From contig NW_026516206.1 in the NCBI RefSeq assembly GCF_025602895.1, positions 806,001 to 870,000 on the forward strand: DNA of 64,000 nucleotides. Reading direction: 5' to 3'. This document shows, piece by piece, positions 1 to 64,000 of the stretch. Every line of letters begins with the position of its first letter. The stretch's first letter is position 1. The position numbers were made by a program, and so were the translations under genes. Below the pieces are notes generated by a model, which saw only the letters and a list, made by a program, of their open reading frames with translations, was not told the origin of the DNA and searched no databases. Origin of the DNA: Polychytrium aggregatum (Eukaryota; Chytridiomycota; Chytridiomycetes; Polychytriales).

Positions 1-1325
1 GCCGGTGAAGGATGTGGGGGCTGCAGCTACTCGGCAGCATGCGGCCGAAAGTATGGGAATCCATAGAAGTGATGACAGGTCAGTCGGTGCTCGTCATGCT
101 GAGACTAAAGCCAAATATAAGCCTCGCTTTGGGGCATCCCGAGTCTTCAGAAGACAGTGCACGATATCCGTGGCCGGGGCTGACGGGAGCCCTGGGCCAA
201 AGATGCGGTTTGAAATAAGCCGGCGGAGACCTACCATAATGCGTGTTCGAACGACCCAGATAGGATTCAAGAGCAGCGTGTTCACAACCGAAGCCGACAA
301 TGATGCCGCAAGGTGGACTGATGATTCGTCCATCGAGCAGTCTGCCAGTCAGGAGCAATGGGTTAGTGATCTCAGGAGCATCAGAAGCTCAACAGCCCTC
401 CGCACCCAATCGGGCCCAGTCGTCGCAGACCAAGGTCCCGAGGCAAACAATATCAGATCGTTGACTGTGCCGGGTTGGTGGTGAAGATCACCCACCCCTG
501 GCAATCGCATATGCACAGCGGCGGCTGCATCATGCCAGGTGCTTACGAAAGGAGTCGGCAAAGAAAATTTTGAACTTGTAATAGCACGAGAACCAGATCG
601 CTCGATCCGGTAGGTAGGAGACAACCTGAGGACCGACAATGTGCAGCGTGAGGATCGACCAGGAGGACTGATCGCCAAGTCGAAAAGGGGCACCACCTCA
701 GACTCGAAATCCATCAAGATTGGTGCTTGCCGATTGTCCTGGCAGGCAGCCGAGGCACAGCGATACATATGCTACTGCAGCTGTAGCCAAAGATGCAGCG
801 CAGCAGCAACAACAACTTACCGCAGGACTCAGTCCCCGATATAGGCCTCGAACACCCTCCTCGCTCCAGATGGCTTTCAAGGTCGAGACGGTTCCGCCCA
901 CATATTTGGGGACCGAGCTGGCCGTCTGATTCTGCAGCCGGACCTTGACGACGTCGAGAGGACACACCATTATCGCCGCAACCAGACCCGACACAGCACC
1001 GGCGGTTGCTGTTTTGTACATGGAGTCATGGCTGCATCCAGCAATTGCGGAACAAAGCACAACGGCAGGTTAGCCCGACATACGCATGTGCATTTGGGAG
1101 AGAGAGAGAGGCAAATTGCTGGTTGGCTGCCAGCTGCACTTCGCCAGCTCTTGTGAGACAGCAGTCGGGATAGCCAGCATTAGCCAGGCCGTTGCAATAG
1201 CCGACGAGCGCAGGCACCGGGCGGGCCAGCATCGCTCGGGAAGGGGTTTGGGAGTTTGGGTGCTCTTACACTTTGAAGAACGAGTGGATTTTCTGAAGCA
1301 AGCCATTCGAAGTCCCAATGTCCAT
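1..1325 (-). CDS. Mitochondrial carrier family (SLC25) protein, NAD/FAD/pyrimidine-nucleotide type, partial
   Basis: Inner-membrane solute carrier of the SLC25 fold; the C-terminal part lies beyond the left edge. Exons read on the minus strand: 1325-1270, 1031-821, 625-547 and 341-235, with matching phases (2/1, 0/0, 1/2). Exon 1 encodes MDIGTSNGLLQKIHSFFK. Exon 2 holds the first carrier signature PLDVVKVRLQ and EEGVRGLYRGLSPA. Exon 3 gives helix 2 (VVSYLPDRAIWFSCYYK). Exon 4 gives the repeat-2 signature NPIWVVRTRIM, preceded by HLAAS. The W in the PIW signature is typical of the carriers for NAD (Ndt1/Yia6), FAD/folate and pyrimidine nucleotides; which substrate applies cannot be decided from half a protein. 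An exon downstream of 235 was not identified. The start rests on exon 1 joining exon 2 in phase; a later Met (1021) is the alternative. Confidence 0.78.
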
Positions 1326-2456
1326 CGCGAGTGCCGAGGTTGAAGAAGCAGATGCAACAGACAGATACGATGGGCTGGGGTGTAATCGGCGGGCCGAGCG
1401 TTGCAAACAGGCCAGATGCTTGTGTGGGCGTTGTCGACGGAGCCGAGCGGCGAGGGATTGGCCCAGAGAGAGTGCCAAAACCGGAATTGCGGGCGCAGGG
1501 ACAGGACTTGAGCAGCGTCGGCCGGGCAGCGAGCTTGGGCGATGCAGACAAACGCAGACGGAGGCAGACGGATGTGGCCGCGCAGTGTGTGCCGTGTTGA
1601 TGTCGGGCCGGCCGTTTGTTTGCTTCTGGCGCTGTCGTCCAGGGAGCGAGAGGAAGACGGGATTGCAAATTGGGCCGTCGCGGATGGAATGGCGATTGCA
1701 AGCTTTTTTTTCGGGTGGTACAGCAAGGGCCAGCCACGAGCGACACCAGCGCGGTCCTGCGGACCGATGCCCAGGCCGGGACAGGCTCCCGAGGACATTG
1801 CGGACGCTGCAGGCGATGTTGCAAGCCATGTTGCAAGCCATGTTGCTGGCGATGCTGCATCTGGCAAAGCTCCCTGCATTGCATTGCACTGCTGCTCCTC
1901 CGAGAGCCGCCATTGCCTCGCCGACGACACCCAGCCCGGGCCGTCGAATGCCAGCTCCCATGTCCCTCCCGGCCTCGGTCATGGCGGCACCACACAGGCT
2001 CCGACGCCCATGTGCGTTCACGCACTGTCGTCGCAGAATGCACATGCCCGGGCCATGGCCACCAGAGAGACGAACGGCGCCATGAGCAAAGTAAATGTGC
2101 CTGGCGAATGAATGCGGTTGCTCGCATGTGTTCGGAATGCAGCCGAGCCAAGCACTCATGCCTCGCGGAGCATGATCTCGGTTCGTCAGTCGATTGTTGC
2201 CACAGCAGATCAACCGAGGTGTATTCCAGACTGTGCCCTCGAGCCAGCAACTTAACCGAAACAATCGCATGGCTGCAGTGGTGTTGTGCGCCACGGGTCA
2301 TTGTGTTGAAGGCAGCGGTTGATGCGAAGGAATGCCGGTGCGGGTGTCGAATCCACACAGGATCTCTAAGGAGTGCCCCAGGGCATCTCAATGCATTCAT
2401 TCAATCTATAGCGTTCGGGGTGCTCTGTTTGTTCTTGCTCGAGCTGTGAACGATTG
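1326..2456. other. Intergenic: carrier upstream region and NCS1 3' flank
   Basis: Long open frames exist on both strands here, but they overlap each other, are rich in Ala/Arg/Pro/Ser/Cys and match no family I recognise, so I treat them as GC-driven shadows. On the minus strand an A/T tract (about 1702-1709) lies roughly 380 bp upstream of the carrier start, comparable to T tracts seen before other starts. A 12-bp unit containing ATGTTGCAAGCC is repeated at about 1815-1850. No gene is supported. Confidence 0.45.
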
Positions 2457-3859
2457 CTAGACTAGCCCGTTGAACAGCTGCAGTGACTGGAGAATGGTCT
2501 CGTCCTCTTTCGCGCCCTTATGAAACTCCTGTATCGAGATTTGTCCATCTGGGCTCTGTTTGCCGGGGTCTGTGTTAGCGACGAGCATTTTCGTCGAGCC
2601 ATTTGCTTCCACACACCCGCATAATGCATTGCACACACGCCGCCCGTTCTTGCACGGTCCACACGGAGCGCTTCGATGCCGAGAGCTTACCACACCCATC
2701 AGCCTGAATATCTGTTCGTTCGTGTGCATTCAGCATATAACAGAGGCGTCAGCAGCGTGCTTGGCGGGTCTTCTCCAGCTCGTTCCAGCACCAAGGCATA
2801 TCGCCAGAGTCGATCTCGCAGCAATAGCACCTCCATCAAGAATCGGCTTGCATCGGCTTGCATTCGTCCTCGGCCAGCCTATCGCAGCAGCATCGGGCCG
2901 GCTTCATGCAAAAACTCACATTTCGGACGCGCTTCTCTGGGGTGTCCTCCTCGGAAGAGAGCTTTGTTACTCCGCCCATCATCTTGTAGATCGAGCCCAC
3001 GACCACGAGCATCTCGTCATAGCTGATGTAGCCGTCGTTGTTTTGATCGTACAGCCGGAAGGCCCCTGCGAGTGATTGTCGAAGCGTGGTTGGGTCAGTC
3101 GTCGGCCGCCGTTTGGCATATCGCAGTAGGGTCTGTTTCGGCCTGCTCCCGCCACAACATCAATCCAGGGCGATCACAGGCGTACATTGGAGCTTTTCGT
3201 CCATCTGTCCCTTGGACGTAATCGAGAGCGCTGTCAGAAACTCTTTAAAGTCGATGAGGCGGTCCTGGTTCTCGTCAAAGACGGCAAACATCAGCTCCGC
3301 GAATGTCGATGAGTCGCCAAACGGGAAGTATTGCTTGTACATTTCCTTGAACTGCTCGAGGTTGAGGCTGCCCTTTGGACAGTCTTTGATGAACCCGCGG
3401 TACCTGAATCGGCAGAGTAGTTGTCAGCAACAGAGCTGGCATTTAGTCGTGCAGCACCGCTCGCCTTCACATCATCACGGTGGCTTCTGGCCGCTGCCAG
3501 GGTAATTCGCCTCCTCCCCCCCCCGAGCACTCTCGAATGTCGCTGCGGCCTGTGTTTTGGACGCACCACTGTTGGATTTCCTTCTTGTCGACTGGATTGG
3601 CGCAGAGTGGAGCGGGGTTATGGCCAAGAGCCCAGGAGAATAGGTCAGAATGCCGAGTGCATCGCAAAGAACCGTGTGGCAACACTGGAACATGCCTAAT
3701 CCGCTCCGCCCGCTGCCGCTGCCGCCGCCATGCTCTAGCGATGAGCATTCAATAGCTGTCCTTCTTGCAGACCGGGAAACGGCCATGGCACATACAGTGA
3801 GTCGACTTTTGCAGCTCAACCAAGAGCTCTGGGGACAGCTTGCTGGTGCTTCCACCCAT
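2457..3859 (-). CDS. NCS1: Neuronal calcium sensor 1 (frequenin) homologue
   Basis: Myristoylated EF-hand Ca sensor; in fungi it activates phosphatidylinositol 4-kinase (Pik1) at the Golgi. Six exons: 3859-3796, 3591-3567 (25 nt), 3403-3186, 3065-2920, 2711-2696 (16 nt) and 2569-2457; all phases agree and give about 193 residues, close to the family's 190. The N-terminus MGGSTSK offers Gly2 for myristoylation. EF1 is degenerate as in the family (DCPKGSLN). EF2 reads DENQDRLIDFKE, with Arg at the usual Gly6. EF3 (DQNNDGYISYDE) is canonical. EF4, as spliced here, reads D-PGKQSP-DGQISIQEF, three residues longer than a normal loop. The tail LQLFNGLV matches the NCS1 C-terminus. It is divergently arranged with ALG1. 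Confidence 0.93.
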
Positions 3860-4128
3860 GGCAGCGCGAGACGGTGCTGTATGATGGAAGGCGAGGACAG
3901 TGTGGCGGATTGCGGCTCGGTGCGGCAGGCGAAGGGGCAGCGCAAGGCAGCAATGCGATGCGGCGAGATGCGGAGGACGAGGGCGATGGGCGCAAGAGCG
4001 ACAGGAGCATCGGCGGGCAGATCGTCCTGTCTGGCGCCTTGTGGCCCAGGCCGAGCCACGGCCATCCTGCTGCCGGCGTTGGACTCGGGTTTGCTCCTGG
4101 TCAGCCCGCCAGATCCGGCTGGTCATCC
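3860..4128. promoter_or_regulatory. Divergent promoter region NCS1/ALG1
   Basis: 269 bp separate the two start codons. No TATA box or other named element was recognised. Confidence 0.5.
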
Positions 4129-6662
4129 ATGCTCAACCCCTACTCCTCAATCATGGCTGCGACTGTCCTCGCCTTGGTTGTTTCTGCGGGGCTGCTCATC
4201 GTGCCGGGCTTGCTCCTGTTCGTATGGACGGCTCTTGTCCGCAAGACCCATCGCAGCCGGGTCACCGTTCTGGTCTTGGGCGATGTCGGGCGCTCGCCCC
4301 GGATGCAGTACCATGTCCTATCACTCATCCAGAACGGCTTCAGCGTTGACCTGGTGGGCTATCGCGGCGCCGATCCGCTTGCCCAAATCTCGTCGTCGCC
4401 GCACGTCACCCTGTGGTATCTGCCCCAGCCGCCCAAGATGGATGCAAGCGGGTCCAGGGCTCTCTATCTGCTCAAAGGCGTGCAGCGCTCGGCTGTGCAG
4501 TTCCTGCGAATCCTGGGCTTGCTGCTGTTCGTCGTTCCAAAGCCCGGCCATATCCTGATCCAGGTGAGCGACTTGTGGCTGCATCGAGGCTCAGAGCACC
4601 AAGGCTTGTCGCAGTCAAGGTTGCTGCTGCTTGCTGGAAACAATGCCCAATGGTCCTGCATCCTCTACTGCCGCTCGACTCCGAGCTAGACAACATCGAC
4701 ATCTCGCTTGCGGCCCCTGGATTAACAGCACCACGGGCGATCGCCTTTATGCTCCAATGGACAGAATCCTCCGGCCATTCCGACGCTGGCTATCGCTCAG
4801 ATCGTCCGGCTCCTCAATCGCTCCCGCCTCATCATCGATTGGCACAACCTCGGCTACTCGATCATGGCTATATCGCTGGGCGAGACCAACAAGATGGTCA
4901 AGATCGCAAAGATGTACGTTTTTGGGTGAAGAATGCCACGAATCTCTGACCACGCAAAGACGCGAATGTCTCTCGCCCGGGATGTTGGCTCATTATCGTG
5001 GCCGCCGGACATCATCTTCTCCACGAGTCGGGCTCAACAGCATTGTGGCTGCCATCCTCTGCGGACTGCAATGCCCACCTTGATCGCTGCTTTGCTCGCC
5101 CTGACCAATGGCAACGTCACTGACCTTAAGCATCGCTGTCCGGCTCTCAGCTACGAGAGACTCCTAGGCTGCTCGGCCGATGCGCATCTGTGCGTGACCA
5201 AAGCAATGGCATCGCTTGTTCAACAGAATTGGCATGCAAGGTATGCAGGCCATTGATTCGACCGAAACAACGCCGCTCATTCGCTTGCCCGTGGCTGACC
5301 CTGCTGTTCGAGGTTGGCTGCTCCATGTGTCTGATACTCTTGCTCGACGACTTTCGTTTCCCCTGGCCTGCAGCGGCGACTGTGTGGTGCTCTACGACAA
5401 GGCCCCATCCAACTTCCATCGGCTGTCGCTCGACGAGATCCACAACGTACGTCATCCGTCAAGTCGGCTCTGGCATCGGCTCCGGCCCTTGGCAGCTCGT
5501 TGGCCCCGCTAACCATGCCCGACGGACTCAGTTTTTGCTCAAGCTGGACTTTAGCCAGAACGAAATGCAGTACCGGTGCGAGCCTTCGGCATCCTTGTCG
5601 ACTCTGCTGACCGCCAAGCAGCAGCCCAGTAGCCCAGCCTTCTCACGGCCGGACCGACCGGCGCTGATTGTCAGCAGCACCAGCTGGACCGAGGACGAGG
5701 ACTTTTCGATTTTGGCGGACGCCATCCAGGCCTATGACCGCCAGGCCGTCGCCCGGGCTTCTAGAGCTGACCAGCCCTTGCCGCGTTTGTTCATTGTGAT
5801 TACGGGCAAGGGTGCGCTGAAGGAACCGTTCATGGCCTCGATCAACGAAATGGACCTACAGTTCGTCACTGTCAAGACAGCATGGCTGAAGATGGAGGAC
5901 TACCCTATGCTGCTGGGTACGGGACCGCTGTCGTTGAGCCGAGCGTCGGCAATGATTGCATCGGACATGCCGAACTCGGGGCTATCAGACTGATTCGTTC
6001 CATGTTGAGCGAGCGAGCGGACCACCCCTGCCATCGATTCACGCTGACTGTCTCTCAATCGTTCTGCTCGTAGGATGTGCCGATTTGGGTGTTTCGCTGC
6101 ACTACTCGTCATCCGGTCTAGATCTGCCGATGAAGGTTGTCGACATGTTTGGCTGCTCGCTGCCTGCATGCAGCATTGGATATCAATGGTGGGTCTGCAG
6201 GCACACGCTCGAACGCAAACCGATGCAGATGCAGTCCGCGGCTCGTTGTTTTATAAGGAGGTAGCAAATGCCGATACGGCGTTTGTGTTGTATCCAGATG
6301 AACTCATGTGCTGTCGTTATCAACTACAGCATCGATGAGCTGATCCGACACAAGAAGAATGGCCTTATCTTCGAGAGTGCCGAGGAGCTGTCTAGCCAGT
6401 GGATCGTAAGCAGCAGCAGCGTATGACTGGTTTCATGGTGGCTGGCGTGGTAGTCGCATGGATATGAAGCCATGCTGTGCTGACCAACTGCCTCGGATCG
6501 CTGCTATCCAACCGCGTGGTGCAACAGGAGCTGCTCGAAGGGTTTCCCCACAAGACCGACAGGATTGACGAGCTTCGTCAAGGTATCCGGGAGCTCAGCC
6601 AAGATCGGTGGAGCGACAACTGGGACAAGCACGCCAAGGACCTGTTTGCCTCGCGCCGCTAG
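4129..6662 (+). CDS. ALG1: Chitobiosyldiphosphodolichol beta-mannosyltransferase
   Basis: Adds the first mannose to GlcNAc2-PP-dolichol on the cytosolic face of the ER, an essential step of N-glycan precursor synthesis. Eight exons in phase: 4129-4563, 4765-4913, 5151-5240, 5374-5446, 5532-5916, 6074-6188, 6330-6405 and 6528-6662. An N-terminal membrane segment (about residues 8-30) precedes [18 protein letters not shown], a family hallmark. Also visible are [38 protein letters not shown] and the GT-B nucleotide-sugar region [20 protein letters not shown]...[26 protein letters not shown]. The start is the first Met before the hydrophobic segment; the frame is open upstream without a better Met. 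Confidence in identity is high; individual splice sites were chosen by phase and consensus. Confidence 0.95.
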
Positions 6663-7221
6663 ATGTATTTGCGAGAGCGGGCTTTGCAGCCGCTGCGATA
6701 GGCTGTAGGCTTCATCACAACATTCCATTTTGAAACGGGACACTCTGTGTTGAGCCAGGACTGTCGTTGCTTCCTGGGACCCGAATACACTCGCCTGTCA
6801 TGGCCAAGCACAGCACTCTCGCTTTCCGCACCGCTGCACTGCGATCGAGAATCTGATTCGGCCGCCAAGGCGTCATCATTCCTTCTTGGTGTCATTGTTG
6901 GTGTGGATGGTCGGCGCATGTGGTCGTGGTTGCGTCGGGTGGATTACATGTATAAATCTCGCACCTTCGTCCTCGGCTCTCGAAACACCAGAATCGTGCT
7001 CGCACATAAACCGCATATCCATAGCCCGTTGAGCAAGGCAAGCCGGGCCAGGTTCACGAGAGTATTCGATGGAGCGGGTGGGTTCTGCTCGATGTGGGCA
7101 ACCTCAGGATGTGCGGGAATCCATCACTATCCTTGTCATCAGCCGGGAGCGATGGAAACGCAGGAGCGGATGGCGAGAGACCTGTACGGAGACATGAAGT
7201 ATAGAATGCTCCCCCCAACCT
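6663..7221. other. Convergent intergenic region ALG1/SBDS
   Basis: About 560 bp between two convergent stop codons, holding 3' flanks and copy A of the short shared motif (6770-6801). The overlapping ORFs here show no recognisable family. Confidence 0.6.
6770..6801 (+). repeat. Dispersed 3'-flank motif, copy A
   Basis: Contains CTTCCTGGGACCCGAATACA, starting 108 bp after the ALG1 stop in the same orientation as ALG1. Related copies lie at 34132-34167 (+), 18955-18990 (-) and 51507-51539 (-). See findings for two readings: a 3'-end RNA/DNA element or a decayed coding scrap. Confidence 0.5.
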
Positions 7222-8591
7222 TTACTCCAGTCGCTCGTCACCCTCGGTCACATCGTTGACATTGAGCACCTCGACCCGACCTCGCCCCTTGGTTTCGGAG
7301 TCTACAAGTTCGCTGATCTGGCGATAGTTGCCAGGGTCGATCAAACAGATCTGCAAGAGTCGGCCGTCGCCGCACAGATGCCGGCAAGAAGATAGCAGGA
7401 GTCAGCAAGTGCATGATGAGGCACAGGACGATGGTATGTCTGCCATAATGCGTCAACGCAGTCGTGTGGGTGCCTATGGCCGGACAGGCAGGACTGCTGC
7501 TTGCTTTGGATGAGAGTGCGGGCCATCGCAACCGTCCGGGCGAATACGGGCTCCTTGCACATTTTTGGTTGCGCTGACCGACGACTTACCACTTCGTAGT
7601 CGTCGCCCCAGTCCTCGTCCTCGGTGTTGGCAAACAACGGCTGCATCTTGGCCTTGAGCCGCTTACCATCCTTTCCAGGGATGGCAATTCGCAGGCGCAT
7701 CTGAGCCCGGGCAATCGGCAGGGTGCCCTTTTGCTGGAGCTCGCGGATGACGTCGAGAGCCTACGTCCAGCGACATGAAGGCATATCCAAGGACAGTGAG
7801 TCTCGCTGCTTGTCAAACCCACGTCGCAGAGCGATTGGCGCTTCCAACAGTCTCGTACCTGCTGCTTCGCACTGCGGTTGGGGTTGACGGAGAAGTGGAG
7901 ATCGGCCATGGCCTTCTCAATCATGGTGACGGGATAGGGCCGCTTGGTCTCTGGGTTGATGCATTTCTCGGCCACGGTTGTTGCGATATCGCGGTACATG
8001 GTCTCGATCTGATTGCTGCGCTCTTTTTCGCCGACCTGCAGCTCGCCCTTCTTCAGAATCTGCGACGGCATTGGCGGGATGGTGCCGAGACCAGAATATC
8101 GTCAGATGTGGCCTGCATACGACGAGCATACAACACCACTAAACGGCATGTTCATCGAGTGTGCCAGAGCAGAGTGCATCATATCGCACCTCGAGAATAA
8201 TGGCGTCAAGATCCTCGGTCTTGAATGCTTTTGTCAGGTCTTCCTTTGCTGCGACTTGGCCCTTGGAGACGTTGGTGAAGACGTTCTGGATCTGGATGAC
8301 TTCGTCCAGGTCTGTCTCGCTGTGGAGTGCACACAGGCAAACGCAGGTCGGCATCAGCGTCGTGCAGGGCTGGCATCGCAGGAGCGATACCAATCTGGCC
8401 GACTCATTGCGAGCATTTCCGCCGAAGCGGGCGGACTTGGTCGACTGAAGCCGAACATACACTTTGTTTCGCCACTCCATGACCTTGTTCTTGTAGCAGG
8501 CGATCTCGAACCGCTTTCCGCCCTTTTTCAGACGGACGATTGAGACGTTCGTTAGCTTCAGCTGGTTGATTGGGGTGAATATGTGTGCCAT
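7222..8591 (-). CDS. SDO1: SBDS/Sdo1 ribosome maturation factor
   Basis: Cooperates with the GTPase Efl1 to release Tif6/eIF6 from nascent 60S subunits in the cytoplasm. Five exons in phase: 8591-8461, 8319-8190, 8059-7859, 7760-7590 and 7350-7222, giving 253 residues (family about 250). The N-terminal FYSH domain begins [20 protein letters not shown] and includes [17 protein letters not shown] and [15 protein letters not shown]. The middle domain has [20 protein letters not shown]. The C-terminal domain contains [20 protein letters not shown] and [16 protein letters not shown]. All three domains are present and uninterrupted. The gene is divergent from the EFCAB10-like gene and convergent with ALG1. 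Confidence 0.97.
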
Positions 8592-8963
8592 TGCGGGATG
8601 CTGTGGGCGATCTGTGGTTTCTGGACGAGTTGCAGGTTTGTCGGAGCGAGCAAGACGGAGCGATAGCCTGGCCTGGCTGGGTTGGTCGGATGACGGAGCT
8701 CCAAAAAAAAAAGAGGTGATTCGGGTCTGCGCCGTTCTGTGCCAGGCCTGCGCCAGTTCTGTGCTGCTGTCGAGCGACACAGAACAATCACGGGACACAG
8801 CCATCGCTCCCGGATTCACCGGGTTGTGGAGACTGACGGCAAATGCGTCGTGGCTTGGTTCTTGGTCGCCGAGTCCTTCGCTGGCGGTAAAGGTCAGAAA
8901 TCCCAAAGCACGCTAAAGTGTCGGACACCATCGCACCCCACCCGCCGCATCGCACGCATTAGC
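8592..8963. promoter_or_regulatory. Divergent promoter region SBDS/EFCAB10-like, with A/T tract
   Basis: 372 bp between two starts. An uninterrupted run of ten A (8703-8712; T10 on the SBDS strand) lies about 110 bp upstream of the SBDS start. Poly(dA:dT) tracts are common nucleosome-excluding promoter elements in fungi; the role here is inferred. Confidence 0.45.
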
Positions 8964-9946
8964 ATGGATCTCAAGAAGGAACCGTCGCCCGTGCAGCTGG
9001 AGGACGCAAAGCAGTATCTCGCGTCCAACAAGGTCATGGAGACGTTGAAGTTCCTGATGATGTCCCTGCTGACGCATCGCCCAGGCAAGAAGAGATCTCG
9101 GTTCGGTATCCGCCGACGTCCAGATTACGCGCTGTCACTGACATTCATGGGTCACAGACGACCCGCACAGCTTCATGGTTGCAAAGTTGCAGGAAATGAG
9201 AAGTGCAAAGGTTCTCGAGTTCCCGCAGCTGTCGCAGTGCGGGCAGCGGAATTGTGATATTTGCACCAAGGGGGGTTTTTGGGATGCTCCACGCGCCGAG
9301 TCTTGTGCATCAGGCTGGGCCATGGGCTCATTCTCACGACATCTGCTCCTGATTCCGTCGCAGGTGCGCGGCCAAAGCTTGCAGTTCTACTCTCGCGATA
9401 ATCTCTCGGCAATTTTCCGGATTCTCGATTCGTCGAATCGCGGACACATAAACCTCGACCAGTACACCGAAGGTCAGTTGCCCGCGATTTACGCCCCGGC
9501 TCCGACTGCCTTCGGATTCCAAATGGCGTTTGCACCGAGATCCGGCCTGATAGCCTCCGATTACTGCACAGGCATGAAGACCATCGGCGCAGTCAACTTC
9601 AATCCACGACCGATGGTAAGCAGGGCGAGTTGCGCTCGCGTTCTCACTGGCCGCATCGACAGAACTGCAGCAATGCGCGACTGAGGTACTGAGGTCGTCG
9701 CTGACACAAAGGTGCGATAGGGCGGCGCAAAGATTCTGATGGACACCTTCATCGACGAGGCGTAAGTGTTTGACGAGCACAAGCTGCTACGCAACGGAGA
9801 CAAGTGCGATCCGCGGCTAATGCAGCACCATGGACCTGGTATCAGCCAAATTGCCATGGCCCGTCCATAATCGCCTGGTTTCGTCCATGGGCATCTCAGC
9901 CAGTGTCCCATCGTCTGTGTTCCTGAGCTCCAGCGAAGAAAGATGA
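8964..9946 (+). CDS. EFCAB10-like EF-hand protein
   Basis: Small protein resembling EF-hand calcium-binding domain protein 10, a cilium-associated family. Exons: 8964-9084, 9158-9210, 9364-9472, 9572-9615, 9721-9761 and a last exon from about 9826; phases agree up to the last junction. The N-terminal part (QLEDAKQYLASNKVMETLKF ... THRPDDPHSFMVAKLQEM) matches the DPY30/RII-like dimerisation segment of the family. FYSRDNLSAIFRILDSSNRG is followed by HINLDQYTEGMKTIG, an EF-hand-like loop that lacks several Ca ligands. Intron 1 needs a GC donor (CAG|GCAAGA at 9085). The C-terminal exon is uncertain: the stop at 9944-9946 assumes the acceptor at 9825. The neighbour downstream, FAM184-like, is on the same strand. 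Confidence 0.7.
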
Positions 9947-10599
9947 GCGCGGATGTATATCCAGCACCGGCCTCAAAGTTGGTGGAGTGGATGCTGGGCT
10001 ATATTCGCGTCGTTCCATACCGTCGACGGAGCAGCCATTAGCCCCACCGTTGCTGCTGGTCACCGCTATGTCGCTGCTCGCGAAGATGATCTTGAATACA
10101 CACGGAGCTGATCTCCGAGAGCGCTGTGGACTTGCGTGCCAGGATCATTGGTGGTTTGAATTGACGTGGCTGCTCCGGGTTGTGACAGTGGCTCGGACTT
10201 GAATGTCCATTTGCGTATTCACCATCCCGAAAAATGTGAGGCGCTGTAGTCGGTTGTCTCATAATCAGGTCGCCAACCGACTCCTGATGCTCGTTTCAGC
10301 CGTACCCTGGACGGCTACTTGCACCAATCAGTCAATCGGATGGTCTTGTTTTCTTGAGTGCCCAGCGACTCTCCAGACGCCGAGCGCTCTGGCTGACCTG
10401 CATTTGCATCTCGAGCACACGGCCCAAGCCCGATTCTGGAGCATCCACCTCTGCCCGCGACTATCACTCGCCTCCGCAGAGGCCAGTATCACGGACCGCC
10501 AGCCACGCTGGTCAAGGCGGATCTGCGACGAAGCTTTGTCCGCTCCAGACACAGTCACAGCCCACACAGCAGCCACAATTTTCCGGACCCGGTACCCAA
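9947..10599. other. Intergenic region before the FAM184-like gene
   Basis: About 650 bp, probably the EFCAB10-like 3' flank plus the promoter and 5' UTR of the coiled-coil gene. The reading frame of the first FAM184 exon stays open upstream to 10354, but that stretch is Ser/Arg-rich without similarity I recognise. No other feature was seen. Confidence 0.4.
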
Positions 10600-13500
10600 A
10601 TGTCACAAGCGAAATCATTGTCGCGTTCAAAGACCACCACCTCGGCGGGGAAAAGGTCCCAGAAAGCCTCGCCGGGGTCATCGGGGCCATCGGGGTCATC
10701 CGGGACGCTAATGGGGAGAGGAGTCGAGGCCAGCCCCGATGTGGTCTACAAAATGTGCAAGAAGATAGCCCAGCTTACCAAAGTCATCTACTACCTGAAC
10801 ACCAAGAACGAGGATCATGGCGTCGAGATCGACAGCTTAGCGGATGCGTACGAGAACGAGATTGATATGGTACCGGATAGCTATTTCTGCCCGGTTTCCG
10901 TGGTGCAGGACATGCATCTCGGAGGCTTGTCTCCGGGACTTGTCAAGGCTCGACTAACACTACCGTGCCGCCCAGGTGATCACCGATGGCAAGGCCATGA
11001 TCAGCGAGCTCAAAATTCGGGCCGAGGACGCCGAGCTGAAGCTCAAAGCGCACGAGGAGGTTATCCAAGTATGTGACGCAGGCGCGAGAGACGATGAGAA
11101 TCCGCTCCAGTCGAATGCTGCCCACCAACTAGCACACCGCCATGATATCGGTGTCTCTGCTGTCTCTGCTGTCTCTGCTGTCTCACCAACTGACGGAGCC
11201 GAGCAACGTTATCACAGTCACAAATGGAGAGCGTCACAGAGTACCAAAATGAAATCAAGATGCTCAAGGATACCGACAATCGGCTGCGGCAGCTCATATC
11301 CAAAATCGAAGGGTGAGTTCCCCCAAGACATCATATCACTAGGCCCGAACCAATGACACAGAATCCAAGCACCTTGCGTCCATTCAAAGAGATTGCTGCG
11401 ATGCTCATCGTCTTTGTCGAAATGCAGCGAGAAGCAGGATCTAGAGAAAAAGCACCAGCAGGAGATGGATGACGCCCGGAGTGCCATCAAAAACTTCAGC
11501 CAGTCCGACGAAGAGGTGTCCTCGATCCGCAAAAAGTATGACGACATGATCCAGCAGATGCAAGAGCAGCACTACAAGGAGCTGCAGGAGGTCTCGGACA
11601 CCCTGAAGAAGCAGCTTTCGTCCAATGTGAGTTGTAGGGAGTCGAAGAGCAGTTGTTGACAAGGATTATTCCTCGCAGTATTACCCAGGAACAGTGCCTC
11701 GATCAAAGCGTAGATGTGCGAGTGGTGGCTCTGAACTCGAGCCAGTGTTTCGAACTGATGATGTTGTTTGTGCCACGGCGATTGTCCTTGTCCGGCTCTC
11801 ATATCCGCAGAATCAAGAGATCGTCACTGACTACCAAAAGAAGATCAAGCAGCTCACCGAGGACAAACAGAAGGTGGAGGAAGCCATGAAAGAAACGGTG
11901 AACGGGATGAAGAAACGGGTAAACATCGATGTCCCTAACTGAGCATGCATGACTCTGCGACGTCGTGGTAGAGCTGGCAAATGTGGAGCACGGATTGGCT
12001 CACGCACATGGAATATGGATGCCCGTTTAGTACGACGAAGAAATGAAGTTTTACCAGCAAGAGTCCAAGAAGTTGAAGCAACTCATGGACGAGCAGCAAA
12101 AGGAAGCCAAAGAGAAGCTTGCCGACATGGAGAAAGCCATGGGACTGGATCTCGAAATGGTACGACGCTGTTTGCGCACAATGGGCGAGTTCGCTGATGA
12201 TATCGATGATATCTCCTATATGTTCTGACGATCGCAGTGTAACATGCATAGGAGCGGAGTCGGGTCCGCGACCGCGACGAGGCAATCAAGGACTACAAAG
12301 AAGAACTGCGCAAGTAAGCAGACCGGGGGCTGAGGTACCGAACGTGGGAGCCGCACCTGATGTCTTGCTGTGATATCTAGGAAGAAAGATGAGGTCCGGG
12401 TGCTGGAAGCGACAACGAGCGATCTGAAGAACCAAAAGCAAGCGCTCGAAGTTCAGCTGAAGGATCTGAACTCAAAGCACGAAGCACTCAAGAAGGTTCG
12501 AAGAGCATCCGTGCCGTGGGTCGCTCGACGAGATCTGATCGACACACTAATGCACTATAAACGGACGACAAATCTAGGACCTACAACAAGCACAGTTTCG
12601 AATCGAGCAAGGGGGTATGGAGATCGATGCCACTGCTTTGTGAAACGCTTCTCTCTCGCCGGGGTTGTGTCTCAACGAGTCTTGCCGCGCCGGCTATACG
12701 TATGCGCTACGAACGTCGGGTTGACGAACAGAGATCAAGATCAGCAAACTGGAGGATACGCTTCTGTCGAACAAAATCAAAATCGAGTCCTTAGAATCGA
12801 ACCTGTCCAAACTGCAGTCCGACCACAAGTTTGTGAAGGGAGAACTCTATGAGCGCGAGAAAGAGCTGGCGTCGGCCAACGAGTAAGTGTTGAGAACTGA
12901 GTTGCTCCGGCGGCGTTCTTGTGCAGTGAAGGTGACTGACCACGAGGGCTCATTATAGACAAGTCAAGGAGCTGACGGACGATAGCAACCTTATGAAGAG
13001 AATTAACATGGAGCTGGAGAATGGACTCAAGGATCGAGGTGCGATATCTTGGGGCATTTCCTTTACAAAACCACCGGGATCGGCGGGATATTGGAGCTGA
13101 TTCTTGGATGTGCGTCAACAGATTCGATGATTCGGGACCTTGGAGACCAAATGAAGGCTCTGCGGAAGTCTCACGAAGAGGTGAGTTGATTCTTTGTCTC
13201 GGCAGCTGGTCCAGAAATCAGCCAGAAGCGCGGAAGGAAGATTCTGGTTGCCTCCCGTTTAACATGCTCCGCTGCCTAGGAACTGTCAAGTTCGCTGATC
13301 AAGCAAAAGACAGACCTGACCGATCAGCACGAGCGACTGCTCAAGCGGACTGTCAACGAGCTGCTCGACAAGCACGAGAAAGAAATCGATGCTAAGAATG
13401 AGGTAGTGTTCAGACCATCGGGATTTCGCAGAGATAGTACCCGTCTGTAACGTATCTATGGTGCGCCCTTCGCAGAGTATCAAGTCACTCGAGGAAATCG

Positions 13501-16428
13501 TCAAGGATCTGGAGGATGAGATGAAGAAGCGCTTGCAGCAAGCGCGAGAGGAGATGGATGAGCAGAAGCGCCAATATGAGGTGAGTGACGATGCAGCATG
13601 AGCGCATGGTGGAAAGGAGCGAGCTTATACAGAGACAGGAGCACAGTCATTGCTGCGCGGAGTCGACAGAGCTTGCAATCCAAGGAGCGAGAATCTAACC
13701 ACGAGATTATCTTTTGCTGATGGGAAGCTTCAAATTAGCGACCTAATGCTGGTGAAGGGTGAGCTCATGCGCAAACTGGACGAAGCAAACACAACTATCG
13801 AGGAAAAGCTCAAGGAGATCAAGGGCTGCGAGGACGAGATTGATGTAAGTACTAGGTTTGTGCCGAAGACAGCGCGGAGCCGAGCCCGCGGGACTGACTT
13901 TTGTGCTAGGAACTCACCGATGGACTTCAATTTAGGCACTGAACAAGGCCAACCAAGCGCTCGAAGTGGACAAGGCCGATCTGTATCAGAAAATGCTGCA
14001 TATTGACGGACAAGTGCGCGCTGAGATGACCGAGCGGTTCGAACACGAAACAGCCGAGCGTACATCAGAATGGTGGGTGAGATGGAGAGTGCTCTTTATG
14101 AGAATGGTTGGTGCCCTTCAACACCAGAAACCAAATCGGCTCTGTTATGGACCTTGAAGGCAATGCTGATCCAATAGCATGCCAATGTCCTGGCTGGCAC
14201 TCTGGTGGATGCTTCGACCGATGCTCTGACTCTTGTCTTTGAATTCTGGGCTCCAGGGAGGCACAAAAAGCACAAGAGTTGGTCCTGCTTAAGGACAGAC
14301 TCACCCAAGAGCACGAAACTATCCTCCAGGTTCGGTTTGCAAAATCGCCAGTTCTTGGCTGACTGCATGCTTGAAATCATGCGGTTCATTGTGGGAGTAA
14401 CCACACAGAATGTGCAATTGGTGTGAGCTCCACCCATGCACTTGGCTGAAATCCTACGCACTTGTCCCTGTTTCAGAACACCGTCTTCAAAATGGATGCC
14501 CAACGAGTCGAAGAAACAGACGCCCTCAAATGGGACTTATCCATGGCGAAGGAGGAGTGGGCAAACAAGGAGCTGGAGTTTGACAAGCAGCTTGCGCAGC
14601 TGGGCACCGAGAAGCAAATGCTCTACAAGGAACTGGTTGATCAGCGGGATGTAAGTGGATCCACAGGGTGGGCCAGCATCGTGGGTGGTTTTGGGTGGGG
14701 GCGGGGACGTTAGGTCGCTAACACAAGGCACGAACGCACTCACTCCCCATCCAGAACAACATCAAGAGAGTGGCAGCAATCATGGACGAGCACCAGCAAC
14801 AGCTCATCGACGAGAAGAAAGCCTGGGATTTGGAGGCGCAGGCAAGAGAGACCCAGCTCAAAGTCGGGCACACTCTTGCCCTGAGCGCTGTCGAGAAGAA
14901 GTACAAGGTCGAGCTCGAAGAAGTGGATAAAAACAACCAAAAGAAGATCGAAGAAATCAAACATGCCAACACCGCCGCTGCAATGACAGCCAAGCGCGAG
15001 GCCGAGAATCAGAAGCAGGCCGAACTCACCAAGCAGCGGGCGACGCACAACGCCGAGCTCGACCGAATGCGCGACCAACACGAACGGGACCAGATGGCCC
15101 TCCGAACCAGTATGGAGGAGCAGAAAACGAGCGAGATTGCCGACATTCGGAATAAGAATTCTGCCGCCATGGAAAAGAAAAACGCCTACATTGAGCAGCT
15201 CACACTCGAGATTGCAAACCATCAGGCAAGTGCATCCGAATCGCTCGATATTATCCCGGCACACATGGAGGGTCGGTACTTACTGTGCTCCCGTTTCTCC
15301 AGCTCGAAATCAAGGACCTCAAGCAAACCATCATGGAGCTCCGCTACGACATCAAGCAAGTCGAAGAACAGCTTGCTGAAAAGGACAGGGAACTGCAGGC
15401 CGCAATGTAAGTTTGCCCGAGAGGCCGCGCTGCTTGGGGCAACAGCCGTTCGCTGGTCCATGGTGGCAGTACTGGTCGGCGTGTTGAGCGGGGGCATTCG
15501 GGGCGGTGCAGACATTTGCACCAACACAACGACTCATCAATGTACTTCTATGCAGCGCCGATGGCAAGCAGCGTCTCAAGGACCTGGAGGCCCATATGCT
15601 TGCCGAGAAGAAGGATGAGATCATGAAGGTCAACGAGGAGCATGTCGACGAAGTCAAGCACATGATCCGCGAGTTTGAGCAGGCTCAGAACTTTTTGAAG
15701 AAACAGATCGCCCAGCAGGCCAAACAGTGAGTGCCGCCGACAGTCAGGGAATGTGGGTGGTGATACTGAGAATGAGTGCCCGAGTCGGTTGAGATGGATG
15801 ATCACCGTTTGACTAAGCGACTGCGGCACAGACTCCAGGAGGCCGATTTGCGCTACATCAACCGAGAGCCACGGGAAGTGGATCTGCGGCACATTGCCGA
15901 GCTGGAAGAAGAGATCAAGAGGAGAAAGAAGAAGATATCGGGCCTTCATGTAACCCGTCGTGTTCGCCGAGTAGCTGGAAGGAGGAAGGAGAGTCATTCG
16001 TGGCCGAATCGGCCTGGGGTTGTCGCTGGTTTCTGATACGACTATGTGACTTGGGGGGCGGGGTGGTATGGCCATAGGACGAGCTTGACTACTACAAACT
16101 TGAGATGAACAACCGCGAGGCCAGCTTCAACAAGATCTTCAACAAAACGCCGCTGGTCGGGGTGATGCAGCCACCGACAGCGACACCAAAGGCAAGTGTA
16201 ATGGAGAGCGAGAAACCACCATGGCAGCAATCGGTATCGATCGGGCGAGCCCACCAGCAACTCCACCGCCGCATGCTGCTGTTCGCTTAACTTCCCAACA
16301 TCGGCCCATCTGTCCATCACGATCAGGGAGCCAAGAAAACCCCAGGTGACAAGAGCGATCCTCGGAAGGAACGTCTGCCCCCACTGTATTTACTGTCGAC
16401 GACGCCGCCAGCCGGTCAAGCCACATAG
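10600..16428 (+). CDS. FAM184-family long coiled-coil protein
   Basis: Multi-exon gene (about 20 exons) for a nearly continuous coiled coil. The N-terminus matches FAM184A: YKMCKKIAQLTKVIYYLNTK. Heptad-rich exons follow, for example 11425-11628, 11817-11917, 12370-12494, 13497-13579, 13740-13843, 14475-14649 and 14757-15225. The C-terminal signature, LDYYKLEMNNREASFNKIFN then PLVGVMQPP, corresponds to the vertebrate NFNKVFN/VGVINPL end. Two introns splice in frame only with GC donors: CAG|GCAAGT (15226-15302) and AAG|GCAAGT (16192-16326). Using the latter, the protein ends at a TAG at 16426-16428; reading through would end at 16290. The start at 10600 is the Met before a Ser/Lys-rich tail and is not certain. 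The function of the family is poorly known; its occurrence beside an EFCAB10-like gene is noted under findings. Confidence 0.85.
11151..11184 (+). repeat. 9-bp tandem repeat in a FAM184 intron
   Basis: Nearly four copies of TGTCTCTGC within an intron. Confidence 0.8.
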
Positions 16429-16936
16429 ATGTCGAGTCGGCCGCTGTCGCTGGACATGGACGTCCATGGATGGGAACGGCCGCGTTGGTTCATGGATATC
16501 GAGCCAGGGGCTATCTTGGTTCATTTTTGTGCATGTTGTAGCAATATCCGCACACTCCATTTTGTGCTGGTCGCCAAGCGTGCCCTCCACAGGAAAGCAA
16601 ATGCAAATCCCAGAGTTGCTGCAGACCCGCGCTGGGCTGGTTGGAAAAGGTGATATGGCCGAGGCAGGTCCTCGGATCAAATCAGTGTCGACGGAAACCG
16701 ACGGGCTGTATTCAAGGGCCAGCTGCTCACACAAAGGAAGGATTCCCGCTGATGGTGGGCGGCACTGGCGGATAGAATGGCGAAGCATCTCTTTCATTCG
16801 CTATGACGGTGATGTTCTGGGGCGGCCCATCCGTCTTCGATCAACACGCTGGATGATTGTGGGGGTAAAGAGAAGGCTAGGAAGAGTTATGGGTGCTGGA
16901 AATCAAACAGGGGGGGGGAGGGAGGGAGCTGAGCAT
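16429..16936. other. Convergent intergenic region FAM184-like/NDUFB10-like
   Basis: About 500 bp between two stop codons. Contains a purine run GGGGGGGGAGGGAGG near 16910-16925. No gene supported. Confidence 0.5.
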
Positions 16937-17191
16937 CTACTGCGACTTCTGGGCGTCCTTCAAGGCCTTGGGGAAGGGAACGACGAATCCGTCCTTCAGT
17001 CCGCTCATCATGTCAATGTACTGCTGGGCAAGCTCCCGACAGTTCTTGTAGTGATTGACACCCTCGCGGTGATAGCACCATCGCAGCTTGTCTCGGAGGA
17101 CGCCAATCTCTTCGAGGCGGATGAGCTGCTCCTTGTAGAAAGCGTCGCTGGCCTTTTTCAGAGCCGGTCGGTCTAGGAATAGATCAGTCAT
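16937..17191 (-). CDS. Mitochondrial complex I subunit, NDUFB10/PDSW-like
   Basis: Accessory subunit of NADH:ubiquinone oxidoreductase. The single visible exon reads 84 residues with LEEIGVLRDKLRWCYHREGV followed by NHYKNCRELAQQYIDMM. This matches the plant and animal NDUFB10 core, including the Cys-x11-Cys pair. The C-terminus ends KDAQKSQ. As an unspliced ORF it starts at Met 17191 (MTDLFLDRPALKK). A longer N-terminus is possible: MNARSGDTARLNTPE from 17314, spliced from a donor near 17272 to the acceptor TTCCTAG before 17176, joins in phase. Plant homologues are about 20 residues longer than the short form, so the spliced version deserves a look. Identity rests on one conserved block. Confidence 0.72.
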   Translation of the reverse strand: MTDLFLDRPALKKASDAFYKEQLIRLEEIGVLRDKLRWCYHREGVNHYKNCRELAQQYIDMMSGLKDGFVVPFPKALKDAQKSQ

Positions 17192-18440
17192 GGATGAGGC
17201 GATTCCAGTGTCAGTGAACGGGGCAGCAGGCTGATAGCAGCATCATATCTGGTTGAGCAGTGGTACACTCTCCGGTGTGTTGAGCCGAGCAGTGTCGCCC
17301 GATCTTGCATTCATCTGCCTCTGGTGGGTGCTGGTCGGTGCCAATTGAGAAGAAACTCGCTGTGGCTGCCACTGCAGGACCGACTGCGTATTTTCGATCC
17401 TCAAAATCACGCCACAGACGACTTTAAAAGCGGCTGAGAGCGGTATGGGTATCGAATCGTGCATCGGATCGCACACAGGATCGCATCATCTGTATATCCC
17501 GCGAGACCAACGTGTTGCGCAGAGGCCTCGGACATTGTCGCCGCAATGCGCTGTGGGCTGGTCATCGCCGGTGGTGAAGTCCAAGGTGCATCCATACGAT
17601 TCTGCCGATTCCTCTTTGAGCTCGCCGTCGAGGCGAGATGCAGGTATCCAGCATATATGCCCGGCTTCTGATCCGGCGACGCTCGAGTCTATATCGAATG
17701 GCTGTCCGTCTCCCGGGTCGAGTTGGGTCGAGTCCCTACCGTGGGCAGTCAGCTCCGGATCGACGATCGGCATAGGGGAGATCTGGTGGGACGTAGGGAT
17801 AGCAGGAACAAGACGCCCGGTTAGTTTCGAGGGCCGCATCAGTGATCCATATGCCAGCCGGGAAAGGCCACGAAAATCCTGGTCGACCAGCGGACACGAA
17901 TCGGCCCGAGGGGCTCGTGAGGCTCGGAAGCGACTGTGGCTGAACAAAGCCCACTGGTCACGGAGGAGCCGCTCCTGGATTGGGGAAGAGCATTGGAGGA
18001 GCAGGGCTGCCTCGCGCTGGCGGTGTTGATCGAAAGACCAGGAATGCGCTGCGTGGCCCTGTCCTCTCCAGCAGCGACGGAAAGGGGAGGGGAGCCCACA
18101 GCGTGTCTCGATGGACCTACTTGGATGGGCTTCATCTCGGACATGGTGGGCAGCAGATTCGGCAGTGGGCAAGAGATGGGGAGTGCAGACTGGCTCGCTC
18201 GCTCGCTCGCTCGTTGGCTGGCGGATTCCTCTGTTGCTTGCTGCGAAATGGCCAAGCGGATGCAACGGGTTTTCGTTTTTCAAGACGTGCAGACGGCCAA
18301 GGGCGCCGCGCCGGCCAATGGGGACACAGGCCGACTGGCGCCGATGGAATGAATTTCATTTGCTGCGCGTGCTGCAGGCCCGCCCAAAATGAAACAGGAC
18401 CACCAGATGGGTGTGCACATCCATCATGCCGAACGGCTGT
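17192..18440. other. Gene-poor stretch upstream of NDUFB10-like
   Basis: Holds the NDUFB10-like promoter and possibly its first exon (17273-17314). A minus-strand frame is open for 265 codons (17486-18283) and parts of it (about 17490-17800) have a less biased composition than shadow ORFs, but I recognise no family and see no supporting splice pattern. A GCTC tetranucleotide run sits at about 18187-18212. Status undecided. Confidence 0.35.
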
Positions 18441-18943
18441 TCACACCGCAGAGGCAGGACGAGGATGTGCCTCCGGTCTCCGTCGCATAAGGCTCGGTGC
18501 CTTGGGCAGGGGGATCGTTGGATGCGCGACCCTGCACATTCCATTGGAAGGATCGTACAGTCGGTCCAGAATGAAACGGGACAGATACTTTCTGGCTTCA
18601 GGGGCCTGTAGCTTGCCGAACTTCCATCGGCCCCAGTGGACAGGCCATGCGATTGTTTCCCGTCCTGGTTGGCAATCTCTTGGTGGTGTATTCATTCGAC
18701 CCTCTGGATAGCTCCATGGTGTATCGATATCAAGATGCTCGACCTTCTCGAGTCGCTTGGCTTCCCGACAGTGTGAGCACACCTGGGATGTGTTGAACTC
18801 GTTCACCGAGCACACATGAATGAACTACTCGAAATACCGAGCGAACCTGAGTCCCCTGGGACTGGATGAATATCCCTCCCTTGCTTCCAGGAGGCATTTC
18901 CAAAGGCAATCACCACTTCGGTCTCCTCGGACATACTGAATAG
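18441..18943 (-). pseudogene. Fanzor (eukaryotic TnpB-like RNA-guided nuclease) C-terminal remnant
   Basis: Two motifs of the TnpB/Fanzor C-terminus lie in the right order and spacing but in different frames. First frame (18943-18803): SEETEVVIAFGNASWKQG, resembling the beta-strand plus fG(D/N)aSw segment before the zinc ribbon. Second frame (18824-18441): HVCSVNEFNTSQVC followed by SHC, matching the consensus vdEf.TSk.C..C with RuvC-III Glu and first zinc-knuckle cysteines. Further on, EARKYLSRF resembles the RP.YLsr tail. The first frame ends in TGA just after the motif region and the second has a TAG just before it, so the gene is shifted. The second cysteine pair and the WNRDvNAa motif are not intact; a degraded trace (ANQDG) may sit in a third frame. 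The N-terminal two thirds of a Fanzor were not found. It lies in the 3' flank of the cytochrome b5 reductase gene. Confidence 0.65.
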
Positions 18944-18954
18944 CTATGAATGCG

Positions 18955-18990
18955 ATGATATGGTGGGTGTATTCAGGTTCCAGAAAAAAC
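18955..18990 (-). repeat. Dispersed 3'-flank motif, copy B
   Basis: Minus-strand sequence TTTTTTCTGGAACCTGAATA followed by CACCC, about 200 bp after the cytochrome b5 reductase stop (19193) in the same orientation as that gene, and immediately upstream of the Fanzor remnant. Confidence 0.5.
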
Positions 18991-19192
18991 ACTGTCCTGG
19001 TTAAAAACGAGGTGTCCCTGTAAGAGCGTGTGCAGCCACATGGGCTGTGATGTGAGCGAATCGCAAGGGGCGGTGTTGTGTGGGAAGATGACGTGGTGCA
19101 ATTATGGCAGCTATCCAGAGCTCGTGCTGCATGGCAGGCAAGTGCCACATCACATGCCGGATCATGAGCTGCCATCAAGCTCCCCGGTGGAC

Positions 19193-20775
19193 CTAGAGCT
19201 TGTAAACCTGCTCGGCCGTGTATCCGAGCTTGGCAAGGATGCCTCCGAGCGGGCCCTGTTCGTCTTGGTCGACCGGCGTGCCCTTGGTACCCGAGACATG
19301 TCTCATCATGCTGGCAATCGAAGCGACAGGTCGGCAGGAGGCGCAATGGAATACAATTCACCGATTGATGATGAAATAGAGCGAGAGTTAACGATCTGGC
19401 AGTCACGCCGACGACTCGGCGCATGTGCAGCAACACAGCAACACTTGCACTTACCCTTCTGGGCCGCACACGAGGATCTGCAGGCGCTTGTCCGAGTCAG
19501 GGGAAGGCACCATTTGCTGGACCATCTTTTCGTTGATGTACCCCTTGCCTTGCTTCCACGACCATGTCGTGCCCGTCTCGACGGTGTGGTAGACCTTGAT
19601 CTGATCAGGGTACTTGTTGGTCAGGAATTCAAGCTCCGAGCGCAGCAAGATGTCGGCCTCCGTTCGGTTGGCATAGATTAGTGAAATCTGGGTGTTGTCG
19701 CTGGGGTCCTTGAGGATTTTCTTGATCAGTTGGTAACATGGCGTGACGCCTGTGCCGCCGGCAATCTGGGCGTCCAATTGTCCACAATGAAGGAGAGCTG
19801 TTAGCATCAGTGGTTGTCGCCCTCAACAAACCGAAAAGCCCTTGCTCAGCTGAACAAGAAGACGATATGGTTGCGAGCGAGTATGCTCTGCGCCAGCAAT
19901 ACCGCCGAGCAAGCGTGCTCCCAGACAACTGCTCGACCATCAATCTCTTAGAGTCCCGTTAGGTACACCGAGGATGTGCTTACCATGGCAATGTGATCAT
20001 AGTCACCGGGTTGGTACTTCCATGTCTCAAATGCACCGCAGATCTCAATCTTATCGCCAGGGACTGCGCTGTGGATGAACTGGCTCACGGCGCCGTCGGG
20101 ATACTTCTTGACAATCAGGTCAAAGTGGTCATAGTCCCACGAGATGGGGCTGTAGTGGCGCCCGATTTGGCATGTGTGATCCTTGACAATGACCGAGCAC
20201 GGCACCGGGATCTGCTGAACCATGGCCAGAGGCATGTTCATCTGGAACCGAAACAGCGACGTATCCGAGGTCAGGGGGATCACCTCGTTGAGCTGGAACT
20301 TGAGGAATCGTTTTGGATTCAGCGCGGGATCGCCCTGTGCATCCTCGTGAAGATAGAGGTAGTAGTAGACGTCGTAGCCAACCACGGCCATGATCGAGAG
20401 GCCGATGAAGGCAAACAGGAACACAGGCGTTCGGCGGGTTTCACCACCGTCGCTCTCCGGGATCTTGAGGGTGGTGGCATGTGGGCTACCGGCCGAGGTG
20501 CCGCCGCTGTGGGTGGTGTATCTGGATTGAGCCAAGGGCATGCGGGGGGCAGCGGGCGACATCATGCGCTGCACCAAACTCGGTGGCCGTTTGCATTGCC
20601 CGATCGATGATGCCCTGGTGAAGAGCGACCTCTGGATGGGACCGGAGATGCGGTTCGAGATGCGGCGGAACACCGGAGGCTGTCCGTGGCAGCTGCGGGC
20701 GACGCTGCGGGCGACAGACGCCGAGAACGCTGCGCTCAATGCGCTCTTGGGCCGGAGGATGCCGAGGGGTTGCAT
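19193..20775 (-). CDS. NADH-cytochrome b5 reductase family, membrane-anchored (MCR1-like)
   Basis: FAD/NADH oxidoreductase that passes electrons to cytochrome b5 or related acceptors. Exons: 20775-19984, 19765-19455 and 19310-19193, phases agree. The N-terminal about 120 residues are Ser/Arg/Ala-rich and low in acids, consistent with a mitochondrial presequence, followed by a hydrophobic anchor (FLFAFIGLSIMAVVGYDVYY). The flavin domain shows RFLKFQLNEVIPLTSDTSLF and GRHYSPIS (family R.YTP(I/V)S). The NADH domain shows IAGGTGVTPCYQLIKKIL, SLIYANRTEADILLR and CGPEG-MM (usually CGPPG). The C-terminus AKLGYTAEQVYKL is typical. Other Mets at 20847 and near 20558 are possible starts; 20775 was chosen because it begins the presequence-like region. 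Yeast Mcr1 is the best functional analogue; location is inferred. Confidence 0.88.
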
Positions 20776-21221
20776 GCTCGGCGAGTGCTCGGCGAGGCTG
20801 GATCGTGCGGCGAAGAGCAGCACACCACGGAAAATGAAACAGCACACCGAAAACGCACCTCCGGGTCACGGGCCGTCACGTGGCGTTGGCGTGTGTGTGT
20901 GTATTGGGACCAGACAACGACGAGCCACACCCTTGGCACCTCGGGATCGGCACCCGAGATTCTGGGGCGCACTGCAACGGACTGCGACGGAGGGCCATTG
21001 CTGCGTTCCAGCCTTGCCTCTGGCTGGGCTGCCCGACGCCGGGCAGAAGCACAGCAGAGCAGAGCAGCAGGCTGGGTTCCGATTGGATCGGGCAAGTTGA
21101 GCATCAGACACTGATCCCGCAGCGGCCGCGAGGAAAGGAGCTCGTTGCGGGACACAGCAGATGTTGCTGGTTTGCTGGTTACTGGGGGTGGGGTTCATCG
21201 AGGTGGTAGAGGGAGAGGTCG
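20776..21221. other. Intergenic: cytochrome b5 reductase upstream region and CYC8 3' flank
   Basis: 446 bp. Includes a GTGTGTGTGTGT-like stretch near 20889-20901. No gene supported. Confidence 0.5.
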
Positions 21222-24200
21222 CTAGTCATCGTAGTTGTTGTCTTCGCCGCGATGAGTGGCCTTGACCCGCTTGATCTCGGGAAGGCCGTGCTCGTCTTTG
21301 TAGAGACCGTCTTCGTGCTCGGGGATGCCGGGCCGCTTCAGCGCGGAGCCGTGGTGGTCAGGGCCGCCGGGATGGTCTGATCGGTGGGATGCAGCAAGGA
21401 CAGCGATTGGTCAATAATCTACACAGCGATTTGCATGGTCCTGTCGGCCCAATGCACATGAAAGTGGCACCCTGAGCGGAGCCCGAGCGACCACAGCCAC
21501 CTACCAACATCGCGCTCGTCGCGATCGATGCGTCCTCTCCTCAAGCCATCAAACCCGTTATCACCTGCTAGCCGCACGTCGCCAGGATGGGGCATCGGGT
21601 AGTGGTGTCCAACTTCGCCAGGCCGCCCCGAGACAGTCGACATATCGGGGTGATCGTGGCCGTCGTAGCGGTCGTGGCCAGAGACGTGCGGGTGGCCTTG
21701 AAGACCGCTCTCCCGTGGAGGCACAGCGCCGGTGGGATTCGCACCGTGGTAGAGGCGGCCATTCGACTCCTTCACCGACGGTGCCATCGGCGAGTCCATG
21801 TGTGCGCCAACTGCGCGCGGGTCTGCAACGCCGCGGTATGGGATTTTTCCAGGATAGTCGCGGTCGTAGCGGTCCCTCAGATCTCGCCCATCCTTGTAGT
21901 CCTTGGCATCCCGGATATCTCGCCCGCTGTAGGCGTCGCGCAGGGTGGGTGTTGGGGCCATCGGGGTATTGGGATGCGAGGGGTGGGCTCCTTCGCGAGC
22001 ATCCCACATCTCACGGCCGTCGACGAGCTCCTTCTCGCGACCGTCTCGGACATCACGCGGCGTCCGGACGTCGCGGCTCGGGGTTCGTTCGGGATAGTAT
22101 TCGTTCCCTCGGCCAACCCCGCCGGCGCTGGGAGGAGGTGCGTATCGATCGACAGGCGGCTTGCGGCTGTCCATTCGGGGATCATATCGCTCAGCAACTC
22201 CCGGTCGGCCCATCGGTGGTGCGCCATCAAAGGGAGCAGGGCCGTTTGTGCTGGGCATGCGGTCGGAGGGCCAGGCGCCGTAGTCCGGAGGCGGCCCGCC
22301 CCGTCCATCGGGAGCCGGCGAAGGGGACTCGAGGGGGGCTCCGCGAGCATCGTAGCGGTACGGACCCGCGCCCGGAGCGCCATAGGGATCCTTGAAAGCC
22401 GGGTTAAAGTCCGGGCGGCGGCCCTGATCATTGTGGAAACCCGGGTGGGGCGAGGGCTGAGCGGACTCTGGCGCCATGGGCGCAATCTTTGGCGAGTTGC
22501 GGGCTCCAGAGACGTTGCGGCGATGGCCCATCCGAGGAGAAGCAGCGGGCTGACCCGGATGCACCTTGTTCGGCGGTGGACCTCGAATCGGATCGGCCGG
22601 AGGGCCTCGCATGGCGTCGGGGGGACCTCGAGGGAGCAGCTCTCCGCCAGGACCACGGCCGCCTTCCATGCCCGGTCCAGCCCTCATCGAATCACTGCCG
22701 GCCATGTAGTTGCCTGGATATGGGCTCGAGCGTGCTTCGGCGGCAGGATCGCGAAAGGGGGGTGCGCTCTGGTTGGGGGTCGAGCCATGCGTGTGGGGAG
22801 GCTGTGGATACGGGTTGGAGGAGGGATGCGGCGAGGGGGCAGGTCCCGACTGCGACTGCGATGAGGGATGAGTGTCAGGGTAGTATGAAGATGGGTTCTT
22901 TGCATTGGGGTTGCGCTCGATATCCTGTGCCGAGGTCGATTGGTCGAGTCGAAAGGCGGGAGCGGTGCAGAGTTAGAAACGAGGATCCAGAGGAGCTCCG
23001 ACAGCTGTGCTGGTATTTGCTGACCAGGGACAGGAACGGGAACAGGAACTTGACTGAAACCGAAAGACTTACCCGTCCGAGCCATGGAGGAACACTGCCG
23101 CCGGCTGGGGGACGGTCTCCACGTCCAAAGGGAGATGATACATGTGCTGTGAATGAGCTGTGGTCACTGCTCAAGGGTTGGTGTCGGGGCTGCTGGCCAG
23201 CACTGGAGAGCCGGTAGGGGAGGGGGGACGAAGTCAATAATGCCTCCTGGCTCGATATGCAGGCCCCCAGCGATCCATGGCCGCTTTGACGACTCCTAGA
23301 GCAACTCCCACCTTGCACCACTTCGGAGAGCTTGCAGGCGCTGCTTGATGTTTTGATTGTTCGGATCCAGCTCGAGGGCTCGGGAGTATGCATCGATAGC
23401 ATCGTTAACTTGATCGTGGCAAGCCTCGTAAAGGGTTCCGATGTCATACCAGACTTCGCTGAGATAGGGGTTCAGGCAAATGGCTCGACTGTAGGCATCC
23501 AGCGCATCGCGATACTGAGAGAATGCGCAATAATCAGCAAAGCAACAGGGACACTGGTCCGGGTGTGGGTATCCGGCTGGAGAAGAGTACGGAGGCACAT
23601 CCGCAAAACAAACCTGATTGCGCTGATAGTAGAGAGCGCCGATCGAGCACCATATGGCGGGATTCTGGTTGTCCAAGTTGATGGCCTGCTGGAAAGCGTG
23701 GTACGCATTGCTGTATCTCTGTTGCGCCATGAAGCAGCGCCCAAGGAGATAGTGGGACTGAGCCGCATCTTGGTTGTCTGTATCCGTGTTTCGCCGCCGA
23801 CGAATCACAATTAGCGACCGGGAGGATGGAAATGAGGACCGAGTGCAAATTCAAAGTCGAGCGACGGCGGAGGGTTGGAAGAAAGCACAGTAATAGAATC
23901 AGCAGATGGTCGAATCCCGGTCGTGCGCCAAACGTTGGTGTTAGCTATTATGGATACAGTGCGATTGGAGATGACTGTACCACTGAACTCGAGAGATCGA
24001 TTGATAAACTGAATGGCAGCATCCTGGTTGCAAAACGACGTGCCAGGCTGATGGTAAAGCCAGCCCATTTGCTGTAGGACTTTGGCATGGTTGGGGTTCT
24101 CTTTCAAAACTCGCTCGTACGCATCGCGAGCCGGGAGGAACTTTGAGCGTCGGAGGGAGGCAGAGTCGTGGAAATAGGACAATGAGGGGGGGGGTGTCGT

Positions 24201-26260
24201 CAGTTAGTGCATTGTTCGGTGCGAGGTCGTCGCCTGACACATCGTGCGAGGAGCCACTTTTCCACGAGCATTTGAGCACAGGGCCGTACCTCTTTTTGCT
24301 GTTCGTACACAAGGCCGATCTGAAACCAAATATCCGTTTCGACGAGAGGCTTGGGGGGAGACGAGAGCACATAGCGGAAGCACTGTAAACCCAGAGCCAC
24401 CGCCAGCAGTTCGCCATAGACAAGACGTTGAAGCGAAGCCGTTAGTCAAGAGGCCACCGGGCGACGATCGGCGAAGAGGACGCTGCACCTAACCCAGTGC
24501 TCGATCACGGCAAGTTGCGACAGCTGCTGACCTCCAGACTCTGGCTGTATTTTTGCTGCTGCTTGTAGATGATTCCGAGTCGGAAATAGATCTCGCTCGC
24601 CTTTTCGAATTTTGGATCCATCGAAATGACGGACGTGAAGGCTTCCTCGGCATATTCGTAGGATCCATATCGATCATAGAGAATACCGATGCCGTACCAC
24701 AGCTGAGGGTCCTGTTGTGTGGTGGGAGGCAGGGCCCCGTGGGGGATTGACTTGTCAGACTCGTCGCGCACTCAGAGCCAGCTTCAAGCGCCGACACGAT
24801 CCAAGACTCTGGCAACATTGGAAGCTGCTTTGCCTCCGAGGCAGATGTATCTCCGAGCCACCGATTTGACCAAGCCACGAGCCCACACGACCAACACAGC
24901 GACGACCGAACGATCGATCAGCTGACTGGGTGATCGGAAAGTCCACTCGCGGTAGCCATGCATCCATCACCACACTCACAACGCTATTCGCCATCCTTCA
25001 AACGAGCATCTTTGCCGCTTGTATCCAAGACGCAGCTCATAACAAATGCTACCTTTGGGTTCGGCAAGAAGTACAGGGCCCGCTGGTAGGAGTTGTAGGC
25101 CTTCTGGAGCTCGTCCAGCATCAGATGGCAGTGGGCCAACGAGCCCCAGTGTTCTCCGTTCTGCTGGTCAAAGTCTTTGAGATACTTGGAAAAGTAGTCA
25201 ACGGCCTGACAGAGAGTCATGTTGGGATCAAGCACAAAGGGTCAGAAAGGCACACGTTCCGGGATCAGGAGAAGGCAGAGAGGATGCCCAAGCTCCGAGG
25301 TGCCCAAGGGATCGAGTGCCACGAGGAAGCATCCAGCGGACCCAACTCGGCCGCAGGACCACATCGAGTGCACTCGTTAGTCTGCCACCATGCGCCTTCA
25401 GTTGAGATGCGCGGTAATGATGCCGGCGTGCTGGCTCCTCGACTGGATGACTAATAGCCGCCCAGCCGGAGCATTTCGCCGACCGCCACCAGATCGTGCC
25501 GATGGTTCTCGTCGTCAGAGAGAATGCCACGGAGCCATGATCTGTTGGCTGGCTGGCTGCTGGGACAAGGACAGAAGCAGGGGAATCCAGGGCCAACGAC
25601 ATGCGGGCAGAGCGTTCTCTGGCTCGAAGATAGGCTGGCCCCAGGTCGAGGGGCGATCTGCCAGGATGGTGCGCCACGACCTACTTTGGTATAGTGCTCC
25701 CTGGATTTGCAGGCCACTGCGCAGCGGATGAGAGCGGTTGAGTTCTGTGGGTTGTATCGAAGGACGTTTTCAAAGGCAACGACGGCACGATCGATGTCAT
25801 TTAGAGTCTCCGACAGCCGCCCTGGCGATGGAGGTTGGTAAGACAGGTCATGGGAAAGAGCGAGAGGGTGAGTCAAAAGCGGGGAGGAGGGGGCGAATAC
25901 GGACCGGGGATAGTACTGAGGGAAGGAATAGGCTGACTGCGTCCGAGATAGTTCAGAAAGAGACACTGCAGAGCACATCGATGTCGCAGTGGAATTCTGG
26001 GTAGTGCGGCGATATCGATGGGTGCGGGATCGAGCGGCAGTGGAGCTCGACATTACAAAGAAGAGGGAAGGAAGATGGATGCTGCTGGGGGGGAATAGAA
26101 AAGAGCACGCCCAAGATCGAGCAAACGGATAGAGGCAAGCCAAGGGATGCCGATGGCGGCGGATGCTCGTCGGGGTTGGGTGCGTACCAATCTGGAACCA
26201 CGTTTGCTCGTTCAGATGCGCCAGGTGCTGCGAGGGATTGCTCGCGGGAGGAGCAGGCAT
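21222..26260 (-). CDS. CYC8: CYC8/SSN6 general transcriptional corepressor (TPR protein)
   Basis: Partner of Tup1; recruits the corepressor to DNA-binding repressors. Exon 1 is 26260-26188 (MPAPPASNPSQHLAHLNEQT then WFQIG), exon 2 25821-25685, then exons carrying successive TPRs to about 23300. Examples are AVDYFSKYLKDFDQQNGEHW (exon starts about 25219), LWYGIGILYDRYGSYEYAEE (about 24712), CFRYVLSSPPKPLVETDIWF (about 24385) and YRDALDAYSRAICLNPYLSE (about 23517). Order and wording match Cyc8 TPRs 1-10. A Pro/Gly/Arg/Asp-rich low-complexity C-terminus follows (large exon about 22931-21509, then about 21373-21222) ending RGEDNNYDD. This charged tail has repeated RD/YD dipeptides and is not conserved in yeast. 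The gene is divergent from TBL1, another corepressor subunit. Confidence 0.93.
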
Positions 26261-27169
26261 GGTGACGATGTCGGAAAGCGATGGGCTTGGAGTCCGGTTA
26301 CCGGGGAGAGCAGCGAGGGAGAGATGGAGGGGAGGGAGGGCCAAGAAGGACGGGCCTGAGCGTCGGCAGGACAGCACAGATGGTGGTCAAAGGAAAGGGC
26401 AAGAGCGACTGCTCAGGAGAACGAGGGCGACGGAAGAGTGCGAGCGAGCGAAAAAGGGCCGGCGAGAGCGATGCCGGGGGGGGGAGAGGACAAGGCGTGT
26501 CCAAAAAACGCAAAAAGCGAGGAGAGAAGGGGCGGCGAGGGCACGGCGAGACGGGGGGCGAGGACGCGGAGACACTGTCGCCAGTGGGCACGGCGAGGGC
26601 ACAGCGAGGGCGAGGGCGAGGGCGAGGGCGAGGGGCGGATTCGGTGAGCCGCTCGGCACCCGGCCCAGGCGAGCACTTTCGCACTTGTTGCCGGCCCCCC
26701 CAGCAAAGCCACAGCACGCCCCCCCCCGCCCGGCAGTCGCCCACGCTGCCCAGGCGGTGCCCGGATCGGCTCGGCGGGTGGCCCTGGGACCTTGCTCGGA
26801 CCGACCCAGGCTACGGGCACGAGGGCTAGGGCTGCCCCCCGCCTCGCCCCCCGCCCTAACCCTCGTCCCGTGCCCTCGCCGCCCTTCTTCGCCGTGCCTT
26901 CTCTCGCGCCGACTTCCCGCTCTGGTTCGTCTCGGTGGTCCTGCTTATCCTGCTCGTCCATCTCGGGTCTCCCGATAGCATCTCCATCACGTCGTGTCGA
27001 CTGGCCTCCCTCGCCTCGCTGCTCGGACCGTCAGTCTGCGCAGGATCTGCAGCCGCCTTCCTCGCACGCCTCTCCCTGATACAGCCCTTCACTCACGCAT
27101 CCACACCCTCTGCTCGATCGGGGTTGTCTGTCTCACACGATCAACCTCCCGGATTCACGGCTGCCCAAG
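26261..27169. promoter_or_regulatory. Bidirectional promoter region CYC8/TBL1
   Basis: About 900 bp of very GC-rich DNA between two starts, with a GAGGGC tandem stretch (about 26597-26638), a C-run and pyrimidine-rich tracts toward TBL1. Overlapping ORFs here are compositional artefacts. Confidence 0.55.
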
Positions 27170-30100
27170 ATGCATTCCAATCTGCAGATCACCAGCGACG
27201 ATGTCAACTATCTCATCTACAGATACCTTCTGGAATCAGGCATGCATCGCTACTCTTCTCTCACTTGGTCACCTCCCGGAAACAACACCCCTCTCGCTGC
27301 TGCCAATCGACATTCTCCCCGATGCACACCCACCTGACCCATTAATGCCATCGTCTGCATCTGCACCCGCACCAAAACACCAATTCCCCTCCCCCAAAAC
27401 CCCTCCAACGAACCGCGTCTTGGTCAATCCGCACGCCCAGGCTTTGTCCATTCCCGATTTGCCTTTGAGATCGAGTCGGCCATCCACAAGTCAGACATCA
27501 AGGGATCGGAGGTCAAGTCTGGTGCTCTGATCGAGATCCTCCAGAAGGGCATGCGCTACTGTGAGGTCGAGGCCCACACCAACCTCGATGGTACCGAGAA
27601 AAAGTGCATGGCCCCCTTCAATCTCCTGGGCGTGCACAAATGTGACCTCGCCGCCGACGACCTGGAGGAGCGGGACGAGCGCTCTGCCAAGCGCCAGAAG
27701 AAGCTCCAGTCCGACGACATCTCACAGTCGTCCAAGCGTGACCGCAAGGAGGAAAAGCGCATCCAGAAGCTGGAAAAGGAGAGAAAGTCCAAGAAGGAGC
27801 CCAGCTCCGCCTCACAGCCCGATTCGCACTCGCTGAAATCCTCGCAGTCAGTCGATCGCCTCCCGGATAAATCCGATGTGGATATGCTTGATGCCGCTGG
27901 CGGTCCGGATCAGCCCGACTCGCCAAAACACAGGCCCGCAAACCCGGAGCCGTCGTCCAAATCCGAAAACTCGGCTTCTCTCGACCGCGCCGCCGATACT
28001 GCCGATGAAACTGGCTCGGTAGGCGAATCAACATTCAAGACTGGCGCTGATGCCGATGCCTCGGAGACCGTCTCGAAGGCTGACGCTGGCGACACCGCCA
28101 TGATCACCCTCGATGAGATCACCGTGCTCAAGGGCCACGCCTCTGAGGTGTTTGCGTGCTCCTGGAACCCTGTGGAGAAGCTGCTCGCTACGGGGTGAGT
28201 AGGGCGGCGACGTCGGCTACCTGCAAGACCGAATCGCGGGTGTGCTAACTTTGGATGCTCGGATGTGCTGACTTTGGATGCTTGGATTTACCGCCTTGGC
28301 TGATCGGATGTGCCGTTGGCTGATCGGATGTGCCGTCTTGGCTGACCCTGCTTGCCTGCTTGCCTGCTTGCCTGCTTGCCTGCTTGCCTGCTTGCCTGCT
28401 TGCCTGCTTGCCTGCTTGCCTGCTTGCCTGCTTGCCTGCTTGCCTGCTTGCCTGCTTGCCTGCTTGCCTGCTCCCAACCCGCGTCTGCCGCCCTCGCCCT
28501 CCAGCTCCGGCGACTCGACAGCCCGAATCTGGACCATTCCCGATTCACCCTCCAGCATCAACACCTGCATTACACTATTGCACGAGACCACCGTAGCCAG
28601 CGCCGATGGATCTGACAACAAAGACGTGACCGCTCTCGAGTGGAATGTACGCTGCTCTCTCCATTGATCTGGCCTCTGGCAAGTCGTTGGTCCCACCGGC
28701 CCAGAAGTGCAACCCCCCACTGATATCTTGTCTGCCGTTGTCCAAACACCGTTTCATAAACAGCCGGCCGGGACACATCTGGCCACGGGCACATACGACG
28801 GTCTAACAAGAATCTGGACCAAGGAAGGTGTACTCGTCCATACGATGCACCGACACAATGGCCCGGTTTTTGCTCTCAAGTGGAACAAGTCCGGCGACTT
28901 GCTGCTGAGCGGCAGCGTCGACAAGACAGCAGTCATCTCGGACGCCCGAACAGGCGAGCAGCGCCAGCAGTTCGAATTTCACTCGGGTAAGACAACTGAC
29001 TGAACAGCCAGCATCGCAATGATCAATGGCCAGCAAAGCCTGCAGCCGTGCTCGAGAATACCGAGCACCAACACCATCCAGCATGTGGAATCACCATCCA
29101 CCGACACCGACACCGATCCGTTGTCTGTGGCATGTCACCTGCTCCTGGCAAATCCAATCCCTGCTCCTGTCTCTGCCGTCTGCCTCTTGCCTGCCGACTG
29201 ACCACCGTTATCCGACATCTGCTGTCTTTGCTGCTGGACCTCCAGCACCCACCCTCGATGTCGATTGGAAAGACGATACCACCTTTGCGACGTGCTCGAG
29301 TGATCAGCAGATCTTTGTATGCCAGCTCGGCTCTCTTGAACCCCTGAAGCAGTTCAGTGGCCACTCGGGCGAGGTCAACGCCGTCAAGTGGGATCCGATG
29401 GGACAGCATCTAGCCTCCTGCAGCGACGACTGCACAGCAAAGATCTGGAGTCTTGACTCGGATGTGGCCCTCGCGACACTGGAGGGGCACGACAAGGAAA
29501 TCTATAGCATCACATGGTGTCCAGTTGTGACGGAAAAGCGGAAGCTCTTGGCCACGTATGTACTTCAGAGGGCGCTGGCCTTGAATATGCAAGAGCGCCC
29601 CCGTTGTGAGCCAGGCGAATGACGGGCCCCGCCTTCTTGTAGCTCACCTATTCACCCACTCGCCTCCTACCGCCCTCCCCTCCCTCCCTCCATACCGCAG
29701 GAGCTCATTTGACGCAACAGCTCGTGTATGGGATGCCATCTCAGGGACATGCGTCTTCCTCCTGGAACGGCACGTTGAGGCCATCTACTCAGTGTCGTTC
29801 AGCCCCGATGGCGAATATCTCGCCAGCGGATCATTCGATAACAACATGAACATCTGGTCGATGAAGGATGGCTCGCTTCTCAGAACCTTCACCGGCAACG
29901 GTGGAATCTTTGAGGTCAACTGGAATCCCCACGGCGACCAGCTGGCCGCATGCTTCTCGAACAACAACGTAAGTCGACAGAGACGGCATTTCTGTTTCTT
30001 GGTGTGGCGCTCCATGCACTGCAGCTCTGCCGATCCGATTGTCTCACCGCGGCTTCTTCTGGAAACGCCCCGGACCGATGCTGCTTCTTCAGGTCATCAT

Positions 30101-30173
30101 CGCATACCTGCCCGACTGCCGAGACAAATCCAAAGACGCGCACAAGAAGAAAGCGATCGGGAATGCTGCGTGA
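27170..30173 (+). CDS. TBL1/SIF2-type LisH and WD40 corepressor protein
   Basis: Homologue of TBL1X/TBL1XR1 and yeast Sif2, a subunit of HDAC corepressor complexes (SMRT/NCoR; Set3C). Exons: 27170-27239, 27441-28194, 28505-28646, about 28759-28985, about 29247-29556, about 29701-29968 and about 30094-30173. The LisH motif is [21 protein letters not shown] linker rich in Asp/Glu/Ser follows. The WD40 domain includes [63 protein letters not shown] and FDATARVWD, ending in ...[15 protein letters not shown]. Intron 1 requires a GC donor (CAG|GCATGC, 27240-27440). The last exon ([20 protein letters not shown]) differs from the animal VCVLDLRK end and is the least certain part. Confidence 0.93.
28347..28472 (+). 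repeat. 8-bp minisatellite in TBL1 intron 2
   Basis: About 15.7 uninterrupted copies of TTGCCTGC. The preceding 80 bp contain imperfect duplications of TTGGCTGATCGGATGTGCCG. The array is intronic, since exons 2 and 3 join in phase across it. Confidence 0.95.
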
Positions 30174-31712
30174 GCTGCTCGATTTCCGACTTGCCATCGG
30201 CCCGCGAAACTCCCCATGGGCCAGTCAGGTTGCTCAGGCTTGCTGGAACGGCAGAATCGAGACCAACTTGCCTGGTCCGGTCTGGGAGCGCTTTCACTGC
30301 CTCCCCTCCCCACAACTCCATGTACATACACCTGGCCTTGCCACCGCTTGCCGCCGCTTGCGTCCATCTGCGTCCATCTGCGTCCATCTGCAGAATCTGC
30401 GAGGCTTTCCGGCAACCATCACGCTCGCGTGCGCACGAGCAATCCATGCGAATATACAACGACCCTTTTCTGGGACATACAGGATCAGCTGCACCCCGTT
30501 CTCTGTGGAGCTGGATGCAACCTTCACCATGGCCGTTGTGCTGCTTGATGGACAATTGTGGTTTCTCGCCCATCTCGTCAGATTGCCCGCCTGACTCCGT
30601 TGCTCGCCCCGGCCCAGTTGCGGTTCAGCTGTCTCTCACGCTTGTTCGATCGTCCAATCGATCGCCAATCAGCCCTCGGCGCCAATGCCTTCCCGCCATT
30701 TGCTGATGCTTGGACTATTGTCTGCCCGTGCCGCTGACGCTTGCCCAGGCCACCCGGTCTGCTCGAAAGGCGGATTGCGGGTTTGCTCGGCCAAAGGTTG
30801 GATTCCCGTCGAAGGGCATCTGCGACTTGTCCACTTCCAGAATCGAGCTGCCGGGGGGGCTTTCCCACAGCTTCCGTCCTCCTCCGTCTGAGAATTCAGT
30901 GCCGTCGACTCTATCGATACGCACGCCTCACTTTGAAGCAACCTCCTCTCGTTTGCGATCACTGCCCGGGGGCAATCTCCGCTGACGCTCCCTTTGACCA
31001 GCCATTGTCACATCCCCTGCCCCTTGCGTCGTCGCTGCGACCCCGGTCCCGACACACATATCCCGCACGGTGGGTCTCGAATCTGCATTTTGCCCGTGAG
31101 GATAGCTCGATCTCCCACCAGGCCGTCTCATCGGGCCGTCCCACCAAGTCCACTGCATCAAGGCATCTCTCGCCCCCCGCCTCCCTGAACGGCACTGCTG
31201 TCGGGCCCTCCGCTGCCTCGTTGGAAAGTTGGCAAAACTCTCATTCCCATTCCGCCGCCCCGCACGCCGCACCCAACCACCTCTCTTGTCTGTTGCTTCT
31301 CGGCGCCCGGCGTCGGCCACCGCTGTGCCGGCTTGAGACTCTGGATCGCTTGGCATCTGCGGCTCCAATTCGTCGGCCGTCTGCTTGCACATCCTATGCC
31401 CCTCGCCCCCTCATTTCGCTCGGTGATTCGTCTCGGTTCAACACACATCGTATTCGAGACAACTCGTAGACTCACACTCACCTGCATCCTGATCGCTCCC
31501 GTCTCTCTCTGGCTTCAGAACGCTGGCCCTGCAAACTCATTGTCAATCGAGCCCTTGCAGAGGAATCGCCCCTCCCTCAAGCTCACATTTGCTTTCCAAT
31601 CGGCAAGCCTTCCCTCCAGCAAGATCGTGAGTCCACCCTCTGAATCACAGCATCTGCCATTGTGCTCAACGCATCACCTCCAGCCTTTGCCAAGCAGCCT
31701 TCTTTGCCCCCC
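30174..31712. other. Intergenic: TBL1 3' flank and OSH6-like upstream region
   Basis: About 1.5 kb. A 10-bp repeat CGTCCATCTG x3 lies at about 30361-30390. The right half is C/T-rich and probably promoter or 5' UTR of the next gene; a short in-frame upstream Met at 31662 exists. No recognisable gene on either strand. Confidence 0.4.
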
Positions 31713-33840
31713 ATGAGTGACTCCAACGACGCCAGCGAAATATCAAACCTCGGAGCCGATGTCGACAAGGAGGTTCTCGATGAGGAGCCGCGCTCCATCC
31801 TGCTGGGGCTCATCTCTCAGCTCCGGAAAGACATGGATCTACACCGGGTGACGCTGCCGACCTTTGTCCTGGAGCCCAGAAGCATGTGCGAACGAATCAC
31901 TGATTTTATGAGCCATCCACAGCTGATCTTGGGGTAAGAAGGCCACAACCAGCGTACAGGAGAATCGCAGAGACACAAGCGGGAGAGGCGGATCCAATCG
32001 AGACGGGTGTCTGTGTCGATAGCGTTAGCCACGGCCATCGCACCTGCTGCTGCCGGGCAGTGCCGCCTCGTCGTTCCAGGCTCGTTTTGAGTTCGTTGTG
32101 GTCGATCCTTGGCTGCTCATGTGTCCCTGGTCCGTCGCGATCGTCGCAGCGGCCAGATCTGCTTGAGGGGATCCGGCGATTGATCTGCAGGGCAGCAAAA
32201 GCACACAGGCAGCCGGGTCGATCAGCACCGATTATGAGCGCTGGCCGCCATTCGTATTGACCGCTATCCACGAATATCGCAACCTCCAGAACGTCCAAGA
32301 AAGACGATCCGATGGAGCGCTTCATCGATGTCGTGCGATACTATCTCTCCGGCTGGCATATCAAGCCCAAGGTTGTGGTGGGACGGATGGGATAGGATGG
32401 GATGGGATGGTGGTGATGAGATGCCATTGGATGGAGCAGGATTCATGTGATGGAACGGAGTGGGGCTGGTCCGGTCAATCCTGGATCTCGACGATCTGCC
32501 TTGATCGGCGCATCAGAGAGCATCTCGCCGCCCGCAATTGCAACCCAGACAGCGACTCGTTCTTGTCGCTTTATGATGCTCCAAGTCGTTCGTCGCTCAG
32601 CCACACTCACACATGCCCTTGCGTTCTGCAGGGAGTCAAGAAACCGTATAACCCTGTTCTCGGCGAGTTCTTCCGATGCCGATACAAGCTCGAGGACCAG
32701 ACCGAAGCCATCTACGTCTGCGAACAAGTCTCGCACCACCCGCCCATCAGTGCATACTTTTACGCCTCGCCCGACAACAACCTGGTGATCGAGGGGGATC
32801 TCCGTCCCAAATCGCGGTTTCTGGGGAACTCGGCTGCCACGATCATGGGGGGCGGAAGCCGGATTCGGTTCCTGAACCGCCCCGGCGAAGAATACCACAT
32901 CTCCCTGCCCAACATGTATGTCCGCGGCATCTTGTTCGGCACGATGTATCTTGAACTCGGCGACGAAGTGACCATCCAGTGTCCGGAGCTTGATCTGACG
33001 TGTGAACTCGAGTTCAAGACAAAGGTTGGTCCCGGATACATGCCTCTTGCTCGACTTTTCGCCACCCGCACACTCGGCGCTCTCTTGCTAACCGGCGGAT
33101 CGCTTTCCGATGGCCGTGACCCGCTTGCCGCGGATCCATCGACCGCTCCATCCATCCATCGGTCCAATCTCGGCGATGCGGCTCAGGGATTCTTCTCGGG
33201 AACCTACAATGGCATCGCAGGCAAAATCAAGCGAGAATCGTCTGGCGACATACTCTACAAGATCAGCGGCAAGTGGTCCGAGGTCATCTTCATCAGCGCC
33301 GTCGGCAAGAAGGGCTGCCAGGCCGAACAGGTCCTCTTTGACGTATCCAAGGAAAAGTGCTCCGCCAAGATCGTCCAGCCAGAGTGCGAGCAGGAAGAAT
33401 TCGAAAGTCGCCGACTCTGGAGCAGAGTCACCAAGGCCATCGGCGCTCGGAACATGGACGATGCTACCGACGAGAAGACAGCAATCGAGGACAACCAGCG
33501 GCGAGCCGGCAAGGAGAGGACCGTTGAGGAGATACACTGGCAAACTCGGTTCTTTGAGCCAAGTGGCCCGAACTGGAAGCTGAGACTGGGCGACAGGTGA
33601 GGCTCCTACCACTTGTGCTGATTGCATCATTCCATGTGTGCTAATCTGCCTCCCTCCTCCTCATGGTGTCGCATTACCTATTCCGATGTACCGCCCGGTG
33701 ATCACAGTATATACAACGATCCCGCGGCTGCCAAGAAGGCCCTTGCCGACTTTATATACTCGCCCGCACAGCTCCCACAGCACCAAAAGTTCTGGCTGGA
33801 CGAGTCAGCCGGCAGCCCTACGAAACAACGGGCCGACTAG
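31713..33840 (+). CDS. Oxysterol-binding protein-related protein, OSH6/OSH7-like
   Basis: Lipid-transfer protein; Osh6/7 exchange phosphatidylserine for PI4P at ER-plasma-membrane contacts. Exons: 31713-31933, 32290-32371, 32632-33596 and 33708-33840, all in phase. Key blocks: LPTFVLEPRSMCERITDFMS (lid), RFIDVVRYYLSGWHIKPK, the family signature GVKKPYNPVLGEFFRC, the EQVSHHPPISAYF fingerprint (HH binds PI4P phosphates), and INKPGEE-like RPGEEYHISLPNMYVRG. No PH domain or ankyrin repeats, so it is a short ORP. The donor of exon 3 (AG|GTGAGG) overlaps an in-frame TGA at 33598-33600; splicing removes it and adds a 43-residue tail (YNDPAAAKKALADFIYSPAQ...). Retaining the intron would end the protein at 33600. 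Confidence 0.92.
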
Positions 33841-34353
33841 TGCCCACAAACCGCGCGCCAAAGTGAACACCCAGCCAGCCGGCCAAGGGCGCCGAGTCTC
33901 CAACATAGGCTCTTGGTCTGGTGCATTACAGCAGCGGAAGGCATATGGACAGTACCGCTCACCAATATGATCAGCATTAGGGGCTGGTATTGCACAGACA
34001 GCATCACATCGCATCGTTCCCACCACACTTTCAGATTGCGTAGAGATATAGATCCTGAAAGAATGAAAGAAACAAATGCAATACTCACAGAATCGAACGG
34101 AAGACCCTGTATTTATGGCCAGGGGCCGCTACTTTTTGGGTCCTGAATACACACGTCTGTCTATCATTCGCGATGCGCCAGGTCGCCCAGAGCGACAGAC
34201 AACCAGAACGATATGCCACACGCACGCCTCCAGCATAAGGCGGCATCTCATCATTCCAAAGAATATCCCAACACCGTCGAACCCGCTTTGACATCAACAG
34301 GCTCGGTGGCCGTGGCCATCTACTTTTCAAGTGCATGATCGATGCCTGTGTAT
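33841..34353. other. Convergent intergenic region OSH6-like/MRM1
   Basis: 513 bp between stop codons, carrying copy C of the dispersed motif (34132-34167). Confidence 0.55.
34132..34167 (+). repeat. Dispersed 3'-flank motif, copy C
   Basis: Contains CTTTTTGGGTCCTGAATACA, 292 bp after the OSH6-like stop in the same orientation. Compared with copy A, the 29 bases encoding the peptide FLGPEYTRLS in one frame differ at six positions, all synonymous in that frame. Confidence 0.5.
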
Positions 34354-36333
34354 TTACACGCCAGCTACAAGGGCCGACAGAATGATTCCGGCAGCAACCG
34401 AGACGTTCAACGAGTCTACCGACAGCCGCTCCTCGCCAGCGTTTGTTGCGGCCTGAGCATGCTCGCTCGGCTCGGTGCCGCCTCCGATGACAATGTGCTG
34501 GTGGCAGAGCCTCGACACACTGGACTTGAGTCCGGTGCCCTCGTTGCCCATGACGAGGATGGTCGGGCCTTCAACAAGTGGCTTGCGGGGCACACTTCCG
34601 CCGGGGGCCGGGTAGAGACTCACTCGCTGATCCAGCGGCGCGCGGATATCGGTACCGTAGATATGCCAGCCCTCGATGGCCGAGCTCTGGACAAGGAGGG
34701 CACCAAAAGGTGAATATCGATCGGCTCGGCAGTCTGGATGTGGTCGGGCTACTGCAGCCATGTACCCATGATACCCGTCCTTCACACTGTTGGATGCCGG
34801 TATATCCGCCACCTACCTCGAGGAGCTTTGGGATCGACGGAGCAACGAACAGATCCATAACTTCCAGCGCGCCCGAGGAGGCTTTCGAAACGACTGGGCT
34901 CAGCGGGGCACTGCCGGATGGATACTGTCAGCGCAACGATTTACAAAGCCAACGGCCGACAGCACTGCAGTTGGTCACCAGCGTCGGGGGGGGGCGGGAG
35001 GCATACCTCTCCTTGCTTGAGATGATTACACCATCGAGATTGAAGAAATGAGCAGTTCGCAGTATGGCGCCAAGGTTCTGTTGGTGGAGTGCTGGGATTA
35101 GGAACGCCCGATCGGCGGGCTGGAGGCACTATTGTCTCATCAAGGACCGGGAGCAGAGGCTTCACCTGCGGATCCATGATAGAGTCGAGAACTAATGCCA
35201 TAAATGAGGAAGAGTTTTTTATTAGTGCGGTGACTTGGCTATGAGGCACTCGCGGCGATGACTCAGTGCTCGCTGCTTGCGGTTGTCCATCGAGCGCCAG
35301 GACTCACCGAGCCAGATGGGAAAGCGATGGTTGGAAATCATCTCGATGGATTCTTTTGCCGATGTTTGCACAGGATACCTTGGCGTGTGTATGCATGGAA
35401 TGGTCATATCAGGTTGATTGCATGTCCGGGGCGGGCAGAGGATGCTTCTGCGGCGCTGAGTGAATATGTATGTGCAGTCGCGATGGCTCTCGCGAAAGCC
35501 GCTTGTTGCTACCTGCTGGTCTCCGAGTCGAATGTTCCGAGCGATCGACAAATCTCGACTTCCAGAGGCATGGCTTCCATCACAAGGCCCTGCATTTGAA
35601 ACGCCGTTGGTTAGCGATTTTCGTGCGAGCTGGCACTCAAACACAGTGCATGCCCGCAGGATGAAGTTCCCCGCCTGCAAATGCCAACAAGCACCTGGTT
35701 TGGTCGCTTTTCGCTCAAAACATCCAGCCGAGACTGCGATATTTCGCGGATCGGGATATTCTTCTTGCGGGCCTCGGATTTGGCAAACTGGATGAGCTTG
35801 CTTTATGGATTGCGGGCAGACCAAGTCAGTTCGGGGTGCTGGTTGAATCACATCCTTCATAGTGATATCATGTCCCCGCACCGCGGTGGCTCGTTTGTCT
35901 TGGTTTAATTTCATCGAGAGCGCATCCAACGGGTGCAGAGGGCATCTGTGCAAGCTCGACACCAGCTCGAACTATTGCCGGATCTGGCGATTGCGAATCT
36001 GGCGATTGCGAATCGTCCGCACCTTGCCTCGACTTGGGACAGCAGATCTTCTCGAATGTACATATGGTTGAGCTTCTTCCTGGACATTGGCGTCTCGATA
36101 TCGAGCTGTTCATACAAGCCGCCCTGGATACGCACAAACAGCCGCAGGATCTTGCGTCTCTGTTGGTCCAAGGCCGGCAGCACCGAGGCAGCACCATAGA
36201 GCAGCTCGACTTTGCTTGGGGAGTGTCGGCTGGTGGAATAGAGCTGAGCGGAGAGACGTGGGCCTGCGGGGAAATACACCTGCACGGCCCGAGAACAGAC
36301 CTGCTTGAGCCCTTGCTTGCCGAGCATATTCAT
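34354..36333 (-). CDS. MRM1: Mitochondrial large-rRNA 2'-O-ribose methyltransferase (SpoU/TrmH family)
   Basis: Methylates a guanosine in the peptidyl-transferase loop of mitochondrial LSU rRNA. The N-terminal exon (from 36333) has a basic presequence-like start and the substrate-binding domain block ELLYGAASVLPALDQQRRKI. Following exons give ARKKNIPIREISQSRLDVLS, GLVMEAMPLEVE, then SPOUT motif 1 (LDSIMDPQNLGAILRTAHFF; acceptors near 35205 and 35093). SAPLSPVVSKASSGALEVMD is followed by the last exon with GWHIYGTD, motif 2 ILVMGNEGTGL and motif 3 VDSLNVSVAAGIIL. The three knot motifs are intact. Several donors are non-optimal (GTGCTT, GTAGCA, GTGAAG), so some exon edges may shift by a few bases. 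It ends in AGV-stop right after motif 3, as is usual for the family. Confidence 0.92.
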
Positions 36334-36742
36334 CGATGGCAATCGTCAGCGCAAGCGGCGATGGAGAGAGATGGTGGTGTGGGTGCTTGGAACGCTCGAC
36401 AACGCCCAATGGCAACCAAGATCACTTGACCACGTGGACATCCCACGTGTGGCTGCGCATCTGAGTTTGCCAACCGCCCAAGACGGCGCTCGCTTGGCAG
36501 AGACCATGGGTTCGGCCAGGGACAGGCTCCGGTGTCTGGGCAGTGCGCTGGCTCAGGGCAGGGCGAGGGCAGGCACGCGGGGGATGCGAATGCTGGGCCA
36601 GGTTGAGGTGTGGGGCGGCCGGGCGTGTCGGCGATGGTCTGGGTCGCTTGGAGCCTTGCCGATCCGCGCGACAAGCCAGTTTTTTTTCTCTTGCAGGCCC
36701 AGATTTCCGATCGCTGTCTGGTCCCAACGTATTCGCAAGCCC
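36334..36742. promoter_or_regulatory. Divergent promoter region MRM1/TAF1A-like
   Basis: 409 bp between two starts. A T8 tract (about 36676-36683) precedes a pyrimidine-AG (CTCTTGCAG) 45 bp upstream of the plus-strand start, which may be a 5'-UTR splice acceptor. Confidence 0.45.
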
Positions 36743-39248
36743 ATGTTCACCCGCCGATCCACAGCATTGGACTCGGTCTTGGACTCGGATGGGCATACCA
36801 CCGATGCCGGCTCCCGCAACCGCGCCAAGAGAGCCTCCCTCCAAGGCGCCTACTCAGGACAGGGCCTGCGTGCTGGGCATGTGCAGAACATGCTGCTTTT
36901 GCTCCAAGACCGACTGCTCGAGCATCGATACGAAGAAGCCTCCAGCATCGCCGTTGCCCTGTCCCAGACCGCCAAGACAGCCGATATTGCGGCTCAAAAG
37001 CTGGACGTCGTGGAAGTGGTCTGGAAGGCTGCGCTCGCCATCCTGTCGTCCAGGATTATGGGGCGGCAGATATGGATCGAGCATATGGACAAGCCCTTGG
37101 ATGAGATGCTCTACAACGAAGGCCCAATGGCATCGCAGCAAGGTATCACCGATGACCAGCACGGGGAACCGATGCATGTGCGCAAGCGGGAAACCTTCCA
37201 GATCGCACGATCCATACTGCGACTTCTCAAGCAGCTCTTGCAGAATATCTACAATCCGGTGAGTGGTGATAGGGCGGCGTCGCTCTCCGTTGGGGGTTGT
37301 CCGGTGCCTTGCATCGAATCCGCGCAGGTGGAGGGCGATGCATCTGGATCGGCTGGTTGGGCTCAAGCGCAATGCAGGACTTTCCATATCCGTGGCTCAT
37401 GCTCTGTACCTTCGCCCAGCCTTCTCAACTGATTGTCGAGTATCTGCTTCAACACATTCGCTTTGGGATCTTGGACGAGGCAATCGAAACCCTAGAGCGG
37501 TACATCACTCGATATCCTTACCGCGACGACGCACTGCTGCTGGGATATGCGGGTATCCTCCTCTATATCAAGATACGGACCCGATACGATGTTGCTCAGA
37601 AGGGTAGGCTCCGCAAATAACCTGGCTGGGATCTTGTGCGCCTCGCATCCAGCACGGCACAGAGCGATGCAACTTTCCATGGACCACTCGCAAACCCGTT
37701 TGTCGTCCCGCCTTGCTCTGGCCAGATATTATCCACACGTCCGAGTTTCGCCAAGCCCTGATGCACTTTGAGGCATCGTTCAAGATCGATTTCAGCCAAG
37801 AAATGTTCCTGTACTATTACCTGAAGGTGCGTTACCGCATGTACGTCCACTTTCCTCCGTTCCACGACCTATGTCGATGGCCGAGACAAAGACGCACTCT
37901 GGTGCACATTGCGCTGAGCTATGGCCCCTGCTTTCATCGATTCCAGCTACTCTTCATGAGTGATCTCGCCAAAGCCCAGCGCGCTGCCGAGAAGTTCGTG
38001 AGGCAGAACCCCAAGAATATCTTTGCGCTGCGCTATCTTCTCGAGATCCACCGAGCGCAGAATGCCGAACCTGCCGAGTGGCTGCAGATAGCAGAAACCA
38101 TTTTGCTGCTCGACCCCGTCGCCCCGATTCAACAGACGCTCAAGCCTATCATCGAGCACTACGAGTCCGTCATGGCCCCTGACGAGAGTGGCGAGGTGCT
38201 CATGGACGACGGAGGCGTAGTGCGGTGCTCCGAATTGATTGTATCGTTTCTGGGCAACCGCCTCGACTACGGGAGCGTTGAAGAGAGCCGCGATGGTGTA
38301 TCGGACCTGTGGCTTTGGGGGAAGCTTCTGCGATTCGTGATGCTCCTCAGGTAAGCTTGGCGCGAGGCATACGAGTGCCAAAAGGTCTGCTGCCGCTCAA
38401 TGCCGTTCATGCAATCGATGCCCGTCGCTGAGCACAAGACTGGTGGCTGTTGTCACAGCTACTCAAGATGCTCGTTCTGTCACTCCAACCTCCTCAGGCA
38501 CATCGACCCACAGTATCGATTTGGCGAAGCCTGGCAAGAACGGGGATCGTGGTGGCTCGATGTCTATTACCCCGTACCATCGGAGGGCCAGCAACCCACC
38601 GAGGTAGAAGAAGGTATTGAGTAGCTCCCCTCAGCAAACGGCAACGATATCGGCGGAGAATATTGGCGCCGTCAGGACAGTGTGCGATGTAAGAAGGCCA
38701 TTGTTGCCGTCAACCGGGGGCAGGGCTTGACCCAGCAGCCACTGGCATCCATCCTTGCACTGATTTCTGATGAATGCCACTGTGGGCTTGTAGTCTGCTT
38801 GGTCATCAAGGCAATGGTCGCAAAGACTCTGTTTCCAACGCAGTATCCGAAAATCCGGTATCTTGAACGTCATGGCATCGACTCCAGCTACACACTGAGT
38901 CCATCGACACTGGATCTACTGAGCTCATATGAAGTTTTGCTACACGAGCTACTGGGTATCGACGACAAAGAGGACGGTCAAGTAGAGCGCAGCGATCGCG
39001 GATACCCGGGAGAGAGCGACATGGGTCTGGACGGGGACATGCGCGATCTCGAATCAAGAGAGAATGATTACGACGAAGTGGCGCTATGGAAGCAGCGCTT
39101 GGACGGCCGCTGGGGCGTCGTCATTCCCGACTCTGAAGATCAAGGCCACGACCAGAGCGACGAAGCAGAGTCCGAGCAGACCGTGCGGGCCATGGTCGAT
39201 TATGCCCTCGACTCGTGGTCGCGATGGTACACCTCAGGCACTGTCTGA
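36743..39248 (+). CDS. Putative RNA polymerase I initiation factor, TAF1A/Rrn11-like
   Basis: Helical-repeat protein in at least seven exons: 36743-37258, 37378-37603, about 37727-37826, about 37948-38351, about 38498-38610, and a last exon ending 39248. Visible segments: HVQNMLLLLQDRLLEHRYEE, PSQLIVEYLLQHIRFGILDE, ETLERYITRYPYRDDALLLG, KAQRAAEKFVRQNPKNIFAL, and PQYRFGEAWQERGSWWLDVY. Paired helices with an N-terminal LL..RW...A pattern and a C-terminal region with W..R..WW resemble TAF1A (SL1/core-factor subunit). I cannot exclude another TPR-like protein. The C-terminus is acidic (KEDGQVERSDRG...). The last intron is ambiguous; I favour a donor at GAG|GTAGAA and an acceptor near 38726. Divergent from MRM1. 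Confidence 0.45.
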
Positions 39249-39501
39249 GACTGCGGTGTCGCTTGTGTAAAATGCGCGTGAGCACTTCAGAGCAAAGTGA
39301 GTGAAATAGTGTCTCTGCCGTGATCGAGACCTTCGATATACATGCCGTGCCCCCGCCATCATGCGGCGAGAGGCCAGTGCGATGCTCTATTCAAAATAGA
39401 ATCCATGCCACTGCTTGGCGCCACTCCATGCGCACGAGAGCCGAAGCGAGTTCGCACAGCCCCATCCCAAGCAGGCAGAGGACGTGGGCTTTGCTGTCGA
39501 C

Positions 39502-41122
39502 CTAGGTGTGTCTCGATTGGTCCCTCTTGGGCAGCAATTGATCCAAGTACTTTGTCGCCTCGCTGATCTGAAAGCGGCATCCCGCAATCGGTAGACAGTG
39601 CCGTTGACATCCCAGAGTTTCCCAATACTGGTTAGTGACAGCCGATCGCTGGGTGGATCATGGAGTGGATCATGGAGCGTTGCAGTCTGGCGAGCAGGAT
39701 AAAACCCACCTTCTGGTCGATGTTTGTGACAAGTGGCCGTGCCGAAACAGTGGCTTCGGGGTGGTACTGATGATGTACGGCACGAGCAGTTGAATCGGTG
39801 CCAGCGGTCACCCACGGGCAATATCGTCTGAGAAAGGGATGCCGCAGTGAGCTATTCTGCTGTGTGACTGGAATGACTCCTTGAAAACCGTCGTCTGTCC
39901 ACGCATTGGAAAGCTGCTTACCGATGCTCGGCAACGACATCAAGTAGCCGAGTATCATCGTCTGGCACGGCTCCGGCCGTTGGAGTGCCCTCCAGGTCTT
40001 GGTTCTCCCGAGATGCCGTGGCCCGGGCGAAATTCCACAGACCCACAACCCTATGGCAGAGATGGCATTTGGCTGTCGTGCGGCCGGGTGCTCCACGATG
40101 ACACTCCCATCCGGCCAGCGAGAGCATCACAATCGACTGTAGGGCCGGCGGGGAAACAGGCCGAGACGAAAGAGACAGATCGTCCGACACATGCTTCAGA
40201 ATCTCTTTGAGATGGGGGAGGATCTGAGGAGGATAACAGCAAGGTTAGCGACGCATGGCGATAGGGATCATTGCGACTGGGCAGCCCCCATCGGAGAACC
40301 GCAGGATGAACGTTATGAATGGCACCAAGGGTCCGATCTTGCACCTTGGATGAGCTGACACTGGGTATATCGTCACGGCAGTCCAGAAACGAGTCCATAC
40401 GGCTGCGGAAGGCCTTTTCCGCGTAGTCGTTGGATACGATCGGGAACTTGTACGCGGTTTCTGGTGCAGGATGATGGAGAAAGGCATGAGCGATGGGCTG
40501 GGCGATCGCAACGACCATTCGACGCCCATCAGGTGCTCCTGCTCCATACCCGGGGTTGTGAAGGATCTCCATGGACACCGCTCGTTATGGGCTGTTTGCA
40601 ATCGGGCCCGAAACTCGGCAGCGTCTGCGTGGGTGGTTCGCCAGGTCCGTTGGGTCAGGGCCGACACCGGAGTCGGAGCCGGAGTCGGAGCCGGAGCCGG
40701 AGCCGGAGAAAGATGAGAGTAAGCACAGTGCTTTTGCACCAAAGCCTCGACAACGGCGCTCATGACAGCCTGCGCTCACCTGAATCGTGCGCTTCGGCTC
40801 CCTGGAGATGGCAGCTGAGGATCGTATGGCAGGACGAGCAACGAAGCGTATTGAGGGCGTATCCGCACCAACCGTGGTGGGCGCATACTGCGGCAGACAG
40901 CGTATCCGGTTTGCCGAACCAGAACGACTCTTTGAAAGTCGAGATCCGGTCGAGCAGATCGGTGTCGCCGAGTCGGATGCGGTAAGAGTGTGGTGGCTGC
41001 TGCTGCGATGCTGTCCCATCGGCATGGGCATGGCGCTTGACTTGAAACACGGAGAGCACATCGTCGAGCTTGCGCTTGGTCAGGCTCGCAGTTGAGGGCA
41101 GCGATGGCGGTGGTGCAGTCAT
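39502..41122 (-). CDS. C3HC zinc-finger (NIPA/Rsm1-like) protein
   Basis: Two BIR-like C3HC modules, as in human ZC3HC1/NIPA (nuclear-pore basket) and fungal Rsm1. Exon 1 (41122 to about 40786) has TKRKLDDVLSVF, then SFWFGKPDTLSAAVCAHHGW and LNTLRCSSC. The intron that follows contains the GGAGCC/GGAGTC repeat and is removed by an acceptor (CACGCAG) that joins in phase to AAEFRARLQTAHNERCPW, completing module 1. Module 2 shows SLAGWECHRG, AKCHLCHRVVGLWNFA and, across an intron, VVAEHRRYCPW. The last exon gives ISEATKYLDQLLPKRDQSRH and stops at 39502. Reading the repeat as coding (Pro-Ala) would put the frame out, so it is intronic. Divergent from exportin-7. Confidence 0.85.
40671..40708. repeat. 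Hexanucleotide repeat in a C3HC gene intron
   Basis: Alternating GGAGTC and GGAGCC units, about six copies. Confidence 0.85.
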
Positions 41123-41498
41123 TGTGCCGAGCAAGAGGGTATCAGGACGATGGATTGGAGGGGGAGGAGGAAGCCGTCGATCAGTGGTTGTGGTTGTGGT
41201 TGTGGTTGTGGTTGTGGTTGTGGTAGGGCAACCAGTCGGCCAAAGTGCACGCGGAGGACGTTTCGATCGGTGCTGGGCGAGTTGATGGATGTCGATCGGT
41301 GCTGGGCGAGTGATGGATGTCGATCGGTGCCGGTCGGAATCTGATGAATGTCGGTGGATGTTGATGGATCCTGGTCGGTGTTGGCCCTTGCCCCCGCCGC
41401 CACGTGACGCGCCAGGCATTTTTGCTTTTCGGGGCGGTCTTCGGGCTTGCCCCTGTTCTGCATCCAGCCTCGGCCCGCACGCTGACCCGCATCCTGCG
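41123..41498. promoter_or_regulatory. Divergent promoter region C3HC/exportin-7 with GTGGTT repeat
   Basis: 376 bp. Contains six to seven copies of TGGTTG (41184-41224) and a duplicated GATCGGTGCTGGGCGAG block (about 41265-41310). Confidence 0.6.
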
Positions 41499-48679
<7,181 letters not shown>

Positions 48680-49507
48680 AGCAGCGCGGCCCCCCGGCCG
48701 GCCGGCTGGGTTGGGTTGGCTGCCAGCCCGCAACGCCCTGCGATCTCCTCCGCCAAGCTGGCTCGCAGCGACCTCGTCGCTATTTCGTTGTGTGCGTTCC
48801 AAGCACGGCTGCATCCGATCGTGGGAAAGGCGCATTGGCAGCCGCAGCGGTCCCGACCCTGAGGTCCCTGGAGCGAACCCGGCGCTCTTTTCTCTCACCA
48901 GCTAGCTGAATGTAACAAACCACCACTGTCCATGTTGCTTTGCCCTCAGCATCCGTCCGCGCGTCGCCAGGGTGTGGATGGGCCCCTCTTCTGGCGGCAA
49001 GAGGCCTGCCATGGGGTTGGGCTGCACGCCAGCACCCTTTGCCAGAAGAAGAGCAGCCGGTCCCTCTTGAGGAGAGGGGATCTCTCTGCCAGCCCGCCTC
49101 CGTGGCTCCAAGTACCCTCGATTGCGGGCCTGGCGGAGGGACACAAAGCCCGACCGACCCTGCGACCCTGCCTGCCGAGCAGCATGCCAGGGACTCCGCC
49201 CGGAAAGGCGCAAGAGGGCTGGAGCAGCACTGTGCCGATCAAACAGGCAGGGTCGTTCGTGTCCGCCGTGAGAGCAGGGACAGACGGGGCCCAGCAGCCC
49301 GCAGACTCGACTCGGCCTTGCCTTCCGCCGTTGGTGCTGCTGCCGCTGTCGATGCGCTCTCCGATGATGGTCAATCGCCCCACAGGGGTATAAATCGACG
49401 GGCTGGCTCGTCGTTCGAGGTATCTGCAGTCCCATCCCATCACGGACAACTCCTGCTTCCTTTTGCCCATCGCCCAGATCGCCCCTGATCCGCAGTGACA
49501 TCTTCTA
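48680..49507. other. Intergenic: exportin-7 3' flank and promoter of the secreted-protein gene
   Basis: About 830 bp. Both strands carry open frames (up to 199 codons) with no recognisable family. The right end carries a TATA box. Confidence 0.5.
49389..49395 (+). promoter_or_regulatory. TATA box of the secreted Ser/Thr-rich protein gene
   Basis: TATAAAT, 113 bp upstream of the ATG at 49508. The only clear TATA box I found at a plausible position in the window, consistent with a regulated, strongly expressed gene. Confidence 0.6.
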
Positions 49508-50953
49508 ATGATCTGCCCAACATTCAAAGCCACTGTCGCCATTGTGCTCCTGGCACTCTTGGTTGCTGCCCAGGCCCGTCCCTATCCCAAGGACGACCAT
49601 CGTGGTCACGAAACCCACTCCTCCAACCACACTCGCACCCACTCCTCCAGTCACACGACTGTCGGCTTGGCTCATGATCCCAATCATCATCGCCCCGAGC
49701 ACCACCGTCCAGAGCACCACAGACCCGACCACCGCCCCCATGACGGCCACCACAGCCACCACCATAACCATAGCAGCACTACTGTCGAGCCTCTGAGCAC
49801 CAACTCTGCTTCGACAACCACTCTCTCCCCATCGGTCGTCTCTACCACCACCTCGAACAACCAGGGCGGCGGTGCTCCTTCTGCCACCACTACTGCTCCT
49901 TCTGCCACCACTACCGCTGCCTCGTCCTCGACTACCGCTGCCTCGTCCTCGACTACCGCTGCCTCGTCCTCGACGACCTCGGCCTCCAACCCCTACCCAA
50001 CTGCCAGCTCGACCACCGGCTCTCCTGTGGTATCGTCCACCACCGCTGCTTCCTCCACTACTGGATCATCCTCGGCTACTTCTGCTTCGGCTACTACCAG
50101 CAACCAGGGCGGTGGCGCCCCGTCTCTCACCACTACATCTGCTTCTGCCTCTACCACCTCCTCTACCTCTACCGATAGCTGCCACCACTCTACCACTTCT
50201 GCCTCTTCTTCGGTCTCGACCACCACCGGCGGTCAAGGTGTGACTGCTCCTTCTCCCAGTACCACCACTGCCTCTGCCAGCACCACCGCCTCCAGTTCCA
50301 GCACCACTTCTGCTGATCCCTACTCTACTTCGAGCTCGACCACCGAGTCTCCCCAGACCACCTCTGTCGAGCCCTCGAGCACAACCGAATCGGCATCTGT
50401 GTCTTCGACTGCAACCGAGTCTTCCTCTGTCGAACCCACTGCCACGACTACCAGCAACCAGGGCGGCGGTGCTCCCACTCCCAGCGTCACTACAACCACC
50501 GCTTCTCCCAGCGTCACTACAACTAGCGCCCAAGGTGTCACTGTTCCCGCAACCACGACCACTTTCAGCTGCCCCACTCCCACCTTTACCCATACCGTGA
50601 CTGTGACCTCGCATCCCCACCCGACTCACAAGCACAACCCCCCTCATAAGCACTCGCACGAGAAGCCTCCCCAAGATTGCGATGATGAGGATGACGACGG
50701 TTATGGCAGCTATGAGGACGAGGATGACGAGGACGACGAGGACGACTACGATTATGACGACTCCGAGACCTACGGCAATGATAGCTACTCCGGCGATGAC
50801 GAAGACTGCGACGATAACGATGATAAGCACAGCTCCTATGGTGGAAGCACCGATCACCATGGCAACAAAAGCCACCATCCTTCTCAAGGACATAAATCGT
50901 CCGGTGGCAATGGAAAGCACCAGGGCAAGCACCACGGCAAGGGCCAAACGTAA
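49508..50953 (+). CDS. Secreted Ser/Thr-rich, His- and Asp-rich wall-type protein
   Basis: Unspliced 481-residue ORF with a clear signal peptide (MICPTFKATVAIVLLALLVA, predicted cut after AQA). Regions: His-rich segment about 25-95 with three RPEHHRPEHHRPDH-like units; Ser/Thr-rich stalk about 95-370, heavily O-glycosylatable, containing repeats of SNQGGGAPS and STTAASS; a short Cys-containing block FSCPTPTFTHTVTVTSHPHP; a His/Lys/Pro stretch; a very acidic segment about 395-445 (DDEDDDGYGSYEDEDDEDDE...); a His/Gly/Lys-rich tail. No enzymatic domain and no GPI-anchor signal in this frame. The stop codon overlaps a perfect donor (AC|GTAAGT), so a spliced tail is possible. Likely cell-wall or extracellular, possibly metal-binding; the role is unknown. 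Codons are strongly C-ending, suggesting high expression. Confidence 0.85.
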   Translation: MICPTFKATVAIVLLALLVAAQARPYPKDDHRGHETHSSNHTRTHSSSHTTVGLAHDPNHHRPEHHRPEHHRPDHRPHDGHHSHHHNHSSTTVEPLSTNSASTTTLSPSVVSTTTSNNQGGGAPSATTTAPSATTTAASSSTTAASSSTTAASSSTTSASNPYPTASSTTGSPVVSSTTAASSTTGSSSATSASATTSNQGGGAPSLTTTSASASTTSSTSTDSCHHSTTSASSSVSTTTGGQGVTAPSPSTTTASASTTASSSSTTSADPYSTSSSTTESPQTTSVEPSSTTESASVSSTATESSSVEPTATTTSNQGGGAPTPSVTTTTASPSVTTTSAQGVTVPATTTTFSCPTPTFTHTVTVTSHPHPTHKHNPPHKHSHEKPPQDCDDEDDDGYGSYEDEDDEDDEDDYDYDDSETYGNDSYSGDDEDCDDNDDKHSSYGGSTDHHGNKSHHPSQGHKSSGGNGKHQGKHHGKGQT

Positions 50954-51862
50954 GTTGCGTGCCTTTGTTTGATCAGCATGTCGGAAGCCGCTTGAGCGCG
51001 GGAGGGTCGGTGTGCCGTTGCTTGTGCTATGAGCAGTATACTGATCGCACGAATCGTTCTTCAGTTCGTACGGCTCGCAGAGCGAGTACTAGATACGCTC
51101 TCAAATCCAAACCGACGACCCTTTGGCCGGGCTACTGTTGACTCGACACATAATACGGTATTCGATGGCAATCCGTGGCTGTCTGATCCATTTCGACTGC
51201 ACCTGATAATCTTTGGCAGCAAGCCATCCCTGAATTGTGATCCCATTTTTGCTGTAAAAATCATGTTTGTATCCAAAGTATCTTTCTCTCCCTTTTGTGC
51301 CAATGCCTCTGCGTGGGGCGCTTGACTGTGAGTTCCAAATACACCCTGAGTTTCACAAAGCTAGTTTAAAACCAGGTGGGGCAGCGATGTTCCTGAACGT
51401 CTCTGGATGGGGGGGGGCGCACGGCCTGGAGATGCAATACGCAGTCAGTCATCTGGACAGCCGAGTTGAGCGAGCCGCTCGCCGTGCGATCTTGGTGTCT
51501 CTGGCAGTAGATAGGTTGCATTCAGGACCCGGAAGAAAGTGACTTTCAGGACTCAAAAATAGGGCGTCCCGTTTTTATTGCATTGCATATCCATATTCCA
51601 AGGCGTACACAAAAACACATGTATTCGGGATATGCCGCGCACTCGGCGGGACGAGGGCGGCAGAGAAAATAGCTCCCTCCAATAACAATACAGTTCACGC
51701 GATAGGCCAACTAAGGCGATAGCACCGAGCTGAAAACTCAGTCCATGTACCGATATGGCAACCAATGCTGCCTACCGTAGCACGCACACAGGGAGATGTG
51801 AGATGCGACTGTGTGGGCCGGCCCGCGACAGGGTCGCCAGGGCGAGGCGATGGACAGAGACA
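50954..51862. other. Convergent intergenic region secreted protein/Drs2-like
   Basis: About 900 bp, lower in GC than its surroundings in part. Contains copy E of the dispersed motif (51507-51539). No gene supported. Confidence 0.5.
51507..51539 (-). repeat. Dispersed 3'-flank motif, copy E (divergent)
   Basis: Minus-strand CTTCCGGGTCCTGAATGCAA, about 325 bp after the Drs2-like stop and in the same orientation. It shares GGGTCCTGAAT with copy C. Confidence 0.4.
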
Positions 51863-54800
51863 TCAAAGCCCCGAGGGCTTGCGCTTTGTTGTGTCGACAC
51901 GCGTGATGATCTTGAAGCCTGTGCCGTTCGACTCGTTCTCGGAGAAAGCAAAGCTCGAGTGCATTTCCAGTCTCTTGAGATTGCGCACCTTCCCGACGGC
52001 CTTCTTGAGGCGTTGGCGAGATGTCTCGGGATTGACCTTGTTGAAGTGCTGCATCTCTTGGATGATATGATAGGACTTGGGGAAGTAGAACCGCCGAATG
52101 CTACAGAGCGGCAAGGATCAGTGTAAGTACAGGTCCACCGCCGAGTGATCCCGCATGTTTCACTCCTCGAGCAGGCAGGTTTTGCATCGACAGCAAGGTA
52201 CTTACGCCTTCCATGTAAAGTCTCTCAATATGGCCGCGATGGGCACAACCACGATGCCAAACCAGAAGGCCGCATTGCCAAACATGGGCGGCACAATGCC
52301 GGCGAGCTCGGTGCTCAGGCCGATCATGGGACCGATCACCGAATACACCGGGAAAAGCACGAACCAGAGCCCAATGCTGCCAAAGATCGCCAGGAAAGTG
52401 TATCGCACCCAGGTATCCGCAATCAGGGCGGCCTTCCATGTGATGGTGATCAGATCGGTGGTGTAGATCATCTGGCCGAGCAGCCAGTTGTTGGCCACGC
52501 GGCCGTCGGCGAGCATGGTGCCTTCGCCGTAGACGAGCTTCATTAGGCTGTAGATGACGAGTGAGTGGAAGATCGAATTGACAAACCACGAGAAGAAAAC
52601 GCTGTGGTTATAAAAGACCGAGTTTTGTCCGAGTTGGTACATCTTGGGATATTTGTCGAGCATCATGGCACTGACATAGCAGTCAAAAACGCCGATGGCC
52701 ACGGGCTGAAAGAGGGCAAAGGCCACGTTGTAGGTGGCTTGCGTCCACGACTCGAAAAGGGTCTAAACAGGCGTTGGGGGGGGAGAGTGATCGCCAGTTA
52801 GTCAGACCATCGCTCAGACCGGAGCAGAGTCGCAGCGCGAAATGGGGGCGGCGGTGTGGGACGCTCACCTGGCCAGAGAAACCATTGTCCAGAGCAAACC
52901 ACAGCTGAATCAAATACATGGTGATGTTCTTGTAGAAGCTGTACAGGATCAGCTTGCTGAGCCGCGAATACGCCCATCCGCCGTGAATCAACAGCAGCTT
53001 GCGCAGGAAGCGGAACTGGGCAATGGCAAAGTCGGCAGCTCGAGCGGCCTGAAGGCCCTCCATGCCCGAGATTCCGACGCCGACATGGGCTGACTGGATC
53101 ATGCTGACATCGTTAGCGCCATCGCCGATGGCCAGCGTCACGGAGCCGCGAACGTGGTTCTTGACAAGCTGCACTACCAGCGCCTTCTGGAGCGGTGAGA
53201 CTCTGCAGCATATCACCGCCTTGCACATGGTCGCCAGCTTCAGGAAATCGAACGAAATGTCGCGCTCGAGGGCAAAGCCAAGAGACTTGCCGTCAATGAT
53301 GAGAGCCAGGGGCTGGATTGCCGTTCAGACGATATGGTCAGTAACCCATTCGCTACGGTCGAGGACATGCCAGCATGAAACCCCACACGGCCCATCTTCC
53401 AATCCGCCGGGCATTGGCCGGCACTAGTACAGCTCGTCCCCGCAGCTTTCGCCACGCATATTTCAGGGTAGTGGGCAAAACAAGCCTACCTCTGAGGGCC
53501 GGGGAACATCCTTCGACATCATGCGGGTCTTGGTCCGCTTCAAAAAAGTCTTCTTGGGATCGGCCGATGATGTCGGGAGCAAAGAGTACTGCGAGACCGT
53601 CTTGTCCTCGCGCTTGGAGGATTTGAAGCCCAGGAACGACTTGGAACCTTCGGTATCTCCGTGTCCCAGCTCCTCGGGGGGCAACAGTCCCTGGATAGAC
53701 CGCAAGGTCTCGGCGAAATAGCTCTTGGTTTCAAAATGGTTGTCTTTGTTGCAGATCAGCAGTCGCATCTCGTCGTCCAGCAGCTTGCAGCTGTAGCCGA
53801 TATTGATGGCCGTTTCCTGGCGATCGCCGGTGAGAATCCAGAGCTTGATGCCGGCCTCAAGGAGGGTATGGATGGCATCCGGGACGCCATCTTGCAGCTT
53901 ATCTTCAATTGCTGTGGCGCCAAGGAGGATCAGATCCCTCTCGATCTCCTCTGCGCACTGGTCGAGCTCGGCTTGGCGATTCTGGATGGTGTTGGCAGCA
54001 CTCTGGAATCGCTGGTTCCATCCCTCGTATTCGTCCTGGGAGACGACCCGGTAGGCGATGCAGAGCGTGCGGAGACCCTCGGCAGCATACTCTTCGAGGT
54101 GCGCGCATGTCTTTTTGTAGTGTTCGTTATTGCTCTCGGAGAGCCGCTCGAAGATCACGGTGTCGGCGCCCTTTGTGTAGAGCTTGATGCGGCCGTCGGG
54201 GCCACGGACGATGGCGCTCATGCGCTTTCGGGTTGAGTTGAACTCACAAATGTTCAAGATCTCGTATTCCTGCTCGACACCGTCGACATTGATGGCGACA
54301 GACCGGGGACGGCGCGTCTGAAACGGGACGATTTGTCAGTGTTAAAGACATACACAGCAGCAAAGTGGATTTGCTCGAGTAGCCCTCCCTCCCGTCCGTA
54401 GATTCAGGCAAGTTCGGGTTGGCTCCTACACTGCCATATGGACGGTGGATTATAGATCCCAGGCAGCATGGACATACCACAAAGTTGTATCCGAGCGATT
54501 TGGCGCCCTTGACCAGAGCGGCTTCATCCGGAGAGGACGCCTGGTAAATGACCTCGTCGGGATTCTCTTGCGAGGTTTCGGGAATGACCGTGTGGCAGAC
54601 AGCAAGCAGGGTCAGGAATTCGTGGATAGTAACCCGACTTGGGCCATCCTCCTTCAAATTGTGGATGAGACGGTCAAAGCTTTCGTATGACTGTTGGGGA
54701 CAAGTGCCGTGTGTGAGAATAAGAGAAGGGGCAACAACTCGCCCAGAGCTACTCGACCAGCCACGGCACTGAGACAGGCTCACTAAGGCGATCAACTAGT

Positions 54801-57114
54801 GGTGCCCCAGTCGTATATACAGCGATGGCTTACCGTTTTTTGCCCGGTCGAGTCTATGTATTCAATCTTGTCGTCCGGAACAACGTCGGCATAAGCGACA
54901 CCGCCGATCGAGCACATACGGAACTCCATGATGTTGCAAGTCAGAGTGCCAGTCTTGTCCGAGAAGATGTAGTCCACTTGGCCCAGCTCATCAATCAAAG
55001 AGGAGGTCTTGGACATGGCAGGCGTATTGCTTGCTTCGTGGTACATATCCAGATCCTGATTGATGAGCGCGCTGAGAATAAATTTGACAAGCTCCATGGT
55101 GACGATCAAACTGGAGGCATAGATAAATACCGTTAGCTGCCCGAAGTAGGGAGTGGGCGGGCCCAAGATGCAGCGGCTCCAGCACGGTAGACTCACCTGA
55201 GCGGAATCAGGTTGTTGAACAGGATGATATAAGTCAGAATGTTCAGCCCAAAGTTCTTCCAGGCCGTTGCCGCATCGGGAGTCAGCAGCAGGATCGACTG
55301 CTCAAACCCGCCAGTCATCTGTTGAGTGTGCCAGAGAGAACGTCAATGCGCCAGGCAGCTGAGTTCGCAGGGCATGCAATACGCTTGGCTAGGCCGATCC
55401 ACCGCAATAGCAAGCTTACCGATCGGATAAACATGCCCGTCGAACAGAGCAGCGAGATCAAGATCAGAATGCCAAAGAGGAAAATGATCTGCTGATTGAC
55501 AAGAGCGTCGATCTTGGTGGACTTGATGGGTGTGGCCCTGAAAACCAACGTCCGTCGTCAGTCGCGCAGAGACCGGCATCTGCTTCCAGTCTGCAAACAG
55601 AACAAGGCTGCAAGGCCAAATGGCCGTGTCGGACATACGTAGCGTTTCGGAGGAGTTTGGTCTCATGGCCGGTGAAGACAACAACTCCGTAGATCCAAGA
55701 GGTGTTCCGGAGCTGAGCACCACGAAGCAACAGCTGGCTGGGATTCAAGGGGTACTCGATACCGTTGATCGTGATGGTTCCCTCGTATGTGTACAATGAG
55801 CTGTTGGGCTGCTCCGACTTGATCATGCCTACGGGAGGGCAATTTGATTAGCATTCATTACGCTAGCGCAGCCGGCTTAGGGGAAGCGCACAGACATCGG
55901 TTGCATTCACAGTCAACAGCAGCGACCATACATACCGGCTTGCAGGATTTGCAGCTGTTCCGATGAAGTGATTCCAGCTGTTTCCGGGAGCGCTTGCTTA
56001 ATCTTCAAGTTGGTTTCGCTATAGACCGGTTTTGTCGGCGGCAGTCAATAAAACAGCTCAAGGCCGTCGCCGATTGCAAGAATTCTGGGCGCTGACGACC
56101 AAGTCGAGTGGAAAGAAGGTGGAACTCCATCGCAACAGGCTCTGCAGACTCGAATCCCCAGCAGCTGCGCTAAGGCAGCCCTAATACTACCACCGAGCGA
56201 ATCAACCAAGCAATCTGTGACTCACCCATCCAAGTTGCTTGTCTCGATATAGCATAGACCTTCGGTCTCGGACGAGGACAACAGCACCAGATCGGCAGGG
56301 AAGTACTCTGAGTTCTCGACCCGGACAATGTCGCCAACAACAATGTCCTTCCACTGCTTCTTGGCAAAAGAGGTACCAAAGAGTACCGATGCCCAGCACG
56401 TATTGAGCTCGCGGTCCTGCTTGGCTCGCTTGGAGTCTTCGAGATATTCCTTGATGCCCGAAAAGACAATCACGATCGAAAGAGGAACGATGGTGGTGCC
56501 GCTGTTGGTGGGCGAGACGTCTTTGATTTGCTGTAGATGGCAACAGGGTCAGATAAGGGCAACTTGTGCCTACACCGGACAGACGGCTGGACGGTTTCCT
56601 CCATGCAGGACTGATTGCAGGGCTGATTGCAGGGCTGATTGCAGGACGGCAAAGCCCTGAATAGCCCTGTGGCGGGCCAGAGGCTAAAGGGCGGCTGGAC
56701 TCGCGACATCAGCCCATGACAGAGTCGATGGCAAGCAAGCACGGATCAACATTGCTCCGAGCCATGGGCTGGCGATCAGTTCGTTGCATAACCAGCTCCG
56801 TCGCGCCACAAAGTGTGCCGTTTGGCGAGCGCCATCCCGCGAAGCCAGGAGGCTCACCATGCGGATGCAGCGAGAAGGCCGAACCGACGAACCTGGATGC
56901 ACGAGACGAACAGGAAAAACAAGTTGGCGTATTTGGAGAACTGCTCGTAGAGGAACTTTGGCAAGAAAGTGACGGCATTATATTTGCGGGTCGAAATGGC
57001 GTTGTGGAGATACTGCAGCGCCTGGTTCTTGGTCGGATCGAGGAGATGGACGACACGATGGCCCGCCGCTGTTGACGGGCCTTTTTTCTGTTTGGCAAAG
57101 TCGAGAAGACCCAT
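51863..57114 (-). CDS. P4-ATPase phospholipid flippase, Drs2/ATP8A-type
   Basis: Translocates phosphatidylserine-type lipids to the cytosolic leaflet of trans-Golgi/endosomal membranes with a Cdc50 partner. About 12 exons, first 57114-56893, second 56530-56226. N-terminus: [20 protein letters not shown] then [13 protein letters not shown]. Actuator motif DGET is split by an intron (NLDG|ETN). M4 reads [17 protein letters not shown] (PISL motif is PLSL here). P-domain [15 protein letters not shown]-domain [12 protein letters not shown] and [14 protein letters not shown]; hinge [20 protein letters not shown]. Ten membrane segments are recognisable. The C-terminal tail has FAFSENESN, resembling the autoinhibitory GYAFS motif, and ends [13 protein letters not shown] as in ATP8A. 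Exon boundaries in the M1-M4 half are by phase and consensus. Divergent from prefoldin 6. Confidence 0.95.
56605..56645. repeat. 11-bp repeat in Drs2-like intron 1
   Basis: Three copies of CTGATTGCAGG. Confidence 0.8.
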
Positions 57115-57760
57115 AACGGCAGACACAGCTGGGTCTCGGGCAGAGAACAGAGGGAGGAGGCGCCACGAGATAGAGGCGGGCGCCGTGGGAGACGACGGCG
57201 AAGGACGATGGAGCGCTGGCTTGTAGACCAAGACCAGATGGCAGGTGAAATCAGGACGGACGGCGCAGAAGGGCGGGGGTTTGAGGCTGCAGATGTATCC
57301 AGCCCGATCGCAGCCAGCCACGGCGCGGCCATCCACCGCCACCAAATGTGCGCGCCACAGCCCCAACACGCCAAGAACGAAAACCTTGCTTGGGACCGGC
57401 ACCGGCGGGGTGATCTGCTGCAGCCAGCTCGCAGCGACAGGGCAGCGACGAGGATGCCAAGAGGGTGCATCGTAAGGGCGAACGATAGCGATGGCGTGGA
57501 GATGGTTGTGGTTTTGGCTCTGGCTGGCGACGATTGCGAGGAGGCGGTTGGTGGCGGTGTTCCCCGGACGCTGGTTCGACTGGTTCGACTGGTTCGACTG
57601 GTTCGACTGGTTCGACTGGCTTGATTGGCTCGATTGGTTCGATTTTCCACGCACCGGCGAGGAGCACGCGAGGCGGTTCTCGGCGAGAGCGGCCGTCTCG
57701 TCAGCCCCGCATCCATCGCCAGGATCCAAGCACATCCCATCCCCTCCATCATCAAACACC
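57115..57760. promoter_or_regulatory. Divergent promoter region Drs2-like/prefoldin 6
   Basis: 646 bp between starts, holding a 10-bp minisatellite. Long frames here on the minus strand extend the Drs2-like exon upstream but lack similarity and are Pro/Ser/Ala-rich. Confidence 0.55.
57571..57641 (+). repeat. 10-bp minisatellite in a promoter
   Basis: Five perfect copies of GGTTCGACTG followed by degenerate copies (GGCTTGATTG, GGCTCGATTG). Confidence 0.95.
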
Positions 57761-58712
57761 ATGAGCGGCCTCAACAAGAAGCTCGAGCAGGAAGTCTCAG
57801 CCTTCCAGGACCTACAGAGAGGCAAGCAAACTGCAGTGCGCTTGGTTGTGCCCGAGGCGAACTTCCAGCAGCAGCAGATCGCCATGCCAGGATAATATCG
57901 AACCTCGAGAGGCGAAACACTGACTCTGATCTGCCACAAACATGGCTCATCCTGCAGATTACTCCAAGGCTGTCTCGTCTCTCCAGCAGCTGGAATCGCA
58001 ACTGAAAGAAAACGATCTCGTCAAGAAGGTACTGAACTTGCTCGCCCTGTCCGAGCGTTTGACCACCCAGCCCAGCTCTGGCTCTGGCCCACATCCAACT
58101 CTTGTCGCCCTTCCTGCTCTCGAAAGCTTCGAGCCATCGCTCAACAAGCTTTGCCCCGGAACCATTGGTACTATCTGCTCGAATATCGACCAACGCCCCT
58201 CTCTTGCCACAGGAATTCGATCTGCTGGATCAAGATGCTGTGATCTACAAGCTCATCGGGCCTGTGCTCGTCAAGCAAGATCAGGGCGAGGCCAACGTCA
58301 ACGTCTCCAAGCGCATCGAGTTCATTCGAAATGAAATGTATGTTGGACTTGTCCGATGCCTCCAGAGGATAAGAACTGTGTCTGAATGCGTCGTCGTCGA
58401 CTCCGGCACTCCCTGCCGAACGATCGTGCAGTTTGCAGTCAACGAACAGCATTGTGGCCGTGGCGTGCCGTTTCCTCAGATGCTTTGACTCACGCCTCGT
58501 TGGTCGGTGGCTGGCCGTAGGGAGAGACTGGAAAAGCAAGTCAAGGACTTGTCGGAGAAGCAGGAGGCAAAGAAGCTGGAGGTAGGCGTCATACTGCTGC
58601 GAAAGCATCCTTGGCAACGCCGAATCTCATCGTGGCCACACTTCGGGCTCAGGTCGTCAAGCTGCAAACCGCAATCCAGCAAGCCCAGCAAGCCCAGGAA
58701 GCATCGGCATGA
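57761..58712 (+). CDS. YKE2: Prefoldin subunit 6
   Basis: Beta-type subunit of the hexameric prefoldin chaperone that delivers actin and tubulin to CCT. Five exons: 57761-57821, 57958-58027, about 58212-58338, about 58520-58579 and about 58657-58712. MSGLNKKLEQEVSAFQDLQR then DYSKAVSSLQQLESQLKEND form the first helix; EFDLLDQDAVIYKLIGPVLV with KQDQGEANVNVSKRIEFI forms the beta hairpins; the second helix is ERLEKQVKDLSEKQEAKKLE then VVKLQTAIQQAQQAQEASA. Intron 1 splices in frame only with a GC donor (GAG|GCAAGC, 57822-57957). Length is about 124 residues, normal for the family. Confidence 0.93.
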
Positions 58713-59136
58713 TCGAGACATGAGGTCATGCATGGATCGAGTACCCTTGGCTATACCGGCTGCCCCACGGTGTTCAGAGGCAATCCTTGGCTTGCAATAA
58801 AATGTGCCCTGGAGTGCATCCTACTCTCCCCATGACCAGAGTATCTCCAGCGCCATGATGAAATCCTCTGCGCTCTCGGGCATCCCGTGTGCTTTTACAG
58901 AGCGCAGACGAAGCCCGCACAGTTTGAGGGACCAGAATGCCGATAGGCACACGAGATTACATTTTTTGGATCGAAAAAGCAGCCCAGACTCAAGAGTTGC
59001 CTTGGTTCACATCCCACGACGCTTGGCCACCCGTCCATCCGCACAACCTCTGTGCGCGAGATGTCTCTTGGTGGAAGCCAATCCACCGAGTATATCCTCC
59101 ATCATGTATCCGTGTGTGTCGGAGCGGCAGCGGCTG
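58713..59136. other. Convergent intergenic region prefoldin 6/RPB5
   Basis: 424 bp between two stop codons; carries a polyadenylation-type hexamer for prefoldin 6. Nothing else recognised. Confidence 0.5.
58796..58801 (+). terminator. AATAAA polyadenylation-type hexamer
   Basis: AATAAA 84 bp after the prefoldin 6 stop codon; the canonical signal position for 3'-end formation. Confidence 0.45.
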
Positions 59137-60668
59137 TTACCAGCAAAGGCGGTAGGTGACGTATCTGCGAACCAGTGTTCAAAGGATCAGTACAGGGATC
59201 GATGTCAACTGGGCAAGCGGTCGCGAGCAGAAGAGCCATGCATCATTTGCTTCGATTCGATACGAATCAATCAATGACAAGCGAGTGTAGATCTCCAAGC
59301 GTTCGTTGGTGCACACGGGTCTTGCCGGCACATACTTTCCGGCGGTTTCACTGGGTCGGATGATCTTGACAACCTGGCCGCGCTGGAGGCCATAGTATCG
59401 CGCAATCGGATCGGTGCGCTGGATTCGCGGGAGTTGGGTTTCTTTCAGTCGGCTGGAGCAGACGGATCCAACAGGGAGTTGCGACGATGAGCGCCGAGCG
59501 TTTCGAAGCATGCTGCCGTTAGTGCCTATTTCGATGATTGAAACCCAAGGCTTGTGTCGTGGCAACGAGGCCGATCGATCCGCACCCATATCGCCGAGAA
59601 AGCTATACATACTATCTTGCTAGCAGGGTCTTCTTCTCTTCGACCGTCAAGACCTCGTGGTCGGGCACCAGGGTGTGCTTCGTGATGTTCACCAAAAGCT
59701 CGCTCTCCATGAACAGCTCGAGCTGGTATTTAGGCGCCAGCTCCTGGACGACCTTGTTGGCCGAAGGCGTCAGTTGTTTCTGGTAGATGAGTATGCCCTT
59801 GACGACTCCCTCGACAATCATTCGCTCGCAGATCCTGGGGGAGCGAGATCCGTCGGTGAGCATCAGCAACCATTGCTGGGCTGGGCCGGCGCCAGGCTTG
59901 GGGGGCGGACCGTCGTCGACAAGACAATGTACGCATGGGCCGCCGTTCATAGATTCGACAATCGCGCAGCGCTTCGCTACCAGTAAGTGCCCCTCCTACC
60001 TCTTGATGGGCTTTATTCCCACTGACTCGTCCTCGGCAAAGAAAACCAGCAGTTTGTCATTTTCGTCGTTTTCGCGCCCAGCCGCAAAGATGAGCGACTG
60101 TCGGCTGGAGAATGAGCATGCGCAGCGCTAGTGTCAGAGATGGCGAGCTCCAGTGGATGAAGAGCGCTTCTCCGTTGATTCAGCGCACTTGACGAGCGCC
60201 CGGGTTGTGGTCGAGCATTCGCCCGTCACGAAACAGAAGCGTCACCGATCGAACAGATCGAGCGCCAGCATGCAGAATCCAATGCCGTGTGGCCCGACCC
60301 AGATCAGCGATACGCACTCGATGTGTCTGTTTTTTGAGTATGTTTCTCTGAATTCGTCGAGGGACATCTCGAGCTCTGCGGTACTGACAAGATATCCCTG
60401 GGGATGTGTCGGTTGCAGAGGGCGCATTGACGTCAGCCGAGCACCGCACATGGGCGAGTGGGCGCAAACATACTGCTTGCGGATAGATCGGCCACAAATT
60501 CATACGAAATGCCGCTGCCGCGCACTTGGCACGATCGGCGCTGGGCATTCCGTCTGCGACGAGATCATTGGGCTCGGCGCCAGCAGCTCGACTTACCCGG
60601 TCCCGGACGAGCTCGCGAATGGTCCGGAAGACCTTGTGGAGGCGCGCAATTTCTCTGTCCTCATCCAT
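59137..60668 (-). CDS. RPB5: RNA polymerase subunit RPB5/RPABC1
   Basis: Subunit shared by RNA polymerases I, II and III. Exons: 60668-60597 ([20 protein letters not shown]), an exon from about 60408 ([20 protein letters not shown]), about 60095-60002 ([20 protein letters not shown] and [11 protein letters not shown]), about 59836-59608 ([58 protein letters not shown]), the jaw exon ([38 protein letters not shown]) and a tiny last exon KYVTYRLCW. The C-terminal assembly domain is nearly identical to that of other eukaryotes. The final exon is called because the unspliced frame runs past the conserved end; the acceptor at TTCGCAG joins in phase and restores the expected YVTYRL ending. Confidence 0.95.
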
Positions 60669-61402
60669 GGCTGTGTGTTTGAATCGACTGTATCGGTATT
60701 TTGGGTCTGGTGCTGGTGCTGGCGCCGATGCAGATGGCCAAGCGGCTGGGCGAGTCGATGGGGGTGATGCGACGGAGCAGCGGCCCTGATCAGTCCCAAG
60801 CGGCGGCCGAATCTTGTCGAAGAAAAAATGCGACACACGTGTGCCGGCCACGGGTGGCCATTCTGCGGCCGTCGTGTGGCTGGATGTGGCTTGGCTGGCT
60901 GGCCCAGCAAGACCAAGGGCGAGCTGCCTGATCCCAGGTTGTTCGCCCATCAGCTCTGTCCTGGACGATCGCCGATGTGCCCTGTGCGAGCCAGACGGAC
61001 AGCTGCCGAGAAGGATTTCGCCATGACCATTGCGTGCGCTTTGCAATGATGCGCGGCCCGGCCATGCCGATATCTGGCGCGGTGTGAGTTGCTGCAGAGC
61101 GACAATGGCCGTCATTGGCACTTGTCAATGGGAACCAGCGTGGAAAGACCCTCGGCGTGTCGTCCTCAGCATATGCTCAATATAGACGTCGAAGAAGAAT
61201 GTGTATATGAAGCGAGTTCAGGAAGGGAGAGAGGGGGGCAGGCTCGGTCATGATGTCAGTGCCCTTCATTCGGCCACGGGCCCGGCGATTTTGGGCTGCT
61301 TGGCGCCCCCTGGTCCCGTCGCCGGCCCTTGACTCCATCTCGCTCTTGAGCCCGCCGTATCAGACTGCAAGAGCCCAGTTCTGTCACCGATCCGCTCCCA
61401 AG
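60669..61402. promoter_or_regulatory. Divergent promoter region RPB5/TRAPPC5
   Basis: 734 bp between starts. Contains an A-rich tract (TTTTTCTTCGAC on the RPB5 strand, about 160 bp upstream of its start). No gene supported despite long overlapping frames. Confidence 0.5.
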
Positions 61403-62745
61403 ATGATGAAAAAGCCAAACATCCTAGAACGCAGTCTGCAGAAATCCAAGAATGCCGAGGTGCGTCCGCTTGGCCCCTCCCTCCTCGTCACTTTTGCCCA
61501 TCGCACTAGCCGCCGTTGCTCAAAGGCATTCCGAATCCGAGCCCAAAGGCCAGCCGACCACAAGGCCCGATAACCCATCGAGCACAAAAGGCCGCTTTCA
61601 AGCCGATAGCTACTGACCCACCGACTTGCACCGATGTTTCTCGACCCGCCAGATCAATCTCTCGGCATTTACCTTCATGTTCTCCGAGATGATTCAGTAT
61701 TCGCAGAAGCGAGTCCACGGCATCCAAGACCTGGAGAAAAAGTAAGGCTCTGCTATCCGTCTCGTTCGGCTACTGCCATTTGGCTGTCGCTGGTGCTTCT
61801 GTCCGGCACCAACCCACGCCTCTGCCCACAGCATCCGGGAGAGCATCCAGAAGCGCCTGTCTTGGGCTCGGTTCTGTTGCCATCTGTCTCGCTGACACTG
61901 CTGCCGACCAAATGCTATCCGTCGTCACCACGAATTGGACTCGATAGACTATCGGACTACGGCTACCGAGTGGGCATCCGAGTACTGGAGCTCTCGGCAT
62001 GGAGGGAAAAGAGCGGTCGCCGCGAAACCCGGGTGCTGCCGATCCTATACTTTATCACGGGGCCGATCTGGAAGATGCTCTTTGGGAAGCAGGCCGACTC
62101 GCTTGAGAAGGGTACCGAGAATGAAGACGAGTGTGAGTGTCTATTTTCAATCCGATGCATCTGTATGCCGGAAGCAGCTGCCGATTGACGACTAAAACGC
62201 ATGAGGGATCTGGATAGACATGATCTCGGACAACGAGCCGATTCTCTCCAAGTTCATATCCATCCCCCGCGAGATGTCGCTCTTGAATCCCAGTGCCTTT
62301 GTCGGTGGCATTGTCGAGGCCATCCTGGATGGCTCGCAGTTCGTAAGTAGTCTCCAAGCTCCCAGTCGATCGACGTCTAAACAGCTCTAGTCGCCCAAGG
62401 GCATCGCCTGGACCTGCAGCACACCGACTCGACTGCCGACGCAACTCGATCCTAATACTACCCCTGCGACTTGCCCATGCAGCCATGCCGAGTCACTGCA
62501 CACTCCACCCCGATCGAAGGCTTTCCGCTGCACACCACGATCCTGATCAAGTTTGACAAATCCGGTGGGTCTCTGCGCTGCGTTCGGTATCGCTGATGAT
62601 CTGATTTGGTCGTGCGCGATGGTATCCAACGCCATCTGCATATCCATGCATGCGTGCATTCTTGTCGCTAACAGTCACCTCGCTCTTCTCTATGGCTTGG
62701 CGATCGGCAGTCATGCAACGCGAAAAGGCCTTTGAGACCCGATAG
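61403..62745 (+). CDS. TRS31: TRAPP complex subunit TRAPPC5/Trs31
   Basis: Core subunit of the TRAPP tethering/GEF complexes for Rab1/Ypt1 at the ER-Golgi. Exons: 61403-61459 (MMKKPNILERSLQKSKNAE), 61653-61741 (INLSAFTFMFSEMIQYSQKR), about 61945-62132 (LSDYGYRVGIRVLELSAWRE and RETRVLPILYFITGPIWKML, FGKQADSLEKG), about 62219-62342 (SDNEPILSKFISIPREMSLL, NPSAFVGGIVEAILDG), about 62482-62562 and a last exon about 62712-62745 (MQREKAFETR). All phases agree. The Bet3-fold blocks FGKQAD and SAFVGGIVEAIL are diagnostic. About 190 residues, as in human TRAPPC5 (188). Confidence 0.95.
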
Positions 62746-63064
62746 ACAGGGGTGAACACTAAGAGGCTTGGTTGCTGTTGCGTATGTGAATGTCCAACTA
62801 CACCAGCCCAAGACATGCGGTCCGGGATCCAGGTTTCTGTGGTGCGGATGGTGCCGGCTGAGGAGTGCAAAATACAGCCCACTGACAGCCGGACTGCGAA
62901 ACATGCGCCTGATATCGATTTGGTGATAAGTCGGTGGTCACGCCGGAGCCCGCGACGATGCTCGCAAGATCACAGGGGTGTTTATTGGATGTCGAAGTTG
63001 ATGATGTCCAACAGGGACCGGGCCGGGCCGAGAAGTGAGAAACAGCAGCGAGATGGGCCGGCCT
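62746..63064. other. Convergent intergenic region TRAPPC5/mS33-like
   Basis: 319 bp between stop codons. Nothing recognised. Confidence 0.5.
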
Positions 63065-63622
63065 CTACTTCTTCTTCTTCTTTTTGGTGCCCTCCTCGAC
63101 CTTTTGGCTGCGGGAAGAACCATAGATTGCTGCAACAAATGGGTAGACCGTTAGTCACCAGCACCAATGCAGACGGATTGCCGCGATCGCTGGATCCGTG
63201 CGGATGTATCATTGCATGCGACCGCCGCATAACCGGCCCAGGCGATCCATGAAGGCATTTGCGGATCAGCGGGTTTGTCCTTGGTCCCAGAGTCGCTCGC
63301 TACACTCACTCGAGATACGCGGGGGCTTGCCGCGAGCAATCAGAGCCTTCTCGCGTGCCCGCTCTTCCTCGATCCAGACGTTGTCCAGTTTCAGCGCCTG
63401 GATTTTCGGGTTCTGGTTTGCGAGCGCAAGGTAGTTGAGGTCGGGGTTGTGCCAGGTCAGCATCCGGGTGCGCACCGAGCCCTGCGCCAGGACGTTCTTG
63501 AATGCCAGGGGGGCAGTCGGGTCTGTGGCCGTCAGCTGTGCGCGGCTGGAGTCGTAGACCTTGTGTCGGAGGGCCGTCAGGGCCTGCTGGGCCTTGGCCG
63601 TCGGCTTCGGGGCAAGCGACAT
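63065..63622 (-). CDS. Small basic protein, putative mitochondrial ribosomal protein mS33-like
   Basis: Two exons: 63622 to about 63306 and about 63131-63065, joined in phase. Sequence blocks: SLAPKPTAKAQQALTALRHK, PLAFKNVLAQGSVRTRMLTW, HNPDLNYLALANQNPKIQAL, KLDNVWIEEERAREKALIAR then GKPPRIS; the last exon ends in VEEGTKKKKKK. The layout (short N-terminal helix, RTR..L motif, EE..R helix, RGK-P and a very basic C-terminus) resembles mS33 (Rsm27/MRPS33). Alternatives are another small mitoribosomal protein of the L51/S25/CI-B8 type, suggested by the WHNPDL block. About 127 residues. The identity is tentative; the gene itself is well supported by composition and splicing. Confidence 0.5.
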
Positions 63623-64000
63623 GATCGTTGTGGCAGCTTGATCAGAGCCAAATCGCGGCCGCCAGATGGCGCACCAAAGAAAAAGCCAAAGACCGAGAGT
63701 GCTGCGCATGTGCCCAGAAGCAAACGCACCTGGACCACACGTGGTCTGTGTGGCTTGTGCAGCACCAGCGCACTGCCACAGCAAAATGCCACATTTCCAT
63801 GCGGGACGGCCAGACCGACCGAGACCAGACCGACCGAGACCAGACCGACCGAGACCAGACCGACCAAGACATGGGCTGTGTCGATCCGATGTGACGTGGG
63901 GCATCGTGCGCGGAGGGCGATGTGTCTGCGAGGCAGGTGCTGGCCGGTCTGTGCGGTGTCTCGTTTTCGTTTCGCTGACCAGGCCGCGCCGGATTGCAAA
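63623..64000. other. Upstream region of the mS33-like gene, to window end
   Basis: A T-rich stretch (TTTTTCTTTGG on the minus strand, about 63682-63671) precedes the start by about 50 bp. Upstream is a 15-bp minisatellite. No further gene is supported. Confidence 0.45.
63810..63870 (+). repeat. 15-bp minisatellite
   Basis: Four copies of CAGACCGACCGAGAC, the last with one change. Confidence 0.95.

Follow-up and report, generated by a model that had tools for sequence, protein, structure and literature searches.

Fanzors, nucleases that cut DNA under RNA guidance, occur in several transposon superfamilies, and the literature examined does not make clear by what route they change from one superfamily to the next. 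Among the closest described systems are the Fanzor1-bearing Tc1/mariner elements SPu-1, PGv-1 and PUl-1, which according to the available portion of PMC3627910 have TA sites and inverted ends and, in some cases, a mariner-type transposase together with Fanzor; for SPu-1 a 633-aa protein and 17 full-length copies are given there. The same portion sets out a Fanzor motif, D-X(125,275)-[TS][TS]XX-C4 zinc finger-X(5,50)-RD, and the excerpts of PMC10711439 add a fingerprint composed of a DPG RuvC-I motif and an alternative glutamate six residues before the first CxxC. The other close system is ghost Spu-1 of Spizellomyces punctatus. In the excerpted text of PMC10432273, 134 ghost elements with a conserved region of ~550 nt stand beside 42 loci whose Fanzor genes are full or partial; the inverted ends of the ghosts differ from those of the Fz elements, being similar and not identical, and four RNAs from ghost right ends proved functional with SpuFz1 in human cells.

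The locus described here lies in the window, a 64,000-nucleotide stretch of Polychytrium aggregatum DNA, and had originally been predicted to be a frameshifted Fanzor remnant. It is, with high probability, no solitary remnant of a Fanzor gene but a decayed copy of a short, hybrid and non-autonomous Tc1/mariner-type element belonging to an amplified family. Observed in this same genome are the homology of its members, their ends and copy number, and parent genes that are near-complete. With SPu-1, PGv-1 and PUl-1 the wider family has in common the TA sites, the inverted ends and, in some copies, a mariner-type transposase beside Fanzor. As in ghost Spu-1 (PMC10432273, in the part cited), the short elements have no whole Fanzor ORF, their ends outnumber the intact genes, and their inverted ends are similar, not identical, to those of the Fanzor elements. 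They differ from ghost Spu-1 in that they keep the C-terminal coding part of Fanzor and have a left end derived from a separate MITE. Taken alone, the element of the window is a decayed representative of a family that closely resembles the known ghost elements. One Fanzor family of this genome also lives in CACTA-ended elements, unlike SPu-1, PGv-1 and PUl-1 as far as the cited part of PMC3627910 goes.

The short elements: extent, ends and composition

The feature had been placed at 18441..18943, but the unit is 18558-19020 (Table 1) and 18441-18555 is flanking DNA. Twenty loci were fetched around the best matches, amounting to 13 independent loci by flank identity; similarity to the window ends at 18553-18557 in 18 of them (12 of the 13 independent loci) and, on the other side, at 19018 in 14 (9 of 13). 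The neighbouring gene, to the 3' side of which the element lies, encodes FAD_binding_6 and NAD_binding_1 domains. In a haplotype check of the assembly no empty site was found, the 971 bp on the element's 5' side being single-copy.

Table 1. Features of the element and its surroundings (window coordinates)
Feature	Position	Strand	Basis
Non-autonomous Tc1/mariner-ended element with Fanzor C-terminal region, 463 bp (probable)	18558..19020	-	similarity limits, aligned ends
TA, right target-site copy (sense orientation)	18556..18557	.	sequence
TA, left target-site copy (sense orientation)	19021..19022	.	sequence; left end is TACAGGGACACC
5' inverted end, 18 bp shorter than in siblings	19013..19020	-	authors' alignment reading; sibling end TACAGCGTTTCCAAAATGAAATGGGACA
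3' inverted end CTGTCCCGTTTCATTCTGGACCGACTG	18558..18584	-	3 mismatches against the family's right-end pattern
5' segment in common with mariner MITE (L072; L129:27-133)	18943..19018	-	blastn, 77.8% to L129, 81.8% to L072
Fanzor RuvC-II block SEETEVVIAFGNASWKQGR	18875..18931	-	tblastn with L029, 84% over 19 aa
Fanzor block with alternative Glu and first zinc knuckle (IHVCSVNEFNTSQVCSHC...DIDTP)	18717..18821	-	tblastx with L029, 91% over 35 codons; PF07282 E=0.0016 (below cut-off)
Site of ~115 bp missing relative to L014 (DNA coding the RuvC-III Asp in copies such as L009)	18683..18684	-	alignments
Last 75 nt to right end; place of the guide-RNA scaffold in S. punctatus elements (PMC10432273, excerpts)	18556..18630	-	putative, by position only; no covariation
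Flavin oxidoreductase gene (FAD_binding_6, NAD_binding_1) beside the element	19451-20865	-	

Searched against its own assembly (64.68 Mb, 418 contigs), window:18700-18943 gave at least 40 scored matches, itself included, a lower bound (658 first-look candidates) that takes in places inside longer Fanzor elements as well as haplotype copies; the other 39 are 73-95% identical. Since many contigs come as near-identical pairs (e.g. L009/L010, L012/L013, L021/L022), the copy counts include haplotype or assembly duplicates. Typical siblings are ~640 bp long; in the sense orientation their left end is TACAGCGTTTCCAAAATGAAATGGGACA and their right end CTGTCCCGTTTCTTTCTGGATAGACTGTA, which form imperfect 28-bp inverted repeats (TACAG...GGGACA) and appear as TACAG...CTGTA ends in the alignment. 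Read by eye, 9 of the 14 aligned rows, among them that of the window, have TA on either side; it is missing on the left in L026 and on the right in L018 and L023, while the right end is absent from L012 and the left end of L021 was not found. The short elements thus possess the TA target site and inverted ends of Tc1/mariner elements. With a tolerance of 3 mismatches, the genome has 420 places that match the right end and 269 that match the left, against 0 for the reversed control patterns. These numbers are not counts of short elements, because 8 of 20 sampled exact right ends sit within CACTA-type elements and some left ends belong to MITEs without Fanzor. Two further scraps lie in the window: a small second piece of Fanzor at 2157-2236 on the plus strand (HASRSMISVRQSIVATADQP), 84.8% identical to the short copy L014 over 79 bp, and a mariner MITE remnant of ~72% identity at 6723-6847.

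Each of three siblings tested (L014, L028 and L026) is matched by a mariner MITE over its first ~105 bp and by Fanzor elements from ~114 to the right end; both parts are present in the window copy. The MITE (L072) measures 273 bp and has one and the same end at its left and right. In the favoured reading the left ~100 bp of the short element stem from a mariner MITE, and everything after them is the 3' part of a Fanzor element, running from RuvC-II up to the mariner right end; the Fanzor tail was probably all that was left before the short element spread. Given its ends and the presence of Tc1/mariner (IS630-like) transposases in the genome, a transposase of this type acting in trans would have moved the window element to a TA site lying 3' of the flavin oxidoreductase gene, where it presumably decayed further. 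More tentatively, the right end may once have coded the scaffold of a guide RNA that continued into the flank and served a Fanzor protein made elsewhere.

Variable sites in the coding blocks were counted by codon position, giving 6/6/19 in the 7 rows whose Fanzor part is longer (among them the internally deleted L073 and L018) and 21/16/28 in 13 distinct short rows, L009/L010 and L016/L020 being the same loci. The block pattern was unmatched in the window copy, in L025 and in the short copy of L018, and these are absent from the count; L075 and L011 have indels that inflate the differences. The difference in spread between the two sets suggests that constraint is relaxed in the short copies and that they are not maintained as protein genes.

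A possible guide-RNA role, and the Fanzor identity of the window copy

The short elements might be maintained as working guide-RNA-only, or ghost, elements, the right-end RNA taking its guide from the flanking DNA, the Fanzor protein of intact copies cutting empty sites, and the elements being restored in this way. Ghost Spu-1, with its working right-end RNAs, is the published precedent, and the short elements resemble it in size, in their differing left end and in their conserved right end, although common descent from coding sequence could account for that conservation. A guide-RNA structure was sought in 21 aligned right ends chosen from 67 pattern matches, with MITE-left-end types, near duplicates, too-short matches and the odd rows L086 and L023:7809 left out; the consensus fold was weak and its covariation no better than that of shuffled alignments, and single right-end folds gave |z| below 1.7 in 5 of 5 cases. 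A target-adjacent motif was likewise rejected as a candidate. The conserved CA found before the left end in S. punctatus precedes the left TA in just 3 of 20 sampled left flanks (~17 independent), whereas A or T does so in 19 of 20, which may be a preference of the transposase; these flanks were picked by their MITE left ends and not by Fanzor content. The short elements therefore differ from ghost Spu-1 (PMC10432273, cited part) in that the CA is not fixed, and in that a guide RNA would here be read from position only. On this evidence a working ghost function appears rather unlikely, and a guide-RNA role is at most suggested by analogy.

A second explanation, that a full-length Fanzor gene was inserted at this site and decayed in place to its C-terminal end, would be permitted by the motif blocks and their order alone. 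It is very improbable, since siblings in different flanks (the 13 loci left after removal of near-identical flanks) are built alike, short and with the 5' end of the MITE joined on just ahead of KETEVVIAFG, and a junction common to the siblings already contradicts decay in place.

The two motif blocks predicted on the minus strand in different frames were both read, VVIAFGNASWKQGR in one frame and VNEFNTSQVCSHCREAKRLEKVEHLDIDTP in another, 37 codons beyond it. They do belong to the C-terminal part only, and the frame break proved, in an alignment with the siblings, to be one base missing in GGGAAGGGAT; in the sibling short copy L009 both blocks lie in a single frame of 151 aa. A 42-nt gap before IHVCS is common to several siblings and leaves the frame intact. 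The second zinc knuckle is altered, as had been proposed, but to call it degraded falls short of the facts: its place is taken by a different sequence, WSYPEGRMN, of a type that recurs both in siblings (L012, for example) and in two long copies, L027 and L030, and the ~115 bp that come next in L014 (3885-3999) are absent from the window at 18683/18684. Because RuvC-I, the second knuckle and RuvC-III are gone, the window copy should be incapable of encoding an active nuclease.

Derivation from Fanzor, the core of the original prediction, is upheld by a tblastn match of the complete relative L029 to the window (E = 9.4e-22), by homology to frames that contain the full Fanzor motif and, for the family, by a DNA match of the sibling short copy L014 (E = 6.9e-106), values far beyond what chance would give. 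In the profile check the 127-aa open stretch at 18441-18824 matched PF07282 (TnpB/Cas12f zinc-ribbon) at a sub-threshold E=0.0016, and an NCBIfam search of the window fragment yielded no match; Rfam gave 0 matches in the window at gathering scores. The Pfam and NCBIfam results would leave room for a fragment of an unrelated zinc-finger gene or a chance match, an idea of negligible probability that is refuted by the homology chain, namely 73-95% DNA identity to 39 other places and homology to frames with the full Fanzor motif.

Near-complete Fanzor genes in the same genome

Relatives that might be intact had been thought worth finding, and near-complete copies are present in this genome. A search with the 825-aa frame of L027 gave at least 55 scored long matches (79-100% identity), and in 40 of these the matched part contains no stop; both figures were counted from a table, include haplotype duplicates and stem from 1450 first-look candidates. 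The copy number is thus higher than the 17 full-length SPu-1 copies reported in the cited part of PMC3627910. The complete frames, at ~880-900 aa (L031, 895 aa; L029, 901 aa; C63, 884 aa), are also longer than the SPu-1 protein. Their layout is IDPGVG, 197 residues to TS, C-x2-C, 22 residues, C-x2-C, 5 residues and RD (QD in L029), the spacing of 197 being taken from the Asp of DPG; a script that started from an earlier Asp gave 207. With Q allowed for R before the last D, the regular expression for the full Fanzor motif matched three of four frames tested (L031, L029 and C63) and not L027, and the window copy does not contain the full motif.

The sequence IGIDPGVG is present in L029, L030, L031, L027 and C63 and belongs to the part lost from the window copy. 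The segment E-FNTSQV-CSHC, with the alternative glutamate six residues before the first CxxC, is found in the relatives and in the window, the first Cys being Tyr in L030. L027 and L030 have other sequence at the place of the second knuckle, and their frames end early. PF07282 was matched over its cut-off by L029 (1.2e-8) and by the L018 frame (1.9e-9) and below it by L027; it was absent from the C63 protein as searched, which was shortened and cut before the zinc ribbon. The guided_TnpB profile reached 20.3 bits, far below its cut-off of 100. By their DPG motif, alternative glutamate, C4 motif and PF07282 matches, the long relatives can be assigned to the Fanzor family.

A PDB sequence search returned 0 hits for full-length L027 and 0 for a profile of five copies, and no Fanzor1 chain was matched. 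The C-terminal part of L029 had its best match in Cas12m (23vw, E=0.0022), with weaker ones to LaTranC and the TnpB-like L79 among unrelated chains. In one scan of viral contigs 212 stretches fitted a pattern, none of which was confirmed by tblastn.

A second Fanzor-like family starts at L129:1384 (L129:1384-1959, C22), behind a similar IS630-like transposase frame, and its first 192 aa have at least 150 scored places among 356 candidates. This stretch has no Pfam match of its own; it appears to be Fanzor from its position, its resemblance and the PF07282 matches further along what seem to be the same long frames (C44, C70 and C134). PF07282 itself gave at least 150 scored matches in the genome, every one over the cut-off, of 663 candidates. 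Those on C49, C124, C279, C35 and other contigs reach up to 70.5 bits in frames of differing length and possibly represent more Fanzor or TnpB-like families.

Mariner and CACTA carriers of one Fanzor family

The mariner carrier is represented by C63:30300-35200, in which the order is left end, a 325-aa IS630/Tc1 frame, Fanzor and right end. The transposase scores 120.1 bits with NF033545 (cut-off 100) and matches PF13358 (DDE_3) at E=7.1e-24. The mariner parent ends were located on the left in 3 of 3 cases and on the right in 6 of 7, C2 being the exception. DDE_3 lies directly 5' of at least 7 of the 55 Fanzor places, 150 of 335 DDE_3 candidates having been scored.

CACTA (EnSpm/CMC) transposons have CACTA...TAGTG ends and produce 3-bp target duplications, and non-autonomous copies need no Transposase_21 of their own. 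Other Fanzor copies in this genome have such ends, CACTATCAATTTTTTCCGG and TTTTTTCATAGTG, which occur at 90 and 122 places with up to 3 mismatches. Twenty CACTA...TAGTG Fanzor copies, picked by their ends, were read on both sides: an exact 3-bp duplication is present in 15, or at 11 of 15 independent loci once same-flank duplicates (five pairs) are removed, the misses being C32p, C346 (= C10), C2 and C32m. Nine of these copies measure 1.55-1.61 kb and eleven 3.35-3.77 kb. In ends and duplications they are like other CACTA transposons, from which they differ in their cargo, a Fanzor gene with a mariner right end inside. The genome contains 29 matches to PF02992 (Transposase_21), all of them more than 10 kb away from the listed Fanzor places.

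All five CACTA copies compared with C63 (L029, L030, L031, L018 and L073) have in common with it 43-53 bp at the end of the transposase frame, Fanzor sequence, and the mariner right end down to the final base. There the similarity stops, and ~300 bp more lead to the CACTA end. Because the compared copies keep the mariner right end together with a scrap of the transposase, the Fanzor gene has apparently moved between transposon superfamilies. We incline, by a little, to the following course of events: a mariner-Fanzor element inserted into a CACTA element, its left end and almost the whole of its transposase were lost, and what is left, with the mariner right end still inside, is now propagated between CACTA ends; the direction, from mariner to CACTA, is presumed.

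No paper joining Fanzor with EnSpm, CACTA or CMC was among the literature matches listed, and a CACTA-type host may already be in print. The terms EnSpm and CACTA are absent from the portions of PMC3627910, PMC10432273 and PMC10711439 available, the last of which describes its own list of associated transposases as incomplete. In the excerpts of PMC12636532 a Fanzor element and EnSpm elements occur in one alga as separate repeats, and in PMC12730594 TnpB occurs in a reference only.

What appear to be the stages lie side by side in this genome: mariner elements with transposase, CACTA composites with a scrap of it, and short hybrids. They may offer a natural case in which the end of the guide RNA has shifted relative to the end of the transposon. 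Should the switch have taken place and the guide RNA still end at the buried mariner end, the CACTA copies would make one fixed guide; should it not end there, the RNA boundary would have shifted to the CACTA end. Either outcome would show how Fanzors pass between kinds of transposon.

Two CACTA-ended copies lie in opposite directions at C32:55249-56803 and 73189-74746. The flank CAT to the left of one recurs to the right of the other, as if the right ends had been swapped by inversion, although the remaining pair, TCA/TCT, is not exact. A CACTA-ended deletion derivative of ~280 bp, without Fanzor, is present in L074 (C404:128050-128370).
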